NCBI RefSeq assembly: GCF_002206625.1
Contig: NZ_NGUP01000003.1
Location: 394,968 to 458,967, forward strand
Source of the DNA: Polynucleobacter campilacus
Lineage (GTDB): Bacteria; Pseudomonadota; Gammaproteobacteria; Burkholderiales; Burkholderiaceae
Direction of reading: 5' to 3'
Length of the DNA stretch: 64,000 bases
Position 1 is the stretch's first letter. Each line of letters starts with the position of its first letter. The notes under the pieces were generated by a model. The model worked only from the letters and a program-made list of their open reading frames with translations, searched no databases and was not told the origin of the DNA. Position numbers and translations under genes: made by a program. Of the stretch, positions 1 through 64,000 are shown piece after piece.

Positions 1-2
1 TT

Positions 3-893
3 AGCGCTACTAGAGCCCGCCAAGAAGCCTTAGATCACGTTCTACTCTTTGGCCCTCCAGGGCTTGGTAAAACGACTCTTGCCCACATCATCGCCAGAGA
101 GCTTGGCGTGAACTTGCGCCAGACTAGTGGCCCAGTTCTCGATAGACCGGGCGATCTTGCTGCCTTGCTTACTAATTTAGAAGCCAATGATGTGCTCTTC
201 ATTGATGAGATCCATCGTCTCTCTCCAGTTGTTGAAGAAATTCTCTATCCAGCTCTTGAGGATTACAGTTTAGACATCATGATTGGTGAAGGCCCTGCAG
301 CACGTAGTGTCAAGATCGATCTCAAACCATTTACATTGATCGGCGCCACCACTCGGGCCGGCATGCTCACCAACCCATTACGTGATCGCTTTGGCATTGT
401 GGCAAGACTTGAGTTCTACACCACTGAAGAACTGACCAAAATTATTAATCGCTCAGCCAGCCTACTCAAGGCAGATATAGATCCAGAGGGTTCAGTAGAA
501 ATTGCCAAGCGTGCGCGCGGTACCCCCCGTATTGCTAACCGCCTACTCCGTCGAGTACGCGACTACGCAGAAGTCAAAGGCACAGGCACGATCACCAAGG
601 CTATGGCTGATGCCGCATTGAAGATGCTAGATGTTGATCCGAGTGGCTTTGATGTGATGGATAGAAAACTACTCGAAGCTATTCTTCATAAGTTCGATGG
701 CGGTCCAGTAGGTATTGATAATTTGGCAGCAGCGATTGGGGAAGAACGCGACACGATTGAGGATGTTCTAGAGCCCTACCTCATTCAGCAGGGATATCTT
801 CAAAGAACTTCACGTGGCCGTATAGCAACACGTCAGGCCTATGAGCACTTTGGCTTAACGCCACCTAGCGGTAACGCTAGCTTAGATATTTAA
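3..893 (+). CDS. ruvB: Holliday junction branch migration helicase RuvB (5' truncated by window edge)
   Basis: Reading frame is open upstream of the listed ORF to the window edge ([44 protein letters not shown]). Walker [14 protein letters not shown] and the RuvB C-terminal winged helix are visible. Confidence 0.97.
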
Positions 894-2122
894 ACTAAAG
901 TTACTTTCGCAAATTTGCGCTTACCAACCTGTACTACGTAGGTTCCTGCTTCAATCTTCGCTTGCTTGTCACTAACAGTTGCGCCATCAATTTTTACGCC
1001 GTTCTGCTCGATATTGCGCATAGCTTCTGATGTAGATGGGGCTAATCCTGCAGCCTTAAGCAGGTTTGCGATAACCATGGGAGCGCCAGAAAGAGTTACT
1101 TCTGGAATGTCGTCTGGCACACCACCCTTTGCGCGGTGATTGAAGTCTTCCAGGGCTTTTTCTGCTGCAGCTTGTGAATGAAAGCGTGCCACGATTTCTT
1201 GTGCGAGTAGTACTTTGCAATCTTTTGGATTTCTTCCGCTAGCGACTTCTTGTTTCATTAAATCAATTTCAGACATTGGGCGGAATGACAGCAGTGTGAA
1301 GTAATCCCACATCAAATCATCTGAGATGCTCAAGAGTTTTCCGAACATATCACCAGCAGATTCGCTGATACCAATGTAATTTCCCTTGGACTTACTCATT
1401 TTCTCAACGCCATCCAGACCAACCAAGAGCGGCATCGTCAAAATACATTGTGGCTCTTGGCCATACTCCCGCTGGAGCTCGCGGCCCACTAAGAGATTAA
1501 ATTTTTGATCTGTACCGCCTAACTCTAAATCACTCTTCAGAGCAACAGAGTCATAGCCCTGCATCAATGGATATAAAAACTCATGAATCGAAATAGGTAC
1601 ACCATTGCGATAGCGCTTGGTAAAGTCATCACGCTCAAGCATTCTGGCAACCGTATGTTTTGCAGCCAGCTGAATCATGCCGCGCGCGCCCAATGGATCA
1701 CACCACTCGCTGTTGTAGCGTACTTCTGTTTTAGAGGGATCAAGCACCATACTTGCTTGACGATAGTAAGTTTCTGCATTGACCGCTATTTCTTCCGCTG
1801 TCAATGGTGGACGGGTTGCATTACGACCCGATGGATCGCCAATCATGCTGGTGAAGTCGCCAATCAAGAAAATGACCGTATGGCCTAAATCTTGCAACTG
1901 ACGTAGTTTATTCAGAACCACCGTATGCCCCAAATGAATATCAGGTGCAGTGGGATCTAAACCTAACTTAATCCGAAGTGGGGTCTTAGTGGCCTGGCTA
2001 CGAGCCAATTTTTGAACCCAGTCAGCCTCAACCAATAGCTCATCACAGCCGCGCTTAGTGACTTCGAGGGCCGCAAAGACTTCAGGGGTTAAAGGATATT
2101 TTTGTTCTGGTTTAGCCGTCAT
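890..2122 (-). CDS. tyrS: Tyrosine--tRNA ligase; start refined to [10 protein letters not shown], listed ORF extends to 2182
   Basis: HLGH class I signature, KMSKSKGN motif, C-terminal S4 domain. Confidence 0.96.
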
Positions 2123-2195
2123 GCTGGTTCGTATACTGATACAGTTATTTGGTATTTCAATTGTTAAGCATAATTGTCGCATTCCTGAGAACTAG

Positions 2196-3323
2196 ATGAA
2201 CAAACCTCACTCCCTCTACATTGGTCTCATGTCTGGTACTAGCCTAGATGGGATTGATGCCGTTCTCGCCAAGATTGGACCCAATGGAGAAACCAACGCC
2301 CAAGCGGCTGTGAGTACCCCCTTCAGCCTTGAACTTCGCAAAGCCCTGATTGAACTTCAAACTTCAAGCCCCAATGAGCTGCACAGAGAGAAACAGGCTG
2401 GCAATGCCTTAGCCATAGCTTATGCCGATGCCGTCAGCCAATTACTGAAAAAAGCCAATTTACAGCCATCCGATATTGCTGCCATTGGTGCGCATGGTCA
2501 GACTATTCGCCATCAACCACATCTTGGAGATATGGCATATACCCACCAAACACTCAACCCTGCCCTCCTAGCAGAAAAGACCGGGGTTGATGTCATCGCA
2601 GATTTTAGAAGTCGTGATCTAGCGGCTGGTGGGCATGGCGCACCTTTAGTGCCTGCCTTTCATGCGCAGCAATTTACGTCCTCTGAAAATTTAGCAATTT
2701 TGAATATCGGTGGCATCGCCAATCTGACGCTGCTACCCAAAGATGGCCCAGTGACTGGTTTTGATTGCGGCCCTGGGAATATGTTGATGGATGCCTGGAT
2801 TGAAAAGCATCAAGGCAATTCCTATGATGAGAATGGTGCTTGGGCGCTGCAAGGAAAAGTGAATGAAGCACTTCTACAGTTGATGTTGTCAGATTCTTTT
2901 TTTAGCAAAGCGCCTCCAAAAAGTACGGGGCGAGATGACTTTCATTTAGCTTGGTTGCAGGAAAAAATTGGCAACAGCAATCATCATGCCGAAGATGTGC
3001 AAGCCACCTTACTGCATCTGACGGCACATGCAGCCTTGGAGGCTTTAGCACGTCATGCCCCGCAAACCCAGAAGTTGATTATCTGTGGAGGAGGCGCCCG
3101 AAATAGTGCCTTGATGAATTTACTTCAAGTCAAAGCGCAGTATTTCTTCAAAAAGCCTATAGAAATTACGACGAGTGACTCTGCTGGTATTGACCCACAA
3201 CTCGTTGAAGGCCTAGCTTTTGCCTGGCTTGCATGGGCCCATAAAGAAAAACGGCCAGCAAATTTGCCAGCCGTTACAGGAGCGAAGGGTCCTAGAATTC
3301 TAGGCGCTTGCTATCCTGCTTAA
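2196..3323 (+). CDS. anmK: Anhydro-N-acetylmuramic acid kinase
   Basis: LMSGTSLDGIDAVLA N-terminus, GFDCGPGNMLMDAW motif. Confidence 0.95.
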   Translation: MNKPHSLYIGLMSGTSLDGIDAVLAKIGPNGETNAQAAVSTPFSLELRKALIELQTSSPNELHREKQAGNALAIAYADAVSQLLKKANLQPSDIAAIGAHGQTIRHQPHLGDMAYTHQTLNPALLAEKTGVDVIADFRSRDLAAGGHGAPLVPAFHAQQFTSSENLAILNIGGIANLTLLPKDGPVTGFDCGPGNMLMDAWIEKHQGNSYDENGAWALQGKVNEALLQLMLSDSFFSKAPPKSTGRDDFHLAWLQEKIGNSNHHAEDVQATLLHLTAHAALEALARHAPQTQKLIICGGGARNSALMNLLQVKAQYFFKKPIEITTSDSAGIDPQLVEGLAFAWLAWAHKEKRPANLPAVTGAKGPRILGACYPA

Positions 3324-3341
3324 CTATATATGCTAATTTCT

Positions 3342-3728
3342 TTAAGCGGAGAAAGAAGATCCGCAACCACAAGTAGTCGTTGCATTTGGATTCTTAATCA
3401 CAAACTGTGAACCGTTGATATCTTCCTTGTAGTCTATCTCAGCACCAACTAGATATTGGAAGCTCATTGAATCTACTAAAAGAGTAACGCCATTCTTTTC
3501 AAACAAGGTGTCATCTTCATTAACGGCATCATCAAATGTAAAGCCATATTGAAAGCCTGAACATCCACCACCTTGAACGAATACGCGCAACTTCAATTCT
3601 GGGTTACCTTCTTCAGCAATCAAATCGGCCACTTTTGCAGCAGCACTATCCGTAAATACCAACGGGGTTGGTGGCTCGGCTAAATCTTGTGCGGGTTGTA
3701 CAACTTCTTGGCTAGCTAATTGGGTCAT
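3342..3728 (-). CDS. erpA: Iron-sulfur cluster insertion protein ErpA (A-type carrier)
   Basis: [10 protein letters not shown] and C-terminal TTCGCGSSF cysteine motif. Confidence 0.93.
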
Positions 3729-3819
3729 AGTTCACTCCTAAATCAAAAGGCAATACTGATATTCTAGGCTTTTAATCCTTAGCCTGCTGAAGGGATATTA
3801 ATCGATAAAACCAGTCAAA

Positions 3820-4878
3820 TTACGGGGATACCGCAATCTGGGTCAGTCCAGTCGTCTCAGGTAGGCCAAACATGAGGTTCATACACTGCACGCCCTGTCC
3901 TGAAGCCCCTTTTACCAAATTGTCTTCCACCACCAAAATGACCAGGGTATCTCCGCCGCCTGGACGATGGATGGCAATGCGAATACCGTTGCTACCTCTC
4001 ACAGAACGAGTCTCTGGATGGCTGCCTGAGGGCATGACATCTACAAAAGGTTCATTTTGATAGAAGCTCTCGTACAGCTTTTGATAATCAAGGTCTTTGC
4101 CGGCTTCGGTCAAGCGGACATACAAGGTCGAATGAATGCCTCTTACCATAGGCGTGAGATGTGGCACAAATGTCAGCCCAATTTGATCGTGGCCGGCAAT
4201 GGCTTTTAGGCCCTGCACAATCTCCGGAAGATGCCGATGGCCCTTAACACTGTAGGCTTTGAAGTTGTCACTTGCCTCGGAGAGCAAGGTGCCAATCTCT
4301 GCCTTACGTCCAGCACCAGAAGTTCCAGACTTAGAGTCAGAAATAATATGATTACCATCAATGAGCTGTTTGCCACCAGTCGACTTTGGGGAAAGCAAAG
4401 GTGCAAGGCCAAGCTGTACGGAAGTTGGGTAGCAACCCGCTAAACCCACTACGCGCGCTTTTTTAATGGCCTCACGATTAATTTCTGCCAAACCATAAAC
4501 TGCTTCTGCCAGAATATCTGGACAGCTATGCTCTATGCCATACCACTTAGCGAACTCTTTCACATCCTTCAGCCTAAAGTCGGCCGCTAAATCCAAAATC
4601 TTGACATTGTGAGTAAGTAATTCTTTTGCTTGCGCCATGGCAACACCATGTGGTGTTGCGAAGAACACTGCATCACATTCATTTAATTTGGCTTCATCTG
4701 GTGTAGTGAATTTAAGATCAACACGACCGCGCAAAGATGGGAACATCTCAGCAACTGGTATGCCAGCCTCTGTGCGAGATGTAATAGCAACAATCTTTAC
4801 CTCGGGGTGCTGCGCCAACAAACGCAATAATTCCACACCGGTATATCCTGTGCCGCCAACGATGCCAACCTTAATCAT
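3820..4878 (-). CDS. argC: N-acetyl-gamma-glutamyl-phosphate reductase; start refined to [14 protein letters not shown]
   Basis: [29 protein letters not shown] active-site Cys, HRHLPEI. Confidence 0.95.
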
Positions 4879-4945
4879 GTCTTTCTCCAAGATACCTACT
4901 AAGTGAAGATTAAACGAACCTCACAATACCCCAATTGTAGAAACA

Positions 4946-4971
4946 AAAAGGGCCGCTTGCGCGACCCTTTC
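4946..4971 (-). terminator. Rho-independent terminator downstream of rpsI
   Basis: Minus strand AAAGGGTCGC-GCAA-GCGGCCCTTTTTG: GC-rich stem plus T-run just after the rpsI stop. Confidence 0.75.
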
Positions 4972-4996
4972 GAAAAACTTCAGCGACCGAAAGAAA

Positions 4997-5398
4997 TTAG
5001 CGCTTGCTGAACTGCTTACGACGACGTGCGCCGTGCAGACCAACCTTCTTACGCTCAACTTCACGAGCATCACGAGTCACCAAACCTGCTTTAGACAGGG
5101 TTGGCTTCAAAGTATTGTCGTAGTCAATCAAAGCACGAGTTACGCCGTGACGAACTGCACCAGCTTGGCCAGTTTCACCGCCACCAGAAACGTTTACTTT
5201 GATATCAAAGGTCGTTAAGTGGGCTGTGAGGGCTAAAGGCTGGCGAGCAATCATGCGCGATGTTTCACGAGCAAAATACGCATCGATAGGCTTACCGTTA
5301 ACGATTATTTCGCCTTTGCCAGATTTAATGAAGACGCGCGCAACAGAACTCTTGCGGCGACCTGTACCGTAATTCCAATTTCCGTAATTAATAGCCAT
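4997..5398 (-). CDS. rpsI: 30S ribosomal protein S9
   Basis: [14 protein letters not shown] and C-terminal RRRKQFSKR. Confidence 0.97.
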
Positions 5399-5407
5399 TT
5401 GGTTTCC

Positions 5408-5836
5408 TTAAATCTCTAACGCTTTTGGCTGTTGAGCCGCATGCGGATGATTGGCGTCGCCATAGACTTTTAATTTCTTAATCATGGCATAGCCTAGTGG
5501 GCCTTTTGGCAACATACCCTTCACAGCCTTCTCCAAAGCACGGCCTGGGAAACGGTCTTGCATTTTGTCGAAGTTAGTCGAGCTAATACCACCTGGGTAT
5601 CCGCTGTGACGGTAATAGATCTTGTTTAAGCCTTTTGTGCCTGTGACACGCAGCTTAGAAGAATTAATGACAACAATAAAGTCGCCAGTATCAACGTGTG
5701 GTGTGTATTCAGGCTTGTGCTTGCCGCGTAGACGGTGTGCCACTTCACTGGCGACACGACCGAGGACTTTGTCCGTAGCGTCAATCACGAACCATTCATG
5801 CACTACCTCATGGGATTTTGCAGAAAAAGTTTTCAT
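5408..5836 (-). CDS. rplM: 50S ribosomal protein L13
   Basis: [29 protein letters not shown]; paired with rpsI. Confidence 0.97.
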
Positions 5837-5997
5837 GATTTCTCAAATTGTTATAGTCAACAAAAAAATTACTCCAACCAAATAACGTCCACCTTGGCCC
5901 TGCTTATGTTTGCAAGCTCGCAGATTCTGAAATCTAACTGGTAAAACAATCACCGCTGACTAGTTCGGTAATTCAGTAAAGCCTTGAATTGTATCCT

Positions 5998-6026
5998 AAA
6001 AAAAGCCCAGGAACGAGTCCTGGGCT
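5998..6026 (-). terminator. Rho-independent terminator of the putative sRNA
   Basis: Perfect 9-bp stem agcccagga/tcctgggct (6004-6012 / 6018-6026) followed on the minus strand by a T7 run. Confidence 0.8.
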
Positions 6027-6099
6027 GGAATCCACCTTTGTTTGGGTGGAGGAGACACTGGGAGGTAAGTCATAGTCTTGTATAAGACTGACTGCCAAT
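5998..6099 (-). ncRNA. Putative small regulatory RNA with two anti-Shine-Dalgarno motifs (approximate ends)
   Basis: On the minus strand, TTGCAT-N17-TACAAT (6134..6106) precedes a hairpin AGTCTT-ATAC-AAGACT, then a segment with CCUCCC and CUCCUCC, then a small CCACC/GGTGG stem, then terminator AGCCCAGGA-CTCGT-TCCTGGGCT-TTTTTT. No convincing ORF. Confidence 0.55.
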
Positions 6100-6105
6100 A
6101 CGGTT

Positions 6106-6134
6106 ATTGTATCGAGAACGATGGTGCGATGCAA
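6106..6134 (-). promoter_or_regulatory. Candidate sigma70-type promoter for the putative sRNA
   Basis: -35 TTGCAT (6134-6129), exactly 17-nt spacer, -10 TACAAT (6111-6106) on the minus strand. Confidence 0.5.
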
Positions 6135-6256
6135 GAAAATTGACCAAAATCAAGTTTTTGATGTTTTTTGGTCAAAGTCAGGCACTCACTAAAATCAATA
6201 GAAATTGGTAAACTATTGATAATATTGATTAATTTAGTAAGTTAGGGATCACTAAT

Positions 6257-6679
6257 ATGGAATGTCGAGTATCTTGGTTAGGTAATGGGGGAATGGCTTT
6301 TTCTGCTGAAACCGGCAGTGGTCACCTGGTCAATATGGACGGCGCCCCTGAAGCTGGGGGGAGAAACTTGGCGCCCAGACCAATGGAGCTTCTTTTAGCT
6401 GGAGCGGGGGGCTGCTCTGCATTTGATGTGGTTTTAATCCTACAGAGGTCTCGCCAGGCCGTCAGCGGCTGCGAGGTCACCCTTCAAGCAGAACGGGCCA
6501 CAGAAGACCCTAAAGTCTTTACCAAGATCAATTTGCACTTTAAGATCAAAGGAAAAGATCTAGATCAGGGAAAGGTGGATCGTGCGGTGAAGCTTTCACA
6601 TGAAAAGTACTGCTCAGCCACCATCATGCTAGCCAAAACAGCTGAACTGACTTACAGCATCGAAGTCATTTCGGAATAA
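6257..6679 (+). CDS. OsmC/YhfA-family protein
   Basis: RPMELLLAGAGGCSAFDVV and CSATIMLAKTAELTY are typical OsmC-family cysteine motifs. Confidence 0.9.
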   Translation: MECRVSWLGNGGMAFSAETGSGHLVNMDGAPEAGGRNLAPRPMELLLAGAGGCSAFDVVLILQRSRQAVSGCEVTLQAERATEDPKVFTKINLHFKIKGKDLDQGKVDRAVKLSHEKYCSATIMLAKTAELTYSIEVISE

Positions 6680-6681
6680 GT

Positions 6682-6988
6682 GCAGAGTCAATCGATAAGC
6701 CGGATTCTGTCGCCTAGATTTGCATCTAGGGGCAATCATTCCTCTAGGCCGGCAGTTACCTGACGGCTCAAGCTCCCTACCCGCAGACTCAGCGGGACGC
6801 CTCATCGCCTGCTTACTTGGGATTGCTCCGGGTGGAGGTTACCGCGTTTCACCGTAACTAAATACGCTCGTCTCTGTGGCCCTATTCCTCACGTTGCCGT
6901 GGATGGCCGTTAGCCATCACCCTTCCCTATGGAGTCCGGACTTTCCTCCCCCTCAATAAAGAGGCGGCGATTGCCCAATTGACTCTGC
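6682..6988 (-). ncRNA. rnpB: RNase P RNA (bacterial class A)
   Basis: Minus strand contains GGGGGAGGAAAGTCCGGACTCCATAGGG, CACGGCAACGTGAGGAATAGGGCCACAGAGACGAG and GACAGAATCCGGCTTATCGATTGACTCTGC. The ends pair as GCAGAGTCAAT / ATTGACTCTGC. Confidence 0.96.
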
Positions 6989-7042
6989 GCCTGCAGTCTA
7001 ACGCAGTCGGACTATTTTGGTTGAGGAATTAAAAGTTTTGGA

Positions 7043-8098
7043 TCAAACAAGTGACCATGCAATCGTTTCACCGGCACGCAGCGGAACAATCGTGGCATCA
7101 CCAAAAGCTAGCTCCTGTGGAATCCTTTGGGCTTGCTTCTTGAGGGTAATTTTTTTGCTATTGCGTGGCAAAGAATAAAAATCGGGGCCAAAAAAACTCG
7201 CAAAGCCCTCTAATTTATCTAACTTAGCAACACTTTCAAATGCTTCAGCATATAAACCCAAGACATTAAAGGCGCTGTAGCAACCTGCACAACCACAGGC
7301 TGCCTCCTTGTCTCCCTTAGCGTGAGGCGCACTATCGGTACCTAAAAAGAAGCGAGAATTACCGCTAGTGGCCGCCTCTAGGAGTGCAACACGATGCTCT
7401 TCGCGCTTGAGCACTGGCAAACAGTAATGATGAGGACGAATACCGCCAGAAAAAATCGCATTACGATTCATGAGTAAATGTTGTGGGGTAATCGTAGCCG
7501 CTATAGTATTTCCCGTTGCAACAGCGTCACGCACATAGTGCGCAGCTTGTTTGGTGGTGATATGTTCAAACACAATTTTGAGCTGCGGAAAATCTTTACG
7601 CAATGGCTCTAATATCTGATCAATAAAGACTGCTTCACGATCAAAGATATCGATCTCGGCATGAGTCACTTCGCCATGAACCAACAAAGGCATCCCAACA
7701 TCCTGCATTGCCTCAAGCGCTTTGTAGCAATGCTTGATGTCAGTTACTCCAGCATCGCTATTCGTTGTGGCTCCAGCCGGATAAAGCTTAAAGCCGATAA
7801 TTCCTTCAGACTTAGCCTTGCGCACTTCATCAGCTGAAGTATTGTCAGTCAGGTACAAAGTCATTAAAGGCTCGAAGTGATTGATGCCTAGGGATGTCAA
7901 ATTAGCCTCTATCCGTGATCGGTAGGCCTTTGCCAATTCCACTGTAGTCACTGGCGGCTTTAAATTTGGCATGATGATGGCACGGGCAAATTGACGGACC
8001 GTGTCAGCCAATACATCCTTCATTAAAGCCCCATCTCGAATATGCAAATGCCAGTCATCTGGTTGGATGAGTTCAATTTGTGTTGGACTATTCGGCAT
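7043..8098 (-). CDS. pyrC: Dihydroorotase
   Basis: [37 protein letters not shown]. Confidence 0.96.
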
Positions 8099-8100
8099 GA

Positions 8101-9444
8101 TTATTGATTGAGCAAAATGATACGGAAATCATTCACATTCGTAAGTGTAGGGCCAGTTTCTACTAAAGCACCCAATTCTGCAAAGAATCCATAGCAATCG
8201 TGAGAAAGCAAGAATGGCTCTGGAGCAATCCCTTTGGCGAGACTGCCTTTACGAACATCGCCTGTAAACCACGCGCCCGCATTTTTTTCACTACCGTCAA
8301 TACCATCAGTATCTGCAGCTAAAGCTGCCAAATGGGGTAAGTCTTTCGACGCTGCAAAGAGTGAGAGTAGATACTCACTGCAACGACCTCCACGGCCTTT
8401 AATGCCTGCAGGAATAGTGACAGTACATTCTCCGCCAGAAATGATTGCCAGAGGCTTATCACCTTTAGCTAAATGCTCACGAGCTAGATCTGCTTGCGTA
8501 CGCCCAACCGCTTGCGCTTCACCGGTAATCGTATCGCCTAGAACAATGGGCTCATAACCTTGGCTTCGAACATAATCTGCCGCAGCTTCCAAGCTTTTAT
8601 AGGCAGTGGCAATCACATGATTTGCTACTTGAGCGTTCACCAAATCTGCATCTTTTAAAGTCTCTGGCTTTTTTCCCGCAAGGCCTTGCGCCAGATGATT
8701 GAGTACTGATGCTGGAATCTCATCCTCACCCAAACGATATTTTTCAAAGATAGCTAAGGCATCTTGATAAGTCGAATAATCAGCTGCACAAGGGCCACTG
8801 GCAATATCTGCTGGTGAATCACCGGTCACATCAGAGATCAGCAATGCTTCTACACGTGCCCCATGAGCAATGGCAACTCTTGCTAAATTGCCGCCCAAAA
8901 TTGCAGATAAATGTTTGCGGACAATATTCATTTCCTCAATCGGGGCACCGCTTCGTAAGAGCGCTTCAGTAGTCTTGCGCATGTCATCGATAGAGATTCC
9001 CTCTTGAGGCAAAGTCAGTAGACTTGAACCGCCGCCAGAAACTAATGCAATCAATACGTCACCTGGTTCCAGCTCCTGAGTTAGCGCATAGATTGCTTTG
9101 GCGCCATCCATACCCGCTTGATCAGGCACTGGATGACCAGCTTCAATAATTTGAATATGAGCAGTAGGTGATGCATGACCGTAGCGGGTCAAGACTACGC
9201 CCTTTAGCTTTACTTGAGGCCAGTGTGTGCCTGCATAGGCCTCAAGTGCACTAGCCATAGAAGCGCTAGCCTTACCAGCACCCACTACCAAACATCTGCC
9301 CTTGGGCTCTTGTCCAGCAGGGAAAATCTTGGCTAAATATTGTGGAACGATAACCTGGGGATCAGCCACAGCCACAGCGGCTGCAAAGGCATTTTTTAGA
9401 ATCTCTTGTATAGAAGTTGGTTGATTATTTTTTTGAGTCATCAA
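8101..9444 (-). CDS. Glycerate 2-kinase / MOFRL-family protein (formerly annotated hydroxypyruvate reductase, TtuD-like)
   Basis: [49 protein letters not shown]. Confidence 0.9.
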
Positions 9445-9450
9445 GCTATT

Positions 9451-11274
9451 CTAATCAAGAGCGGCACGTTCTTGCATTTGCCACATCTCGGCATATTTGC
9501 CTTGCGCTGCCAGCAACTCTAAATGGGTTCCCCGCTCGACGATTTGCCCATGCTCCATCACCAAAATTTGATCAGCATGAATAATGGTCGATAGCCTATG
9601 GGCAATGATGAGAGTAGTGCGATTTTTAGCCAAACTGAGCAATTCTTCCTGAAAAGCCCACTCAGTTTTGGAGTCTAAGGCGGAAGTAGCCTCATCAAAA
9701 ATGAGCATCGCTGGCTTTTTCAACAAAGTTCGCGCAATCGCCACGCGCTGTTTCTCGCCTCCAGAGAGCTTTAAACCCCTCTCGCCGACTTGGGTATCGT
9801 AGCCATCTGGTAAGCGCTTGATAAAGCCATCAATTTGCGCAGCTCTTGCTGCCTCATACACCTCGTCGATAGAGGCAGAAGGATCGCCATAAGCTATGTT
9901 GTAACCAATAGTGTCATTAAATAAGACGGTATCTTGCGGAACGATACCAATTACCTTACGCAAACTGGCTTGAGTGACATCTTGAATATTTTGCCCATCA
10001 ATCAAAATTTTTCCAGACTGCACATCATAAAAACGAAATAACAATCTGGCTAAGGTGCTCTTACCTGCACCACTTTGTCCAACCACAGCAGTGATTGTTC
10101 CCGCCGGAATATTAAAGCTTACATCATGAAGGATTTCTCGTTTGGCGTCATAGTGAAATGAAACGCTCTCAAAACCGACAGCAGGCCCATGACCATAATT
10201 TTCAATATGAAGTGGCTTAGCATTTGGTGTGTCTGCAATTTCTTTATCGGTGTTCAGCAAAGAAAACATGCGCTCCATGTCCGTTAGTGACTGTTTAATC
10301 TCGCGGTAAATCACGCCCAGAAAATTGAGCGGAATATACAACTGAATCATTAAGGCATTAACAAGTACGAGGTCTCCTAGCGTCATGCTGCCGTCAACAA
10401 CACCGAGCGTAGCGCGCCACAAAATTAAGACTAAGCCAATAGCAATGATTGTTTGCTGGCCAAAATTAAGAACCGCTAAGGATTTTTGCGACTTAATGGC
10501 GGCAGCTTGATACCGCACTAAATTTTTGTCATAACGACTTGCTTCAAAAGCTTCGTTACCAAAATACTTCACGGTCTCAAAGTTTAATAAAGAATCAATT
10601 GCTTTCTGATTTGCCTTCGAATCCATGTCATTCATGGTCTTACGAAAATGAGAGCGCCACTCTGTTACTACTACAGTAAATACAATATAGAAAACCAAGG
10701 CGCATAAAGTAATTGCTGCAAACCAAATATCATATGAGTAAGCCAAATAACCCAACACCAAAATAAACTCAACAAGTGTCGGCAGGATGCTATAGAGTGA
10801 ATAAGAAATTAGCGACTGAATACCGCGTGTACCACGCTCAATATCACGGCTTACTCCGCCAGTCTGTCTAGCCAGGTGAAAACTCAGCGCTAAAGAATGT
10901 AAATGTTCAAAGACTTGAAGAGCCACTTTACGGATAGCATTTTGGGTCACTCTAGCAAAGAGAAACTCGCGTAGTTCGGCAAACAAGGAAGCAGACATCC
11001 GTAGGAGCCCATAAGCCAAAATGAGTCCTACCGGAACCAGGAGCAAGGCTTGTGGAGAATCTGCCCGGACGTTTAAATCATCAATTAAGCGCTTGAGCAA
11101 AACAGGGATGCCTAGATTGGTAACCTTAGCAGCAACCAAGCAAGCCAGGGCAATCGCAACTCTAAATTTATATTCCAGTAGATAGGGAATTAAATCGCGA
11201 ATGACCTTCCAATCGCTTCCCTGAGAAGGCTTGGAATCTCCTCCTGAATGATGGTGCCCTGATGAAGGTCTCAT
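9451..11274 (-). CDS. ABC transporter, fused permease/ATP-binding protein of the Atm1/HMT type
   Basis: VGQSGAGKSTLARLLFRFYD, LSGGEKQRVAIARTLLKKP, ETVKYFGNE motif typical of Atm1-like exporters. Confidence 0.93.
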   Translation of the reverse strand: MRPSSGHHHSGGDSKPSQGSDWKVIRDLIPYLLEYKFRVAIALACLVAAKVTNLGIPVLLKRLIDDLNVRADSPQALLLVPVGLILAYGLLRMSASLFAELREFLFARVTQNAIRKVALQVFEHLHSLALSFHLARQTGGVSRDIERGTRGIQSLISYSLYSILPTLVEFILVLGYLAYSYDIWFAAITLCALVFYIVFTVVVTEWRSHFRKTMNDMDSKANQKAIDSLLNFETVKYFGNEAFEASRYDKNLVRYQAAAIKSQKSLAVLNFGQQTIIAIGLVLILWRATLGVVDGSMTLGDLVLVNALMIQLYIPLNFLGVIYREIKQSLTDMERMFSLLNTDKEIADTPNAKPLHIENYGHGPAVGFESVSFHYDAKREILHDVSFNIPAGTITAVVGQSGAGKSTLARLLFRFYDVQSGKILIDGQNIQDVTQASLRKVIGIVPQDTVLFNDTIGYNIAYGDPSASIDEVYEAARAAQIDGFIKRLPDGYDTQVGERGLKLSGGEKQRVAIARTLLKKPAMLIFDEATSALDSKTEWAFQEELLSLAKNRTTLIIAHRLSTIIHADQILVMEHGQIVERGTHLELLAAQGKYAEMWQMQERAALD

Positions 11275-11283
11275 TACTTGATC

Positions 11284-11733
11284 TTATTCCTTATTCTCTG
11301 AGAACAATTTCAGAATTGCCTCACCATTGCTTGGAGAAAAACATTTCTTAGCTGCCTCTGCAAACGGTAACCATTGATATGCCACATGCTCTCTTGGGGA
11401 AAGCTTGACGGGGGTGTCGTCAGGAACTTGTAATGCAAACCAATGTTCAGTGTTTTTGGTAACGCCAGGCGCATAACGAAAACGCCAATCTGGATAAATT
11501 TCGTATTCAATTTGATGATGCATATTACGCAAAGCATCCATAGCTAACTGATCAACGGCAATGCCTGTTTCCTCAAATACCTCGCGGGCGGCTGCTAAGG
11601 CAAGATCCTCATTCAGTGCATCAAGACTGCCGGTCACAGATTGCCAGAAGTTATTTCTATCTGCGCGCTCTATTAATAAAACATCCCCATTCAATTTATA
11701 GATAACAACTAAAACCGAAATAGGAATTTTCAA
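11284..11733 (-). CDS. nudB: Dihydroneopterin triphosphate diphosphatase (Nudix)
   Basis: Nudix box with REVFEETGI; NFWQSVTGSLD; adjacent to aspS. Confidence 0.88.
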   Translation of the reverse strand: MKIPISVLVVIYKLNGDVLLIERADRNNFWQSVTGSLDALNEDLALAAAREVFEETGIAVDQLAMDALRNMHHQIEYEIYPDWRFRYAPGVTKNTEHWFALQVPDDTPVKLSPREHVAYQWLPFAEAAKKCFSPSNGEAILKLFSENKE

Positions 11734-11760
11734 GATGGGGATGGGTATTGCTTTGCTTGT

Positions 11761-13560
11761 TTAGGCAGCGGGAGCGGCTTGGCGTAAACGAATATGTAAT
11801 TCACGCAATTGACGCTCATCTACTGGACTAGGGGCCTGTGTCAATAGGCATTGCGCACGTTGTGTTTTAGGAAAGGCAATCACATCACGAATCGACTCAG
11901 CACCCGTCATCATCGTCACAATACGATCCAAGCCAAATGCAATACCGCCATGTGGAGGTGCGCCATACTGAAGTGCATCCAATAAGAAGCCAAACTTAGC
12001 TTGCGCTTCTTCAGGGCCGATCTTCAAAGCGCGGAATACTTGACTTTGAACTGCTTCTTGGTGAATACGTACTGAACCACCACCAATTTCGCTACCGTTG
12101 AGCACCATGTCATATGCTTTTGCCAAACACTTACCCGGATCAGTCTCCAGATACTTCATATGTTCGTCTTTAGGACTTGTAAATGGATGATGGCAAGCAA
12201 CCCAACGCGCTTCGCCTTCGTCGTAATCAAACATTGGGAAATCGACTACCCACAATGGTTTCCATCCTTCGGCAAAGAGACCATGCTCTTTACCCCAAGC
12301 AGAATGACCAATGCGTAGACGTAAATTACCAATTGCGTCATTCACCACTTTTTCTTTATCAGCGCCGAAGAAAATAATATCGCCATCTTTAGCGCCAGTA
12401 CGTTTTAAGACGCCTTCAATGGCTGCGTCATGTAAATTCTTGACGATCGGAGATTGCAAACCATTACGACCTTCAGCAACCGAGTTCACCTTGATCCAAG
12501 CCAAACCTTTGGCACCATAGATGCTCACGAACTGGGTATAGTCATCAATCTCACTACGGCTAATCTCAGCACCACCAGGGACACATAAGCCCACTACACG
12601 ACCGCCCTCTTGGTTAGCAGCGCCTGAGAAGACCTTGAAATCGACATCTTTCATCAAATCAGTCAACTCAGTGAACTCAAAGTTCACACGCAAATCTGGC
12701 TTATCCGATCCAAAGCGCGCCATACCCTCTGAATAAGGCATGGTTGGGAATGGATTAGGTAATTCAACGTTCATAGTCTTCTTGAAAATATGACGGATCA
12801 TGTTTTCAAAGAGCTCCCGAATCTCTAGTTCGCTTAAGAAAGCTGTTTCACAGTCAATCTGAGTAAATTCAGGTTGGCGATCAGCACGCAAATCTTCATC
12901 ACGAAAGCATTTAGTAATTTGGTAGTAACGATCAAAGCCAGCCACCATCAATAGTTGTTTAAATAACTGTGGAGATTGTGGCAAAGCAAAGAATTGGCCA
13001 TCATGCACGCGGGAAGGGACCAAGTAATCACGGGCACCTTCTGGCGTACTCTTGGTCAACATCGGAGTTTCGATATCAATAAAGCCAGCCTCATCTAAAT
13101 AGCGGCGACACTCCATTGCAACGTTGTAACGCAAACGCAAATTCTTTTGCATTTGTGGACGACGTAAATCTAAGACGCGATGAGTGAGGCGAGTTGTCTC
13201 AGATAAGTTCTCATCATCAATCTGAAATGGTGGGGTTACTGAGGCATTCAAGATCACAAGGCTATGACAAAGGATTTCTACTTTTCCGCTAGCTAGCTCA
13301 TTATTTTCAGTTCCGGCTGGGCGTGCGCGCACAAGACCTTTAATCTGAATACAGAACTCACTTCGTACTTGCTCAGCTAAAGCAAACATCTCAGGGCGAT
13401 CTGGGTCACATACTATCTGGACAAAACCTTCACGGTCACGCAAGTCAATAAAGATCACGCCTCCATGGTCACGGCGACGATTCACCCATCCAGCAAGAGT
13501 CACTTCTTTACCAATCAGTGAATCGGTTACCTGTCCACAGGTATGGCTTCGCATCGACAT
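11761..13560 (-). CDS. aspS: Aspartate--tRNA(Asp/Asn) ligase
   Basis: [43 protein letters not shown]; class II motifs ([29 protein letters not shown]). Confidence 0.97.
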
Positions 13561-13576
13561 AACAATTTCCTATAAA

Positions 13577-14230
13577 TCAGAGATGGCGTGGTGACTGTGA
13601 TGTAGTCAATCCACTAGAACTATTGGGAGGCACAGAGCCCATTGAAACGATGTGTTTCAAAGCTTCCTCTACGCTCATCTCCAGTTCGATCGTTTGTGCG
13701 CGCGGCACAATCATGAAAAAACCAGAGGTAGGATTTGGAGTAGTGGGCAAGAATACGTTTACATAGTCCTCACCCAATTTAGTAGTCACTTCTCTTGCAG
13801 GCACACCCGTTTGAAAAGCGATTACCCAAGAATCAGCGTGAGGGTAGCGGATCAATAAAGCCTTACTAAAGGCCTGACCACTTCCAGAAAATAAAGTAGA
13901 TGAAACCTGCTGAACACTGGAATAAATCGAACGCACAATCGGAATGCGATTAACAAACTTATCCCAAATCTTCAACCACCATTGACCGGCAAAACTAATC
14001 GCCAGTAATCCGGTAAACATAATGACTGCAATCACAATCAATATTCCAACACCCGGAAGGTCACGGAAATGCTGAAAATCTAATGCGGTCTCACTTGGAA
14101 GGACCACAATAATGGCGTGCATTACTGAGCCATATACGCTGTCGAGCAAACCTAAGCCCCACCCAATCACCCAAACGGTGATTGCTAGCGGTGCCCAAAC
14201 CAGGATGCCTGCGATAAAGTATTTTTTCAT
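13577..14230 (-). CDS. DUF502-family membrane protein
   Basis: MKKYFIAGILVWAPLAITVWVI, PIVRSIYSSVQQVSSTL, FLPTTPNPTSGFF. Confidence 0.88.
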   Translation of the reverse strand: MKKYFIAGILVWAPLAITVWVIGWGLGLLDSVYGSVMHAIIVVLPSETALDFQHFRDLPGVGILIVIAVIMFTGLLAISFAGQWWLKIWDKFVNRIPIVRSIYSSVQQVSSTLFSGSGQAFSKALLIRYPHADSWVIAFQTGVPAREVTTKLGEDYVNVFLPTTPNPTSGFFMIVPRAQTIELEMSVEEALKHIVSMGSVPPNSSSGLTTSQSPRHL

Positions 14231-14282
14231 GTGTTCTACCTAGCCCGCTATTTTAGCGGTTTAGAGCCCAAGCAAGCAAAGA

Positions 14283-15869
14283 CTAGTAAATACCTAGGCT
14301 GATAATCAAAATTCCAGCCAAAAAACCACCGGCAAAGAGCAAGGCCCCTGCCACAAGACGGTGAGTACGCCTTTCTTCGAGTAAAAGGGCTTTTAGGACC
14401 TCTAGCTCGCCATTTTGATCTTTTGTTTGATTGCCGCCTTGAGTAAGGGCATCAGCAATCAAGCGAGGCAAAGTTGGCAGAATCTTGGCCCAAGTCGGCG
14501 CCTCTTCTTTAAGGCCATCAATTAAGCCCCGCCAACCCAACTGCTTACTAATCCACTTTTCCAGAATCGGCTTTGCAGTCTGCCAAAGATCGAGATCTGG
14601 ATCCAGCTCACGGGCCAGGCCTTCGACATTCAATAAGGTCTTTGATAACAGGGACAGTTGCGGCTGGACTTCCACCTTAAAACGACGAGATGTTTGAAAT
14701 AAGCGCACTAAAACAATGCCTAAGGAAATTTCTTTTAAAGGTCGATCAAAGTAAGGCTCGCAAACCGAGCGTACTGCACCTTCTAATTCTTCCACACGGG
14801 TATCGGCAGGTACCCAACCTGATTCAACATGCAACTCTGCAACCCGACGGTAATCGCGATTAAAGAAAGCCAAGAAATTAAGTGCTAAATAATTTTTATC
14901 GGATTCGCTCAGTGCACCAACAATGCCAAAGTCTAAAGAAATAAAGCGGCCAAATGTTTCTGGCTCAAGACTAATCATGATATTCCCGGGATGCATATCT
15001 GCATGGAAAAAACCATATTCAAATACTTGAGTAAAGAATATCTCTACGCCCTCTGCTGCTAATTTTTTGAAATCTACTCCAGCAGCACGTAATTCATCAA
15101 AACGTCCAATAGATATGCCATTCATCTTTTCCATCACGATGACATTGGTATGGCATAAATCCCAATACATTTCTGGAATCATCAGCTTATCTGAGTCAAC
15201 AAAATATCTTCTTAACTGACTGGCATTTGCAGCCTCGCGCATGAGATCAAGTTCATCATGTAAATGCCTATCAAACTCAGCAACGTTCTCAGTGAGTTTT
15301 AAACGGCGACCATCAGAAGATAATTTTTCGATAACTTTTGCTAGGTCGTACATTAAAGCGATATCGCTCTCAATGATGGGAAGGATGCCTGGACGTAGTA
15401 CTTTGATCGCAACTTCACGCCCACTCCATTCTGGATGCCTCTCGGTAGCACGTAAAACTCCAAAATGTACTTGTGCAACCGAGGCGCTCGCTACAGGTGT
15501 GGCATCAAAGCTGATGAAGACTTCTTCGATCGGCTGGTCAATTGCTTTCTCAATTAAGCGCCGCGACTCTTCATTTGAAAATGGCGGAACTTGGTCCTGA
15601 AGCTTTGCTAACTCATTGGCAATGTCTTCTGGCAATAAATCTCGACGGGTTGAAAGCACTTGTCCAAATTTCACAAAGATTGGACCAAGCGCTTCTAGCG
15701 TCAAACGAATGCGCTCACCTCTTGGCAAGCTGACACCAGGCGAGGTCCAACAAATAACCGTGAGAGCGCCCCTACTGATGCCTGGCTTGAGAATGTCCCG
15801 CAAGAGGGGCAATAAGCCATAGCGCCAAGCGGTAAAGAAAATAAAACAAAGACGAGCAATTCGACGCAC
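14283..15869 (-). CDS. ubiB: Ubiquinone biosynthesis protein kinase-like UbiB (ABC1 family)
   Basis: [43 protein letters not shown]-terminal TM segments. Confidence 0.96.
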
Positions 15870-15872
15870 GAT

Positions 15873-16493
15873 TTATCTAGCCTTTTGCTCTAAGAGTTGA
15901 ATGCGCTTTTCGATTCGATCCACTGATTCGCGCAGGTCATTTAATTCGGATTTGTGGGTCATAAAGTCGCGTTTATTTAAGAGTACTTTTCTTTCTTCAC
16001 TGACATACTCAACAACATTGTCCAGCAAATCAGAGGCGGCAGAACGAGTGGCAGAGACAAATTTCTTACCTTGACTCACCGCAAAGTTTGCCGGCGCATC
16101 GCCGACTAAACGAGCTAAATCTTCTTCGTACTCCCAACGAAGCTGACCGGCTAAGCGGCCTATTAATTGAGCTAAGTCTGCATCACCAGTTAACTTAACA
16201 GCTTTAAAGGCTTGTTCACGCAAACTACCTGAACTGGCTGCTAAATCACTCAATGCTTTGCTTGAAACCTCTAAAGTCAAAGAAGGGCTATCAGCTTCTT
16301 TTAAGGCATTTAATAAACCAGCAGCAGAAATCTCAAAACCAAGATCGCCTAAGGGCAGCTGGAGCAAAATCGTTTTGCCAGCATGTTTAGCCAACTCCGC
16401 AGATGCCCACGGCTCACTCCCTAATACATGGTTGATCCCGCGGCAAGCAGCCCCAGCAGCAATGGTATGGGTAGAAGATAAATGCGTATTCAT
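15873..16493 (-). CDS. ubiJ: UbiJ-like ubiquinone biosynthesis accessory protein (SCP2 domain); start refined to MNTHLSS
   Basis: C-terminal coiled coil LRESVDRIEKRIQLLEQK; position between ubiE and ubiB. The listed start (16529) lies inside a terminator hairpin. Confidence 0.82.
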   Translation of the reverse strand: MNTHLSSTHTIAAGAACRGINHVLGSEPWASAELAKHAGKTILLQLPLGDLGFEISAAGLLNALKEADSPSLTLEVSSKALSDLAASSGSLREQAFKAVKLTGDADLAQLIGRLAGQLRWEYEEDLARLVGDAPANFAVSQGKKFVSATRSAASDLLDNVVEYVSEERKVLLNKRDFMTHKSELNDLRESVDRIEKRIQLLEQKAR

Positions 16494-16499
16494 GAGTGT

Positions 16500-16527
16500 A
16501 AAAAACCCGCACAAGTGCGGGTTTTCC
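16500..16527 (-). terminator. Rho-independent terminator after the Tim44-like gene
   Basis: Minus strand AAAACCCGCAC-TT-GTGCGGGTTTTTTAC, perfect stem plus T-run. Confidence 0.8.
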
Positions 16528-16546
16528 AATGGAAAGTACCTAGAGC

Positions 16547-17458
16547 TTAAACCAACTGCGAGATACCCGCTAGTACCCAGCCTCCTGGGCCCTCTACTGG
16601 CTTACTTAAATTCCAGATTTCGGAGAAGTCGCTTGCCGGAGCGCCTACTTGCTCCCGAATCATGCCACTGAACTGAATGCTACAGAAATAATGCGCATCC
16701 GCAGTCTCAATACCAATGAGCTGGGCATTAATCGTAACTACATCGGTTTGATTCGTGGTGTCGGTCCGACCTGCTAGATCCTGTTGAATGGTGGCGAACA
16801 TATCCGGTGTCGTAAATTCACGCAAAGCAACAAGATCGCCCTGATCCCACGCTTTTTGCAAAGTAGAGAAGTACTGCTTTGCGTTCTCCAGAAAACTCCG
16901 CTCATCAAAGCCAGGTGGTAATGTTGATTGAAATGCCGACGGCTCAGCGCTCACGCCACCAAAAGCATTTGCTGCTGGCGTAAAGACGGGCTCATGTCTA
17001 GGAGACTGCTCAATACTAGTTCTCTGTAGACCACCCGCTGGAGCATTAGCAGTGCTACCTGCACCAGAAAACGCTGGAAGCAATTTACGAATCACAAACA
17101 TGATGGCAAAGCCTGCCAACACAGCAATTAATAGTCCAGTAATCATGGAGGATGCTGCCTCTCCTAAACCGAAATGCGATAAGAGATAGCCAATACCCAA
17201 GCCAGCAGCTAAACCGCCTAAGAGGCCACCCATGCCACCAAAGCGACTAGGTGCTGGTGCCTGAGGAGCTGGAGCTGGAGCAGCTGGCTGAGCTTGCTGT
17301 GCAGGCTTTTGTGCTGGAGCAGCCTGCTTTTGCATTGGTGCGCTTGGCGCTTTTCCAACGCTCTTGCCATTACCCAAACGGGCAGCATCAACATGGCCAA
17401 CAGTTGCAAATACCAAAGTAAGACTTAGTAGAACTGCTTTGAAAAAATGCTTATTCAT
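16547..17458 (-). CDS. Tim44-like domain membrane protein
   Basis: Signal peptide, Ala/Pro/Gln-rich linker, Gly-rich TM, C-terminal Tim44-like domain (FLENAKQYFSTLQKAWDQGDLVALREFTTPDMF). Confidence 0.9.
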   Translation of the reverse strand: MNKHFFKAVLLSLTLVFATVGHVDAARLGNGKSVGKAPSAPMQKQAAPAQKPAQQAQPAAPAPAPQAPAPSRFGGMGGLLGGLAAGLGIGYLLSHFGLGEAASSMITGLLIAVLAGFAIMFVIRKLLPAFSGAGSTANAPAGGLQRTSIEQSPRHEPVFTPAANAFGGVSAEPSAFQSTLPPGFDERSFLENAKQYFSTLQKAWDQGDLVALREFTTPDMFATIQQDLAGRTDTTNQTDVVTINAQLIGIETADAHYFCSIQFSGMIREQVGAPASDFSEIWNLSKPVEGPGGWVLAGISQLV

Positions 17459-17524
17459 CTTTATGACTCCCTCTAATAACTTCTGAACTACTTTATTTAT
17501 AAGCGCTTAAAAGCTATATAACTG

Positions 17525-18268
17525 TCAGTATTTAACACCAATATGTAAGGCAACGATACCCCCAGTCATCCTGTGGGTTTCTACTTCATCAAAACCCACG
17601 CCCAGCATCATTTCTTTGAGGGTTTGCGCATCGGGGTGCATCCGGATGGATTCTGCCAAATAGCGATAGCTTTCTGAATCTTGTGCAATCTTATCGCCTA
17701 ACCAAGGTAAGACCTTGAAAGAATAGGTGTCATAAACGGGCTGCAAAAATGCATCTGGCTTGGAGAACTCCAGCACTAGAACACGGCCACCTGGCTTAAT
17801 CACGCGGCACATTTCACCAAGGGCAACTTCTTTATGGGTCATGTTGCGCAAACCAAATGCTACGGTGACAACATCAAAATGATTATTTGGAAACGGAATC
17901 TTTTCAGCATCAAACTGCACGCAAGGTAAAGCCATGCCGCGATCTAACAAGCGATCACGCCCCACACCCAACATCGACGCATTAATATCGCTTAACCAAA
18001 CTTGAGCATCAGGATTGCTACCCCAATCTGCTGCTTTGGCAAAAGCTGCTGCAAGATCGCCCGTACCTCCAGCAATATCTAAAACTTTTTGTCCTGACCG
18101 CACATTTGCACGCGCAATCGTGATTTTTTTCCAGACACGATGCAAACCAAATGACATTAAGTCATTCATCACATCATATTTGCTTGCTACGGAATGAAAT
18201 ACCTCAGCAACCTTGCCGGCTTTTTCAGCCTCATCAACGCTTTGATAACCAAAGTGAGTTTTACTCAT
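17525..18268 (-). CDS. ubiE: Demethylmenaquinone/ubiquinone C-methyltransferase; start refined to [20 protein letters not shown]
   Basis: [54 protein letters not shown]. Confidence 0.97.
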
Positions 18269-18654
18269 TAGTGACTTCCACAAGACTGGCCAGCTACATT
18301 CATTGGAGCATCACGATCAAGCCCTGCAGCTGCTAATTTATCCAAATGCTCTTTCCATAACTGCTCTTGATTCTCACAGAGGTACTGTAAGTAATCCCAA
18401 GAATAGAGACCTGAATCATGGCCATCAGAAAAGCTAGGCTTCAGAGCGTAATGCCCAACAGGCTCAAGATTGGCAATCAAAACATCACGCTTACCGGTTT
18501 GCAAAGTCTCCTGCCCTGGTCCATGACCCTGAACTTCTGCTGAAGGTGATAGCACTCTTAAAAACTCAAAAGGTAAACGATAGGAACTACCGTTCTCATA
18601 AGAGAGTTCAAGCACCTTGGATTGCTGATGTACTACAACATTATTAGGAATCAT
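18268..18654 (-). CDS. DUF971 (gamma-butyrobetaine hydroxylase-like N-terminal) domain protein
   Basis: [53 protein letters not shown]; upstream of ubiE. Confidence 0.9.
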
Positions 18655-21600
18655 TAAACGAGAACCCTTTCAATACCACCCTGATTTGCTTTAGCAACAT
18701 AATCTTGCATCCAATTTTCACCAAGTAATTTATTGGCCATCTCAACCACAATGTAATCAGCGGTAGTATCGCTATCTGAATCGAAACGGCTTAAGCCCTG
18801 CAAACAAGATGGGCAGCTTGTCAATACTTTGACATCGCCAGCAGGACTGTCCTTACGTAATTCATTCGCAGCCTTTTCCATCTCAATTTGCTTGCGAAAG
18901 CGAACCTGAGTCGAGATGTCTGGCCTTGTAACGGCCAAGGTTCCAGACTCACCACAACAACGATCATTCTTCAAAATAACTTCACCATCTTCTAGTTGAA
19001 TCAATTCGTTTACAGTTTTCAAGGGGTCCTGTAGCTTCATTGGAGAATGGCAAGGATCGTGATACATATACTTCACCCCAGTTACTCCAGAGAGCTTGAC
19101 GCCTTTTTCTGCCAAGTACTCATGAATATCAATAATGCGGCAACCTGGGAAGATCTGATCAAACTGATAGCCAGCCAACTGGTCATAGCAAGTTCCACAA
19201 GAAACTACGACGGTCTTGATATCCAAGTAATTCAAAGTATTCGCAACACGGTGAAATAACACGCGGTTATCCGTAATCATCTTGTCAGCTTTGTCAAAAT
19301 CACCATTGCCACGCTGCGGATAGCCGCAACATAAATAACCTGGCGGTAATACCGTTTGTACACCAACGTTCCACAGCATTGCTTGCGTTGCTAAACCTAC
19401 TTGTGAGAAGAGGCGTTCAGATCCACAGCCAGGGAAGTAAAACACAGTTTCGGTATCAGCAGAAGTTGTTTTTGGATCCCGAATAATTGGTACATAGTTT
19501 GCGTCTTCGATATCTAACAAAGCACGCGCCGTTTTTTTAGGCAGATTGCCTGGCATCTTCTTATTGACAAAGAAAATAACCTGCTCAGTAATGGTTGGCT
19601 TACCCACGGTTGCAGGGGGATGAGCAGTTTGCTTTTTAGCAAACTTACGCAAAACATCATTACCTAAGCGCTGTAACTTATAACCCCAACCAATCATAGC
19701 CGTACGAACCAGATTAATAGTCTCTGGACTGGTAGCATTCAAGAAAAGCATTGATGCTGCCGTACCTGGGTTAAAACGTTGCTGACCCATCTTACGCATG
19801 AGGTTGCGCATATTCATAGTCACATCGCCAAAATCGATGTTGACCGGGCAAGGGGTCAAGCATTTATGGCACACAGTACAGTGTGCCGCCACATCATCAA
19901 ACATTTCCCAATGACGAATGGAAACACCACGACGGGTTTGCTCTTCGTACAAGAAGGCTTCTATTAATAATGAAGTAGCCAAAATTTTGTCGCGTGGGCT
20001 ATACAGTAAATTAGCGCGTGGGACATGGGTTGCACAAACTGGCTTGCACTTACCGCAGCGCAAGCAATCCTTTACGCTGTCGGCAATCGCTCCGATATCA
20101 CTTTGCTGCATGATGATGGACTCATGCCCCATTAAGCCAAAACTCGGTGTATAGGCCATGCTCAAATCCGCATGCGGCATGAGCTTACCTTTGTTGAAGC
20201 GCCCTTCAGGGTCAACACGATTCTTATAGCTCCGGAAATCTTTGAGTTCCGCTTCAGTTAAATACTCCAGTTTCGTAATACCAATACCGTGCTCACCAGA
20301 AATCACGCCATCTAAAGAGCGAGCCAATTTCATAATACGATCAACTGAGTGATGTGCATCTTGCAACATCTCATAATCATCTGAGTTCACTGGAATATTC
20401 GTATGTACATTGCCATCACCAGCATGCATATGTAGAGCGATGAATACTCGTTTGCGCAAAATAGTTTTATGAATTGCTTCAAGCTTAGTAAGAATGGGTT
20501 CGAATGCGAGGCCGCCAAAAATAATGCGTAATTCCGAACGCACCTCCTCTTTCCATGAGGCACGCAAACTGTAATTTTGTAGTTGTGGGAAATAGGTATC
20601 CATCTGCGTCAGCCAATCAGCCCAGCGAGTACGCACCTTAGTAATGAGGTCTAGAGCCTGCTGAACACGATCCCCCAGTATTTCTGCAGTAGGGATCTCA
20701 TATGCTTCCTCGCTCTTACCTAATGGCAAAGCGTTTTTTTTCAAAAACGATTCAAGGCCATCAAGCACTTGTAATTTGTTCTTTAGAGACAATTCAATAT
20801 TGATGCGATCAATGCCATCGGTGTACTCGCCCATCCGCGGCAATGGAATCACAACGTCTTCATTGATCTTAAATGCGTTGGTATGGCGAGCAATAGCTGC
20901 TGTACGGGCGCGATCTAACCAAAACTTTTTACGAGCCTCTGCACTGACTGCAACAAAGCCTTCGCCAACACGCAAGTTCGCCATCCGGACTACTTCACTA
21001 GTAGCTGCAGCTACTGCTGCTTCATCATCGCCAGCAATATCGCCAATTAAAACCATCTTGGGTAAGCTGTTGCGCTTAGATTTTGTGGAATAGCCAACCG
21101 CTTTTAAATAACGATCATCTAAATGCTCTAGCCCAGCTAGAATGGGGCCGCCCTGTTTGCTTAGGCCGTCTAAGTACGCTTTAATTTCCACAATACTCGG
21201 AATAGCCTCGCGTGCCTGCCCAAAGAATTCGAGGCAAACCGTACGTATGAACGCAGGCATGCGATGCAAAATCCAAGTTGCGCTAGTAATTAATCCGTCG
21301 CAACCTTCCTTCTGAATACCAGGTAAGCCAGATAAAAATTTATCTGTTACGTCTTTACCTAAGCCTTCTTTACGGAAACGCTTGCCTTCAACTTCTAATA
21401 ATTCGGTTTTCAGAATGCGCTGGCCAGGCTCACTATTGCCATCAGACCATGTGAGTTGAAAGCGGACAGTGGCAACATCATGAATTTTGCCGAGGTTGTG
21501 CTCAAGACGCTCCACATCTAACCAATTACCTTGTGGATCAACCATGCGCCAGCTTGCAAGATTATCTAAAGCAGTTCCCCAAAGAACTGCTTTTTTTCCG

Positions 21601-22493
21601 CCAGCATTCATCGCGATATTGCCACCAATACAGCTTGCATCTGCAGAAGTAGGATCTACTGCAAATACAAGTCCGGCCCGTTCTGCAGCATCAGATACAC
21701 GACGGGTTACAACTCCTGCGCCAGTAAAAATAGTGGGCACATCATGATCAAGACCAGGCAAACGCTTACTCTTTACAACATCTATTTGCTCGAGTTTCTC
21801 AGTATTAATCACCGCAGACATCGCATATAGAGGAATAGCGCCGCCGGTATAGCCAGTGCCGCCTCCCCGAGGAATGATCGTGAGACCTAATTCAACACAG
21901 GCTCTAACTAAGCCCGGAATTTCAGACTCGTAATCAGGCTTCAGAACAACCAATGGGTACTCCACCCGCCAGTCAGTTGCATCTGTCACATGTGCAGCAC
22001 GTGATACACCATCAAAACAAATATTGTCACTAGCAGTGTGGCGTCCTAATTCCTTATTGGCACGCTTACGAATTTGCTCAACTTCTTTAAAACCGTTTTC
22101 AAAACTTTCAATCGCGCCATAAGCAGCACTTAATAAAATTTCTACTTGATCAGCTGAGTCACCACTATTCCGTTTTTTTACTTCGCCCAGACGATGCCAT
22201 AAAGCATCGATCAATTGTTTGCGTCGATCAGGGCTATCTAATAAATCATCCTGCAAGAATGGATTGCGTTGAACTACCCAAATATCACCCAAGATTTCAA
22301 ACAACATCCGTGCAGAGCGGCCAGTTCGTCGGACGCCACGCAAATCATTCAGAACGCGCCATGACTCCTCGCCCAACAAGCGAATAACAATCTCTCGATC
22401 AGAAAAGGAGGTGTAGTTATAGGGAATTTCACGAAGACGGGGGGAATCCGCCTCAGCGTCCAACAACTGGTTCAAAGCTAGTGGGGCATTCAT
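18654..22493 (-). CDS. DUF3683-type FAD-binding oxidase / Fe-S oxidoreductase fusion (D-lactate dehydrogenase / GlcD+GlcF-like)
   Basis: FAD-binding motif [15 protein letters not shown], oxidase C-terminal [14 protein letters not shown], 4Fe-4S motifs [11 protein letters not shown] and [15 protein letters not shown] domains. Confidence 0.9.
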
Positions 22494-22627
22494 AGCGACA
22501 TATTTGGTAAATAAGCATTTTAATTGAGCGAACCTGATAGTGGCAGGAAAAGGTGAAAGTCGCTCCCCAAAGAGATAAAACCTTGCAAATCTAAGGGCTT
22601 AGGAGCCATCCGTGGTACGCTCATCGG

Positions 22628-24148
22628 ATGGCAACGAACTATTTAAAGAAAATTTTATCGGCTCGCGTCTATGACGTAGCCAGAGAAACTGAGCTACAGC
22701 TCGCGCCTGAGCTCACCAAACGTTTGGGCAATCATGTTCTCTTAAAAAGAGAGGATAACCAACCAGTTTTCTCATTCAAACTCCGTGGTGCCTATAACAA
22801 GATGGCTCATTTATCCCCGGAAGCCATAAAACGCGGGGTAATTGCCGCTTCCGCAGGAAACCATGCCCAAGGGGTGGCTCTCTCAGCAGCCAAAATGAAA
22901 TGTAAAGCCGTCATCGTGATGCCGGTAACTACGCCTAGCCTAAAAATTGATGCAGTGAGGGCCAGGGGCGGCTCTTGGGTAGAAATCATCCTGCATGGTG
23001 AGTCTTATAGTGATGCCTTCAAGCACTCAGAACTCTTGGGCAAAAAACGGGGTCTGACTTTTGTCCACCCATTTGATGACCCTGATGTCATTGCCGGTCA
23101 AGGAACAATCGCGCAAGAAATTTTTTCACAACACCAAGAACCAATCGATGCAATTTTTGTTGCCATCGGTGGTGGTGGCTTAATTTCTGGTATCGGCGAA
23201 TACACCAAAGCAGTTAGCCCAAAGACTAAAGTCATTGGTGTACAAGCTTCCGACTCCGATGCTATGAATCAATCTCTCAAAGCAGGCAAACGTATCGAAA
23301 TGAAAGATGTTGGTCTTTTTTCAGATGGTACTGCGGTGAAATTGGTTGGCAAAGAAACTTTCCGTATTTGTAAAAAGGTAGTTGACGAAATCGTCACTGT
23401 TGATACTGATGAAATCTGCGCAGCCATTAACGATGTCTTTACTGATACCCGCAGCATCCTTGAGCCTGCTGGCGCACTAGCAATTGCAGGGATGAAGAAG
23501 TATGTTCAGAAAAAGCGTATCCAGAAGAAAACACTTGTAGCAGTTGCTTGTGGCGCCAATATGAACTTTAGTCGTCTACGCTTTGTAGCAGAACGTGCAG
23601 ATGTTGGTGAGTTTCGTGAAGCAGTATTTGCTGTGACTATTCCTGAAGAGCGAGGATCGTTTAAGCGTTTCTGCCAATTACTCGGCAAGCGTAACGTGAC
23701 AGAATTTAACTATCGCATTGGCGATCAAAGCGAAGCGCATATTTTTGTTGGTGTCAGCACTCAAAAAGCGGGCGACAGCGAAGCAATTTCAAAACATTTC
23801 CGTAAAGCGAAGTTTGCAACGATTGACTTAACGCATGATGAGCTGGCGAAGTCTCACCTACGTCATATGGTGGGTGGTCACTCTGTACTTGCTAAAGATG
23901 AATTACTTTACCGCTTTGAGTTTCCAGAACGTCCGGGGGCTCTAATGAAATTCTTAACCAGCATGGCACCAAACTGGAATATTAGCTTGTTCCATTACCG
24001 TAACCATGGTGCGGACTACGGCCGCATTCTAGTAGGTATACAGGTCCCCAAAAATGAGCAAAAGAAATTCCAAGTATTTTTAGAGAAATTAGCCTATCCG
24101 CATTGGGATGAAAGCAATAACCCTGCTTATCGTCTTTTCCTGAAATGA
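22628..24148 (+). CDS. ilvA: Threonine ammonia-lyase, biosynthetic
   Basis: LKREDNQPVFSFKLRGAYNKMA (PLP lysine), two C-terminal ACT-like domains. Confidence 0.96.
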   Translation: MATNYLKKILSARVYDVARETELQLAPELTKRLGNHVLLKREDNQPVFSFKLRGAYNKMAHLSPEAIKRGVIAASAGNHAQGVALSAAKMKCKAVIVMPVTTPSLKIDAVRARGGSWVEIILHGESYSDAFKHSELLGKKRGLTFVHPFDDPDVIAGQGTIAQEIFSQHQEPIDAIFVAIGGGGLISGIGEYTKAVSPKTKVIGVQASDSDAMNQSLKAGKRIEMKDVGLFSDGTAVKLVGKETFRICKKVVDEIVTVDTDEICAAINDVFTDTRSILEPAGALAIAGMKKYVQKKRIQKKTLVAVACGANMNFSRLRFVAERADVGEFREAVFAVTIPEERGSFKRFCQLLGKRNVTEFNYRIGDQSEAHIFVGVSTQKAGDSEAISKHFRKAKFATIDLTHDELAKSHLRHMVGGHSVLAKDELLYRFEFPERPGALMKFLTSMAPNWNISLFHYRNHGADYGRILVGIQVPKNEQKKFQVFLEKLAYPHWDESNNPAYRLFLK

Positions 24149-24163
24149 AACTGAATACGTAAG

Positions 24164-25072
24164 ATGTCATATACGCTCACCGGAAAACTTGTCGTTGCGA
24201 TTTCTTCGCGCGCCCTGTTTGATTTTGAAGAAGAGAATCGCATCTTCGAATCGGCCGATGACAGCGCCTACATGAAGTTACAACTTGAGCGCCTAAGTGA
24301 GGCAGCTCAAAAAGGTGTGGCATTTCCCTTGGTCAAAAAACTTCTTGCCTTTAATGACGAGGGTATGCAACGCGTTGAGGTGGTAATCCTCTCCCGCAAT
24401 GATCCAGTCAGCGGCTTAAGAGTATTCCGCTCTGCAGAACACCATGGCTTACATCTTGAACGAGGTGTATTTACAAGAGGTCGTCCTCCATATCACTACC
24501 TACGCTCATTGCACGCTAATCTTTTCTTATCTGCCAATGAAGATGATGTGCGAGCCACCATTGATGCAGGCTTCCCAGCAGCACGCGTCTATCCAGAATC
24601 AAGCAAAACAGCAGAATCACATCCAAATGAGATTCGTATTGCATTTGACGGAGATGCAGTACTTTTTTCAGATGAGGCAGAGCAGGTTTTCCAGAAAAAA
24701 GGTCTTGAGGCTTTTGTAGATCATGAAAGCAAGAAGGTCGATATTCCACTGCCGCCAGGGCCCTTCAAACCCTTACTGGAAGCACTTCATAGTCTGCAAC
24801 GCTCCACTAGCGAGAACGGTATGAGGATTCGTACTGCCTTGGTTACTGCACGCTCCGCTCCTGCACATGAACGCGCCATTCGGACTCTGATGGCATGGGG
24901 CATTGATGTAGATGAAGCAATGTTCCTCGGTGGTTTATCAAAGAGTGAGTTCTTAAGAGAATTCGAGCCAGACTTCTTCTTCGATGATCAAACTGGTCAT
25001 TGCCAATCAGCAGCATCTGTTGCGCCTACTGGCCATGTGGTATCAGGTGTATCGAACAAACCTAAGAAGTAA
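24164..25072 (+). CDS. 5'-nucleotidase of the cN-I type
   Basis: VVAISSRALFDFEEENRIF, FRSAEHHGLHLERGVFTRG, IAFDGDAVLFSDEAE, FFDDQTGHC. Confidence 0.85.
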   Translation: MSYTLTGKLVVAISSRALFDFEEENRIFESADDSAYMKLQLERLSEAAQKGVAFPLVKKLLAFNDEGMQRVEVVILSRNDPVSGLRVFRSAEHHGLHLERGVFTRGRPPYHYLRSLHANLFLSANEDDVRATIDAGFPAARVYPESSKTAESHPNEIRIAFDGDAVLFSDEAEQVFQKKGLEAFVDHESKKVDIPLPPGPFKPLLEALHSLQRSTSENGMRIRTALVTARSAPAHERAIRTLMAWGIDVDEAMFLGGLSKSEFLREFEPDFFFDDQTGHCQSAASVAPTGHVVSGVSNKPKK

Positions 25073-25084
25073 GCAAATATATTA

Positions 25085-25912
25085 ATGGCAACAATATCTC
25101 TTGGACAAGCAACTCAATATCCAGATCAATATGATCCGAGCTTGCTCTTTCCGATTCCTAGAATTGAGAACCGCAAAAAACTAGGCCTTCAAGAAGGTCG
25201 AGTATTGCCTTTCGTTGGTGTTGATATTTGGAATGCTTTTGAACTCAGCTGGCTCAATAAAAAAGGTAAGCCTCAAATAGCATTAGCAGAGTTTCAAATT
25301 CCTACGGGCTCCCCTAATATGGTTGAGTCTAAGTCCTTCAAGCTTTATCTCAATAGCCTAAATAGTACTCGCTTCGAAGATGAGAATGAAGTCAAAGAAA
25401 GGCTCACCACTGATTTATCAGCAATCGCTGGCAGTAAGATCACAACCCGCATCAACCCAACTGAACTAATTGCTAAAAAAGGTATGCAAGAAATGGGAGG
25501 CATCCTAATGGATCGCCTGGATATTGAAATAGATCCGAATCTCCCTGCAGACCCAAGCCTGCTTGGAGTCAATGAATCATTTGGGCCAATTGAACAGTGC
25601 TTAGTTTCCCATTTACTGAAATCGAACTGTCCCGTAACAGGGCAGCCAGACTGGGCTAGCGTGCAGATTCGTTATCAAGGGCGCCCAATTCTTGAGGAAG
25701 GTTTATTACGCTACCTCATTGGCTTCAGACAATTAGGAGAGTTTCATGAGCACTGTGTTGAAACGATCTTCACCGACATCAAGCGCCAGTGCAAACCGGA
25801 AAAACTCTCTGTCTATGCGCGCTACACAAGACGGGGTGGACTCGATATCAATCCATTTAGAACGGATCACAACTCACCGTGGCCTGAAAATATTCGGCAC
25901 GCACGCCAATAA
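25085..25912 (+). CDS. queF: NADPH-dependent 7-cyano-7-deazaguanine reductase (long form)
   Basis: ESKSFKLYLNSLNSTRF, LKSNCPVTGQPDWASVQI, FHEHCVETIF. Confidence 0.96.
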   Translation: MATISLGQATQYPDQYDPSLLFPIPRIENRKKLGLQEGRVLPFVGVDIWNAFELSWLNKKGKPQIALAEFQIPTGSPNMVESKSFKLYLNSLNSTRFEDENEVKERLTTDLSAIAGSKITTRINPTELIAKKGMQEMGGILMDRLDIEIDPNLPADPSLLGVNESFGPIEQCLVSHLLKSNCPVTGQPDWASVQIRYQGRPILEEGLLRYLIGFRQLGEFHEHCVETIFTDIKRQCKPEKLSVYARYTRRGGLDINPFRTDHNSPWPENIRHARQ

Positions 25913-25929
25913 AATACGAGTAGGTAAAT

Positions 25930-25965
25930 AAAAACCCCTTCTAGGAATTCCTAGAAGGGGTTTTT
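25930..25965. terminator. Bidirectional terminator between convergent queF and ssb
   Basis: Perfect 36-nt palindrome aaaaaccccttctaggaattcctagaaggggttttt. Confidence 0.88.
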
Positions 25966-25984
25966 GCTATTACGGTTTTACTAT

Positions 25985-26440
25985 TTAAAACGGAATATCG
26001 TCATCCATTGCACCGAGTGATGCGGCATTAGATGATGCTGGAGCAGACTGCTCAGCCGGCTTTGAACGAGCATAGCTCTCGCCACCATCACCACTTCCAC
26101 TTACTGGCTTACCACCAAGCATTTGCATTGTTTCTGCAACGATCTCAGTAGAATACTTTTCTTGCCCACTGGCATCCGTCCATTTACGTGTTCGTAAACG
26201 GCCTTCACAATAAACTTGGGAACCTTTTTTGAGGTATTGACCGGCGATTTCTGCGAGCTTACCAAAGAACGCAACACGATGCCATTCTGTGGTTTCTTTC
26301 ATTTCACCAGTTTGCTTATCTTTGTAGCGATCAGATGTTGCTACTGAAATGTTTGTAACGGCATCGCCGCTTGGCATGTAACGTGTTTCTGGATCGCGCC
26401 CTACGTTACCTACGATGATGACTTTATTTACCGAAGCCAT
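25985..26440 (-). CDS. ssb: Single-stranded DNA-binding protein
   Basis: [36 protein letters not shown], acidic C-terminal tip MDDDIPF. Confidence 0.97.
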
Positions 26441-26520
26441 GTTGTCTCCCGAAGAAAAATACTGCTGTTATTGCTGCTCGAAATGTACTGCTCGTTTTAA
26501 TTTAATCAATAGTGCTACGG

Positions 26521-27705
26521 CTATGTCTTTAGGGCTACATCCTTTGAGTCTGTTGCTCTCGCCGGCATTTCACCCATCGACCAAGCGATTATAAGCCAGC
26601 AAACTAAGAGGACTGTGCCGGCTGCAAAGACCGATAAATCACCATGGCTATCCATCAACCAACCCCCTAATAAGGCACCAGAAAAGAGACCAATGGATTG
26701 GGTTGTGTTGTAAACCCCTAAAGCCGTTCCCTTCGACTCTTTTGCATAACGCGTCACTAATGAAGGTTGTAAAGCCTCTAGTAAGTTAAAGCCTACGAAA
26801 TAAATCAGTAATGCGACTGTGATTAGCGTCACAGTTGAGGCTTGAGTAAAGATAATTTCGGCAATAATCAGAAGAATGATGGCGATTAATAAGACAAGTC
26901 GTATGCGCTGTTTTTTCTCGCCATAAATTAAAAGTGGCACCATAAAGACAAAAGAAAGCAGCACGACTGAGAGATAAATTTGCCAATGTGAAGCTAGCGG
27001 AAATCCAGCCTGCTCTAATAAGCGCGGTACTACTAAAAACATTGCCACTTGAGTGGCGTTTAATACAAATACTCCAATATTGAGACGCATCAGCTCTGGC
27101 CGTAGAAACACCACTTTGAGTGAATCTTGTTGCACAGGAACTTGAGGTTTGTTATCTGGTAATACAAAATAGGTCACAACCATTGCTATCACGCCTAAGA
27201 TTGCGAGCACCACAAACATTCCGCTCAAAGTAATCATGCGGTACAGAGGAGCAGCAACAACCAAGGAAATAGCAAAAGATAGAGAAATGCTGGCACCAAC
27301 CAAAGCCATGGCTTGACTACGTACTTGTTCCCGGGTTAGATCGGCAACCCAAGCAGAAACAGCCGCAGAAATGGCTCCAGCACCCATAACGCCTCTACCA
27401 ATCGAGATCCACAGCAAATCATCTTTAGAGGCGCAAATTAAGGCTCCAGCAACAAATAAGGATAGGCCCCATAAAACGACTGTTTTTCTACCAATTCGGT
27501 CGGAAAGTCTGCCCAAGGGAATATGGAAGCAAGCCTGAACAATATTGAAAATTCCCAATGCCAGCCCAATAAAGAAGGCTTGTTCGCCCCCAGGCAAGTC
27601 TTTGGCATGAATGCTAAAGACAGGCAAAAGCAAGAAAAGGCCCAGCATACGCAGGCCAAAGATGCCTGCCAAGGCTAGAGAGGAGCGAAGTTCAGAAGGA
27701 TTCAT
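26521..27705 (-). CDS. MFS transporter
   Basis: 12-TM pattern; GRLSDRIGRKTVVLWG, GRGVMGAGAISAAVSAWVADL. Confidence 0.88.
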   Translation of the reverse strand: MNPSELRSSLALAGIFGLRMLGLFLLLPVFSIHAKDLPGGEQAFFIGLALGIFNIVQACFHIPLGRLSDRIGRKTVVLWGLSLFVAGALICASKDDLLWISIGRGVMGAGAISAAVSAWVADLTREQVRSQAMALVGASISLSFAISLVVAAPLYRMITLSGMFVVLAILGVIAMVVTYFVLPDNKPQVPVQQDSLKVVFLRPELMRLNIGVFVLNATQVAMFLVVPRLLEQAGFPLASHWQIYLSVVLLSFVFMVPLLIYGEKKQRIRLVLLIAIILLIIAEIIFTQASTVTLITVALLIYFVGFNLLEALQPSLVTRYAKESKGTALGVYNTTQSIGLFSGALLGGWLMDSHGDLSVFAAGTVLLVCWLIIAWSMGEMPARATDSKDVALKT

Positions 27706-27742
27706 GGGAAAGAGCTATATTAACAAGTTACGCTAAAAAATC

Positions 27743-30631
27743 ATGACTAACGAAATTAAAATCCGCGGTGCCCGCACCCATAACCTCAAAAATATCAATC
27801 TAGACATCCCTAGAGAGAAACTTGTCGTCCTGACTGGCCTATCTGGTTCAGGTAAAAGCTCGTTGGCTTTTGACACGCTCTATGCCGAAGGTCAGCGTCG
27901 CTATGTCGAATCGCTCTCTGCCTACGCGCGGCAGTTTTTGCAGCTCATGGAAAAGCCAGATGTCGACACCATAGAAGGTTTATCACCTGCAATTTCGATT
28001 GAACAAAAAGCAACTAGCCATAACCCACGCTCAACTGTGGGAACTGTTACTGAAATTCATGATTACCTACGCCTGCTGTTCGCACGAGCAGGTACACCCC
28101 ATTGCCCCGACCATGATCTTCCATTAGAAGCGCAAAGTGTTTCGCAAATGGTAGACACCGTGCTGTCCATGCCAGAAGATACAAAATTAATGATTCTGGC
28201 GCCGGTTGTCAGCGAACGCAAAGGCGAGTTTGTAGATCTCTTTCAAGACCTGCAGGCTCAAGGCTTTGTGCGCTTTCGAGTGCGCTCTGGTGGTGGCACG
28301 GCCAATGCCGCAAAAGCAGCAATCTTTGAAGTAGATCAATTACCCACGCTGAAAAAAAACGATAAGCACTCCATTGAGGTAGTAGTGGATCGCATTAAAG
28401 TGCGCCCTGATATTCAGCAGCGTCTTGCGGAATCTTTTGAGACAGCTCTGCGACTAGCAGATGGCAAAGCCATGATTGTCGATATGGATAGTGGTAAAGA
28501 AATGATTTTCTCAAGCAAGTTTGCTTGCCCAGTTTGCTCATACTCCCTTCAAGAACTGGAGCCACGCCTCTTCTCATTTAATAATCCAATGGGTGCTTGC
28601 CCATCATGTGATGGCCTTGGTCATCAATCCTTTTTTGATCCAAAACGGATCGTTGCCCATCCAGATTTATCCCTGGCTTCTGGTGCGATCAAAGGCTGGG
28701 ACCGTCGCAATCAGTTTTACTTCAAGTTACTGCAGACCTTGGCTAAGCACGGTGGCTTTGATGTGGAGAAGCCTTTTGAAACACTCTCTAAGAAACAGCA
28801 AGACCTCATCCTGCTGGGCTCAGGCGATGTGACTATTCCTTTTGAGTACATCAACGAGCGTGGAAAAAACACGACGCGAGAGCACGCCTTTGAAGGCATC
28901 ATTGCCAACTTTGAGCGTCGCTATCGTGAAACAGACTCCATGACTGTGCGTGAAGAGTTATCGCGCTATCAAAATGTACAAACTTGTCCAGTATGTAATG
29001 GCACCCGCTTACGTAAGGAAGCGCGTTTTGTCAAAGTCGGCGAGAAAAAACAATCACGTGCTATCTACGAGATCAGCGCATTACCCCTCAAAGAAGCAAA
29101 AGAGTATTTCGAAGCTCTAGAACTCAAAGGGGCTAAACGAGAAATTGCTGACAAGATTGTTAAAGAGATTAGTGCACGCCTACGCTTCTTAAATGATGTA
29201 GGACTTGACTATCTTTCTCTTGAACGTAGCGCGGACACCCTTTCTGGCGGTGAAGCGCAGCGTATTCGCCTTGCAAGCCAGATTGGCTCTGGCTTAACCG
29301 GAGTCATGTACGTTCTAGATGAACCATCTATTGGACTACATCAACGTGATAACGATCGTTTGATTGGCACACTCAAGCACTTACGCGATCTTGGTAATAG
29401 CGTCTTAGTCGTTGAGCATGATGAGGATATGATTCGGGCGTCTGACTGGGTCATCGACATTGGTCCTGGTGCCGGCGTGCATGGTGGCGAGATTGTGGCT
29501 CAAGGCACTCCTGCTGAAGTTGAAGCAAATCTGAATTCTTTAACTGGTGCCTATCTTTCTGGTCGCGAAGCCATTGCAGTTCCAGAAAAACGCATTCCAG
29601 TTAATGATCGATTCTTAGAAATTCTCGGCGCACGTGGCAATAACTTGCAATCTGTGCACGCCAAAATTCCTGTAGGGCTACTGACTTGTGTTACTGGTGT
29701 TTCAGGGTCTGGTAAATCCACATTGATTAATGACACCTTGCATCATGCGGTGGCACAGCACCTTTATGGCTCTAACGCAGAACCAGCAGCACACGATTCA
29801 ATGAAGGGCTTAGAACATTTTGACAAAGTCATTAGCGTAGATCAGTCACCGATTGGCAGAACACCGCGCTCTAACCCAGCAACCTATACAGGGCTATTTA
29901 CACCGATTAGAGAACTCTTTGCAGGTGTTCCAGCGTCACGTGAGCGTGGCTATGAAGCTGGCCGCTTCTCTTTTAACGTTAAGGGTGGTCGCTGTGACTC
30001 TTGTGAAGGGGATGGTGTACTGAAAGTAGAAATGCACTTCTTGCCAGACGTGTATGTGCCTTGTGATGTTTGTCATGGCAAGCGTTACAACCGCGAAACT
30101 TTAGACATTCGCTACAAGGGTAAGAACATTCATGAAGTTCTGTCGATGACCATCGAACAAGCACATAAATTCTTTGAGGCTGTTCCGATTGTTAAACGTA
30201 AACTCAAAACTCTGCTTGATGTTGGCTTAGGTTATGTCAAGCTTGGGCAGAGTGCTACCACCCTATCTGGCGGTGAGGCACAACGTGTCAAGCTCTCACT
30301 TGAGCTCTCTAAACGCGATACCGGTAGAACCCTATATATCCTGGATGAACCGACTACTGGTTTACATTTTCATGATATCCAGCTATTGCTTACAGTAATT
30401 CAGACATTGAAAAAGCAAGGCAACACTATCGTCATCATTGAGCACAACTTTGATGTGATCAAGACTGCCGACTGGATTATTGATTTAGGACCTAAGGGTG
30501 GTGCTGGTGGTGGGCAAATTATCGCTACCGGAACACCAGAAGATGTGGCTAAAAATGCAGCCAGCTTTACTGGTCATTATTTAGCACCATTACTAACGCG
30601 CAAGTCTGTTGCAGCTAAAAAGAAAAAATAA
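27743..30631 (+). CDS. uvrA: Excinuclease ABC subunit UvrA
   Basis: [62 protein letters not shown]2C motifs; two ABC signatures. Confidence 0.98.
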
Positions 30632-30655
30632 TATCGGCTGAAGTAGTGATTGATA

Positions 30656-32638
30656 TCAGAGTAATTTAGCTTCAGCCAAATCAGTCGCTTCTGAATTGCC
30701 TGAGATCACTAAAATATCATTCGCCTCAAGCTTCAGTTCGGGAGCAAGTGTAAGCTGCACATAATCAGCGCTTGCTGTTTTTCGACGGACAGCCTGAACA
30801 CTGACTCCCTCATTTTCAAGATCAAGAGCGCCAAGGGTTTTACCAACAGCTTGGGAGTGCGGTAATAGCGTAATCGCATGCAAACGCCAAGACTCGTTTG
30901 ACCCAAAGTCATCATCTGCAGAGCCCCGGAAATAACCCCTCAATAAGCTATAGCGCTCTTCACGAGCAGTAGTAATTCGTCTGACCACCTTGCGCATCGG
31001 TACGCCCATGATTAGTAAGACATGAGAAGCAATCATGAGGCTACCCTCAATGAGCTCCGGAATGACTTCAGTAGCACCAGCGGCCTGTAATTTAGCAATA
31101 TCAGCATCATCCCTAGTACGAACCAATATCGTCATGCCTGGACGCAAGTGCTCTACTTGTCTTAGGACGCGTATGCTTGCCGCAGTATCTGCATAGGTAA
31201 TGACTACCGCTTTTGCTCGAGAGAGGCCGGCAGCAATCAAATAGTTCTCACGACTAGCATCGCCATAAACAACGTTATCACCAGCAGCAGCCGCTTCTTT
31301 AACGCGATCAGGATCCAAATCCAAAGCAATGTAAGGAATCTTTTCTTGATCTAGCATCCTTGCCAAACTTTGGCCTGAGCGACCAAAACCACAAATCACA
31401 ACATGGTTTTCATTGCGCACACTCTTTGCTGCCACCCGGGTCAAAGCGAGTGATTGCAATAGCCATTCATTACTAGAGAAGCGCATTGCAATACGATCGC
31501 TATATTCAATTAAGAAAGGCGCACAGAACATCGAGATCAGCATTGCTGCTAACACTGCCTGACTCAAAGTGGGATCAATTAAATCTAAGCCATCAATTTG
31601 AGTTAGCAAAACAAAACCAAATTCGCCTGCCTGAGCCAGACATAAGCCGGTTCGAATGGAGATCCCAGTGCTAGAACCAAATGCTTTAGAGAGTAAAGCA
31701 ATGAGGCCGAATTTGAATACCAGCGGGCCTATTAGCAAGGCCAAAACTAAGATCCATTGCTCTCGAATGACATTGAAATCGAGCAGCATACCAATCGTAA
31801 TAAAGAAAAGTCCAAGCAAGACATCGCGGAAAGGTTTGATGTCTTCCTCAACTTGGTGGCGATAGGGTGTCTCGGCAATCAACATGCCCGCCAAAAATGC
31901 GCCGAGCGCTAAAGACAAACCGAAGTGCTCAGTCAAGCCCGCCATGCCCAAAACAATTAATAAAAGATTGAGCATGAATAATTCTTGAGAGCGCAACTTG
32001 GCAACTAACTTGAACCAGCGGCTCATCAGTGTTTGACCGATAAAGAAAATCAACACTAATGCAATCATGATCTTGACTGATGCAGCAGTAAGTGCAACAA
32101 ATAAGTCTGTAGGATTTTTTCCAAGCGATGGCAGCAAGATCAACAAGAAGACGACTGCTAAATCTTGAAATAGCAAAATACCAATCACATTACGACCGTG
32201 CTCTGTCTCTAACTCAGCCCGATCAGAAATCAATTTAATTACGATGGCAGTCGAAGACATTGCTAAAGCGCCGCCCAAAGCAATTGCCGCATGCCAAGAG
32301 ATGGGATAAATCCAGTTCATCAGCAAACTAGCTGGAACTGCCAAAAGTATGGTCAAAATTACCTGGCTAGCGCCAAGACCAAATACGATCTTGCGCATTG
32401 CCCTCAGCTTATTGAGGTTAAATTCCAGGCCGATTGAAAACATCAAGAAAACAACCCCAAATTCAGCCAAATACTTTACCGTGGCAGAGTCGCTTGCTAG
32501 ACCAAGGGCATTAGGGCCAATCAGGACACCAATGGCTAAATAGCCCAAAATAGGGGGTAAGCCAAAATAGCGGAAAATAACCACTCCGGCCACACCAGAG
32601 GCCAAGAGAATGAGAGTTAATTGAAGGGCTGACGGCAT
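30656..32638 (-). CDS. CPA2-family cation:proton antiporter with RCK TrkA-N/TrkA-C domains (KefB/YbaL-like)
   Basis: LGYLAIGVLIGP, 12 TMs, VVICGFGRSGQSLARML Rossmann motif, C-terminal TrkA-C. Confidence 0.92.
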   Translation of the reverse strand: MPSALQLTLILLASGVAGVVIFRYFGLPPILGYLAIGVLIGPNALGLASDSATVKYLAEFGVVFLMFSIGLEFNLNKLRAMRKIVFGLGASQVILTILLAVPASLLMNWIYPISWHAAIALGGALAMSSTAIVIKLISDRAELETEHGRNVIGILLFQDLAVVFLLILLPSLGKNPTDLFVALTAASVKIMIALVLIFFIGQTLMSRWFKLVAKLRSQELFMLNLLLIVLGMAGLTEHFGLSLALGAFLAGMLIAETPYRHQVEEDIKPFRDVLLGLFFITIGMLLDFNVIREQWILVLALLIGPLVFKFGLIALLSKAFGSSTGISIRTGLCLAQAGEFGFVLLTQIDGLDLIDPTLSQAVLAAMLISMFCAPFLIEYSDRIAMRFSSNEWLLQSLALTRVAAKSVRNENHVVICGFGRSGQSLARMLDQEKIPYIALDLDPDRVKEAAAAGDNVVYGDASRENYLIAAGLSRAKAVVITYADTAASIRVLRQVEHLRPGMTILVRTRDDADIAKLQAAGATEVIPELIEGSLMIASHVLLIMGVPMRKVVRRITTAREERYSLLRGYFRGSADDDFGSNESWRLHAITLLPHSQAVGKTLGALDLENEGVSVQAVRRKTASADYVQLTLAPELKLEANDILVISGNSEATDLAEAKLL

Positions 32639-32649
32639 ATACTTACCCG

Positions 32650-33642
32650 ATGATAGCTAAGACTCGAGAACGAACCCTAAAGCTTGCACGCGATACCCTC
32701 ACTATTGAGGCTGCCGCACTGCAAACGATGCGCGACCGCCTTGAAGGGCCTAATGCTGATGCCCTTGTGCTGGCGGTTGAACTACTCCATGGCTGCAAAG
32801 GCAGAATTGTGGTGTCTGGCATCGGTAAATCTGGTCACATTGCACGCAAAATTGCTGCCACCTTTGCCTCTACTGGTTCCCCTGCTTTCTTTGTTCACCC
32901 AGCTGAGGCCAGTCATGGTGACTTAGGAATGGTAACTCGGGATGATGTTTTTGTAGCACTCTCAAATTCTGGTGAGACCGATGAACTACTAACCATTGTT
33001 CCCATCATCAAGCGTACTGGGGCAAAACTGATTGCATTAACTGGTGCACCGAATTCATCTCTTGCAAAACTGGCTGATGCACACATAGACACTAGCGTTG
33101 AAAAAGAAGCTTGTCCACTCAATCTTGCACCAACAACGAGCACTACCGCAGCATTAGCAATGGGAGATGCCTTAGCAGTTGCCTTGTTAGATGCAAGAGG
33201 ATTTGAAGCGGAGGATTTCATCCGCTCGCATCCAGGTGGCAGACTTGGTCGTAAACAACTTATGCATGTCAGCGAAGTGATGCGCAGCTTTGATGGCACA
33301 CCAAAAATTTCCGTTGAAGCTTCATTACAAGATGCTTTGCTAGAGATGACCTCTAAGCGGATGGGTATGGTTGTTGTCTTAGATCAAGACAACAAAGTAT
33401 TTGGCATTTTGACCGATGGCGATCTACGCCGCCTGTTAGAAAAGAAAACTAATCTTGATGGCATCACCTTAAAAAGTGCCACCACACCTGGGCCCCGCAC
33501 CATTCCACCTGAGCTTCTTGCAGAAGAGGCAATTGAGATGATGGAGAAACATCGCATTAATCATTTGGTTGTCAGCAATAGCAATGGGCAACTATTAGGC
33601 GCACTCAATCTGCATGATTTGTTTGCAGCAAAAGTTATTTAA
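32650..33642 (+). CDS. kdsD: Arabinose-5-phosphate isomerase (KpsF/GutQ family; SIS + 2 CBS)
   Basis: GIGKSGHIARKIAATFASTGSPAFFVHPAEASHGDLG. Confidence 0.94.
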   Translation: MIAKTRERTLKLARDTLTIEAAALQTMRDRLEGPNADALVLAVELLHGCKGRIVVSGIGKSGHIARKIAATFASTGSPAFFVHPAEASHGDLGMVTRDDVFVALSNSGETDELLTIVPIIKRTGAKLIALTGAPNSSLAKLADAHIDTSVEKEACPLNLAPTTSTTAALAMGDALAVALLDARGFEAEDFIRSHPGGRLGRKQLMHVSEVMRSFDGTPKISVEASLQDALLEMTSKRMGMVVVLDQDNKVFGILTDGDLRRLLEKKTNLDGITLKSATTPGPRTIPPELLAEEAIEMMEKHRINHLVVSNSNGQLLGALNLHDLFAAKVI

Positions 33643-33664
33643 TCTTTCATCTAATTTAATTACG

Positions 33665-34237
33665 ATGCCGAGCGCTTTTACTCCACACAATACGAATCCT
33701 CTAGCTCAATACCCACAAGCCTGGGAGCGTGCTAGCAGAGTCAAGCTCTTGGTTCTAGATGTCGATGGTGTCTTAACCAATGGGCAAGTATGGATGGGTG
33801 CCGATGGCAAAGAGTCTCTGAAAGCGTTTGATATTCAGGATGGCCTGGGCATTAAATTACTAGAGCAATGCGGAATACCAACTGCCATCATCACCGGCAG
33901 AAATTCAAAAATGGTCTTAGCGCGCTGCGAAGAATTAGGCATTAAACACCTCCACATGGGCGTAGAAAACAAAGCCATTGCCTTGGCCCAGGTGATCAAA
34001 ACCTTAGATCTTTCTCTCTCAGACTGTGCTGTCATGGGTGATGACTGGCCGGATTTACAAATGATGAAAAATGCTGGCTTTAGGATTTGTCCTGCTCAAG
34101 CTCATGAAGCAGTGAAAGAATCTGCCCATTTCGTAACGATTCATCACGGTGGAGATAGGGCTGTACGAGAAGTATGCGATCTGATTCTGAAGGCGCAAAA
34201 CCACTACGACGAATTACTGAATAAAGCACGTAACTAG
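33665..34237 (+). CDS. kdsC: 3-deoxy-D-manno-octulosonate 8-phosphate phosphatase; start refined to MPSAFTPHNT
   Basis: LLVLDVDGVLTNGQV HAD motif, AIITGRNSKMV, MGDDWPDLQMM. Confidence 0.94.
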   Translation: MPSAFTPHNTNPLAQYPQAWERASRVKLLVLDVDGVLTNGQVWMGADGKESLKAFDIQDGLGIKLLEQCGIPTAIITGRNSKMVLARCEELGIKHLHMGVENKAIALAQVIKTLDLSLSDCAVMGDDWPDLQMMKNAGFRICPAQAHEAVKESAHFVTIHHGGDRAVREVCDLILKAQNHYDELLNKARN

Positions 34238-34240
34238 GTA

Positions 34241-34882
34241 ATGCAATTCAATTCCCAAAAAATCAAGATTGGCCTTGCACGCACTCTGTTGCGACTCATG
34301 CCATTGATTCTGATGATTGCTTTAACACTAGCAACTTTTTGGCTGGTACAAAAAAATACCCCGCCTGAAAAATCTGCGCTTGAGCGTGCAAGACTGCATG
34401 AACCCGATTACACGATCAACGATGGTGCTCTATCCGCGCTCAATGAGCTTGGCAATACTAAATATCGAATCTTAGGCAAGAAGGTGATTCACTATGACGA
34501 TGATGCCTCGATTGATATTCTGACCCCGCGCATGCGCTTCTTTCAGGCAGGTAAAGCACCGGTGACCGTGAAATCAGATACTGGTCACCTTGATGGCGAT
34601 CTTACAGTTTTGGATCTCATTAATAACGCATCGATCTTTCGACCCGCACAGGCCGCCACAGCAATAGAGCCAGCAACTCTTCGTATGCTGGCATCCTCGA
34701 GTTATTTCAAAGTCCTGATTAATGATGACATCATTGAAACCGATAAGCCCATTACCCTTGAGCAGGGTATGTCTGTAATTAATTCAACTGAAGGCGGGAT
34801 TTTTAATAACATCGAGCAAAGCATGACTCTTTCAGGTCATGTAAAAGGGCGTATTGAACGAGCGCCGCGAGGTAATCAGTAA
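34241..34882 (+). CDS. lptC: LPS export system protein LptC
   Basis: Single N-terminal TM; operon position between kdsC and lptA; LptC-like beta-jellyroll sequence. Confidence 0.88.
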   Translation: MQFNSQKIKIGLARTLLRLMPLILMIALTLATFWLVQKNTPPEKSALERARLHEPDYTINDGALSALNELGNTKYRILGKKVIHYDDDASIDILTPRMRFFQAGKAPVTVKSDTGHLDGDLTVLDLINNASIFRPAQAATAIEPATLRMLASSSYFKVLINDDIIETDKPITLEQGMSVINSTEGGIFNNIEQSMTLSGHVKGRIERAPRGNQ

Positions 34883-35452
34883 ATGATCACTAAAATCAGC
34901 CGCTTGCTTCTGTCTATTGCTTCTGTTCTTGTGCTTGGTTTGGGTCTCGTTGGTTTTGTTCATGCAGAAAAAGCAGATCAAGATAAACCCATCATCCTCG
35001 AAGCGGAAAAAGTTTCAGTGAATGATGTTAAGCAAATTTATGATCTCAATGGCCAAGTGCTGATAACCAAAGGTAGTATTTTAGTAACTGGTGAAGATGG
35101 GCATATTCAAGTAGATCCTGAAGGATACGAGTTTGTTGACGTTAAAGGTACACCAGAAGCTACGGCTAGCTTTAGACAACGTCGCGAAGGACCTGCGGAT
35201 GAATTCATGCAAGGCTTAGCGACTCAGGTTATCTACAATGCTAAAACTGAAGTTCTCACATTAACTGGTGATGCTAAGCTCAAGCGCCTACTCAATATGC
35301 AAATGCTAGACCAATTGCGCGGCTGGAAAATTGAATATGATGATGTAAAGCAGTACTATCGAGTTACGCCCCCTAAAGACGCAAAGCCAGACGATCTCCC
35401 TCTGGCTAGAGCAATTCTTTCACCAAGACGAAAAGCCACCTTAGAGAAATGA
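34883..35452 (+). CDS. lptA: LPS transport periplasmic protein LptA
   Basis: Signal peptide then [41 protein letters not shown]. Confidence 0.92.
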
Positions 35453-36216
35453 CAACGGATTTAGCTCAACCCAATAGCCCAGCAACTCTGAGTGCGCACC
35501 ATTTACAAAAACGTTATGGCTCTAGGACAGTAGTTCGAGATGTTTCTATCGAAGTGAAATGTGGCGAAGTGGTTGGCTTGCTTGGACCCAATGGTGCCGG
35601 TAAAACAACCTCGTTTTATATGATTGTCGGTTTAGTTCCGCTTGACGCAGGCAGTATTATTTTGGATGGTGCCGATATCACCCGCCTACCCATCCATCAG
35701 CGCGCTCGCATGGGTTTGTCTTATCTTCCTCAAGAAGCGTCTGTTTTTAGAAAACTCAATGTTGCTGAGAATATCCAGGCAGTCCTAGAACTTCAGGCGC
35801 AAGGTGGTAAGCCGCTGACTAAAGCCGAAATTGCCGACCGTCTCGATGAGCTCTTGGGTGAGCTACAAATTGGCCATCTGCGCAATAACCCCGCTCTATC
35901 CCTATCTGGTGGTGAGCGTCGTCGAGTGGAGATTGCTAGAGCTTTAGCCTCCCAGCCCAAATTCATCTTGCTAGATGAGCCATTTGCAGGCGTTGACCCT
36001 ATTGCCGTTGGGGAAATTCAGCGCATCGTACGTTTCTTAAGAGACCGCCAGATTGGCGTTCTCATCACAGACCATAATGTTCGGGAAACCCTGGGTATAT
36101 GTGATCACGCCTACATCATTAGCGAAGGCAGCGTGCTGGCAGAAGGCGAGCCAGACCAAATTATCCAAAATGATGCCGTCCGTAGAGTCTACTTGGGTGA
36201 AAACTTTAGGATGTAA
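35449..36216 (+). CDS. lptB: LPS export ABC transporter ATP-binding protein LptB
   Basis: [38 protein letters not shown]. Confidence 0.97.
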
Positions 36217-36391
36217 GCTGGGCGGCCTTCTGGGCCATTTAACTAATAAAGATGGCTTTCCCTCTTGGTTTTCAGCAAATTCGCTGATACGCTGGAGGTT
36301 CATGAAGTTCCCTTCCAAAAATACCGTTCAAACGATTTCAGGGGCTTGCTGCGCACCCCAGGCATGAGCATGCGCACGCGTATATAAGGAG

Positions 36392-36721
36392 ATGCTGATG
36401 AATTTGAAAATTAATAGCCGCCATCTGGAAGTAACCCCAGCCATGCGTGCCCACCTTGAAGCTGGAATGGCCAAAATTCGTAAGCACTTTGACCATGTCA
36501 TTGATGCATCTGCCTTTCTTGTAGTTGATAACGCCAAAGAAAAGGAACTTCGTCAGAGCGCTGAAATTACCATTCACCTGAAAGGCAAGGAATTATTTGC
36601 CGAGGCGCACAATTCCGACCTTTACCACGCGATGGATGCCGTAGTCGATAAGTTAGAACGCCAGGTTGTAAAACACAAAGAAAAGATCCAGGATCACCAC
36701 CACGATAAGCGATTTGAGTGA
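36392..36721 (+). CDS. hpf: Ribosome hibernation promoting factor (HPF/RaiA)
   Basis: MNLKINSRHLEVTPAMRAHLEAGMAKIRKHFDHV; SD aaggag upstream. Confidence 0.94.
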   Translation: MLMNLKINSRHLEVTPAMRAHLEAGMAKIRKHFDHVIDASAFLVVDNAKEKELRQSAEITIHLKGKELFAEAHNSDLYHAMDAVVDKLERQVVKHKEKIQDHHHDKRFE

Positions 36722-36754
36722 TATTAACAGTCAGGACACCTATAATCAATTCTA

Positions 36755-37216
36755 ATGAATGCCCTGACCAATCTTTTCACCCCTGACTGCATTGCATTAA
36801 ATCACCCTGCCAATAGCAGAGCTGATGCATTTGCAGCAGCTGGGGACCTCTTCTTTAAAAAAGTAGGTATTAATGCGGCTTCCGTCGTAGAGTTTTTGAA
36901 CGCACGTGAAGATTTAGGATCGACCGCACTTGGTGCTGGTGTTGCAATTCCTCATGGACGCGTTAAAGGCCTCAAGCAACCAAGCGCCGCTTTTATAAAA
37001 CTCAAAAATCCGATTGAGTTCGCCGCACCCGATGGTGAGCCTGTATCCATTCTGATTTTTTTATTGGTTCCTGAAAAAGCTACTCAACAACATTTAGAAA
37101 TTCTGTCTTCTATTGCACAACTGCTATCTGATGCGGACAATCGTCAATTTCTGTCGTCTGCCAACGATCCAGTGAAGGTATGCGAATTATTACAAGAGTG
37201 GGATGTAACAAAATGA
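36755..37216 (+). CDS. ptsN: PTS IIA-like nitrogen regulatory protein
   Basis: [26 protein letters not shown] phospho-His motif. Confidence 0.94.
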
Positions 37217-38199
37217 CACAGCCCTTGCTCCTCGAAGGAGTAACTGCACAGCAGATTTTTGATGACAATGTTGCAGATCTCAAGCTTTCCTGGATTGGCG
37301 GACTAGAAGGCGCAGATCGCACCTTCCCGGCGGAGGCAGTCAAAGCAGCTGCAGCTAGCTCAGACTTAGTGGGGCACTTAAATCTCATTCACCCAAGTCG
37401 CATCCAAATCTTTGGTGAACAAGAGGTTGACTATCATGCAGCCCTCGAGCCCGAACAAAAGCAAGAGCAAATCGCTAACTTAATTTCTAAAACGCCTCCC
37501 TGTGTCATCGTAGCCGATGGTAAATCAGCTGATTCAGATTTGCAGCTCTACTGTCAACGCACTTCCACCCCTTTATTTACTACCCCCATCTCTGCAGCAG
37601 AAGTGATTGATCATTTGCGGATCTATCTCACCAAAATTGGTGCGCCTCAAATCACAATGCATGGTGTTTTTATGGATATCCTGGGCCTAGGTGTATTGCT
37701 AACTGGTGAATCAGGTTTAGGTAAAAGTGAATTGGGTCTTGAGCTGATTTCTCGTGGCCATGGCTTGGTGGCAGATGATGCTGTTGATTTTGCTCGCCTT
37801 GGTTCAGACTATATCGAAGGACGTTGCCCGGTTATCCTGCGCAACTTACTTGAAGTTCGTGGCTTAGGCCTGCTGGATATTCGTACCATCTTTGGTGAAA
37901 CTGCCGTACGTCGCAAGCTCAAGCTCCGTCTCATTGTTCAGCTAGTTCGCAGAACGGATGGAGAGTTTGAAAGATTACCTCTTGAAGCTCAACACATTGA
38001 TGTTCTAGGGGTTCCGATTCGTACAGTAAAAATTCAGGTTGCTGCAGGACGTAACTTAGCGGTCCTAGTTGAAGCTGCTGTTCGTAATACAATTTTGCAA
38101 TTACGTGGTATCGATACCTTAAAAGAATTCATGGAACGTCAACGCATTCAAATGAATACTGAAGCCGATTCAGTCAAATCTCAGGGTCGCTTACTCTAA
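37213..38199 (+). CDS. hprK: HPr kinase/phosphorylase; start refined to MTQPLLLEG, overlapping the ptsN stop (ATGA)
   Basis: [29 protein letters not shown]. Confidence 0.95.
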
Positions 38200-38202
38200 G
38201 CT

Positions 38203-39093
38203 ATGCAAATTAATCTGATTACCGGAATCTCTGGCTCGGGTAAATCAGTCGCCTTGAGGGCTTTTGAAGATGCAGGCTATGACTGTGTAGATAACCTGCC
38301 AGTCACCCTCCTTGAGAATTTGATTGTCACCCTCGAAAAAGAAAAGAGTGAGCGTGTAGCAGTAGCAATTGATGCACGTCGCGGCGAATCCATTGCTGAA
38401 CTGCCCTCCATTCTCGAGAACTTGCGTCGCAATCATCAAGTCAGAATTGTTTTCTTAAACGCTAACACCAATACCTTAGTGCAGCGCTTTTCAGAAACCC
38501 GCAGACGCCATCCCTTATCAACGAATGCCCAACCATCACAATCTGCAACACTCATTGAGGCGATTGATAGAGAGCGCAACCTGCTTGAACCACTTCGCAC
38601 CCAGGCGCATAGTATTGATACTAGTAATTTGCCAGCGCATGCCCTGCGCTCCTGGATTAGCGATCTTCTCAAAGATAAGCCATTAGGGCTATCCGTGATT
38701 TTTGAATCCTTTGGTTTCAAAAAGGGAGTTCCCAGTGAATCTGACATAGTGTTTGATGTGCGCTGCCTACCCAATCCTTATTACGATAAGGATCTAAGGC
38801 CACTAACTGGTAAAGACAAGCCGGTTAAAGAGTTCCTTGAGAAAATCCCTGAAGTAGTTAGCATGGAAGGTGACATTATTCAGTTTATTGATAAATGGTT
38901 ACCGCACTACATTGCAGATGGTCGTAGCTATTTAACGGTGTCAATTGGATGTACCGGTGGACAACATCGCTCAGTCTATTTAGTTAATCGTATTAGCGAA
39001 CACTTTCGTGCACAAAAAGATTTGGCTGCTCTGCAACTTAGTTTTTTAGACCGTCATCGCGAGCTAGACTCAATCCCAACAGTAAAACTTTAA
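38203..39093 (+). CDS. rapZ: RNase adapter protein RapZ
   Basis: ITGISGSGKSVALRAFEDAGYDCVDNLP, SIGCTGGQHRSVY. Confidence 0.96.
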   Translation: MQINLITGISGSGKSVALRAFEDAGYDCVDNLPVTLLENLIVTLEKEKSERVAVAIDARRGESIAELPSILENLRRNHQVRIVFLNANTNTLVQRFSETRRRHPLSTNAQPSQSATLIEAIDRERNLLEPLRTQAHSIDTSNLPAHALRSWISDLLKDKPLGLSVIFESFGFKKGVPSESDIVFDVRCLPNPYYDKDLRPLTGKDKPVKEFLEKIPEVVSMEGDIIQFIDKWLPHYIADGRSYLTVSIGCTGGQHRSVYLVNRISEHFRAQKDLAALQLSFLDRHRELDSIPTVKL

Positions 39094-40168
39094 TTGGTTG
39101 TGGCAAGCCATATCGCCCTAACTGACTAAGGTGTACCCACTTCAAATCAGAGCTCGAGAACTCTACTGCGCTCGCAGAGTTTAATTCCCAAATCTGTATC
39201 CATAAACGACGGTGGGTGAAGATATGTTTAATTTGATTACCCTGCTTTAGTCCCTTTAAAGATTTAGCCAAGCTAGCACTATTTTCTTCGGGCAGGATTA
39301 TAGAAAGCAGTGCCTTAGTACCTCCCATTGGCTTTGGAACTGTTTTAGTTTTTGGCCTCCAGGGTGACTCCGGCAAAGACCATAGCCCACCCCAAATTGC
39401 CTTACTGGGTCGCTTTTGTAAAAGTACAAAATTGCCTGATCTGACCAATAACATATCGCAATCAAACTCTGGTGACTTTGCTTTTGCTGCCTTTTGAGGT
39501 AAAGCTAGAACTTGATCACTTAAGTTCGCCTGGCAATCCTTTGCAAAGGGGCATTTTTTCTCTACGCCCATGCATACTGGTTTACGGGATGTACACCAAG
39601 TGGCTCCAAAGTCCATCAAGGCCTGTGTATACACCGGTATATTTTTTGATTCATTAGGCAATAAATCATTAGCTAGCTGCCATAGGCGATCATTCACTGC
39701 TTTATCTTGTATTGCGCCATCAACAGCAAATAAGCGCGCCAGAATTCTTTTGACATTTGCATCTAGTATTGGCGCCCTTTCATGAAAAGCAAAAGCGGCA
39801 ATCGCTCCTGCTGTTGATCGACCAATCCCCTTTAGCTGCTCAAGCAAAACTGGATCGCTCGGAAACTTTCCAGAAAATTCCTGCATTACTTGCTTTGCGC
39901 ATGCGTGCAAGTTTCGAGCACGTGAGTAATAACCCAAGCCCGCCCATTCAGCTAATACTTCATCAATATCAACTGCCGCTAATTTTTTGACAGTCGGAAA
40001 GCGTTTCATAAAGCGCGGATAGCGCTCCAAAACTGTAGCAACTTGAGTTTGTTGCAGCATGATTTCAGAAACCCAAACTGCATATGGGTCACGATTACCT
40101 TGCCATGGCAAACCTGAGCGGCCGCTGACCCCATGCCAAGCAATCAGCTTTTTTGCAAAAGCATTCAT
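39038..40168 (-). CDS. mutY: A/G-specific adenine glycosylase; start refined to MNAFAKKL (TAATG overlap with mutM stop)
   Basis: LPWQGNRDPYAVWVSEIMLQQTQV, HhH and Fe-S cysteines (CTSRKPVCMGVEKKCPFAKDC). Confidence 0.95.
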   Translation of the reverse strand: MNAFAKKLIAWHGVSGRSGLPWQGNRDPYAVWVSEIMLQQTQVATVLERYPRFMKRFPTVKKLAAVDIDEVLAEWAGLGYYSRARNLHACAKQVMQEFSGKFPSDPVLLEQLKGIGRSTAGAIAAFAFHERAPILDANVKRILARLFAVDGAIQDKAVNDRLWQLANDLLPNESKNIPVYTQALMDFGATWCTSRKPVCMGVEKKCPFAKDCQANLSDQVLALPQKAAKAKSPEFDCDMLLVRSGNFVLLQKRPSKAIWGGLWSLPESPWRPKTKTVPKPMGGTKALLSIILPEENSASLAKSLKGLKQGNQIKHIFTHRRLWIQIWELNSASAVEFSSSDLKWVHLSQLGRYGLPQPIKVLLLGLSLARDDGLKN

Positions 40169-41007
40169 TATCGTTTTTGACATTGGGGGCAGAAATAGGT
40201 GGAGCGCTGCCCCTGGACAATTTGTGTAATCGGCGTTTTGCAAACCTTACAGGGCAAGCCTTTGCGGTCATAAACTTTCGTTTGCACCATGAAGTGACCG
40301 GGATCACCTTCGCTATTTACAAAATCTTTCAAGCTACTACCGCCAGCAGCAATCGCATTTTTCAGAATGAGTCTGACTGCATTTGCTAAACGAGCACACT
40401 GGGGCTTGCTTAACTTACCAGCGGCTTTTGCAGGATGAATGCCCGCCTCAAATAAACTTTCTGAGCAATAAATATTACCGACGCCCACTACGGCCTGACC
40501 AGCCAGTAAAAATTGCTTCACCGCAACACTGCGCTTACGTGAGGCTTTATAAAGAATATCTGCCCCAAGCTCACCTGCAAACTCAGCTGAAAAAGGCTCA
40601 ACGCCTAACTTTTGTAAAAGGGTATTTTTCTCAAGCGGGCCTTTTGTATTGGCGTGCCATAAAACTGCGCCAAATTTTCTGGGGTCGTGTAATCGCAGAC
40701 TCAGCTTGCCAAATTCAAAAGTGACACGATCATGAGGCTTCAAACAGTCAGTGCTTGGCAGAATCCGCAAGGTTCCAGTCATACCTAAATGGATAAGTAA
40801 ATGACCGGTATCCATTTCCAGGAGGAGATATTTGCCGCGCCTTGTAATCGACTGAACCTTCTGCCCTGTCAAAATCTTAGGCAATTTAGTAGGCACGGGC
40901 CAACGCAAGCGCCCATCCAGCACTTTGACGGCGCTGACCTTCTGCCCCTCAAGGTGGGGGGCAATTCCTAATCTGGTGACTTCTACTTCTGGAAGTTCTG
41001 GCATCAA
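40168..41007 (-). CDS. mutM: Formamidopyrimidine-DNA glycosylase
   Basis: PELPEVEVTRLGI, zinc finger CKVCKTPITQIVQGQRSTYFCPQCQ. Confidence 0.97.
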   Translation of the reverse strand: MMPELPEVEVTRLGIAPHLEGQKVSAVKVLDGRLRWPVPTKLPKILTGQKVQSITRRGKYLLLEMDTGHLLIHLGMTGTLRILPSTDCLKPHDRVTFEFGKLSLRLHDPRKFGAVLWHANTKGPLEKNTLLQKLGVEPFSAEFAGELGADILYKASRKRSVAVKQFLLAGQAVVGVGNIYCSESLFEAGIHPAKAAGKLSKPQCARLANAVRLILKNAIAAGGSSLKDFVNSEGDPGHFMVQTKVYDRKGLPCKVCKTPITQIVQGQRSTYFCPQCQKR

Positions 41008-41033
41008 TGGATTGTAGATTCGCAGATTAGAAT

Positions 41034-42527
41034 GTGCTTATGAGCAAATTCATACGCAAGCCCCTTTTGCAGGGCTTATTCCTTTTGGTCGCATCTAGCG
41101 GCTTAGTCTTTTCTGGCCAAACCCAGGCCCAAATAGATGGCTTAAAGACTGGTGAAGGGGTATTTGAGGTGCTTGCCTCAGAGATAGCCCTCCAAAGGGG
41201 CGAGGCTGGGCTGGCTTACAACACCTATCTGGAAATGGCCCGGCAGTACAAAGACCCCCGTCTGGCTCAAAGAGCAATGGAAATCGCTATTAGCGGAGGC
41301 TCGCCCGATTTAGCGCTTCAGGCTGCAAAAACATGGGATGAGCTATCGCCAAGCTCAGAAACCAAACCTAAGGAGGTACTCATTACTCTCCTCGTTTTGA
41401 GTAATCGCTGGCCTGATACGGTGAAACCAGCAATTTCTTTGCTACGGAAACAAACTCCAGCGCAACAAGAAAATACTTTATTGCAACTACAAGCATTGCT
41501 TGCTAAAGCAAAAGATGAAACGGAAGCATTACGAGCTTTCTATGAGATTGCATCTACTGTCAAAGTGCCACTAAAAGATCCAGGTCTGCTTTACACCTAT
41601 GCGATGTCTGCAGAAAAATATGGGCGCAACGATGTGATGGAAAAAACTTTGCGTGAAATTTTACGTAAACGTCCAAACGATGCCAACTCTCTGAATGCTT
41701 TAGGTTACTCTTTAGCTGATCGCAACATCAAACTTCCTGAAGCGTTTGCACTGATTAGTAAAGCACATGAACTATCCCCAAAAGATGCTTTCATTTTAGA
41801 TAGCTTGGGCTGGGTGAACTTTAGGCTGGGGAAAAATGCTTTGGCATTAGAGCAACTGCAGCAGGCATTTGCGATGAAGCCTGAGGCTGATATTGCCGCT
41901 CATACTGGCGAAGTCTTATGGATTATGAATCGTCGCCCTGAGGCAGAAGAGGTATGGTCCAAAGGACAAAAATTAGACGCCAATAATCCGACCCTCAAAG
42001 AAACTTTAAAACGCTTCAAACCAGACTGGTCTACCCCAGAAAAACCTCCTCAAGGCTCATGGGATGGCCGTTTCGCAGTAAAAGTCATCGGTATTACTGA
42101 CTCGCAAAATCAAGGTGGCTCAGGTGGCTTTACTTTGACTCAAGATGCGCTCAAGGATATCTTGGAAATTCGAAATCCTATTGGTGGCTCTATTGCAAAA
42201 ATAACGATCAATCCTGGTGAGGCAACTTTAGAGCGCGATGGTCAGGTCGTCACCGCAATTGATGCAGACACATTAATACAAAATACTCTGGGCTTGCCCT
42301 TGCCTGCGCGTGGCCTATCAAATTGGCTCAGAGGTGAAGTGAGACCGGGTAGCGAAGCTAGCATTGATAGAAATGCCAAAGGTCAAGTGAGCAAAATTAA
42401 TCAGGATGGTTGGGAATTAGCTTATACCTGGGGTAAGAACATGCGCCTAGATAAACTCACGATGACGCGTAATTCTAATATTGGATCGATTGATATTCGT
42501 TTGGTTTTTGACCATCCCAATGAGTAA
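41034..42527 (+). CDS. TPR-repeat periplasmic protein with fused C-terminal LolB-like domain
   Basis: N-terminal signal peptide and TPR repeats. From about 42055 the sequence (GSWDGRFAVKV...GGFTL...ILEIRNPIGGSIAKI...LGLPLPARGLSNWLRGE...GWELAYTW...LTMTR) matches the LolB domain pattern. Followed by ispE, as expected for lolB. Confidence 0.88.
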   Translation: MLMSKFIRKPLLQGLFLLVASSGLVFSGQTQAQIDGLKTGEGVFEVLASEIALQRGEAGLAYNTYLEMARQYKDPRLAQRAMEIAISGGSPDLALQAAKTWDELSPSSETKPKEVLITLLVLSNRWPDTVKPAISLLRKQTPAQQENTLLQLQALLAKAKDETEALRAFYEIASTVKVPLKDPGLLYTYAMSAEKYGRNDVMEKTLREILRKRPNDANSLNALGYSLADRNIKLPEAFALISKAHELSPKDAFILDSLGWVNFRLGKNALALEQLQQAFAMKPEADIAAHTGEVLWIMNRRPEAEEVWSKGQKLDANNPTLKETLKRFKPDWSTPEKPPQGSWDGRFAVKVIGITDSQNQGGSGGFTLTQDALKDILEIRNPIGGSIAKITINPGEATLERDGQVVTAIDADTLIQNTLGLPLPARGLSNWLRGEVRPGSEASIDRNAKGQVSKINQDGWELAYTWGKNMRLDKLTMTRNSNIGSIDIRLVFDHPNE

Positions 42528-43395
42528 GTCAATCTTGGTGCTGCGATCACCAGCAAAGCTCAATCTTTTTCTTCATATCGTTGGACGCCGTACCGATGGC
42601 TATCACCTACTTCAATCTGTTTTTCAACTGATTGATTGGTGCGATACCGTCACTTTAAAAATCATTCCAGAAAATGAAGTGCGCCGAATCAACCCAATCC
42701 CTGGCGTATCGCCGGAACAAGATTTGGTTGTACGTGCTGCAAAACTATTAAAAAACTTTTGCAAGTTTGAGGGCGGGGTTGAAATTAGTCTTCAAAAAGA
42801 AATTCCGATGGGCGCTGGATTAGGTGGCGGCTCTTCTGATGCAGCAAGTACCTTGATCGGACTTAATACGCTCTGGAATCTCGAATTAGACCAGGCAACT
42901 TTAGCGAGCTTAGGCCTGCAACTGGGTGCAGATGTGCCTTTCTTTATCTATGGACAAAATGCTTTTGTAGAGGGAATAGGCGAAAAATTTCAAGGAATTG
43001 AGTTGGAAAAGCGTGATTTTTTGGTGATTTTTCCCCGGCAGGGAATCGCCACTGCAAGCATTTTTCAAGCCCCAGAATTGACCCGAGATCACGCTCAGAT
43101 TACAATTGATGGCTTTCTTGCGTCACCATGGTCCGATTTATCAAACGATTGTCAGGCTGTAGCGATGCGGATTTGCCCTGAAGTGAAGCAAGCTTTGGAT
43201 TGGATTAGCCGCGCAGTACCGGGCTCAAAGCCCCGTATGTCGGGCTCTGGAAGTAGCGTTTTTGCCGTCTTAGACCCTAAGACCGATCCCGCAAAACTAG
43301 AAAATCTTTTACAAACTCTTCCACAGGGATGGATAGGTCGGATTGTTGGGGGCTTAAATAAAAATCCCGCTTACAATTTGATTTCTTCAGAATGA
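42520..43395 (+). CDS. ispE: 4-diphosphocytidyl-2-C-methyl-D-erythritol kinase; start refined to MSKSILVLRSPAKLNLFLH
   Basis: SPAKLNLFLHIVGRRTDGYHLLQSVFQLID, PMGAGLGGGSSDAAS. Confidence 0.96.
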   Translation: MSKSILVLRSPAKLNLFLHIVGRRTDGYHLLQSVFQLIDWCDTVTLKIIPENEVRRINPIPGVSPEQDLVVRAAKLLKNFCKFEGGVEISLQKEIPMGAGLGGGSSDAASTLIGLNTLWNLELDQATLASLGLQLGADVPFFIYGQNAFVEGIGEKFQGIELEKRDFLVIFPRQGIATASIFQAPELTRDHAQITIDGFLASPWSDLSNDCQAVAMRICPEVKQALDWISRAVPGSKPRMSGSGSSVFAVLDPKTDPAKLENLLQTLPQGWIGRIVGGLNKNPAYNLISSE

Positions 43396-43400
43396 GCTGT

Positions 43401-43477
43401 AGGGGAATCGCCAAGCTGGTTAAGGCACTGGATTTTGATTCCAGCATGCGAAGGTTCGAATCCTTCTTCCCCTGCCA
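43401..43477 (+). tRNA. tRNA-Gln (anticodon TTG), CCA encoded
   Basis: Cloverleaf: acceptor aggggaa/ttcccct, anticodon stem ctgga-ttttgat-tccag, T-arm aaggttcgaatcctt, 3' gcca. Confidence 0.95.
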
Positions 43478-43531
43478 AATACTGTAGAAACGATAAAGAT
43501 AATCTTTTGACCCGACAAAGCCCTTGATCCT

Positions 43532-44500
43532 ATGACTACCCCGACCCACTCAGATTTACTGACCCTTTTCACAGGCAATGCAAATCCCATTTTGGCAGAG
43601 GCTGTTGCCAAAGAGCTCAAACTCAATATGGGCAAAGCTTTCGTAGGTCGTTTCTCAGATGGTGAGATTCAAGTCGAGATTCAAGAAAACGTCCGCGGTA
43701 AAAATGTTGTCGTGATTCAATCTACCTGTGCTCCAACGAACGACAACTTAATGGAGCTCATGATCATGATTGATGCTCTTAAGCGTGCGTCAGCTGGTCG
43801 TATCACTGCCGTGATTCCTTACTTTGGTTATGCCCGCCAAGACCGTCGCCCTCGCTCTGCCAGGGTTGCAATCTCGGCACGCATCATCGCCAATATGCTG
43901 CAGTCGGTTGCTGGTATTGAGCGCGTGCTCACCATGGATCTCCATGCCGATCAGATCCAAGGCTTCTTTGATATTCCAGTAGACAATATTTATGCCTCAC
44001 CAGTGCTCTTGGCTGACCTAGAAGCGCAGAAGACGCAAAAAGATCTCATCATCGTCTCTCCAGATATTGGCGGTGTTGTTCGCGCTCGCGCAATGGCAAA
44101 ACAACTCGGTACTGATTTAGCAATTATTGATAAACGTCGTCCTAAAGCAAACGTTTCTGAAGTAATGCATCTGATTGGTGAAGTCGAAGGTCGTCATTGC
44201 GTCATCATGGATGACATCATTGATACCGGTGGGACCCTCTGTAAAGCAGCTGAGGCGCTCAAAGAGCGTGGCGCTAAGGGTGTTACTGCCTACTGTACTC
44301 ATGCAGTCCTATCGGGCGGTGCAGTCGCTCGTATAGCCGCCTCTGAACTCGATGAATTGGTCGTGACCGATACCATTCCATTGACTCCTGAGGCCATGAA
44401 AGTGACCAAAATTCGTCAATTGACAGTAGCCCCCCTTTTAGCCGAAACCCTTTCCCGCATTAGCAAGGGCGACTCGGTCATGTCGATGTTTGCCGAATAG
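43532..44500 (+). CDS. prs: Ribose-phosphate pyrophosphokinase
   Basis: [49 protein letters not shown]. Confidence 0.97.
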
Positions 44501-44574
44501 GCCAAAAATCCCCGTTTTACCGCGTTTTTTGGCAATTTTGAGGGGTTTGTAGGCAAAAACTTCCTTTCCCACGA

Positions 44575-44580
44575 TATAAT
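44575..44580 (+). promoter_or_regulatory. Candidate -10 box upstream of rplY
   Basis: Perfect TATAAT about 57 nt upstream of the rplY start; no strong -35. Confidence 0.45.
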
Positions 44581-44636
44581 CGAAGGCTTTTCTGTTTGGT
44601 CGCGAACGGAAATTAACCTTAACTAGGGAATTTAAT

Positions 44637-45299
44637 ATGAAAGTAGTAGCCTTTGAAAGAAGCGTACAGGGAACGGGTGCGAGCCGCCGTCTGCGCAATT
44701 CCGGAAAAACTCCGGGAATCGTTTACGGTAGTAAAGATGCAGCCGCTGTTATCGAGTTAGACCACAACGCACTGTTTCATGCTCTCCGTAAAGAAGCATT
44801 TCACTCATCCATCTTGGATTTGGAAATCGGCGGAAAAACACAAAAAGTGTTGTTACGTGATTACCAAATGCATCCATTTAAGCCATTGGTATTACACATT
44901 GACTTTCAGCGCGTATCTGCGACTGAGAAAGTTCATATGCGCGTTCCATTGCACTTCACCAATGCTGAGACTTCAGCTGCCGTGAAATTGCAAGGCGCTG
45001 TTATTAGCCACATCCTCAATGATCTGGAAATTTCTTGCTTGCCAGCAGACTTGCCAGGCTTCCTTGAGGTGGACTTGAGCAAAATTGAAGTAGGTCACTC
45101 TATTCACGCTAAAGACGTTGTACTACCAAAAGGCGTTAGCTTGGTATTGCATGTTGAACAAGAGAATCCAGTGATTGCAAACGCACGTATTCCAGCCGTT
45201 AAAGCTGCTGAGACTGAAGAAGTTGCTCCTTCAGCTGCTCCTGCAGCTGACGCTGCTGCAGCTGCAGCTCCAGCTGCTAAGGACAAAGAAAAGTCTTAA
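44637..45299 (+). CDS. rplY: 50S ribosomal protein L25/CTC
   Basis: [37 protein letters not shown], Ala-rich C-terminal tail. Confidence 0.96.
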
Positions 45300-45327
45300 T
45301 TTGCTTAAGCTACACTGCTTGCATTCA

Positions 45328-45357
45328 GAAAGCCCGCGCAAGCGGGCTTTCTTTTTT
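45328..45357 (+). terminator. Rho-independent terminator after rplY
   Basis: gaaagcccgc-gcaa-gcgggctttc followed by tttttt. Confidence 0.88.
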
Positions 45358-45397
45358 ACTTTTTGTAGAAAAGTCTTGAAGACTTTAAACTCCCACC

Positions 45398-46260
<863 letters not shown>

Positions 46261-46266
46261 CTAACC

Positions 46267-46779
<513 letters not shown>

Positions 46780-46800
46780 TTATCAGCTATAGGCAAGAGT

Positions 46801-47373
46801 TTAGCCTCTTCTACCCCGAAATAGACAGGCTTTTACCTGGCCTGCCTCTAAGTATTTTCCACAATGCCAGTCTGGGAGTAGGGCCTCTATCTCATCGCGA
46901 GCACGACTGGAGGGAAATTCGACATAAATGCCACCCCCGCTGGAATCATCACAAACCCGGCCAGCCTCAATTAGAGTTTGATCCAATAAACCCTGCTCCT
47001 GAAACGGGGGGTCGATAAAAATTAAGTTGCTTGAGTGATTTGCCTGTTGCTTAAGATATTCAAGACTATCTCTGTGCAAAATTCCTACCTCGCCACTAAC
47101 GGGTGAAGACTGTAGCAAAGCAAAATTACTCACTAAACTTGCATGGGCTTTTTTATCTTTTTCCAATAGAACTACCAACTCAGCGCCGCGAGAGGCTGCC
47201 TCAAAACCCAGCACACCAGTTCCAGCAAATAGATCTAGACAATGCAACCCTGTTAAATCCTGGCCAAGCCAGTTAAATAGGGTTTCTCTAATACGATCAG
47301 TTGTTGGGCGTAATCCAGGCAAATCTAAAACGGTTAATAAGCGACTTCTCCAAACGCCTCCGATGATGCGCAC
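46801..47373 (-). CDS. rsmD: 16S rRNA (guanine966-N2)-methyltransferase (GTG start in ORF track; true start uncertain)
   Basis: RIIGGVWRSRLL, RPTTDRIRETLFNWL, LDLFAGTGVLGFEA, FIDPPF. Confidence 0.94.
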   Translation of the reverse strand: MRIIGGVWRSRLLTVLDLPGLRPTTDRIRETLFNWLGQDLTGLHCLDLFAGTGVLGFEAASRGAELVVLLEKDKKAHASLVSNFALLQSSPVSGEVGILHRDSLEYLKQQANHSSNLIFIDPPFQEQGLLDQTLIEAGRVCDDSSGGGIYVEFPSSRARDEIEALLPDWHCGKYLEAGQVKACLFRGRRG

Positions 47374-47410
47374 CTTTTTGGGCGGCTCTGCCTTTAAAGT
47401 CTTGGTGGAC

Positions 47411-48748
47411 TTATTTATTTTTTTCCCCTAACACCACAATCTTCATTCGATCCATTGCTAGATATTTTCGAAAAGCAGCGCTCACTTGCTCTAAAGTAAC
47501 TGCTTCTACTTGCTTAGTCCAAACCTCCATCGTATCGAGCGGCAAATCATTCCATGCGATTGATGACACGTTATCTAATAATTTTCGATTGTTATCAATC
47601 CGTAATGGATAACCGTTAACTAAGTTAGATTTGGCAGCAAGTAGCTCAGCTTGCGATGGGCCATCAGCAATAAATTTTCCAATCGTTGAACTCATGACCT
47701 CTAGTGCCAAAACAGCCTGATCATTCTTGGTCTGAAGACCGGCCTTGAAAATACCGGTATCTTTACCAGGCGCAAAGTAACTAGAGACGCTGTAGGCAAG
47801 CCCACGCTTCTCGCGCACCTCTGACATTAAACGAGATACAAAGCCACCACCACCTAATATGTAATTACCAACCAAAAGGGGGAAGTAATCGGGATTGCTT
47901 CGAGTTACCGCCGTCATACCCATAGCGATATGTGCCTGCTGGGAATCAAACGGAATCTGGATTTCACGTTGGTCTAGCGGCTCTACTGGGGAGCGCTGTA
48001 ACTCTGGCAACTTAGCAATAGGATTCCCAGACTGGGGAATCTTTTGCAGTAGGGTCTGCATGATTTCATTAGCCTGGACTCGATCGACATCACCGACAAT
48101 GCTCACAATCATGCGATCACTGCGATAAAACTGCTGATGAAATTGTGTTAAATCCTTTGCTCTGACTGCAGCCACTGATTTAACAGTTGGGGTATTTCCA
48201 AGGGGATAATTGCCATAGATAGCTTTTGCAAAACGACGTTCTAGTACAAACTCTGGCTTTGTTTCAGCTTCAAGCAAATTGGTAATCGTCCTTTGCTTTT
48301 CTCGTTCAACTATTTTTGTGTCATAGGTAGGGGAACTTAACATTGCCGCAGCTAATTTCACTGCTCGGTCTCGCAAATCTTTTCTGCTTAAGCTACGAAT
48401 GCGCAAAATGGCGCGTTCGCCACCAACAGATAGGCCGATATTGGCACCTAAATCTGCGATCTCATCGGCAATCTGAGCCTCACTCAGAATGCCTTGATCA
48501 CCTCTCAAACCATAATTCATGAGGCCTGCTGCCATATCGGCTAGACCGCTCTTGCCCGATGGGTCAAAGCGATCGCCAGCATCAATACTGACTTCAATAT
48601 CAACCATGGGCAGCGCTTTAGTTTGAACTAAATATCCCTTGCTACCTTTAAAGCTATCTAGCTTCTCAATCGGCAAAATGGCATGGGCGGCAGTAAAGAA
48701 GCCAAATGTCAGTAAGCAAATCAAAATACTTTTTTTGAGAGCATTCAT
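47411..48748 (-). CDS. M16-family peptidase-like protein (probably the non-catalytic partner)
   Basis: M16 fold motifs (GLADMAAGLMNYGL; REKRGLAYSVSSYF) but no HXXEH zinc motif. Confidence 0.88.
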   Translation of the reverse strand: MNALKKSILICLLTFGFFTAAHAILPIEKLDSFKGSKGYLVQTKALPMVDIEVSIDAGDRFDPSGKSGLADMAAGLMNYGLRGDQGILSEAQIADEIADLGANIGLSVGGERAILRIRSLSRKDLRDRAVKLAAAMLSSPTYDTKIVEREKQRTITNLLEAETKPEFVLERRFAKAIYGNYPLGNTPTVKSVAAVRAKDLTQFHQQFYRSDRMIVSIVGDVDRVQANEIMQTLLQKIPQSGNPIAKLPELQRSPVEPLDQREIQIPFDSQQAHIAMGMTAVTRSNPDYFPLLVGNYILGGGGFVSRLMSEVREKRGLAYSVSSYFAPGKDTGIFKAGLQTKNDQAVLALEVMSSTIGKFIADGPSQAELLAAKSNLVNGYPLRIDNNRKLLDNVSSIAWNDLPLDTMEVWTKQVEAVTLEQVSAAFRKYLAMDRMKIVVLGEKNK

Positions 48749-50115
48749 TATTTGCTCTCCTTGCTGACTTCAGATTTGCGGGACTGAGGATCTAACACGG
48801 CAATTGTTAAACCGGTATCCACCAAATATTTTTGAGCAACTGCTTGAACCTGGTCAGGCGTAATTGTTTGCATCTTCTCCAACATGTAATCAATGTCTCT
48901 CCAAGAAAATCCTGCCATCTCGGTGGTACCAATTTCCATTGCCTGACCAAAAATAGAATCACGCTTATAAATTTGATCAGACAGAATGCGCACCTTGATG
49001 CGCTTAAGTTCAGACTCTAATATCCCTTTTTGCTTTAATTCATTCAAGGCTTTACGAATACTGGCTTGGGCTTGAGTAACAGTCTTACCCTTGGCCATAG
49101 AAACGCTAATCAAAAATAATTCTGGTCCACGAGAAATCATGTCGTAGCCAACACCAACATCGTTGACCACTTTTTCCTGCTTAACTAGAACTCTATTGAG
49201 GCGGGCGTTGTCATAACCATCGAGCACAGCAGTCAGAAGCTCTAGAGCGTAGGGCTCAGGATCATCCAGCTTGCCAGGCTCTAAGCGCGGCACTTTCCAA
49301 GCCATGGCCAATTGGGCACTATCGGCTGCAGCCTTCACCTGTACTTGCTTGATTCCTTTTTGGGGCGGCTCAACTTGCGGCTTGCGTGCTGGCAACTCTT
49401 TCATAGCAATTGCGCCGTAGTACTTTTCAACTGTCTTCAGAATTTGCTTGGGATCGACATCACCACTAATCACTACGGTTGCATTATTTGGCGCATACCA
49501 GTTGCGATACCAGTCACGCGCATCGGAGGCCTTCATATTTTGCAAATCATTCATCCAGCCAACTATCGGGTGCCGATAAGGCGAGCTCATATAAGCAGTG
49601 GCCATGAGTGATTCATTTAAGAGGCTGCTGGGATTATCTTCAGTACGTAAGCGGCGCTCTTCCATAACTACCTGAATCTCTTTTAAGAACTCCGCATCAT
49701 CAAAATTGAGATTTGACATGCGATCTGCCTCAAGTCTAATCACCTCATCTAGCTTCGATTTTTCAACTTGTTGAAAGTAGGCAGTGTAATCACGGGAAGT
49801 AAATGCATTCTCGCGCCCGCCAACGGCGGCGACCAATCGCGAGAACTCTCCAGACTTCACCGTATGAGTCCCCTTAAACATCATGTGTTCGAGAACGTGA
49901 GCGACCCCAGTGCGACCGTTCACCTCATCCATCGAGCCTGCGCGATACCAAACCATATGAGCAACAGTAGGCGCGCGATGATCGTCGCGAACAATCAGCT
50001 TTAATCCATTACTGAGCAAAAATTCGTGAGTATCAGCAGAATTGCTACTAGCGGCCCAAGATAATGGGGTGCAGAGTAAGAATAAAAAGCAAATTCGGAG
50101 TAAATTGGAACGCAT
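48748..50115 (-). CDS. M16-family zinc metallopeptidase
   Basis: GVAHVLEHMMFKGT (HXXEH), signal peptide. Confidence 0.93.
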   Translation of the reverse strand: MRSNLLRICFLFLLCTPLSWAASSNSADTHEFLLSNGLKLIVRDDHRAPTVAHMVWYRAGSMDEVNGRTGVAHVLEHMMFKGTHTVKSGEFSRLVAAVGGRENAFTSRDYTAYFQQVEKSKLDEVIRLEADRMSNLNFDDAEFLKEIQVVMEERRLRTEDNPSSLLNESLMATAYMSSPYRHPIVGWMNDLQNMKASDARDWYRNWYAPNNATVVISGDVDPKQILKTVEKYYGAIAMKELPARKPQVEPPQKGIKQVQVKAAADSAQLAMAWKVPRLEPGKLDDPEPYALELLTAVLDGYDNARLNRVLVKQEKVVNDVGVGYDMISRGPELFLISVSMAKGKTVTQAQASIRKALNELKQKGILESELKRIKVRILSDQIYKRDSIFGQAMEIGTTEMAGFSWRDIDYMLEKMQTITPDQVQAVAQKYLVDTGLTIAVLDPQSRKSEVSKESK

Positions 50116-50179
50116 GTACTAAATCACCATATCCCAAAAAATTAAATTGATAAGATGCAAGGTTTAAATTGTATCGATT

Positions 50180-51070
50180 ATGTTCGGCTTACGTAAAACC
50201 CTCGGATCCCTTTTTAAATCAAGTAAAACAGATGAGGCTTGGTTTGATACTTTGGAAGAGTCACTGATTCAAAGTGATGTAGGCCTACCTACGACTGAAC
50301 AATTGATACTTAAGCTTCGTAAGGCAGCTAAATCCGAAAAAGCTTCAAGCCCTGAAGAACTCCAAGCGCTTCTGATTGAAGAAGTAAGCGCACTTTTACA
50401 GGCCTTAGAGCCCTTACCAAATCCACTCTTTGATTCTAGTAAATCCAACATCCCAGAAGTATGGTTGGTAGTAGGGGTAAACGGCGCTGGTAAGACGACA
50501 ACGATTGGCAAGCTTTGCAGACTCTTTCAGTCTCAAGGTAAATCTGTTCTCTTGGCCGCAGGAGATACCTTTAGGGCTGCCGCACGAAATCAATTGCAAG
50601 AATGGGGGGGTCGTAATCAAGTAGAGGTGATTAGCCAAAAAGGTGGCGATGCTGCTGCGGTTGCTCATGATGCTGTCCACTCAGCTATGTCGCGTAAAAG
50701 CGATATCTTGATTATTGATACTGCAGGACGACTTGCCACTCAGGATCACCTGATGGAAGAGCTAAAGAAGGTGAAACGGGTCATTGGCAAAGTATTACCT
50801 GGGGCACCTCACCACACCTTACTGGTGCTTGACGGCAATACCGGTCAAAATGGTTTGAGCCAAGTGAAGGCTTTTCATGCAGCCTTGGGTCTTACTGGAA
50901 TCATCGTTACCAAGCTAGATGGCACTGCCAAGGGCGGCGTTATCTGCGCCCTGGCACATACCCTCCAAGATGGCCCAAAACCAGCCATATTGGCTCTTGG
51001 CAAAGGTGAGGGGATTGATGATTTAGCCCCATTCACAGCCTGGCAATATTCATCTGAATTATTCAATTAA
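50180..51070 (+). CDS. ftsY: Signal recognition particle receptor FtsY
   Basis: LVVGVNGAGKTTTIGKLCRLF, LLAAGDTFRAAARNQL, IIDTAGRLATQ, TKLDGTAKGG. Confidence 0.97.
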   Translation: MFGLRKTLGSLFKSSKTDEAWFDTLEESLIQSDVGLPTTEQLILKLRKAAKSEKASSPEELQALLIEEVSALLQALEPLPNPLFDSSKSNIPEVWLVVGVNGAGKTTTIGKLCRLFQSQGKSVLLAAGDTFRAAARNQLQEWGGRNQVEVISQKGGDAAAVAHDAVHSAMSRKSDILIIDTAGRLATQDHLMEELKKVKRVIGKVLPGAPHHTLLVLDGNTGQNGLSQVKAFHAALGLTGIIVTKLDGTAKGGVICALAHTLQDGPKPAILALGKGEGIDDLAPFTAWQYSSELFN

Positions 51071-51098
51071 ATCAGTATTTTACGGAATATTTAAACCA

Positions 51099-51125
51099 TT
51101 AGCACTCTCTTGACAGGAGTGCTAA
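51099..51125. promoter_or_regulatory. CIRCE element (HrcA operator) upstream of rpoH
   Basis: TTAGCACTC-TCTTGACAG-GAGTGCTAA: exact match to TTAGCACTC-N9-GAGTGCTAA. The spacer contains TTGACA (51110-51115), a perfect -35 box. Confidence 0.93.
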
Positions 51126-51162
51126 AATAGAAGTCTATTAACACCTCTTATTTGCAAAAAAA

Positions 51163-52092
51163 ATGGTTCTAAAGAAATCTGACAATCTGAATATGCAAAG
51201 ACTGCCTGTAGCCCAGGCTGCATCTGCGTCTGCATTTCCGATGTTGCCATCCTTAGGGGTAGGCACTCTTGATTCCTATATTGCGTACGTGAATCGCGTA
51301 CCAATGCTCAGTGCCGCAGAAGAGTTACATCTTGCGCAGGAATTTCGTCGGACTGAAAACGTCGATGCTGCTAAAACTTTGGTGCTCTCCCATTTGCGCC
51401 TCGTAGTTTCTGTGGCGCGCCAATATCTTGGCTATGGCATTCCACATGCTGACTTAATTCAAGAAGGGAACATCGGCTTGATGAAAGCCGTTAAACGCTA
51501 CGACCCAAACAATGGCGCACGCTTAGTGTCTTATGCAATCCATTGGATCAAAGCTGAGATTCATGAGTACATTCTGAAGAATTGGCGCTTAGTCAAAATG
51601 GCGACCACTAAAGCACAACGCAAATTGTTCTTTAACTTACGCAGCAACAAACCTACTTTGAGTGCCCTCACTCCAGGTGAAATCAATGCTTTAGCTAAAG
51701 CGCTTGATGTTAAAGACTCTGATGTTAAAGAAATGGAAATGCGTCTTGCTGGTGGTGATGTTGCCCTTGAAGGTGATGACACCAATGAAGATGCAGCCTA
51801 TGCACCAATTCAATGGCTTGCTGATAACACCCAAGAGCCTACAGAACGCATTGCTAGCAATGAGAGCGATGCGCTCCAAGGCCCTAAACTTGATCAAGCC
51901 TTGATGGCCTTAGATGAGCGTAGCCGCAACATTGTTCAGTCACGCTGGCTCGCAATGGATGCTGATGGTAAGGGCACAAAAACCTTACACGATCTTGCCG
52001 ATGAATACGGTATCTCAGCTGAACGCGTCCGTCAAATTGAGACAGCAGCTCTCAAGAAGATGCGCGGCATGCTGCAATCTGAAGCGGCTTAA
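51163..52092 (+). CDS. rpoH: RNA polymerase sigma-32 factor
   Basis: LVVSVARQYLGYGIPHADLIQEGNIGLMKAVKRYDPNNGARLVSYAIHWIKAEIHEYILKNWRLVKMATTKAQRKLFFNLR (RpoH box). Confidence 0.97.
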   Translation: MVLKKSDNLNMQRLPVAQAASASAFPMLPSLGVGTLDSYIAYVNRVPMLSAAEELHLAQEFRRTENVDAAKTLVLSHLRLVVSVARQYLGYGIPHADLIQEGNIGLMKAVKRYDPNNGARLVSYAIHWIKAEIHEYILKNWRLVKMATTKAQRKLFFNLRSNKPTLSALTPGEINALAKALDVKDSDVKEMEMRLAGGDVALEGDDTNEDAAYAPIQWLADNTQEPTERIASNESDALQGPKLDQALMALDERSRNIVQSRWLAMDADGKGTKTLHDLADEYGISAERVRQIETAALKKMRGMLQSEAA

Positions 52093-52128
52093 ATAACTTA
52101 AGCTGCTCTAGCCCTCAGTAGCACTCTA

Positions 52129-52719
52129 TTACTTTAAGAGCTCTTTCAAATCATGCGCCAAGGTCTCCGGACCTTGAGCATGCTTGATGTATAAACGCAA
52201 TCGACCCTCCGGATCAAATGCATAGCTACCTGCTGTGTGATCTATCGTATAAGAACCAGGGCTGATGCCTGGAACCTTCTTGTAATAAATCTTGAAGTCT
52301 TTGGCGACCTTCTCTAAAGCAACATCATCCTCAGGGCGAAGTCCTAAAAAGCGCGGATCAAATGCCGGAACATACTGCTTCAAAATCGCAGCAGTATCTC
52401 GCTGGGGATCGACAGTCACAAAAAGTACCTGCACCTTATCTGATTTAGACCCCAAGATGGTCATCACTTGCTGCATCTCAGTCAAAGTGGTTGGACAAAC
52501 ATCAGGGCACTGTGTATAGCCAAAGAACATCACCACTACTTTGCCCTTAAAGTCTGCTAGGGTTCTTGCCTTACCATCCGGATCTACCAAGCTAAAGTCT
52601 TTGCCAAAGGCCGTACTACCAGTGATATCAATATTCTTGAATTCTGGCTTTGGACTGCAAGCTGTCAAAATCAACAACAAAGCAGCAATACAACAAGTAC
52701 GCAAAAGGGAGATATTCAT
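52129..52719 (-). CDS. SCO1/SenC-family copper chaperone (lipoprotein)
   Basis: LLILTACSP lipobox, VMFFGYTQCPDVCPTTL (CXXXC), DHTAGSY. Confidence 0.94.
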   Translation of the reverse strand: MNISLLRTCCIAALLLILTACSPKPEFKNIDITGSTAFGKDFSLVDPDGKARTLADFKGKVVVMFFGYTQCPDVCPTTLTEMQQVMTILGSKSDKVQVLFVTVDPQRDTAAILKQYVPAFDPRFLGLRPEDDVALEKVAKDFKIYYKKVPGISPGSYTIDHTAGSYAFDPEGRLRLYIKHAQGPETLAHDLKELLK

Positions 52720-52720
52720 C

Positions 52721-53614
52721 TTAGAGGAAGTAGTGATCTATGAGCAGCGCTGCAAACAGCAAAGACAAATAGGTAATTGAAAAGCGGAAAGTTTTTTTAG
52801 CCAAGGCATCGCTATAAGAAATAAATAAAGCAATGGCATAAGCTAAAAATATTAATCCAAGAATAGTGGCCGAGAAGAGATACACCATGCCACTCATACC
52901 GTAGATATAGGGTAGTAGAGTCGCTGCGATCAATATCAGGGTATACAAAAGAATGTTGAGTACTGTAAAGCGTTCACCATGCGTTACTGGCAGCATCGGT
53001 AAACCTGACTGCACATAGTCCTCACGACGATACAGGGCCAAGGCCCAAAAGTGGGGAGGTGTCCAGACAAAAATAATCAATACTAAGAGCCAGGCTTCAG
53101 CAGGCACTGTATTGGTTACGGCCGCCCATCCAAGCGCTGGTGGCATTGCTCCAGAGAGACCACCGATCACAATATTCTGGGGTGTAGCTGGCTTTAACAG
53201 CCAGGTGTAAATCACTGCATACCCGACAAAAGTTGCTAAAGTTAGCCACATTGTTAACGGGTTGCAAAAGTTCCACAAAATAATCATACCGAGCGAACCC
53301 AGAATGATTGAGAAAACAATAATCTGAAATCGAGTTACTTCACCGGTTGCTGATGGACGCCAAGAGGTACGTCTCATCTTTGCGTCCACTGCTTGCTCAA
53401 TTAAACAGTTCACAGCAAACGCTGCACCCGCCAATAACCAAATACCAACAAATCCACCAAATAGAACGGGATAAGGAACCATCCCTGGTGTAGCCAAGAA
53501 CATGCCGATCAAGGCACAAAAAACGGCAAGTTGAGTCACTCTGGGTTTAGTTAAAACCCAGTATTGGCGCCAACGCGGCATTTCCGCAGGCGTAAATGTT
53601 TTGGGTGTACTCAT
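52721..53614 (-). CDS. ctaB: Heme O synthase (protoheme IX farnesyltransferase); start refined to MSTPKTFTP
   Basis: [44 protein letters not shown]. Confidence 0.96.
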
Positions 53615-54735
53615 AACTTTGCCATCTTTTTTTGAATAGGTTGGCGCCAAGATGACCAATAACTCATTCTGACTAAACAGAATACTAAAGCCGCTGAGCC
53701 AGCGGTATGCAATAAAGCCGCTAATAATGGCCACTGAAATACGACGTTTGATATTCCAGTAATGATTTGTAGTAAGAGTATCGCTAGTAAAAGTTTTGCG
53801 TAGCGGCTAAGTCCAGATAATACTGGGGTTGCTAACTGCAAAGCCTTCAGGCTCAATGCACCTAGGACTATCAAGACTGTAAGAGCAAACAGACGATGTG
53901 CCCAATGAATGGTTTGCAAGGCCGTTGGAGAAATAAATTCACCTTGAGCATTAAGGCCCAATTGACGCCAAAGCGTAAAGCCTTCGCCCCAGTTAGTTTC
54001 TGGCCACACACTGCCTAGGCATGTTGGAAAATCAGGACAAGCTAGTACGGCGTAATTAGTGCTAACCCAAGCGCCTAAAAAGATTTGGATAGTAAGCACT
54101 ACAAAAGCAACGAGTAATAGTTGAGCCGGTAAAGGACGTATACGCAGAGTATGAACAGAGGCGCTCTGCTCCCAAGTCTGCTGAGCGTAGACAGTTAAGC
54201 AGGCCAATAAAAATAAGGCGAGCATTAAATGAATCGTCACAATGATGGGCTGTAATTTCAAGGTTACGGTCCAAGCACCAAATGCTCCCTGAATACATAC
54301 CAGTAAGAGCAATCCTAAGCTATAAAACAAAGGGAATTTTCCTAAGGACTTCAGTTTGCTAAAAGCCACACCTACTTGCACCAAAATTAAGGCGCCCACT
54401 GTCATTGCGAGATAGCGATGAATCATTTCTATCCAAGCCTTGATCACTGTGACAGGCCCAGTAGGCATTGCAGTTTCAGCTTGCGCAATTTCTCCAAGAG
54501 CATGAAAAGGATTAGAGGCGCCATAGCAACCAGGCCAATCAGGACAACCAAGGCCCGAGTCTGTCAGGCGGGTAAATGCGCCGAACACAATGAGATCGAA
54601 GGTCATAAAGACCAACACCCAATTGAGTTTTTGGAAAAAACTATACCCTGGTCTTGTCCAAAGATAAGCCAATGGCAGACAAGCAAAAATAATTGCGATG
54701 GCCGCTAACTCTAAGAACAAAACAAAAGTAGGCAT
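53611..54735 (-). CDS. ctaA: Heme A synthase (COX15/CtaA)
   Basis: [44 protein letters not shown]. Confidence 0.95.
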
Positions 54736-55391
54736 TACAGTTTTTCGCCCTTGTGATTTAACTTCAAGAGTTTTTCTAAATCCTTTTTGATGAAAGCAAA
54801 TTCCTTAGGGGAATTAGTAACTGGGAAATACATCATCTTGGCTGGACTTGGATCAATCAACTGAATTTGTTGACCGCCGCCCTCTTTATTAAGCCAAGCC
54901 TCAAAATCCGTCTTCAGCTTAGGGTCTCTTGGTAGTGCAACAATCTTGAACCCAGCAACTTGCTCGTCATAGGCCTTTGCCACTTCAGGGTCAACAGGCT
55001 TACCATCGGTATTGATCCAAAGTAGCTGAACACGCTTATTTTCTCTACCCATGGCAACCTTCACTTGTCGCATTAGAAAAAATGCTTCAATACATTTTTC
55101 ATCCTTAATTTGACATTCGCCTGCTGGTCGCGCAATCAGTAAAGTCCACTTGCCTTGAAGCGGAACATCTAGCCATGCAGAATTGAATTCTTGGGCTGGG
55201 TAAACCAAAGTTCCAAAGTTCGTCTTGCCCCAGTCAGGCTTAATTACGTAATACGCCAAATATGAAGCGATCACAGGCGTAGCACATGCCAGTAAAAGCA
55301 AGAGCATTTGTATGCGTCCGCGACGAGTCTGCGCATTGATTGCTACCGAATCAGTCTGCGAAGCTGGAATTAATAACTCTTTATCACTCAC
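54735..55391 (-). CDS. Transmembrane cytochrome oxidase-associated protein; GTG start overlapping the SURF1 stop (GTGA)
   Basis: Position between ctaA and SURF1; single N-terminal TM (MLLLLLACATPVIASYLAYYV). Upstream extension in the listed ORF overlaps SURF1. Confidence 0.8.
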   Translation of the reverse strand: MSDKELLIPASQTDSVAINAQTRRGRIQMLLLLLACATPVIASYLAYYVIKPDWGKTNFGTLVYPAQEFNSAWLDVPLQGKWTLLIARPAGECQIKDEKCIEAFFLMRQVKVAMGRENKRVQLLWINTDGKPVDPEVAKAYDEQVAGFKIVALPRDPKLKTDFEAWLNKEGGGQQIQLIDPSPAKMMYFPVTNSPKEFAFIKKDLEKLLKLNHKGEKL

Positions 55392-56173
55392 TCTTGATCC
55401 CCATTCACATCCTGCCGCCAATACTGCCGCAGGCCAGTAATTAGCCAAAATAAGAAACCACAAACTGCTAAAGCAAACCACTGGAATGCATAAGCATAAT
55501 GGCGATCGACTCCAGTCGTCAGTGGAGCCCACTCACGCAATAAGCCATCATCATTACCAGTATCTATCTCTCGCAAAATAAAAGGGCTTTGCACCCAAGC
55601 ACGCAACTTACCCTCGGCTCGTAAATCAAAATTTTGCTCAATGCGAGGCCTGTTCGTATCAATGATGGCCTGGCCTTCCCCTAAGGCATAGACCTTACCG
55701 GGATGAGCGAACACAATACCTTCAATCGTGACCACCTTAGTTGGCGTTTTCACTGGCGGCAAAGACTCTCTGTTCTGGCTATTGCGTGGCGCCCAACCCC
55801 GATTAATCCATAGAATCTCATCACGCCCCTCAAGCTGCAATGGCATCAGGAGATAAAAACCAGACTGTGAGGTATTACTTCCAGTTGGAGGAATAGGTCT
55901 TGGTCGGTTATCCAACCAAATAGCCGCCTGCGGTATATATTGCCCACGAGCAATCATGCGGCGCTCACTCGCATCCTCTAAGCTTAAAGGGCCATCATTC
56001 GCAGTCAAAATTGGCATCTGTTGCCGTGCCAATAAATTAGCAGCTAAAGTAATCTTGCTCTCTGCCCTATTCAGCTGCCAAATGCCAGCAGCACAAGCAA
56101 TTGCAACAACCAACAAGGCTGATACAGTAGCAACTATGCGCTTAGCAATGAGTGTAGTAAAAAGCGTATTCAA
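55388..56173 (-). CDS. SURF1-family cytochrome oxidase biogenesis protein
   Basis: ACAAGIWQLNRAESK, MIARGQYIPQAAIWLDNRP, WINRGWAP, YAFQWFALA. Confidence 0.92.
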   Translation of the reverse strand: MNTLFTTLIAKRIVATVSALLVVAIACAAGIWQLNRAESKITLAANLLARQQMPILTANDGPLSLEDASERRMIARGQYIPQAAIWLDNRPRPIPPTGSNTSQSGFYLLMPLQLEGRDEILWINRGWAPRNSQNRESLPPVKTPTKVVTIEGIVFAHPGKVYALGEGQAIIDTNRPRIEQNFDLRAEGKLRAWVQSPFILREIDTGNDDGLLREWAPLTTGVDRHYAYAFQWFALAVCGFLFWLITGLRQYWRQDVNGDQE

Positions 56174-56197
56174 GAGATTTCAATATAAGGATTTAAG

Positions 56198-56410
56198 ATG
56201 AAGTGGATTATTCCGATTGTCCTACTAATGATTGTTGCTAGCTTAGGGTCAGCCTTGTATTACATGATGAAAGGTAGGGGTAATAGCTCCAAAATGGTGT
56301 ACTCACTCATGCTACGTATTGGGCTATCAATTACGCTATTTGCTGGAATTCTCCTGGCCTATTACTTTGGCCTAATTGAAGCTACTGGCATTAAAGTGGG
56401 CACAAACTAA
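56198..56410 (+). CDS. DUF2909-type twin-TM protein
   Basis: Two TM helices; antiparallel within the cox locus between SURF1 and ctaE. Confidence 0.8.
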   Translation: MKWIIPIVLLMIVASLGSALYYMMKGRGNSSKMVYSLMLRIGLSITLFAGILLAYYFGLIEATGIKVGTN

Positions 56411-56444
56411 AGCCTACTTCATCAGAATAGAGCGCCTAAAAATC

Positions 56445-56470
56445 AATCGGGGCTTGAGGCCCCGATTTTT
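56445..56470. terminator. Terminator between the convergent DUF2909 gene and ctaE
   Basis: aatcggggc-ttgag-gccccgatt followed by ttt. Confidence 0.8.
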
Positions 56471-56478
56471 GATTCAAC

Positions 56479-57351
56479 TTACATCCAGTACACAGCGATA
56501 TAAAGGCCGAGCCAGACAACGTCCACAAAGTGCCAGTACCAAGCAGCACCTTCAAATGCGAAATGATTCGTAGAAGTAAAGTCGCCACGAATCATGCGAC
56601 GCAAAACAATCGCTAGCATCGTACCTCCAAGGAATACATGGAAGCCATGGAAACCAGTCAACATGAAAAAGGTTGATCCGTAAATGCCGGATGTCAATTT
56701 TAAGTTGAGCTCATGGTAAGCATGGTAGTACTCGTAAACCTGAAAGCCCAAGAAGATAAAGCCCAAACCAACCGTTGCGGCCAAGGCAATGATTGCCTTC
56801 TTCATGTGGTTTTCAACAAGTGCATGATGCGAAATCGTGATCGTCACACCAGAGCTCAGCAACAGTAAAGTGTTGATAGTTGGAATTGGCCATGGACCCA
56901 TGGTGGTAAATTTTTCTACCAAGCCAGCAGGGCCATCATTAGGCCAAGCTGCTGCGAAGTTAGGCCAGAGTAATTTGCTTTCTACATCGCCCAACCAAGG
57001 CATCGCAATATTGCGCGCATAAAACAATGCAGAAAAGAAAGCGGCAAAGAACATAATCTCAGAGAAGATGAACCAAGCCATCGACCAACGATAAGAAACA
57101 TCTACGTTGACACCATTCTTCCCAGAGTTTGACTCAGCAATCGTATCGCCAAACCAGTTATAGAGCACGAATAAAATCCATGCAACACCAATCAAACTCA
57201 AAGCGCCGCCCCAAGAGGTTTGATTTACCCAGCCAGACATACCCGCGCCAAAGGCGATTAAGCCGACTGCTGCCATAGCAGGATGTCTAGATAGCGCTGG
57301 GACAAAATAGTATGGGGTTGAATTGGATGACATCTTATTCTTTCTACTCAA
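56479..57351 (-). CDS. ctaE: Cytochrome c oxidase subunit III
   Basis: WSMAWFIFSEIMFFAAFFSALFYAR, GFHGFHVFLGG, WYWHFVDVVWLGLYIAVYWM. Confidence 0.96.
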   Translation of the reverse strand: MSRKNKMSSNSTPYYFVPALSRHPAMAAVGLIAFGAGMSGWVNQTSWGGALSLIGVAWILFVLYNWFGDTIAESNSGKNGVNVDVSYRWSMAWFIFSEIMFFAAFFSALFYARNIAMPWLGDVESKLLWPNFAAAWPNDGPAGLVEKFTTMGPWPIPTINTLLLLSSGVTITISHHALVENHMKKAIIALAATVGLGFIFLGFQVYEYYHAYHELNLKLTSGIYGSTFFMLTGFHGFHVFLGGTMLAIVLRRMIRGDFTSTNHFAFEGAAWYWHFVDVVWLGLYIAVYWM

Positions 57352-57362
57352 TCAAAAAATAA

Positions 57363-57557
57363 TCAATGGGATACAACTAGTTTCACTATCAACAGCAGGA
57401 TGGCCATAAAAATCAAGGCACCAACAACACCCGCAATGATAATGTGCACAAAACTTAGTGAAGCTACATCTTCTTGCAAACCTGCCTTTTTACGCACCCC
57501 CAAAAAGCCCCACATAACGGCCTTCATAGACTGCATAAAACTACTTTTTTTCTTCAT
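57363..57557 (-). CDS. DUF2970 domain protein
   Basis: MKAVMWGFLGVRKKAGLQED then C-terminal TM; conserved cox locus position. Confidence 0.88.
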   Translation of the reverse strand: MKKKSSFMQSMKAVMWGFLGVRKKAGLQEDVASLSFVHIIIAGVVGALIFMAILLLIVKLVVSH

Positions 57558-58138
57558 AACACTACCTTCGATTTAGGCGCCGGAGGCGTACCACCCAACC
57601 CCAACTCAAAGAAGGTATATGACAAGGTGATTGTTTTCACATCATCAGGCAAGCCTGCGTCAATCACAAACACTACTGGCATCTTCTTAGTTTCGTTTAC
57701 TGCTAGCGTTTGTTCCTGAAAACAAAAACACTCTAATTTAGTAAAAAACTCAGTCGCACTTTTAGGCGCATAACTCGGTATTGCTTGAGCCCGTACTGTG
57801 CGGCCAAGATTGTTTGTCACTTCATACACAATCTCAGTCATTTCACCAGGATGAACTTCCAAAAAATTCTTCACCGGCTTAAAAGTAAAAGGCCCGCGGC
57901 TATTGGAATCAAATTCAATTGTCACCGTACGGGCATAGTTCACTTGTGTATTACCAACTCGATTAGGGCTAAAGGCTCGTACACCGTAATCATTCTTGCT
58001 AGTGACAACATTAATTCCAGTGACCTCACACAAGGCCTTATACATCGGAACTAAGGCGTAACCAAAACCAAACATCATCACTGCTGCGATTAAGAGCTTT
58101 AATAAAATCTGACGATTTAAAGTTTGAGTAGTAACCAT
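57554..58138 (-). CDS. ctaG: Cytochrome c oxidase assembly protein CtaG/Cox11; start refined to MVTTQTLNRQ
   Basis: MFGFGYALVPMYKALCEVTGIN, FTKLECFCFQEQTL (Cu-binding CFC). Confidence 0.95.
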   Translation of the reverse strand: MVTTQTLNRQILLKLLIAAVMMFGFGYALVPMYKALCEVTGINVVTSKNDYGVRAFSPNRVGNTQVNYARTVTIEFDSNSRGPFTFKPVKNFLEVHPGEMTEIVYEVTNNLGRTVRAQAIPSYAPKSATEFFTKLECFCFQEQTLAVNETKKMPVVFVIDAGLPDDVKTITLSYTFFELGLGGTPPAPKSKVVL

Positions 58139-58152
58139 CGCAATGAACGGGA

Positions 58153-58284
58153 TTAACCCATCCAACTCCGTTTAATCACAATTCCAATAAAAAAGACTAG
58201 AACAATGCTCAGAAGCACAAACCCCAATCTACGATTACTCGCGACTAGGGCTTGTTTTGCTGAAGAATTAAATTCCTGCTTCAC
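58153..58284 (-). CDS. Small (43 aa) single-TM protein, probable cytochrome oxidase small assembly protein; not in the ORF track
   Basis: GTG start overlapping the ctaD stop; (M/V)KQEFNSSAKQALVASNRRLGFVLLSIVLVFFIGIVIKRSWMG*. Soluble N-terminus plus one TM, between ctaD and ctaG. Confidence 0.78.
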   Translation of the reverse strand: MKQEFNSSAKQALVASNRRLGFVLLSIVLVFFIGIVIKRSWMG

Positions 58285-59887
58285 GCATCTGCTCTGCACT
58301 AGGCGGAGTCTCAAAAGTATGATGTGGCGCTGGTGAAGGTATTGTCCACTCCAAGCCTTTAGCGCCTTCCCATGGATTCATTGCTGCTTTTTGGCCCTTG
58401 CCACGATAAGCAGGCATCACTACGAAGAGTAAGAAATACACTTGTGACAAGCCAAAGCCCAAGGCACCAATCGATGCAATTGCATTGAAGTCAGCAAACT
58501 GGGTTGGGTAATCTGCATAACGACGCGGCATACCAGCCAAGCCTAAGAAGTGCATTGGGAAGAAGGTCAAGTTAAAGAAAATCATGGAAGACCAGAAGTG
58601 GATCTTGCCGCGAGCTTCACTAGCCATATAGCCGGTCCACTTAGGACACCAGTAGTAAAAACCAGCAAACATAGCAAACAATGAGCCTGCTACCAAAACA
58701 TAGTGAAAGTGCGCTACAACATAGTAAGTATCTTGAACGCCAATATCAATTGGGGCCATCGCTAAAATTAATCCAGTAAAGCCACCCATTGTGAACACGA
58801 AAATAAAGCCGATCGCCCACAACATTGGGGTTTCAAAGGTCAGAGAACCTTTCCACATCGTTGCAACCCAGTTGAAAATCTTGACGCCAGTTGGCACAGC
58901 AATCAACATCGTTGCATACATGAAAAACAGCTGACCAGTTACAGGCATACCAGTTGCAAACATATGGTGAGCCCAAACGATAAATGACAAGATCGCAATA
59001 GACGATGTTGCATAAACCATAGAGCTGTAACCAAACAACGTTTTTCTGGAGAAGACGGGAACGATTTCACTGACGATTCCAAATGCTGGAAGAATCATGA
59101 TGTAAACCTCTGGATGACCGAAGAACCAGAAAATATGCTGGAACATTACTGGGTCACCGCCACCGACAGCAGAGAAGAATGAGGTACCAAAGTGACGGTC
59201 GGTTAAGACCATGGTGATTGCGCCAGCCAATACAGGCATCACAGCGATCAACAGGTAAGCAGTAATTAACCAAGTCCAACAGAACATTGGCATCTTCATC
59301 AAAGTCATGCCAGGAGCACGCATGTTCAAGATGGTCACGATGATATTGATCGAGCCCATGATAGAAGAGGCGCCTAATAAATGGAGAGCAAAAATTGCCA
59401 TATCCATTCCGGGACCCATCTGCAAACTCAATGGAGCATAGATTGTCCAGCCGCCTGATGGAGCGCCACCAGGTACAAGGAATGAGCCAAATAACAAGAT
59501 TGCAGCCACTGGCAAAATCCAGAAGCTAAAGTTATTCATACGAGCAAATGCCATGTCGGATGCGCCGATTTGTAAAGGCACCATCCAGTTAGCAAAACCA
59601 ACGAAGGCTGGCATGATCGCACCGAAAACCATCACCAAGCCATGCATGGTAGTTAATTGATTAAAGAATTCTGGGCGGAAGAACTGCAAGCCTGGTTGGA
59701 ATAATTCCAGACGAATTCCCAAAGCCATCACGCCGCCAGCTAATAAGCTAACAAACGAGAAAATCAAATACATCGTACCGATGTCTTTGTGGTTGGTTGC
59801 GAACAACCAACGGCGCCAACCATGTGGCGTGTGATCATCATGCGCGTGATCGTGTGCGTGGTCTATGGTAGTAGAGACTGTGCTCAT
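58268..59887 (-). CDS. ctaD: Cytochrome c oxidase subunit I
   Basis: HGWRRWLFATNHKDIGTMYLIFSF, FWFFGHPEVYIMILPAFG, HFHYVLVAGSLFAMFAG. Confidence 0.98.
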   Translation of the reverse strand: MSTVSTTIDHAHDHAHDDHTPHGWRRWLFATNHKDIGTMYLIFSFVSLLAGGVMALGIRLELFQPGLQFFRPEFFNQLTTMHGLVMVFGAIMPAFVGFANWMVPLQIGASDMAFARMNNFSFWILPVAAILLFGSFLVPGGAPSGGWTIYAPLSLQMGPGMDMAIFALHLLGASSIMGSINIIVTILNMRAPGMTLMKMPMFCWTWLITAYLLIAVMPVLAGAITMVLTDRHFGTSFFSAVGGGDPVMFQHIFWFFGHPEVYIMILPAFGIVSEIVPVFSRKTLFGYSSMVYATSSIAILSFIVWAHHMFATGMPVTGQLFFMYATMLIAVPTGVKIFNWVATMWKGSLTFETPMLWAIGFIFVFTMGGFTGLILAMAPIDIGVQDTYYVVAHFHYVLVAGSLFAMFAGFYYWCPKWTGYMASEARGKIHFWSSMIFFNLTFFPMHFLGLAGMPRRYADYPTQFADFNAIASIGALGFGLSQVYFLLFVVMPAYRGKGQKAAMNPWEGAKGLEWTIPSPAPHHTFETPPSAEQMREAGI

Positions 59888-59927
59888 GGATTACTCCGGT
59901 TTCGTTTTATCTGTATTAATGAATGGA

Positions 59928-61085
59928 TTACTTGCCGCCACGTGCGGTAATAATTTCTTGGGTCTGAATGACTTCACCCGTCTTATTACCCCATGCGTTA
60001 CGTGTATAAGTCATGACTGCAGCGATATCACCATCAGGAATTACGCCAGCCCACTTCGGCATTGCGCCCTTACCGTTAATGAGAATGTTGTATTGGCCTG
60101 CTTTTGGCCCTAAGACCATTTTGCTGCCATCCAATGCTGGGAATGCGCCTGCACCCTTGCCGTTAGGCTGATGACAAGCAGCGCAGTTAGCTGCATACAC
60201 TTTTGCACCGCGCTCTTTCTGCTCGTCCATGGTGTAAACCTTAGATGGATCTTCGCCAGCGCCACCCATTTCTTTTTTCTTTTCAGCAACCCAAGCCGTG
60301 TAGTCCTCTTGTGAAACGACTCTCACAACAATAGGCATAAAGGCATGCTGTGCTCCGCACAACTCAGAACATTGGCCACGGAATGTGCCAATCGTTTCAG
60401 CCCTAAACCAGGTATCACGTACAAATCCTGGGATTGCATCTTGCTTTACGCCAAACGCTGGAATAGTCCAAGCATGAATCACATCATTAGCAGTGGTAAT
60501 CAAACGAATTTTCTTACCAACAGGGACAACCATTTCGTTATCCACTTCCATCAAATACGTATTTGATTTTGGTGCGAGATTGTTAATTGCTTCGCGCGAA
60601 GTTGACAGGGTTGATAAGAAGCTAATGCCCTCACCTTCACCCTTGATGTAGTCATATCCCCATTTCCACTGATAACCAGTAGTTTTAATGGTGATATCTG
60701 AATTCGTTGTATCTTTCATTGCCACAACTGTTTTAGTTGCGGGTAATGCCATGCCAATGACAATCAAGAGCGGAATGACAGTCCAAATAATCTCAACTGT
60801 TGTGCTCTCATGGAAAGAGGCTGATTTGTGACCCAATGATTTGCGATGCTTCAAAATTGAATAAAACATCACCCCAAATACGCCGACGAAAATCACTGCA
60901 CAGATCACCAACATCATCCAATGCAACCAGTGGATTTCTTGCATGATTTTGGTGGCAGGTGCTGGAAAGTTCAGCTGATATAAAGCCGGTCCGCCAGGCA
61001 TATTTTCTGCTGCCTGTGCAAAAGCAGTACCAAAGGCTGCTACTAAATAGAGCGAAGCCCTAGTGACTTTTCCAAATAAATTCAT
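59928..61085 (-). CDS. ctaC: Cytochrome c oxidase subunit II with fused C-terminal cytochrome c domain
   Basis: GQCSELCGAQHAFM CuA site, YAANCAACHQPNGKG heme c motif. Confidence 0.97.
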   Translation of the reverse strand: MNLFGKVTRASLYLVAAFGTAFAQAAENMPGGPALYQLNFPAPATKIMQEIHWLHWMMLVICAVIFVGVFGVMFYSILKHRKSLGHKSASFHESTTVEIIWTVIPLLIVIGMALPATKTVVAMKDTTNSDITIKTTGYQWKWGYDYIKGEGEGISFLSTLSTSREAINNLAPKSNTYLMEVDNEMVVPVGKKIRLITTANDVIHAWTIPAFGVKQDAIPGFVRDTWFRAETIGTFRGQCSELCGAQHAFMPIVVRVVSQEDYTAWVAEKKKEMGGAGEDPSKVYTMDEQKERGAKVYAANCAACHQPNGKGAGAFPALDGSKMVLGPKAGQYNILINGKGAMPKWAGVIPDGDIAAVMTYTRNAWGNKTGEVIQTQEIITARGGK

Positions 61086-61175
61086 CTTATTCTCTGTTTA
61101 TTGTCTTGAGCAAAGTGCTTAAATACCCCACCAAATGCTCAAAAAAGCGGTTTTAAGCCATTACGTACTGCGATG

Positions 61176-61204
61176 ATTATAGGGTTAATTGTGCACAACA
61201 ACAA
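61176..61204 (-). promoter_or_regulatory. Candidate sigma70-type promoter for the ctaC-led cox operon
   Basis: Minus strand TTGTTG (61204-61199) - 17 nt - TATAAT (61181-61176), about 90 nt upstream of the ctaC start. Confidence 0.6.
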
Positions 61205-61278
61205 ATCTAGATAAGTTAGCCTCATTCAATCTTGACAATGCTTAAAATGATAGTAAGCACTTACACTTAAGCAGGATA

Positions 61279-62064
61279 TTACCTAGTCTTGCGTCCAATT
61301 TGATTTGCATCGATATAGGCGACATTATCCTGAGCCTTGCTGAGCTGCTTTCCAATGACCCATGCGTGCCCATAAACCACCTCTAAAGTCATTTTTTGGG
61401 GCAAAACACCTTGGTTAGGGACTCTAGAATCTGACATTTGAAGTAATTTCAGCGCCTCAAGATCAAGAAGCAATAGTGCATTGGATTGGTAATCAAGGGT
61501 AATAAATTCCATATCCATGACAGGATCAGAAAAACGTTCTCCTAAAAGAGCATCCCCCATGTCGTGCATATCCCAAGGGCTTAATAAATTCTTTGATTTA
61601 ACGAGGCCGGGCTCAAGGGCACGGAACTCCTTTCCAGTATCGGGCCCCAAATAACTGAATGTAATCAGGCCGCCCTCTCGTAAGACACGCCAACACTCAC
61701 GCAAAAAATGTCGTGGATCGGCCAAGTCCTGCAATAAGAGATTACTCAATACCAAATCAACAGAATTGTCAGGAAGATTAAATTTACCTTTTGCCAGGTA
61801 ATGAGCTAAGGGATTTGTATTTCCCCGAAATAAAGAGCGCCAATGCGATATTACTTTTGAGCGCCACATTTCAAATCTTGCAATGCCATCTTCTGTAAGG
61901 CTATGAATATTGGCATGGGGATAGCGTTTTGCAAAAAATGAAAAATGTTTTCCCGGAAAGTCTGGAACGATTAATATATCTTTTACATCAAGCTTGACGA
62001 TAGCAAGCTTTTGCAACATACGATCTGCAATTTCGTCTTGTAACCATCTGATTGGGTGGGTCAT
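61279..62064 (-). CDS. SAM-dependent methyltransferase (BioC-like)
   Basis: DLVLSNLLLQDLADPRHFLRECWRVLREGGLITFSYLGPDT. Confidence 0.85.
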   Translation of the reverse strand: MTHPIRWLQDEIADRMLQKLAIVKLDVKDILIVPDFPGKHFSFFAKRYPHANIHSLTEDGIARFEMWRSKVISHWRSLFRGNTNPLAHYLAKGKFNLPDNSVDLVLSNLLLQDLADPRHFLRECWRVLREGGLITFSYLGPDTGKEFRALEPGLVKSKNLLSPWDMHDMGDALLGERFSDPVMDMEFITLDYQSNALLLLDLEALKLLQMSDSRVPNQGVLPQKMTLEVVYGHAWVIGKQLSKAQDNVAYIDANQIGRKTR

Positions 62065-62087
62065 TCGCTCAGTATACTCAGCGCCCC

Positions 62088-62837
62088 ATGCGATTTCTAG
62101 AGAAGATTTTTCAATCCATTAATAGCCAAGTTTTACCAAGCGCTTGTATCGCATGCGAACGCTATCAACAGCATTCTATTTGTGCACACTGCTTGCAATC
62201 TTTAAATGTTAATGGCCTATTCAATTATGAATGCTGCTATCAATGTGGCATCACTCTGAATGCCGGAGAGCTCAAAGAACGGCGCTGTGAACAATGCCAT
62301 CTTCACCCCCCGTATTTTGATGAGACCTATTGCCTAGATCACTATGAAGGAGCACTACAAAATGCGCTCCATCAACTGAAATATCAAAAGCGTTTGGCCT
62401 ATGCGCATGGGCTTGCAAATACATGGAATCATCTTTTTTCAATACCACTCAAAAATATCCGAGCAAACTATCTTCTTCCTGTACCACTAAGCACTCAAAA
62501 ATTATCTGTGCGGGGCTTTAATCAAAGCTGGGAAATTGCACGCAAAATGACTTGCAATCCAAGCATTCAGAAATTGCCTTACGCGCTAAGACGTCATCAT
62601 CATGAATTTCAACAGGCAGGAGGCAGGCTTGCTGCACGGCATTTAGCAATTGCGGGTATGTTTTATATAAACGATCAGTTTATGGAAGTTCTGCGAGGCC
62701 AAAGCATCATCGTTTTTGATGACGTCATGACTAGTGGAGCTACTCTTAATGAAATTGCCCGCGTTCTGAAGGACAATGGTGCATCACACATCACTAATTG
62801 GGTTTTACTCAGAACAGTAAAAGTACCGCATGTTTAA
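62088..62837 (+). CDS. ComF-family phosphoribosyltransferase; start refined to MRFLEKIFQ
   Basis: Zn-binding cysteines (CIACERYQQHSICAHC; CCYQCG), PRPP motif IIVFDDVMTSGATLNEIA. Confidence 0.92.
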   Translation: MRFLEKIFQSINSQVLPSACIACERYQQHSICAHCLQSLNVNGLFNYECCYQCGITLNAGELKERRCEQCHLHPPYFDETYCLDHYEGALQNALHQLKYQKRLAYAHGLANTWNHLFSIPLKNIRANYLLPVPLSTQKLSVRGFNQSWEIARKMTCNPSIQKLPYALRRHHHEFQQAGGRLAARHLAIAGMFYINDQFMEVLRGQSIIVFDDVMTSGATLNEIARVLKDNGASHITNWVLLRTVKVPHV

Positions 62838-63300
62838 TATTGTTTTATTCGAACCAGAAATCCCGCCAAATACGGGCAATATCATTCGGCTCTGCGCTAA
62901 CACTGGAGCAAAGCTGCATTTGATTGAGCCTTTGGGCTTTCCTATGGAAGATGCCAAACTGCGGAGAGCAGGGCTTGACTACCACGAGTTCGCAAAAGTC
63001 AAGGTTCACGCCAATTGGGCGCAGTTTCTAAAGGATGAGCAGCCAGACTCCCAGCATCTTTTTGCTTTAACAACCAAAGGCAGCGGAAAGTTTCATGAGG
63101 GTAAATACAGTCCTAATGATTACTTTGTTTTTGGCTCTGAGACCAAAGGGATTACTGAGGAAGTTCGCAACACCATTCTAGAAAAAAATCGCATGCGCTT
63201 GGCTATGCAAGATAGCAGCCGAAGCTTGAACTTATCTAACACTGTAGCGATTGTGGTATATGAAGCCTGGCGCCAAAATGGTCTTGTAGGCGGCAAGTAA
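62830..63300 (+). CDS. trmL: tRNA (cytidine(34)-2'-O)-methyltransferase
   Basis: MFNIVLFEPEIPPNTGNIIRLCANTGAKLHLIEPLGF, FGSETKGI, SLNLSNTVAIVVYEAWRQ. Confidence 0.96.
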   Translation: MFNIVLFEPEIPPNTGNIIRLCANTGAKLHLIEPLGFPMEDAKLRRAGLDYHEFAKVKVHANWAQFLKDEQPDSQHLFALTTKGSGKFHEGKYSPNDYFVFGSETKGITEEVRNTILEKNRMRLAMQDSSRSLNLSNTVAIVVYEAWRQNGLVGGK

Positions 63301-63324
63301 GAATTGAGTTAAAACTAAGCTGTA

Positions 63325-64000
63325 CTAAGTTTCTATTTTTGGGTCACGACCCATTAACTTTTTCAATGCCTCTTGTGGCGAGAGTCTTCCGGATAGCACC
63401 TCGCCCATCATCGCAGTAATTGGCATCTCTACGCCCAAGCGTTTTGCCAAGTCTCCAACTGCAGCGGCACAAAGCACGCCTTCGGCAACATGACCCAAGC
63501 CAGTCAAGATTTCAGCCAAGGACTTGCCTGCAGCAAGCTCAAGGCCAACTCGTCGGTTACGAGAAAGGTCTCCGGTTGCCGTCAATATTAAGTCGCCAAC
63601 ACCTGTGAGACCCATACAGGTTTCTGATCTTCCGCCTGCTGCCTTTACTAAACGCATCATCTCAGCCAAGCCCCTTGTAAGGACTGCAGCACGAGCATTT
63701 AAACCCAAATCTAAACCGTCACCGATGCCAGCTGCAATTGCCAAAACGTTTTTAATGGCGCCGCCTAGCTCCACACCAATCAAATCGTCGCTTGAATAAA
63801 TCCGCATATTGCCATGATGAAAAGCGGCTTGAGCTACCGCACATAAATTTGCAGAAGTACTGGCAATTGTTAATGCACAAGGCATTCCAGAGCCTACCTC
63901 AGATGCAAAACTAGGGCCAGATAATGCGCCATAAGAATGTGAAATACCATGGCTATGCAATTGATCTTCACGTTCAACCACTTGATGTGGCAGGAGCGCC
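63325..64000 (-). CDS. gpsA: Glycerol-3-phosphate dehydrogenase [NAD(P)+], 5' part beyond the window
   Basis: Frame open to the window edge (..[13 protein letters not shown]); [50 protein letters not shown]. Confidence 0.95.

Follow-up and report, generated by a model that had tools for sequence, protein, structure and literature searches.

The gap between rplM and an OsmC-family gene of Polynucleobacter campilacus was proposed in the initial annotation to hold a minus-strand small RNA (sRNA) with anti-Shine-Dalgarno (anti-SD) motifs. The question raised by this locus was to which family the RNA belongs, what may control its promoter, and on which genes it may act. The window, that is, the whole stretch of DNA analyzed, comprised 64,000 nucleotides, and the features of the locus are listed in Table 1. 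As the rplM ORF spans 5408-5836 and the OsmC-family ORF 6257-6679, the gap amounts to 420 bp, and the described location of the unit agreed with the ORF coordinates. TTGCAT-N17-TACAAT, the 5' hairpin, CCUCCC, CUCCUCC, the CCACC/GGUGG stem, and the T7 terminator were all read directly at the positions in Table 1. The absence of a convincing ORF was also upheld. The overlapping candidate for a small protein, a 53-codon ORF starting with TTG (5973-6134), was rejected because stops and one-base indels interrupt it in relatives.

Table 1. Features of the minus-strand unit and its neighbors, in positions of the window.
Feature	Position	Strand	Evidence and remarks
rplM	5408-5836	-	ORF; downstream neighbor, synteny in same-genus loci
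Intrinsic terminator, 9-bp stem and T7 run	5998-6026	-	Stem 6004-6026
RF02278 core, double-hairpin RNA	5997-6057	-	Covariance model; alignment of 32 relatives
Hairpin 1, UCCACC/GGUGGA, loop CAAACAAA	6031-6050	-	Arms 6045-6050 with 6031-6036; folding, covariation
Seed UGUCUCCUCCA	6047-6057	-	GUCUCCUC invariant in 32 relatives
CUCCUCC anti-SD motif	6048-6054	-	Letters
CCUCCC, extra CU-rich anti-SD motif	6060-6065	-	Single-stranded or weakly paired
5' hairpin AGTCTT-ATAC-AAGACT	6074-6089	-	Letters, folding; conserved in part
-10 box TACAAT	6106-6111	-	Letters; TASAAT-type -10 conserved; 17-nt spacer from -35
PhaR-operator-like palindrome TGCATCGCA (full site TTCTTGCATCGCACCAT)	6125-6133	-	Overlaps -35 box
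-35 box TTGCAT	6129-6134	-	Letters; TTGCRY kept in place in genus main clade
OsmC-family gene	6257-6679	+	ORF; divergent neighbor, deeply conserved synteny

The family of the RNA was determined by an Rfam search. RF02278 is the Rfam family "Betaproteobacteria toxic sRNA", with a curated gathering cut-off of 50 bits. The window matched this model over its full length (5997-6057, minus strand; model 1-64 of 64) with 53.6 bits and E=5.9e-8, and the unpaired GUCUCC tail conserved in the family was followed by hairpin 1 and a terminator hairpin with a U run. Other Rfam families, namely, anti-hemB, SorX, and SdsR, were matched below the cut-off only and were discarded. Relative to shuffled sequence, the 61-nt core folded with z = -4.6 and the whole transcript with z = -3.8. 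Matches to RF02278 occurred in 48 of 61 relatives, and order-wide in 252 of 399 genomes and 121 of 164 genera, compared with none of 14 control genomes, a betaproteobacterial distribution. The minus-strand unit is a new member of RF02278, as confirmed via the covariance model, and the membership suggested earlier was thus substantiated by a search result above the gathering cut-off and by order-wide conservation. Transcription of the RNA at this locus is predicted, and its start is expected near 6099 from the promoter position. A promoter consensus scan did not list TTGCAT-N17-TACAAT, which is unremarkable on consensus alone; the promoter call is supported by its conservation in relatives rather than by a consensus match. 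Directly past the OsmC-family gene, an RNase P RNA (RF00010, 242.5 bits) was observed on the minus strand of the window at 6680-6986.

In the alignment of 32 diverse copies, GUCUCCUC was invariant. Hairpin 1 had 99.4% of cells paired and 13 double-sided changes, a degree of covariation matched by none of 500 shuffles. Genus-wide, the core, the terminator, the -10 box, and the stretch CTTGCRTTGCACCAT were kept, and the flanking DNA drifted. On the minus strand, UGUCUCCUCC leads into the hairpin UCCACC/GGUGGA downstream of CCUCCC. Conservation in relatives, on which the initial annotation had made its proposal depend, held for the promoter, seed, hairpin 1, and terminator. It held only partly for the 5' hairpin, whose arm AAGACT became AAGAGA or AAGATA in several relatives. 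CCUCCC varied (CCACCC, CCTTCC, CCGCCC, and CTCCC) and was missing from loci beyond the genus main clade. CCUCCC is a genus-level feature outside the RF02278 model. The exposure claimed for both anti-SD motifs applied to CCUCCC, which was unpaired or weakly paired, but CUCCUCC was just half exposed, since its final UCC begins hairpin 1.

The promoter of the RNA contained a sequence that may name its regulator. The -35 box lies inside TTCTTGCATCGCACCAT, which has 2 mismatches in 17 positions to YTKNTGCRNYGCANMAR, the PhaR consensus of R. eutropha, with the nine-base core exact. This consensus was worked out independently, and its authors accepted ≤3 mismatches (PMC12849132); the site is within that limit. 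The S. meliloti PhaR motif shares the same core (PMC12542648). Within the 64-kb window alone, significance of the full consensus was rejected, with 9 two-mismatch matches found and 16 expected; as such sites are common by chance, a single site proves nothing and the argument rests on comparison. The strict box, defined as TGCRNYGCA and counted up to 150 nt upstream of RF02278 loci, was present upstream of 116 of 146 loci, compared with 14 of 141 downstream windows. Moreover, when palindromes were enumerated blind, TGC-N3-GCA ranked first by far (119 upstream vs 18 downstream). Among main-clade loci of the genus, the TGC and GCA half-sites were invariant and the three middle bases variable. The RF02278 copies of C. 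gilardii, C. pauculus, and C. agavae carry the box, and in Bordetella and Achromobacter loci (L129, L097, L106, and L141), TGCAACGCA or TGCATCGCA was observed over the -35 of a long transcript. The box was lost from the promoter in one same-genus clade (L004 and L006-L009) and was lacking in several Burkholderia paralogues, and in one genus (g10) it was degenerate despite the presence of PhaR.

The box was then compared with the presence of the phaR gene, which was scored by PF07879 among genomes carrying RF02278 loci. The strict box occurred at 48 of 63 loci in PhaR-bearing genomes and at none of 30 in PhaR-lacking genomes; because the genomes are related, independent events are fewer than these locus counts. 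When collapsed to families, the box was found in 12 of 14 with PhaR and in none of 8 without (p=1.4e-4). The same contrast appeared within one genus, where one genome (G197) had both PhaR and the box and another (G307) had neither. The operator was thus kept in PhaR-bearing relatives and absent without PhaR.

The genome of the window has phaR itself (PF07879 match on contig C5, 74372-74551), preceded by two boxes, and boxes also precede the three phasin genes examined; the box word was far commoner in this genome than its reversed form. Phasin promoters are the textbook target of PhaR. Known targets carry the same operator as the sRNA promoter, and in relatives the relaxed core was present in 24 of 30 phasin promoters. 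Further intergenic boxes of PhaR type were observed in the genome of the window (C1:452154, C3:74954, C1:75357, C1:51133, C7:6936, and others). They precede, among others, malonyl-CoA-decarboxylase-like, nuoA-like, and TRAP-type binding protein genes, named from translations only, and are candidate members of the PhaR regulon. In two same-genus genomes (G014:C1:1549793 and G020:C49:10845), PhaR was accompanied by a second paralogue that is more divergent.

Some phasin genes were associated with the RNA in another way. A double-hairpin RNA with GUCUCCUC, ending in a terminator, was observed 12-62 nt past the phasin stop codon at loci of the same genus (L054, L062, and L065) and of other families (L036 and L043). 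Several of these phasin 3'UTR double hairpins were weak RF02278 matches. Within the genus, the double hairpin occurs in four genomes (G005, G006, G027, and G029) of the clade noted above, in which the copy beside rplM no longer has the PhaR box; where examined, the promoter of the phasin gene in these genomes carries the box.

The word TGC-N3-GCA could instead be bound by another regulator or merely reflect -35 context, in which case the RF02278 sRNA would not be controlled by the state of the stored bioplastic PHB, which PhaR senses. Such a reading draws on the overlap of the box with the -35 box (TTGCAT) in the genus and in Bordetella-type loci, where its conservation could partly be promoter conservation, and on the 15 of 63 loci in PhaR-bearing genomes without the strict box. 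However, the distance of the box from the RNA varies from approximately -30 to -140 across loci, and in Cupriavidus the box is just upstream of the -10 and not over the -35. The box is also gone from all 30 PhaR-lacking loci, which need promoters as well, and the same word precedes phaR and the phasins, which argues against a different regulator. This explanation was therefore considered unlikely, and control by PhaR was preferred.

The genes on which the RNA may act were sought by the complement of its seed, TGGAGGAGACA (11 nt), which had 110 sites in 41 same-genus genomes. Approximately one third of them were the RNA gene itself; 58 sites other than the RNA gene were fetched, and 41 of these adjoin an ORF start codon. 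In a stricter test for genuine starts, 32 of 58 sites passed, compared with 0 of 20 for the control word TGGAGGAGCAA (p=3e-6). A reversed-word control (4 vs 110 sites) was set aside, as a fairer control word keeping GGAGGAG gave 48 sites in total. Because of these 48 sites, TGGAGGAGACA is only modestly in excess overall; its position gives the stronger signal, and reliance was placed on the positional test only. Seed-complementary sites at translation starts exceeded the control word, and their location at the Shine-Dalgarno positions of genes lends support to the trans-acting anti-SD role proposed at the outset.

According to Pfam, the genes at these sites included TctC, Peripla_BP_6, FAD_binding_5, TPP enzyme, and MFS families. 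Those recurring across species encode TctC receptors of three kinds, a Peripla_BP_6 protein resembling LivK, the FAD subunit of a CO/xanthine dehydrogenase, a TPP enzyme similar to glyoxylate carboligase, and permeases; four more sites were located approximately 105 nt ahead of a further TctC gene. In the genome of the window, a TctC gene on contig C2 holds the one perfect site at a start codon. The targets predicted for B. cenocepacia likewise concern transport and catabolism of carbon compounds (PMC5688073). At six loci (L350, L354, L356, L363, L369, and L371), TGGAGGAGACA immediately preceded what looks like a terminator hairpin (AAACCACC..GGTGGTTTTT), and these sites are possibly a 3'UTR sponge for the RF02278 RNA.

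The family name, which reportedly derives from Kimelman's toxicity screen of 2012, suggests instead a toxin-like RNA that would arrest growth through general anti-SD pairing. The toxicity that citing papers describe for B. cenocepacia members in E. coli and the attenuated growth upon ncS27 overexpression are in line with this. However, the conserved seed is longer than the SD core and fits particular genes, and B. pertussis S17S is non-toxic in exponential growth (PMC11722255). Such a role was regarded as very improbable. "Toxic" is a label from the overexpression of relatives in E. coli and should not be taken as a description of function; physiological toxicity is not supported.

The majority of RF02278 copies adjoin an OsmC-family gene, and many are also close to rplM. 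Several genomes have 4-9 copies at several places, as was observed in one genome (G043) and its relatives of family f8; in that genome, two copies are 0.4 kb apart (G043:C1:1646160 and 1646538). A cis-acting 5' leader or attenuator of the rplM-rpsI operon, suggested by the position of the unit on the same strand directly upstream of rplM and by rplM synteny in same-genus loci, was dismissed as scarcely credible, given that a strong terminator stands approximately 160 nt ahead of the rplM start codon, that rplM was within the fetched flank in just 46 of 148 order-wide loci with an OsmC-type neighbor being commoner, and that many loci and the extra copies in multi-copy genomes lie away from rplM, leaving no constant cis association.

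Taken together, the RF02278 RNA is likely repressed by PhaR and made when PHB accumulates, and it would then repress substrate uptake. The repressor PhaR dissociates from DNA to bind PHB granules (PMC12849132, PMC12542648). In the proposed mechanism, PhaR would bind the TGCRNYGCA palindrome across the -35 box and keep the sRNA promoter repressed. Under carbon excess, PHB granules would form and titrate PhaR onto their surface, the sRNA and phasin promoters would be freed together, and the RNA would accumulate. Since PhaR leaves DNA for granules and the operator lies across the -35 box, the RNA is predicted to be off without PHB and on in carbon excess. Its single-stranded 5' segment UGUCUCCUCCA would pair with the Shine-Dalgarno regions of selected mRNAs, chiefly those of periplasmic substrate-binding proteins and catabolic enzymes, and block their translation. 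Synthesis of uptake proteins would fall, and carbon intake would drop while the store is full, as an overflow brake. The RNA is probably Hfq-dependent. We infer the binding of PhaR to the sRNA promoter, its repressing sign, and the translational repression from sequence comparison; PhaR can also activate, as with phaP3 in R. eutropha (PMC12849132). PhaR control and the uptake targets are new proposals with strong comparative support. In B. cenocepacia, double-hairpin RNAs were 4- to 8-fold more abundant in glucose medium, and growth slowed when ncS27 was overexpressed (PMC5688073); both responses would fit a PHB-linked brake.

With somewhat less assurance, it seems probable that being the RNA arm of the PhaR regulon was the ancestral role of the whole RF02278 family, which would act in betaproteobacteria as a carbon-overflow brake on uptake once the PHB store fills, analogous to MmgR, with the PhaR link kept by the promoter operator or, in some lineages, by the phasin 3'UTR double-hairpin RNA. 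The PhaR-type operator at its promoter puts the likely biological role of the anti-SD sRNA in a different light. It would provide the RF02278 family with a regulator, an input signal, and a role in physiology and, if true, would tie carbon storage to uptake control across a very large bacterial group. In the literature, the regulator of RF02278-type RNAs is stated as unknown (PMC5688073), and a review describes PHB riboregulation in Cupriavidus necator as undeciphered (PMC8401924); no stated link between RF02278 and PhaR was found in the literature searched. Because the copies of the relatives C. gilardii, C. pauculus, and C. agavae carry the box, the role is testable at once in R. eutropha (C. 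necator).

Among known systems, S. meliloti MmgR (PMC12542648, PMC8401924) is also a short trans-acting RNA whose promoter has a PhaR/AniA operator, repressed by PhaR and tied to PHB. MmgR differs in being alphaproteobacterial and in its published target effect on phasins, and its likeness to RF02278 is claimed as a functional analogy only. A likeness to the N. meningitidis NmsR siblings was noted in a citing paper (PMC5688073), which describes them as CU-rich hairpin RNAs acting on metabolism genes. The B. cenocepacia RF02278 members ncS03, ncS05, ncS27, and ncS62 (PMC4603805, PMC5688073) share the GUCUCCUCC seed and the two hairpins, the second being the terminator. In the window, however, the loop of hairpin 1, CAAACAAA, has no second CCUCC, and CCUCCC lies upstream of the core instead. 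No link to PhaR was stated in the papers examined, and a common upstream motif of three B. cenocepacia copies is reported in the main text without being identified (PMC5688073). B. pertussis S17 has the same core and seed, with the core at the 3' end of a long transcript, and its proposed targets include transporters (PMC11722255), like the seed-site genes of the window RNA. RNase E is reported to trim S17 to a UGUCUCC end. S17 differs in being Bvg-dependent, and its authors postulate an unnamed promoter repressor (PMC11722255). As related Bordetella loci have a PhaR-type box over the -35, PhaR would also be a candidate for this repressor if RF02278 is an ancestral arm of the PhaR regulon.
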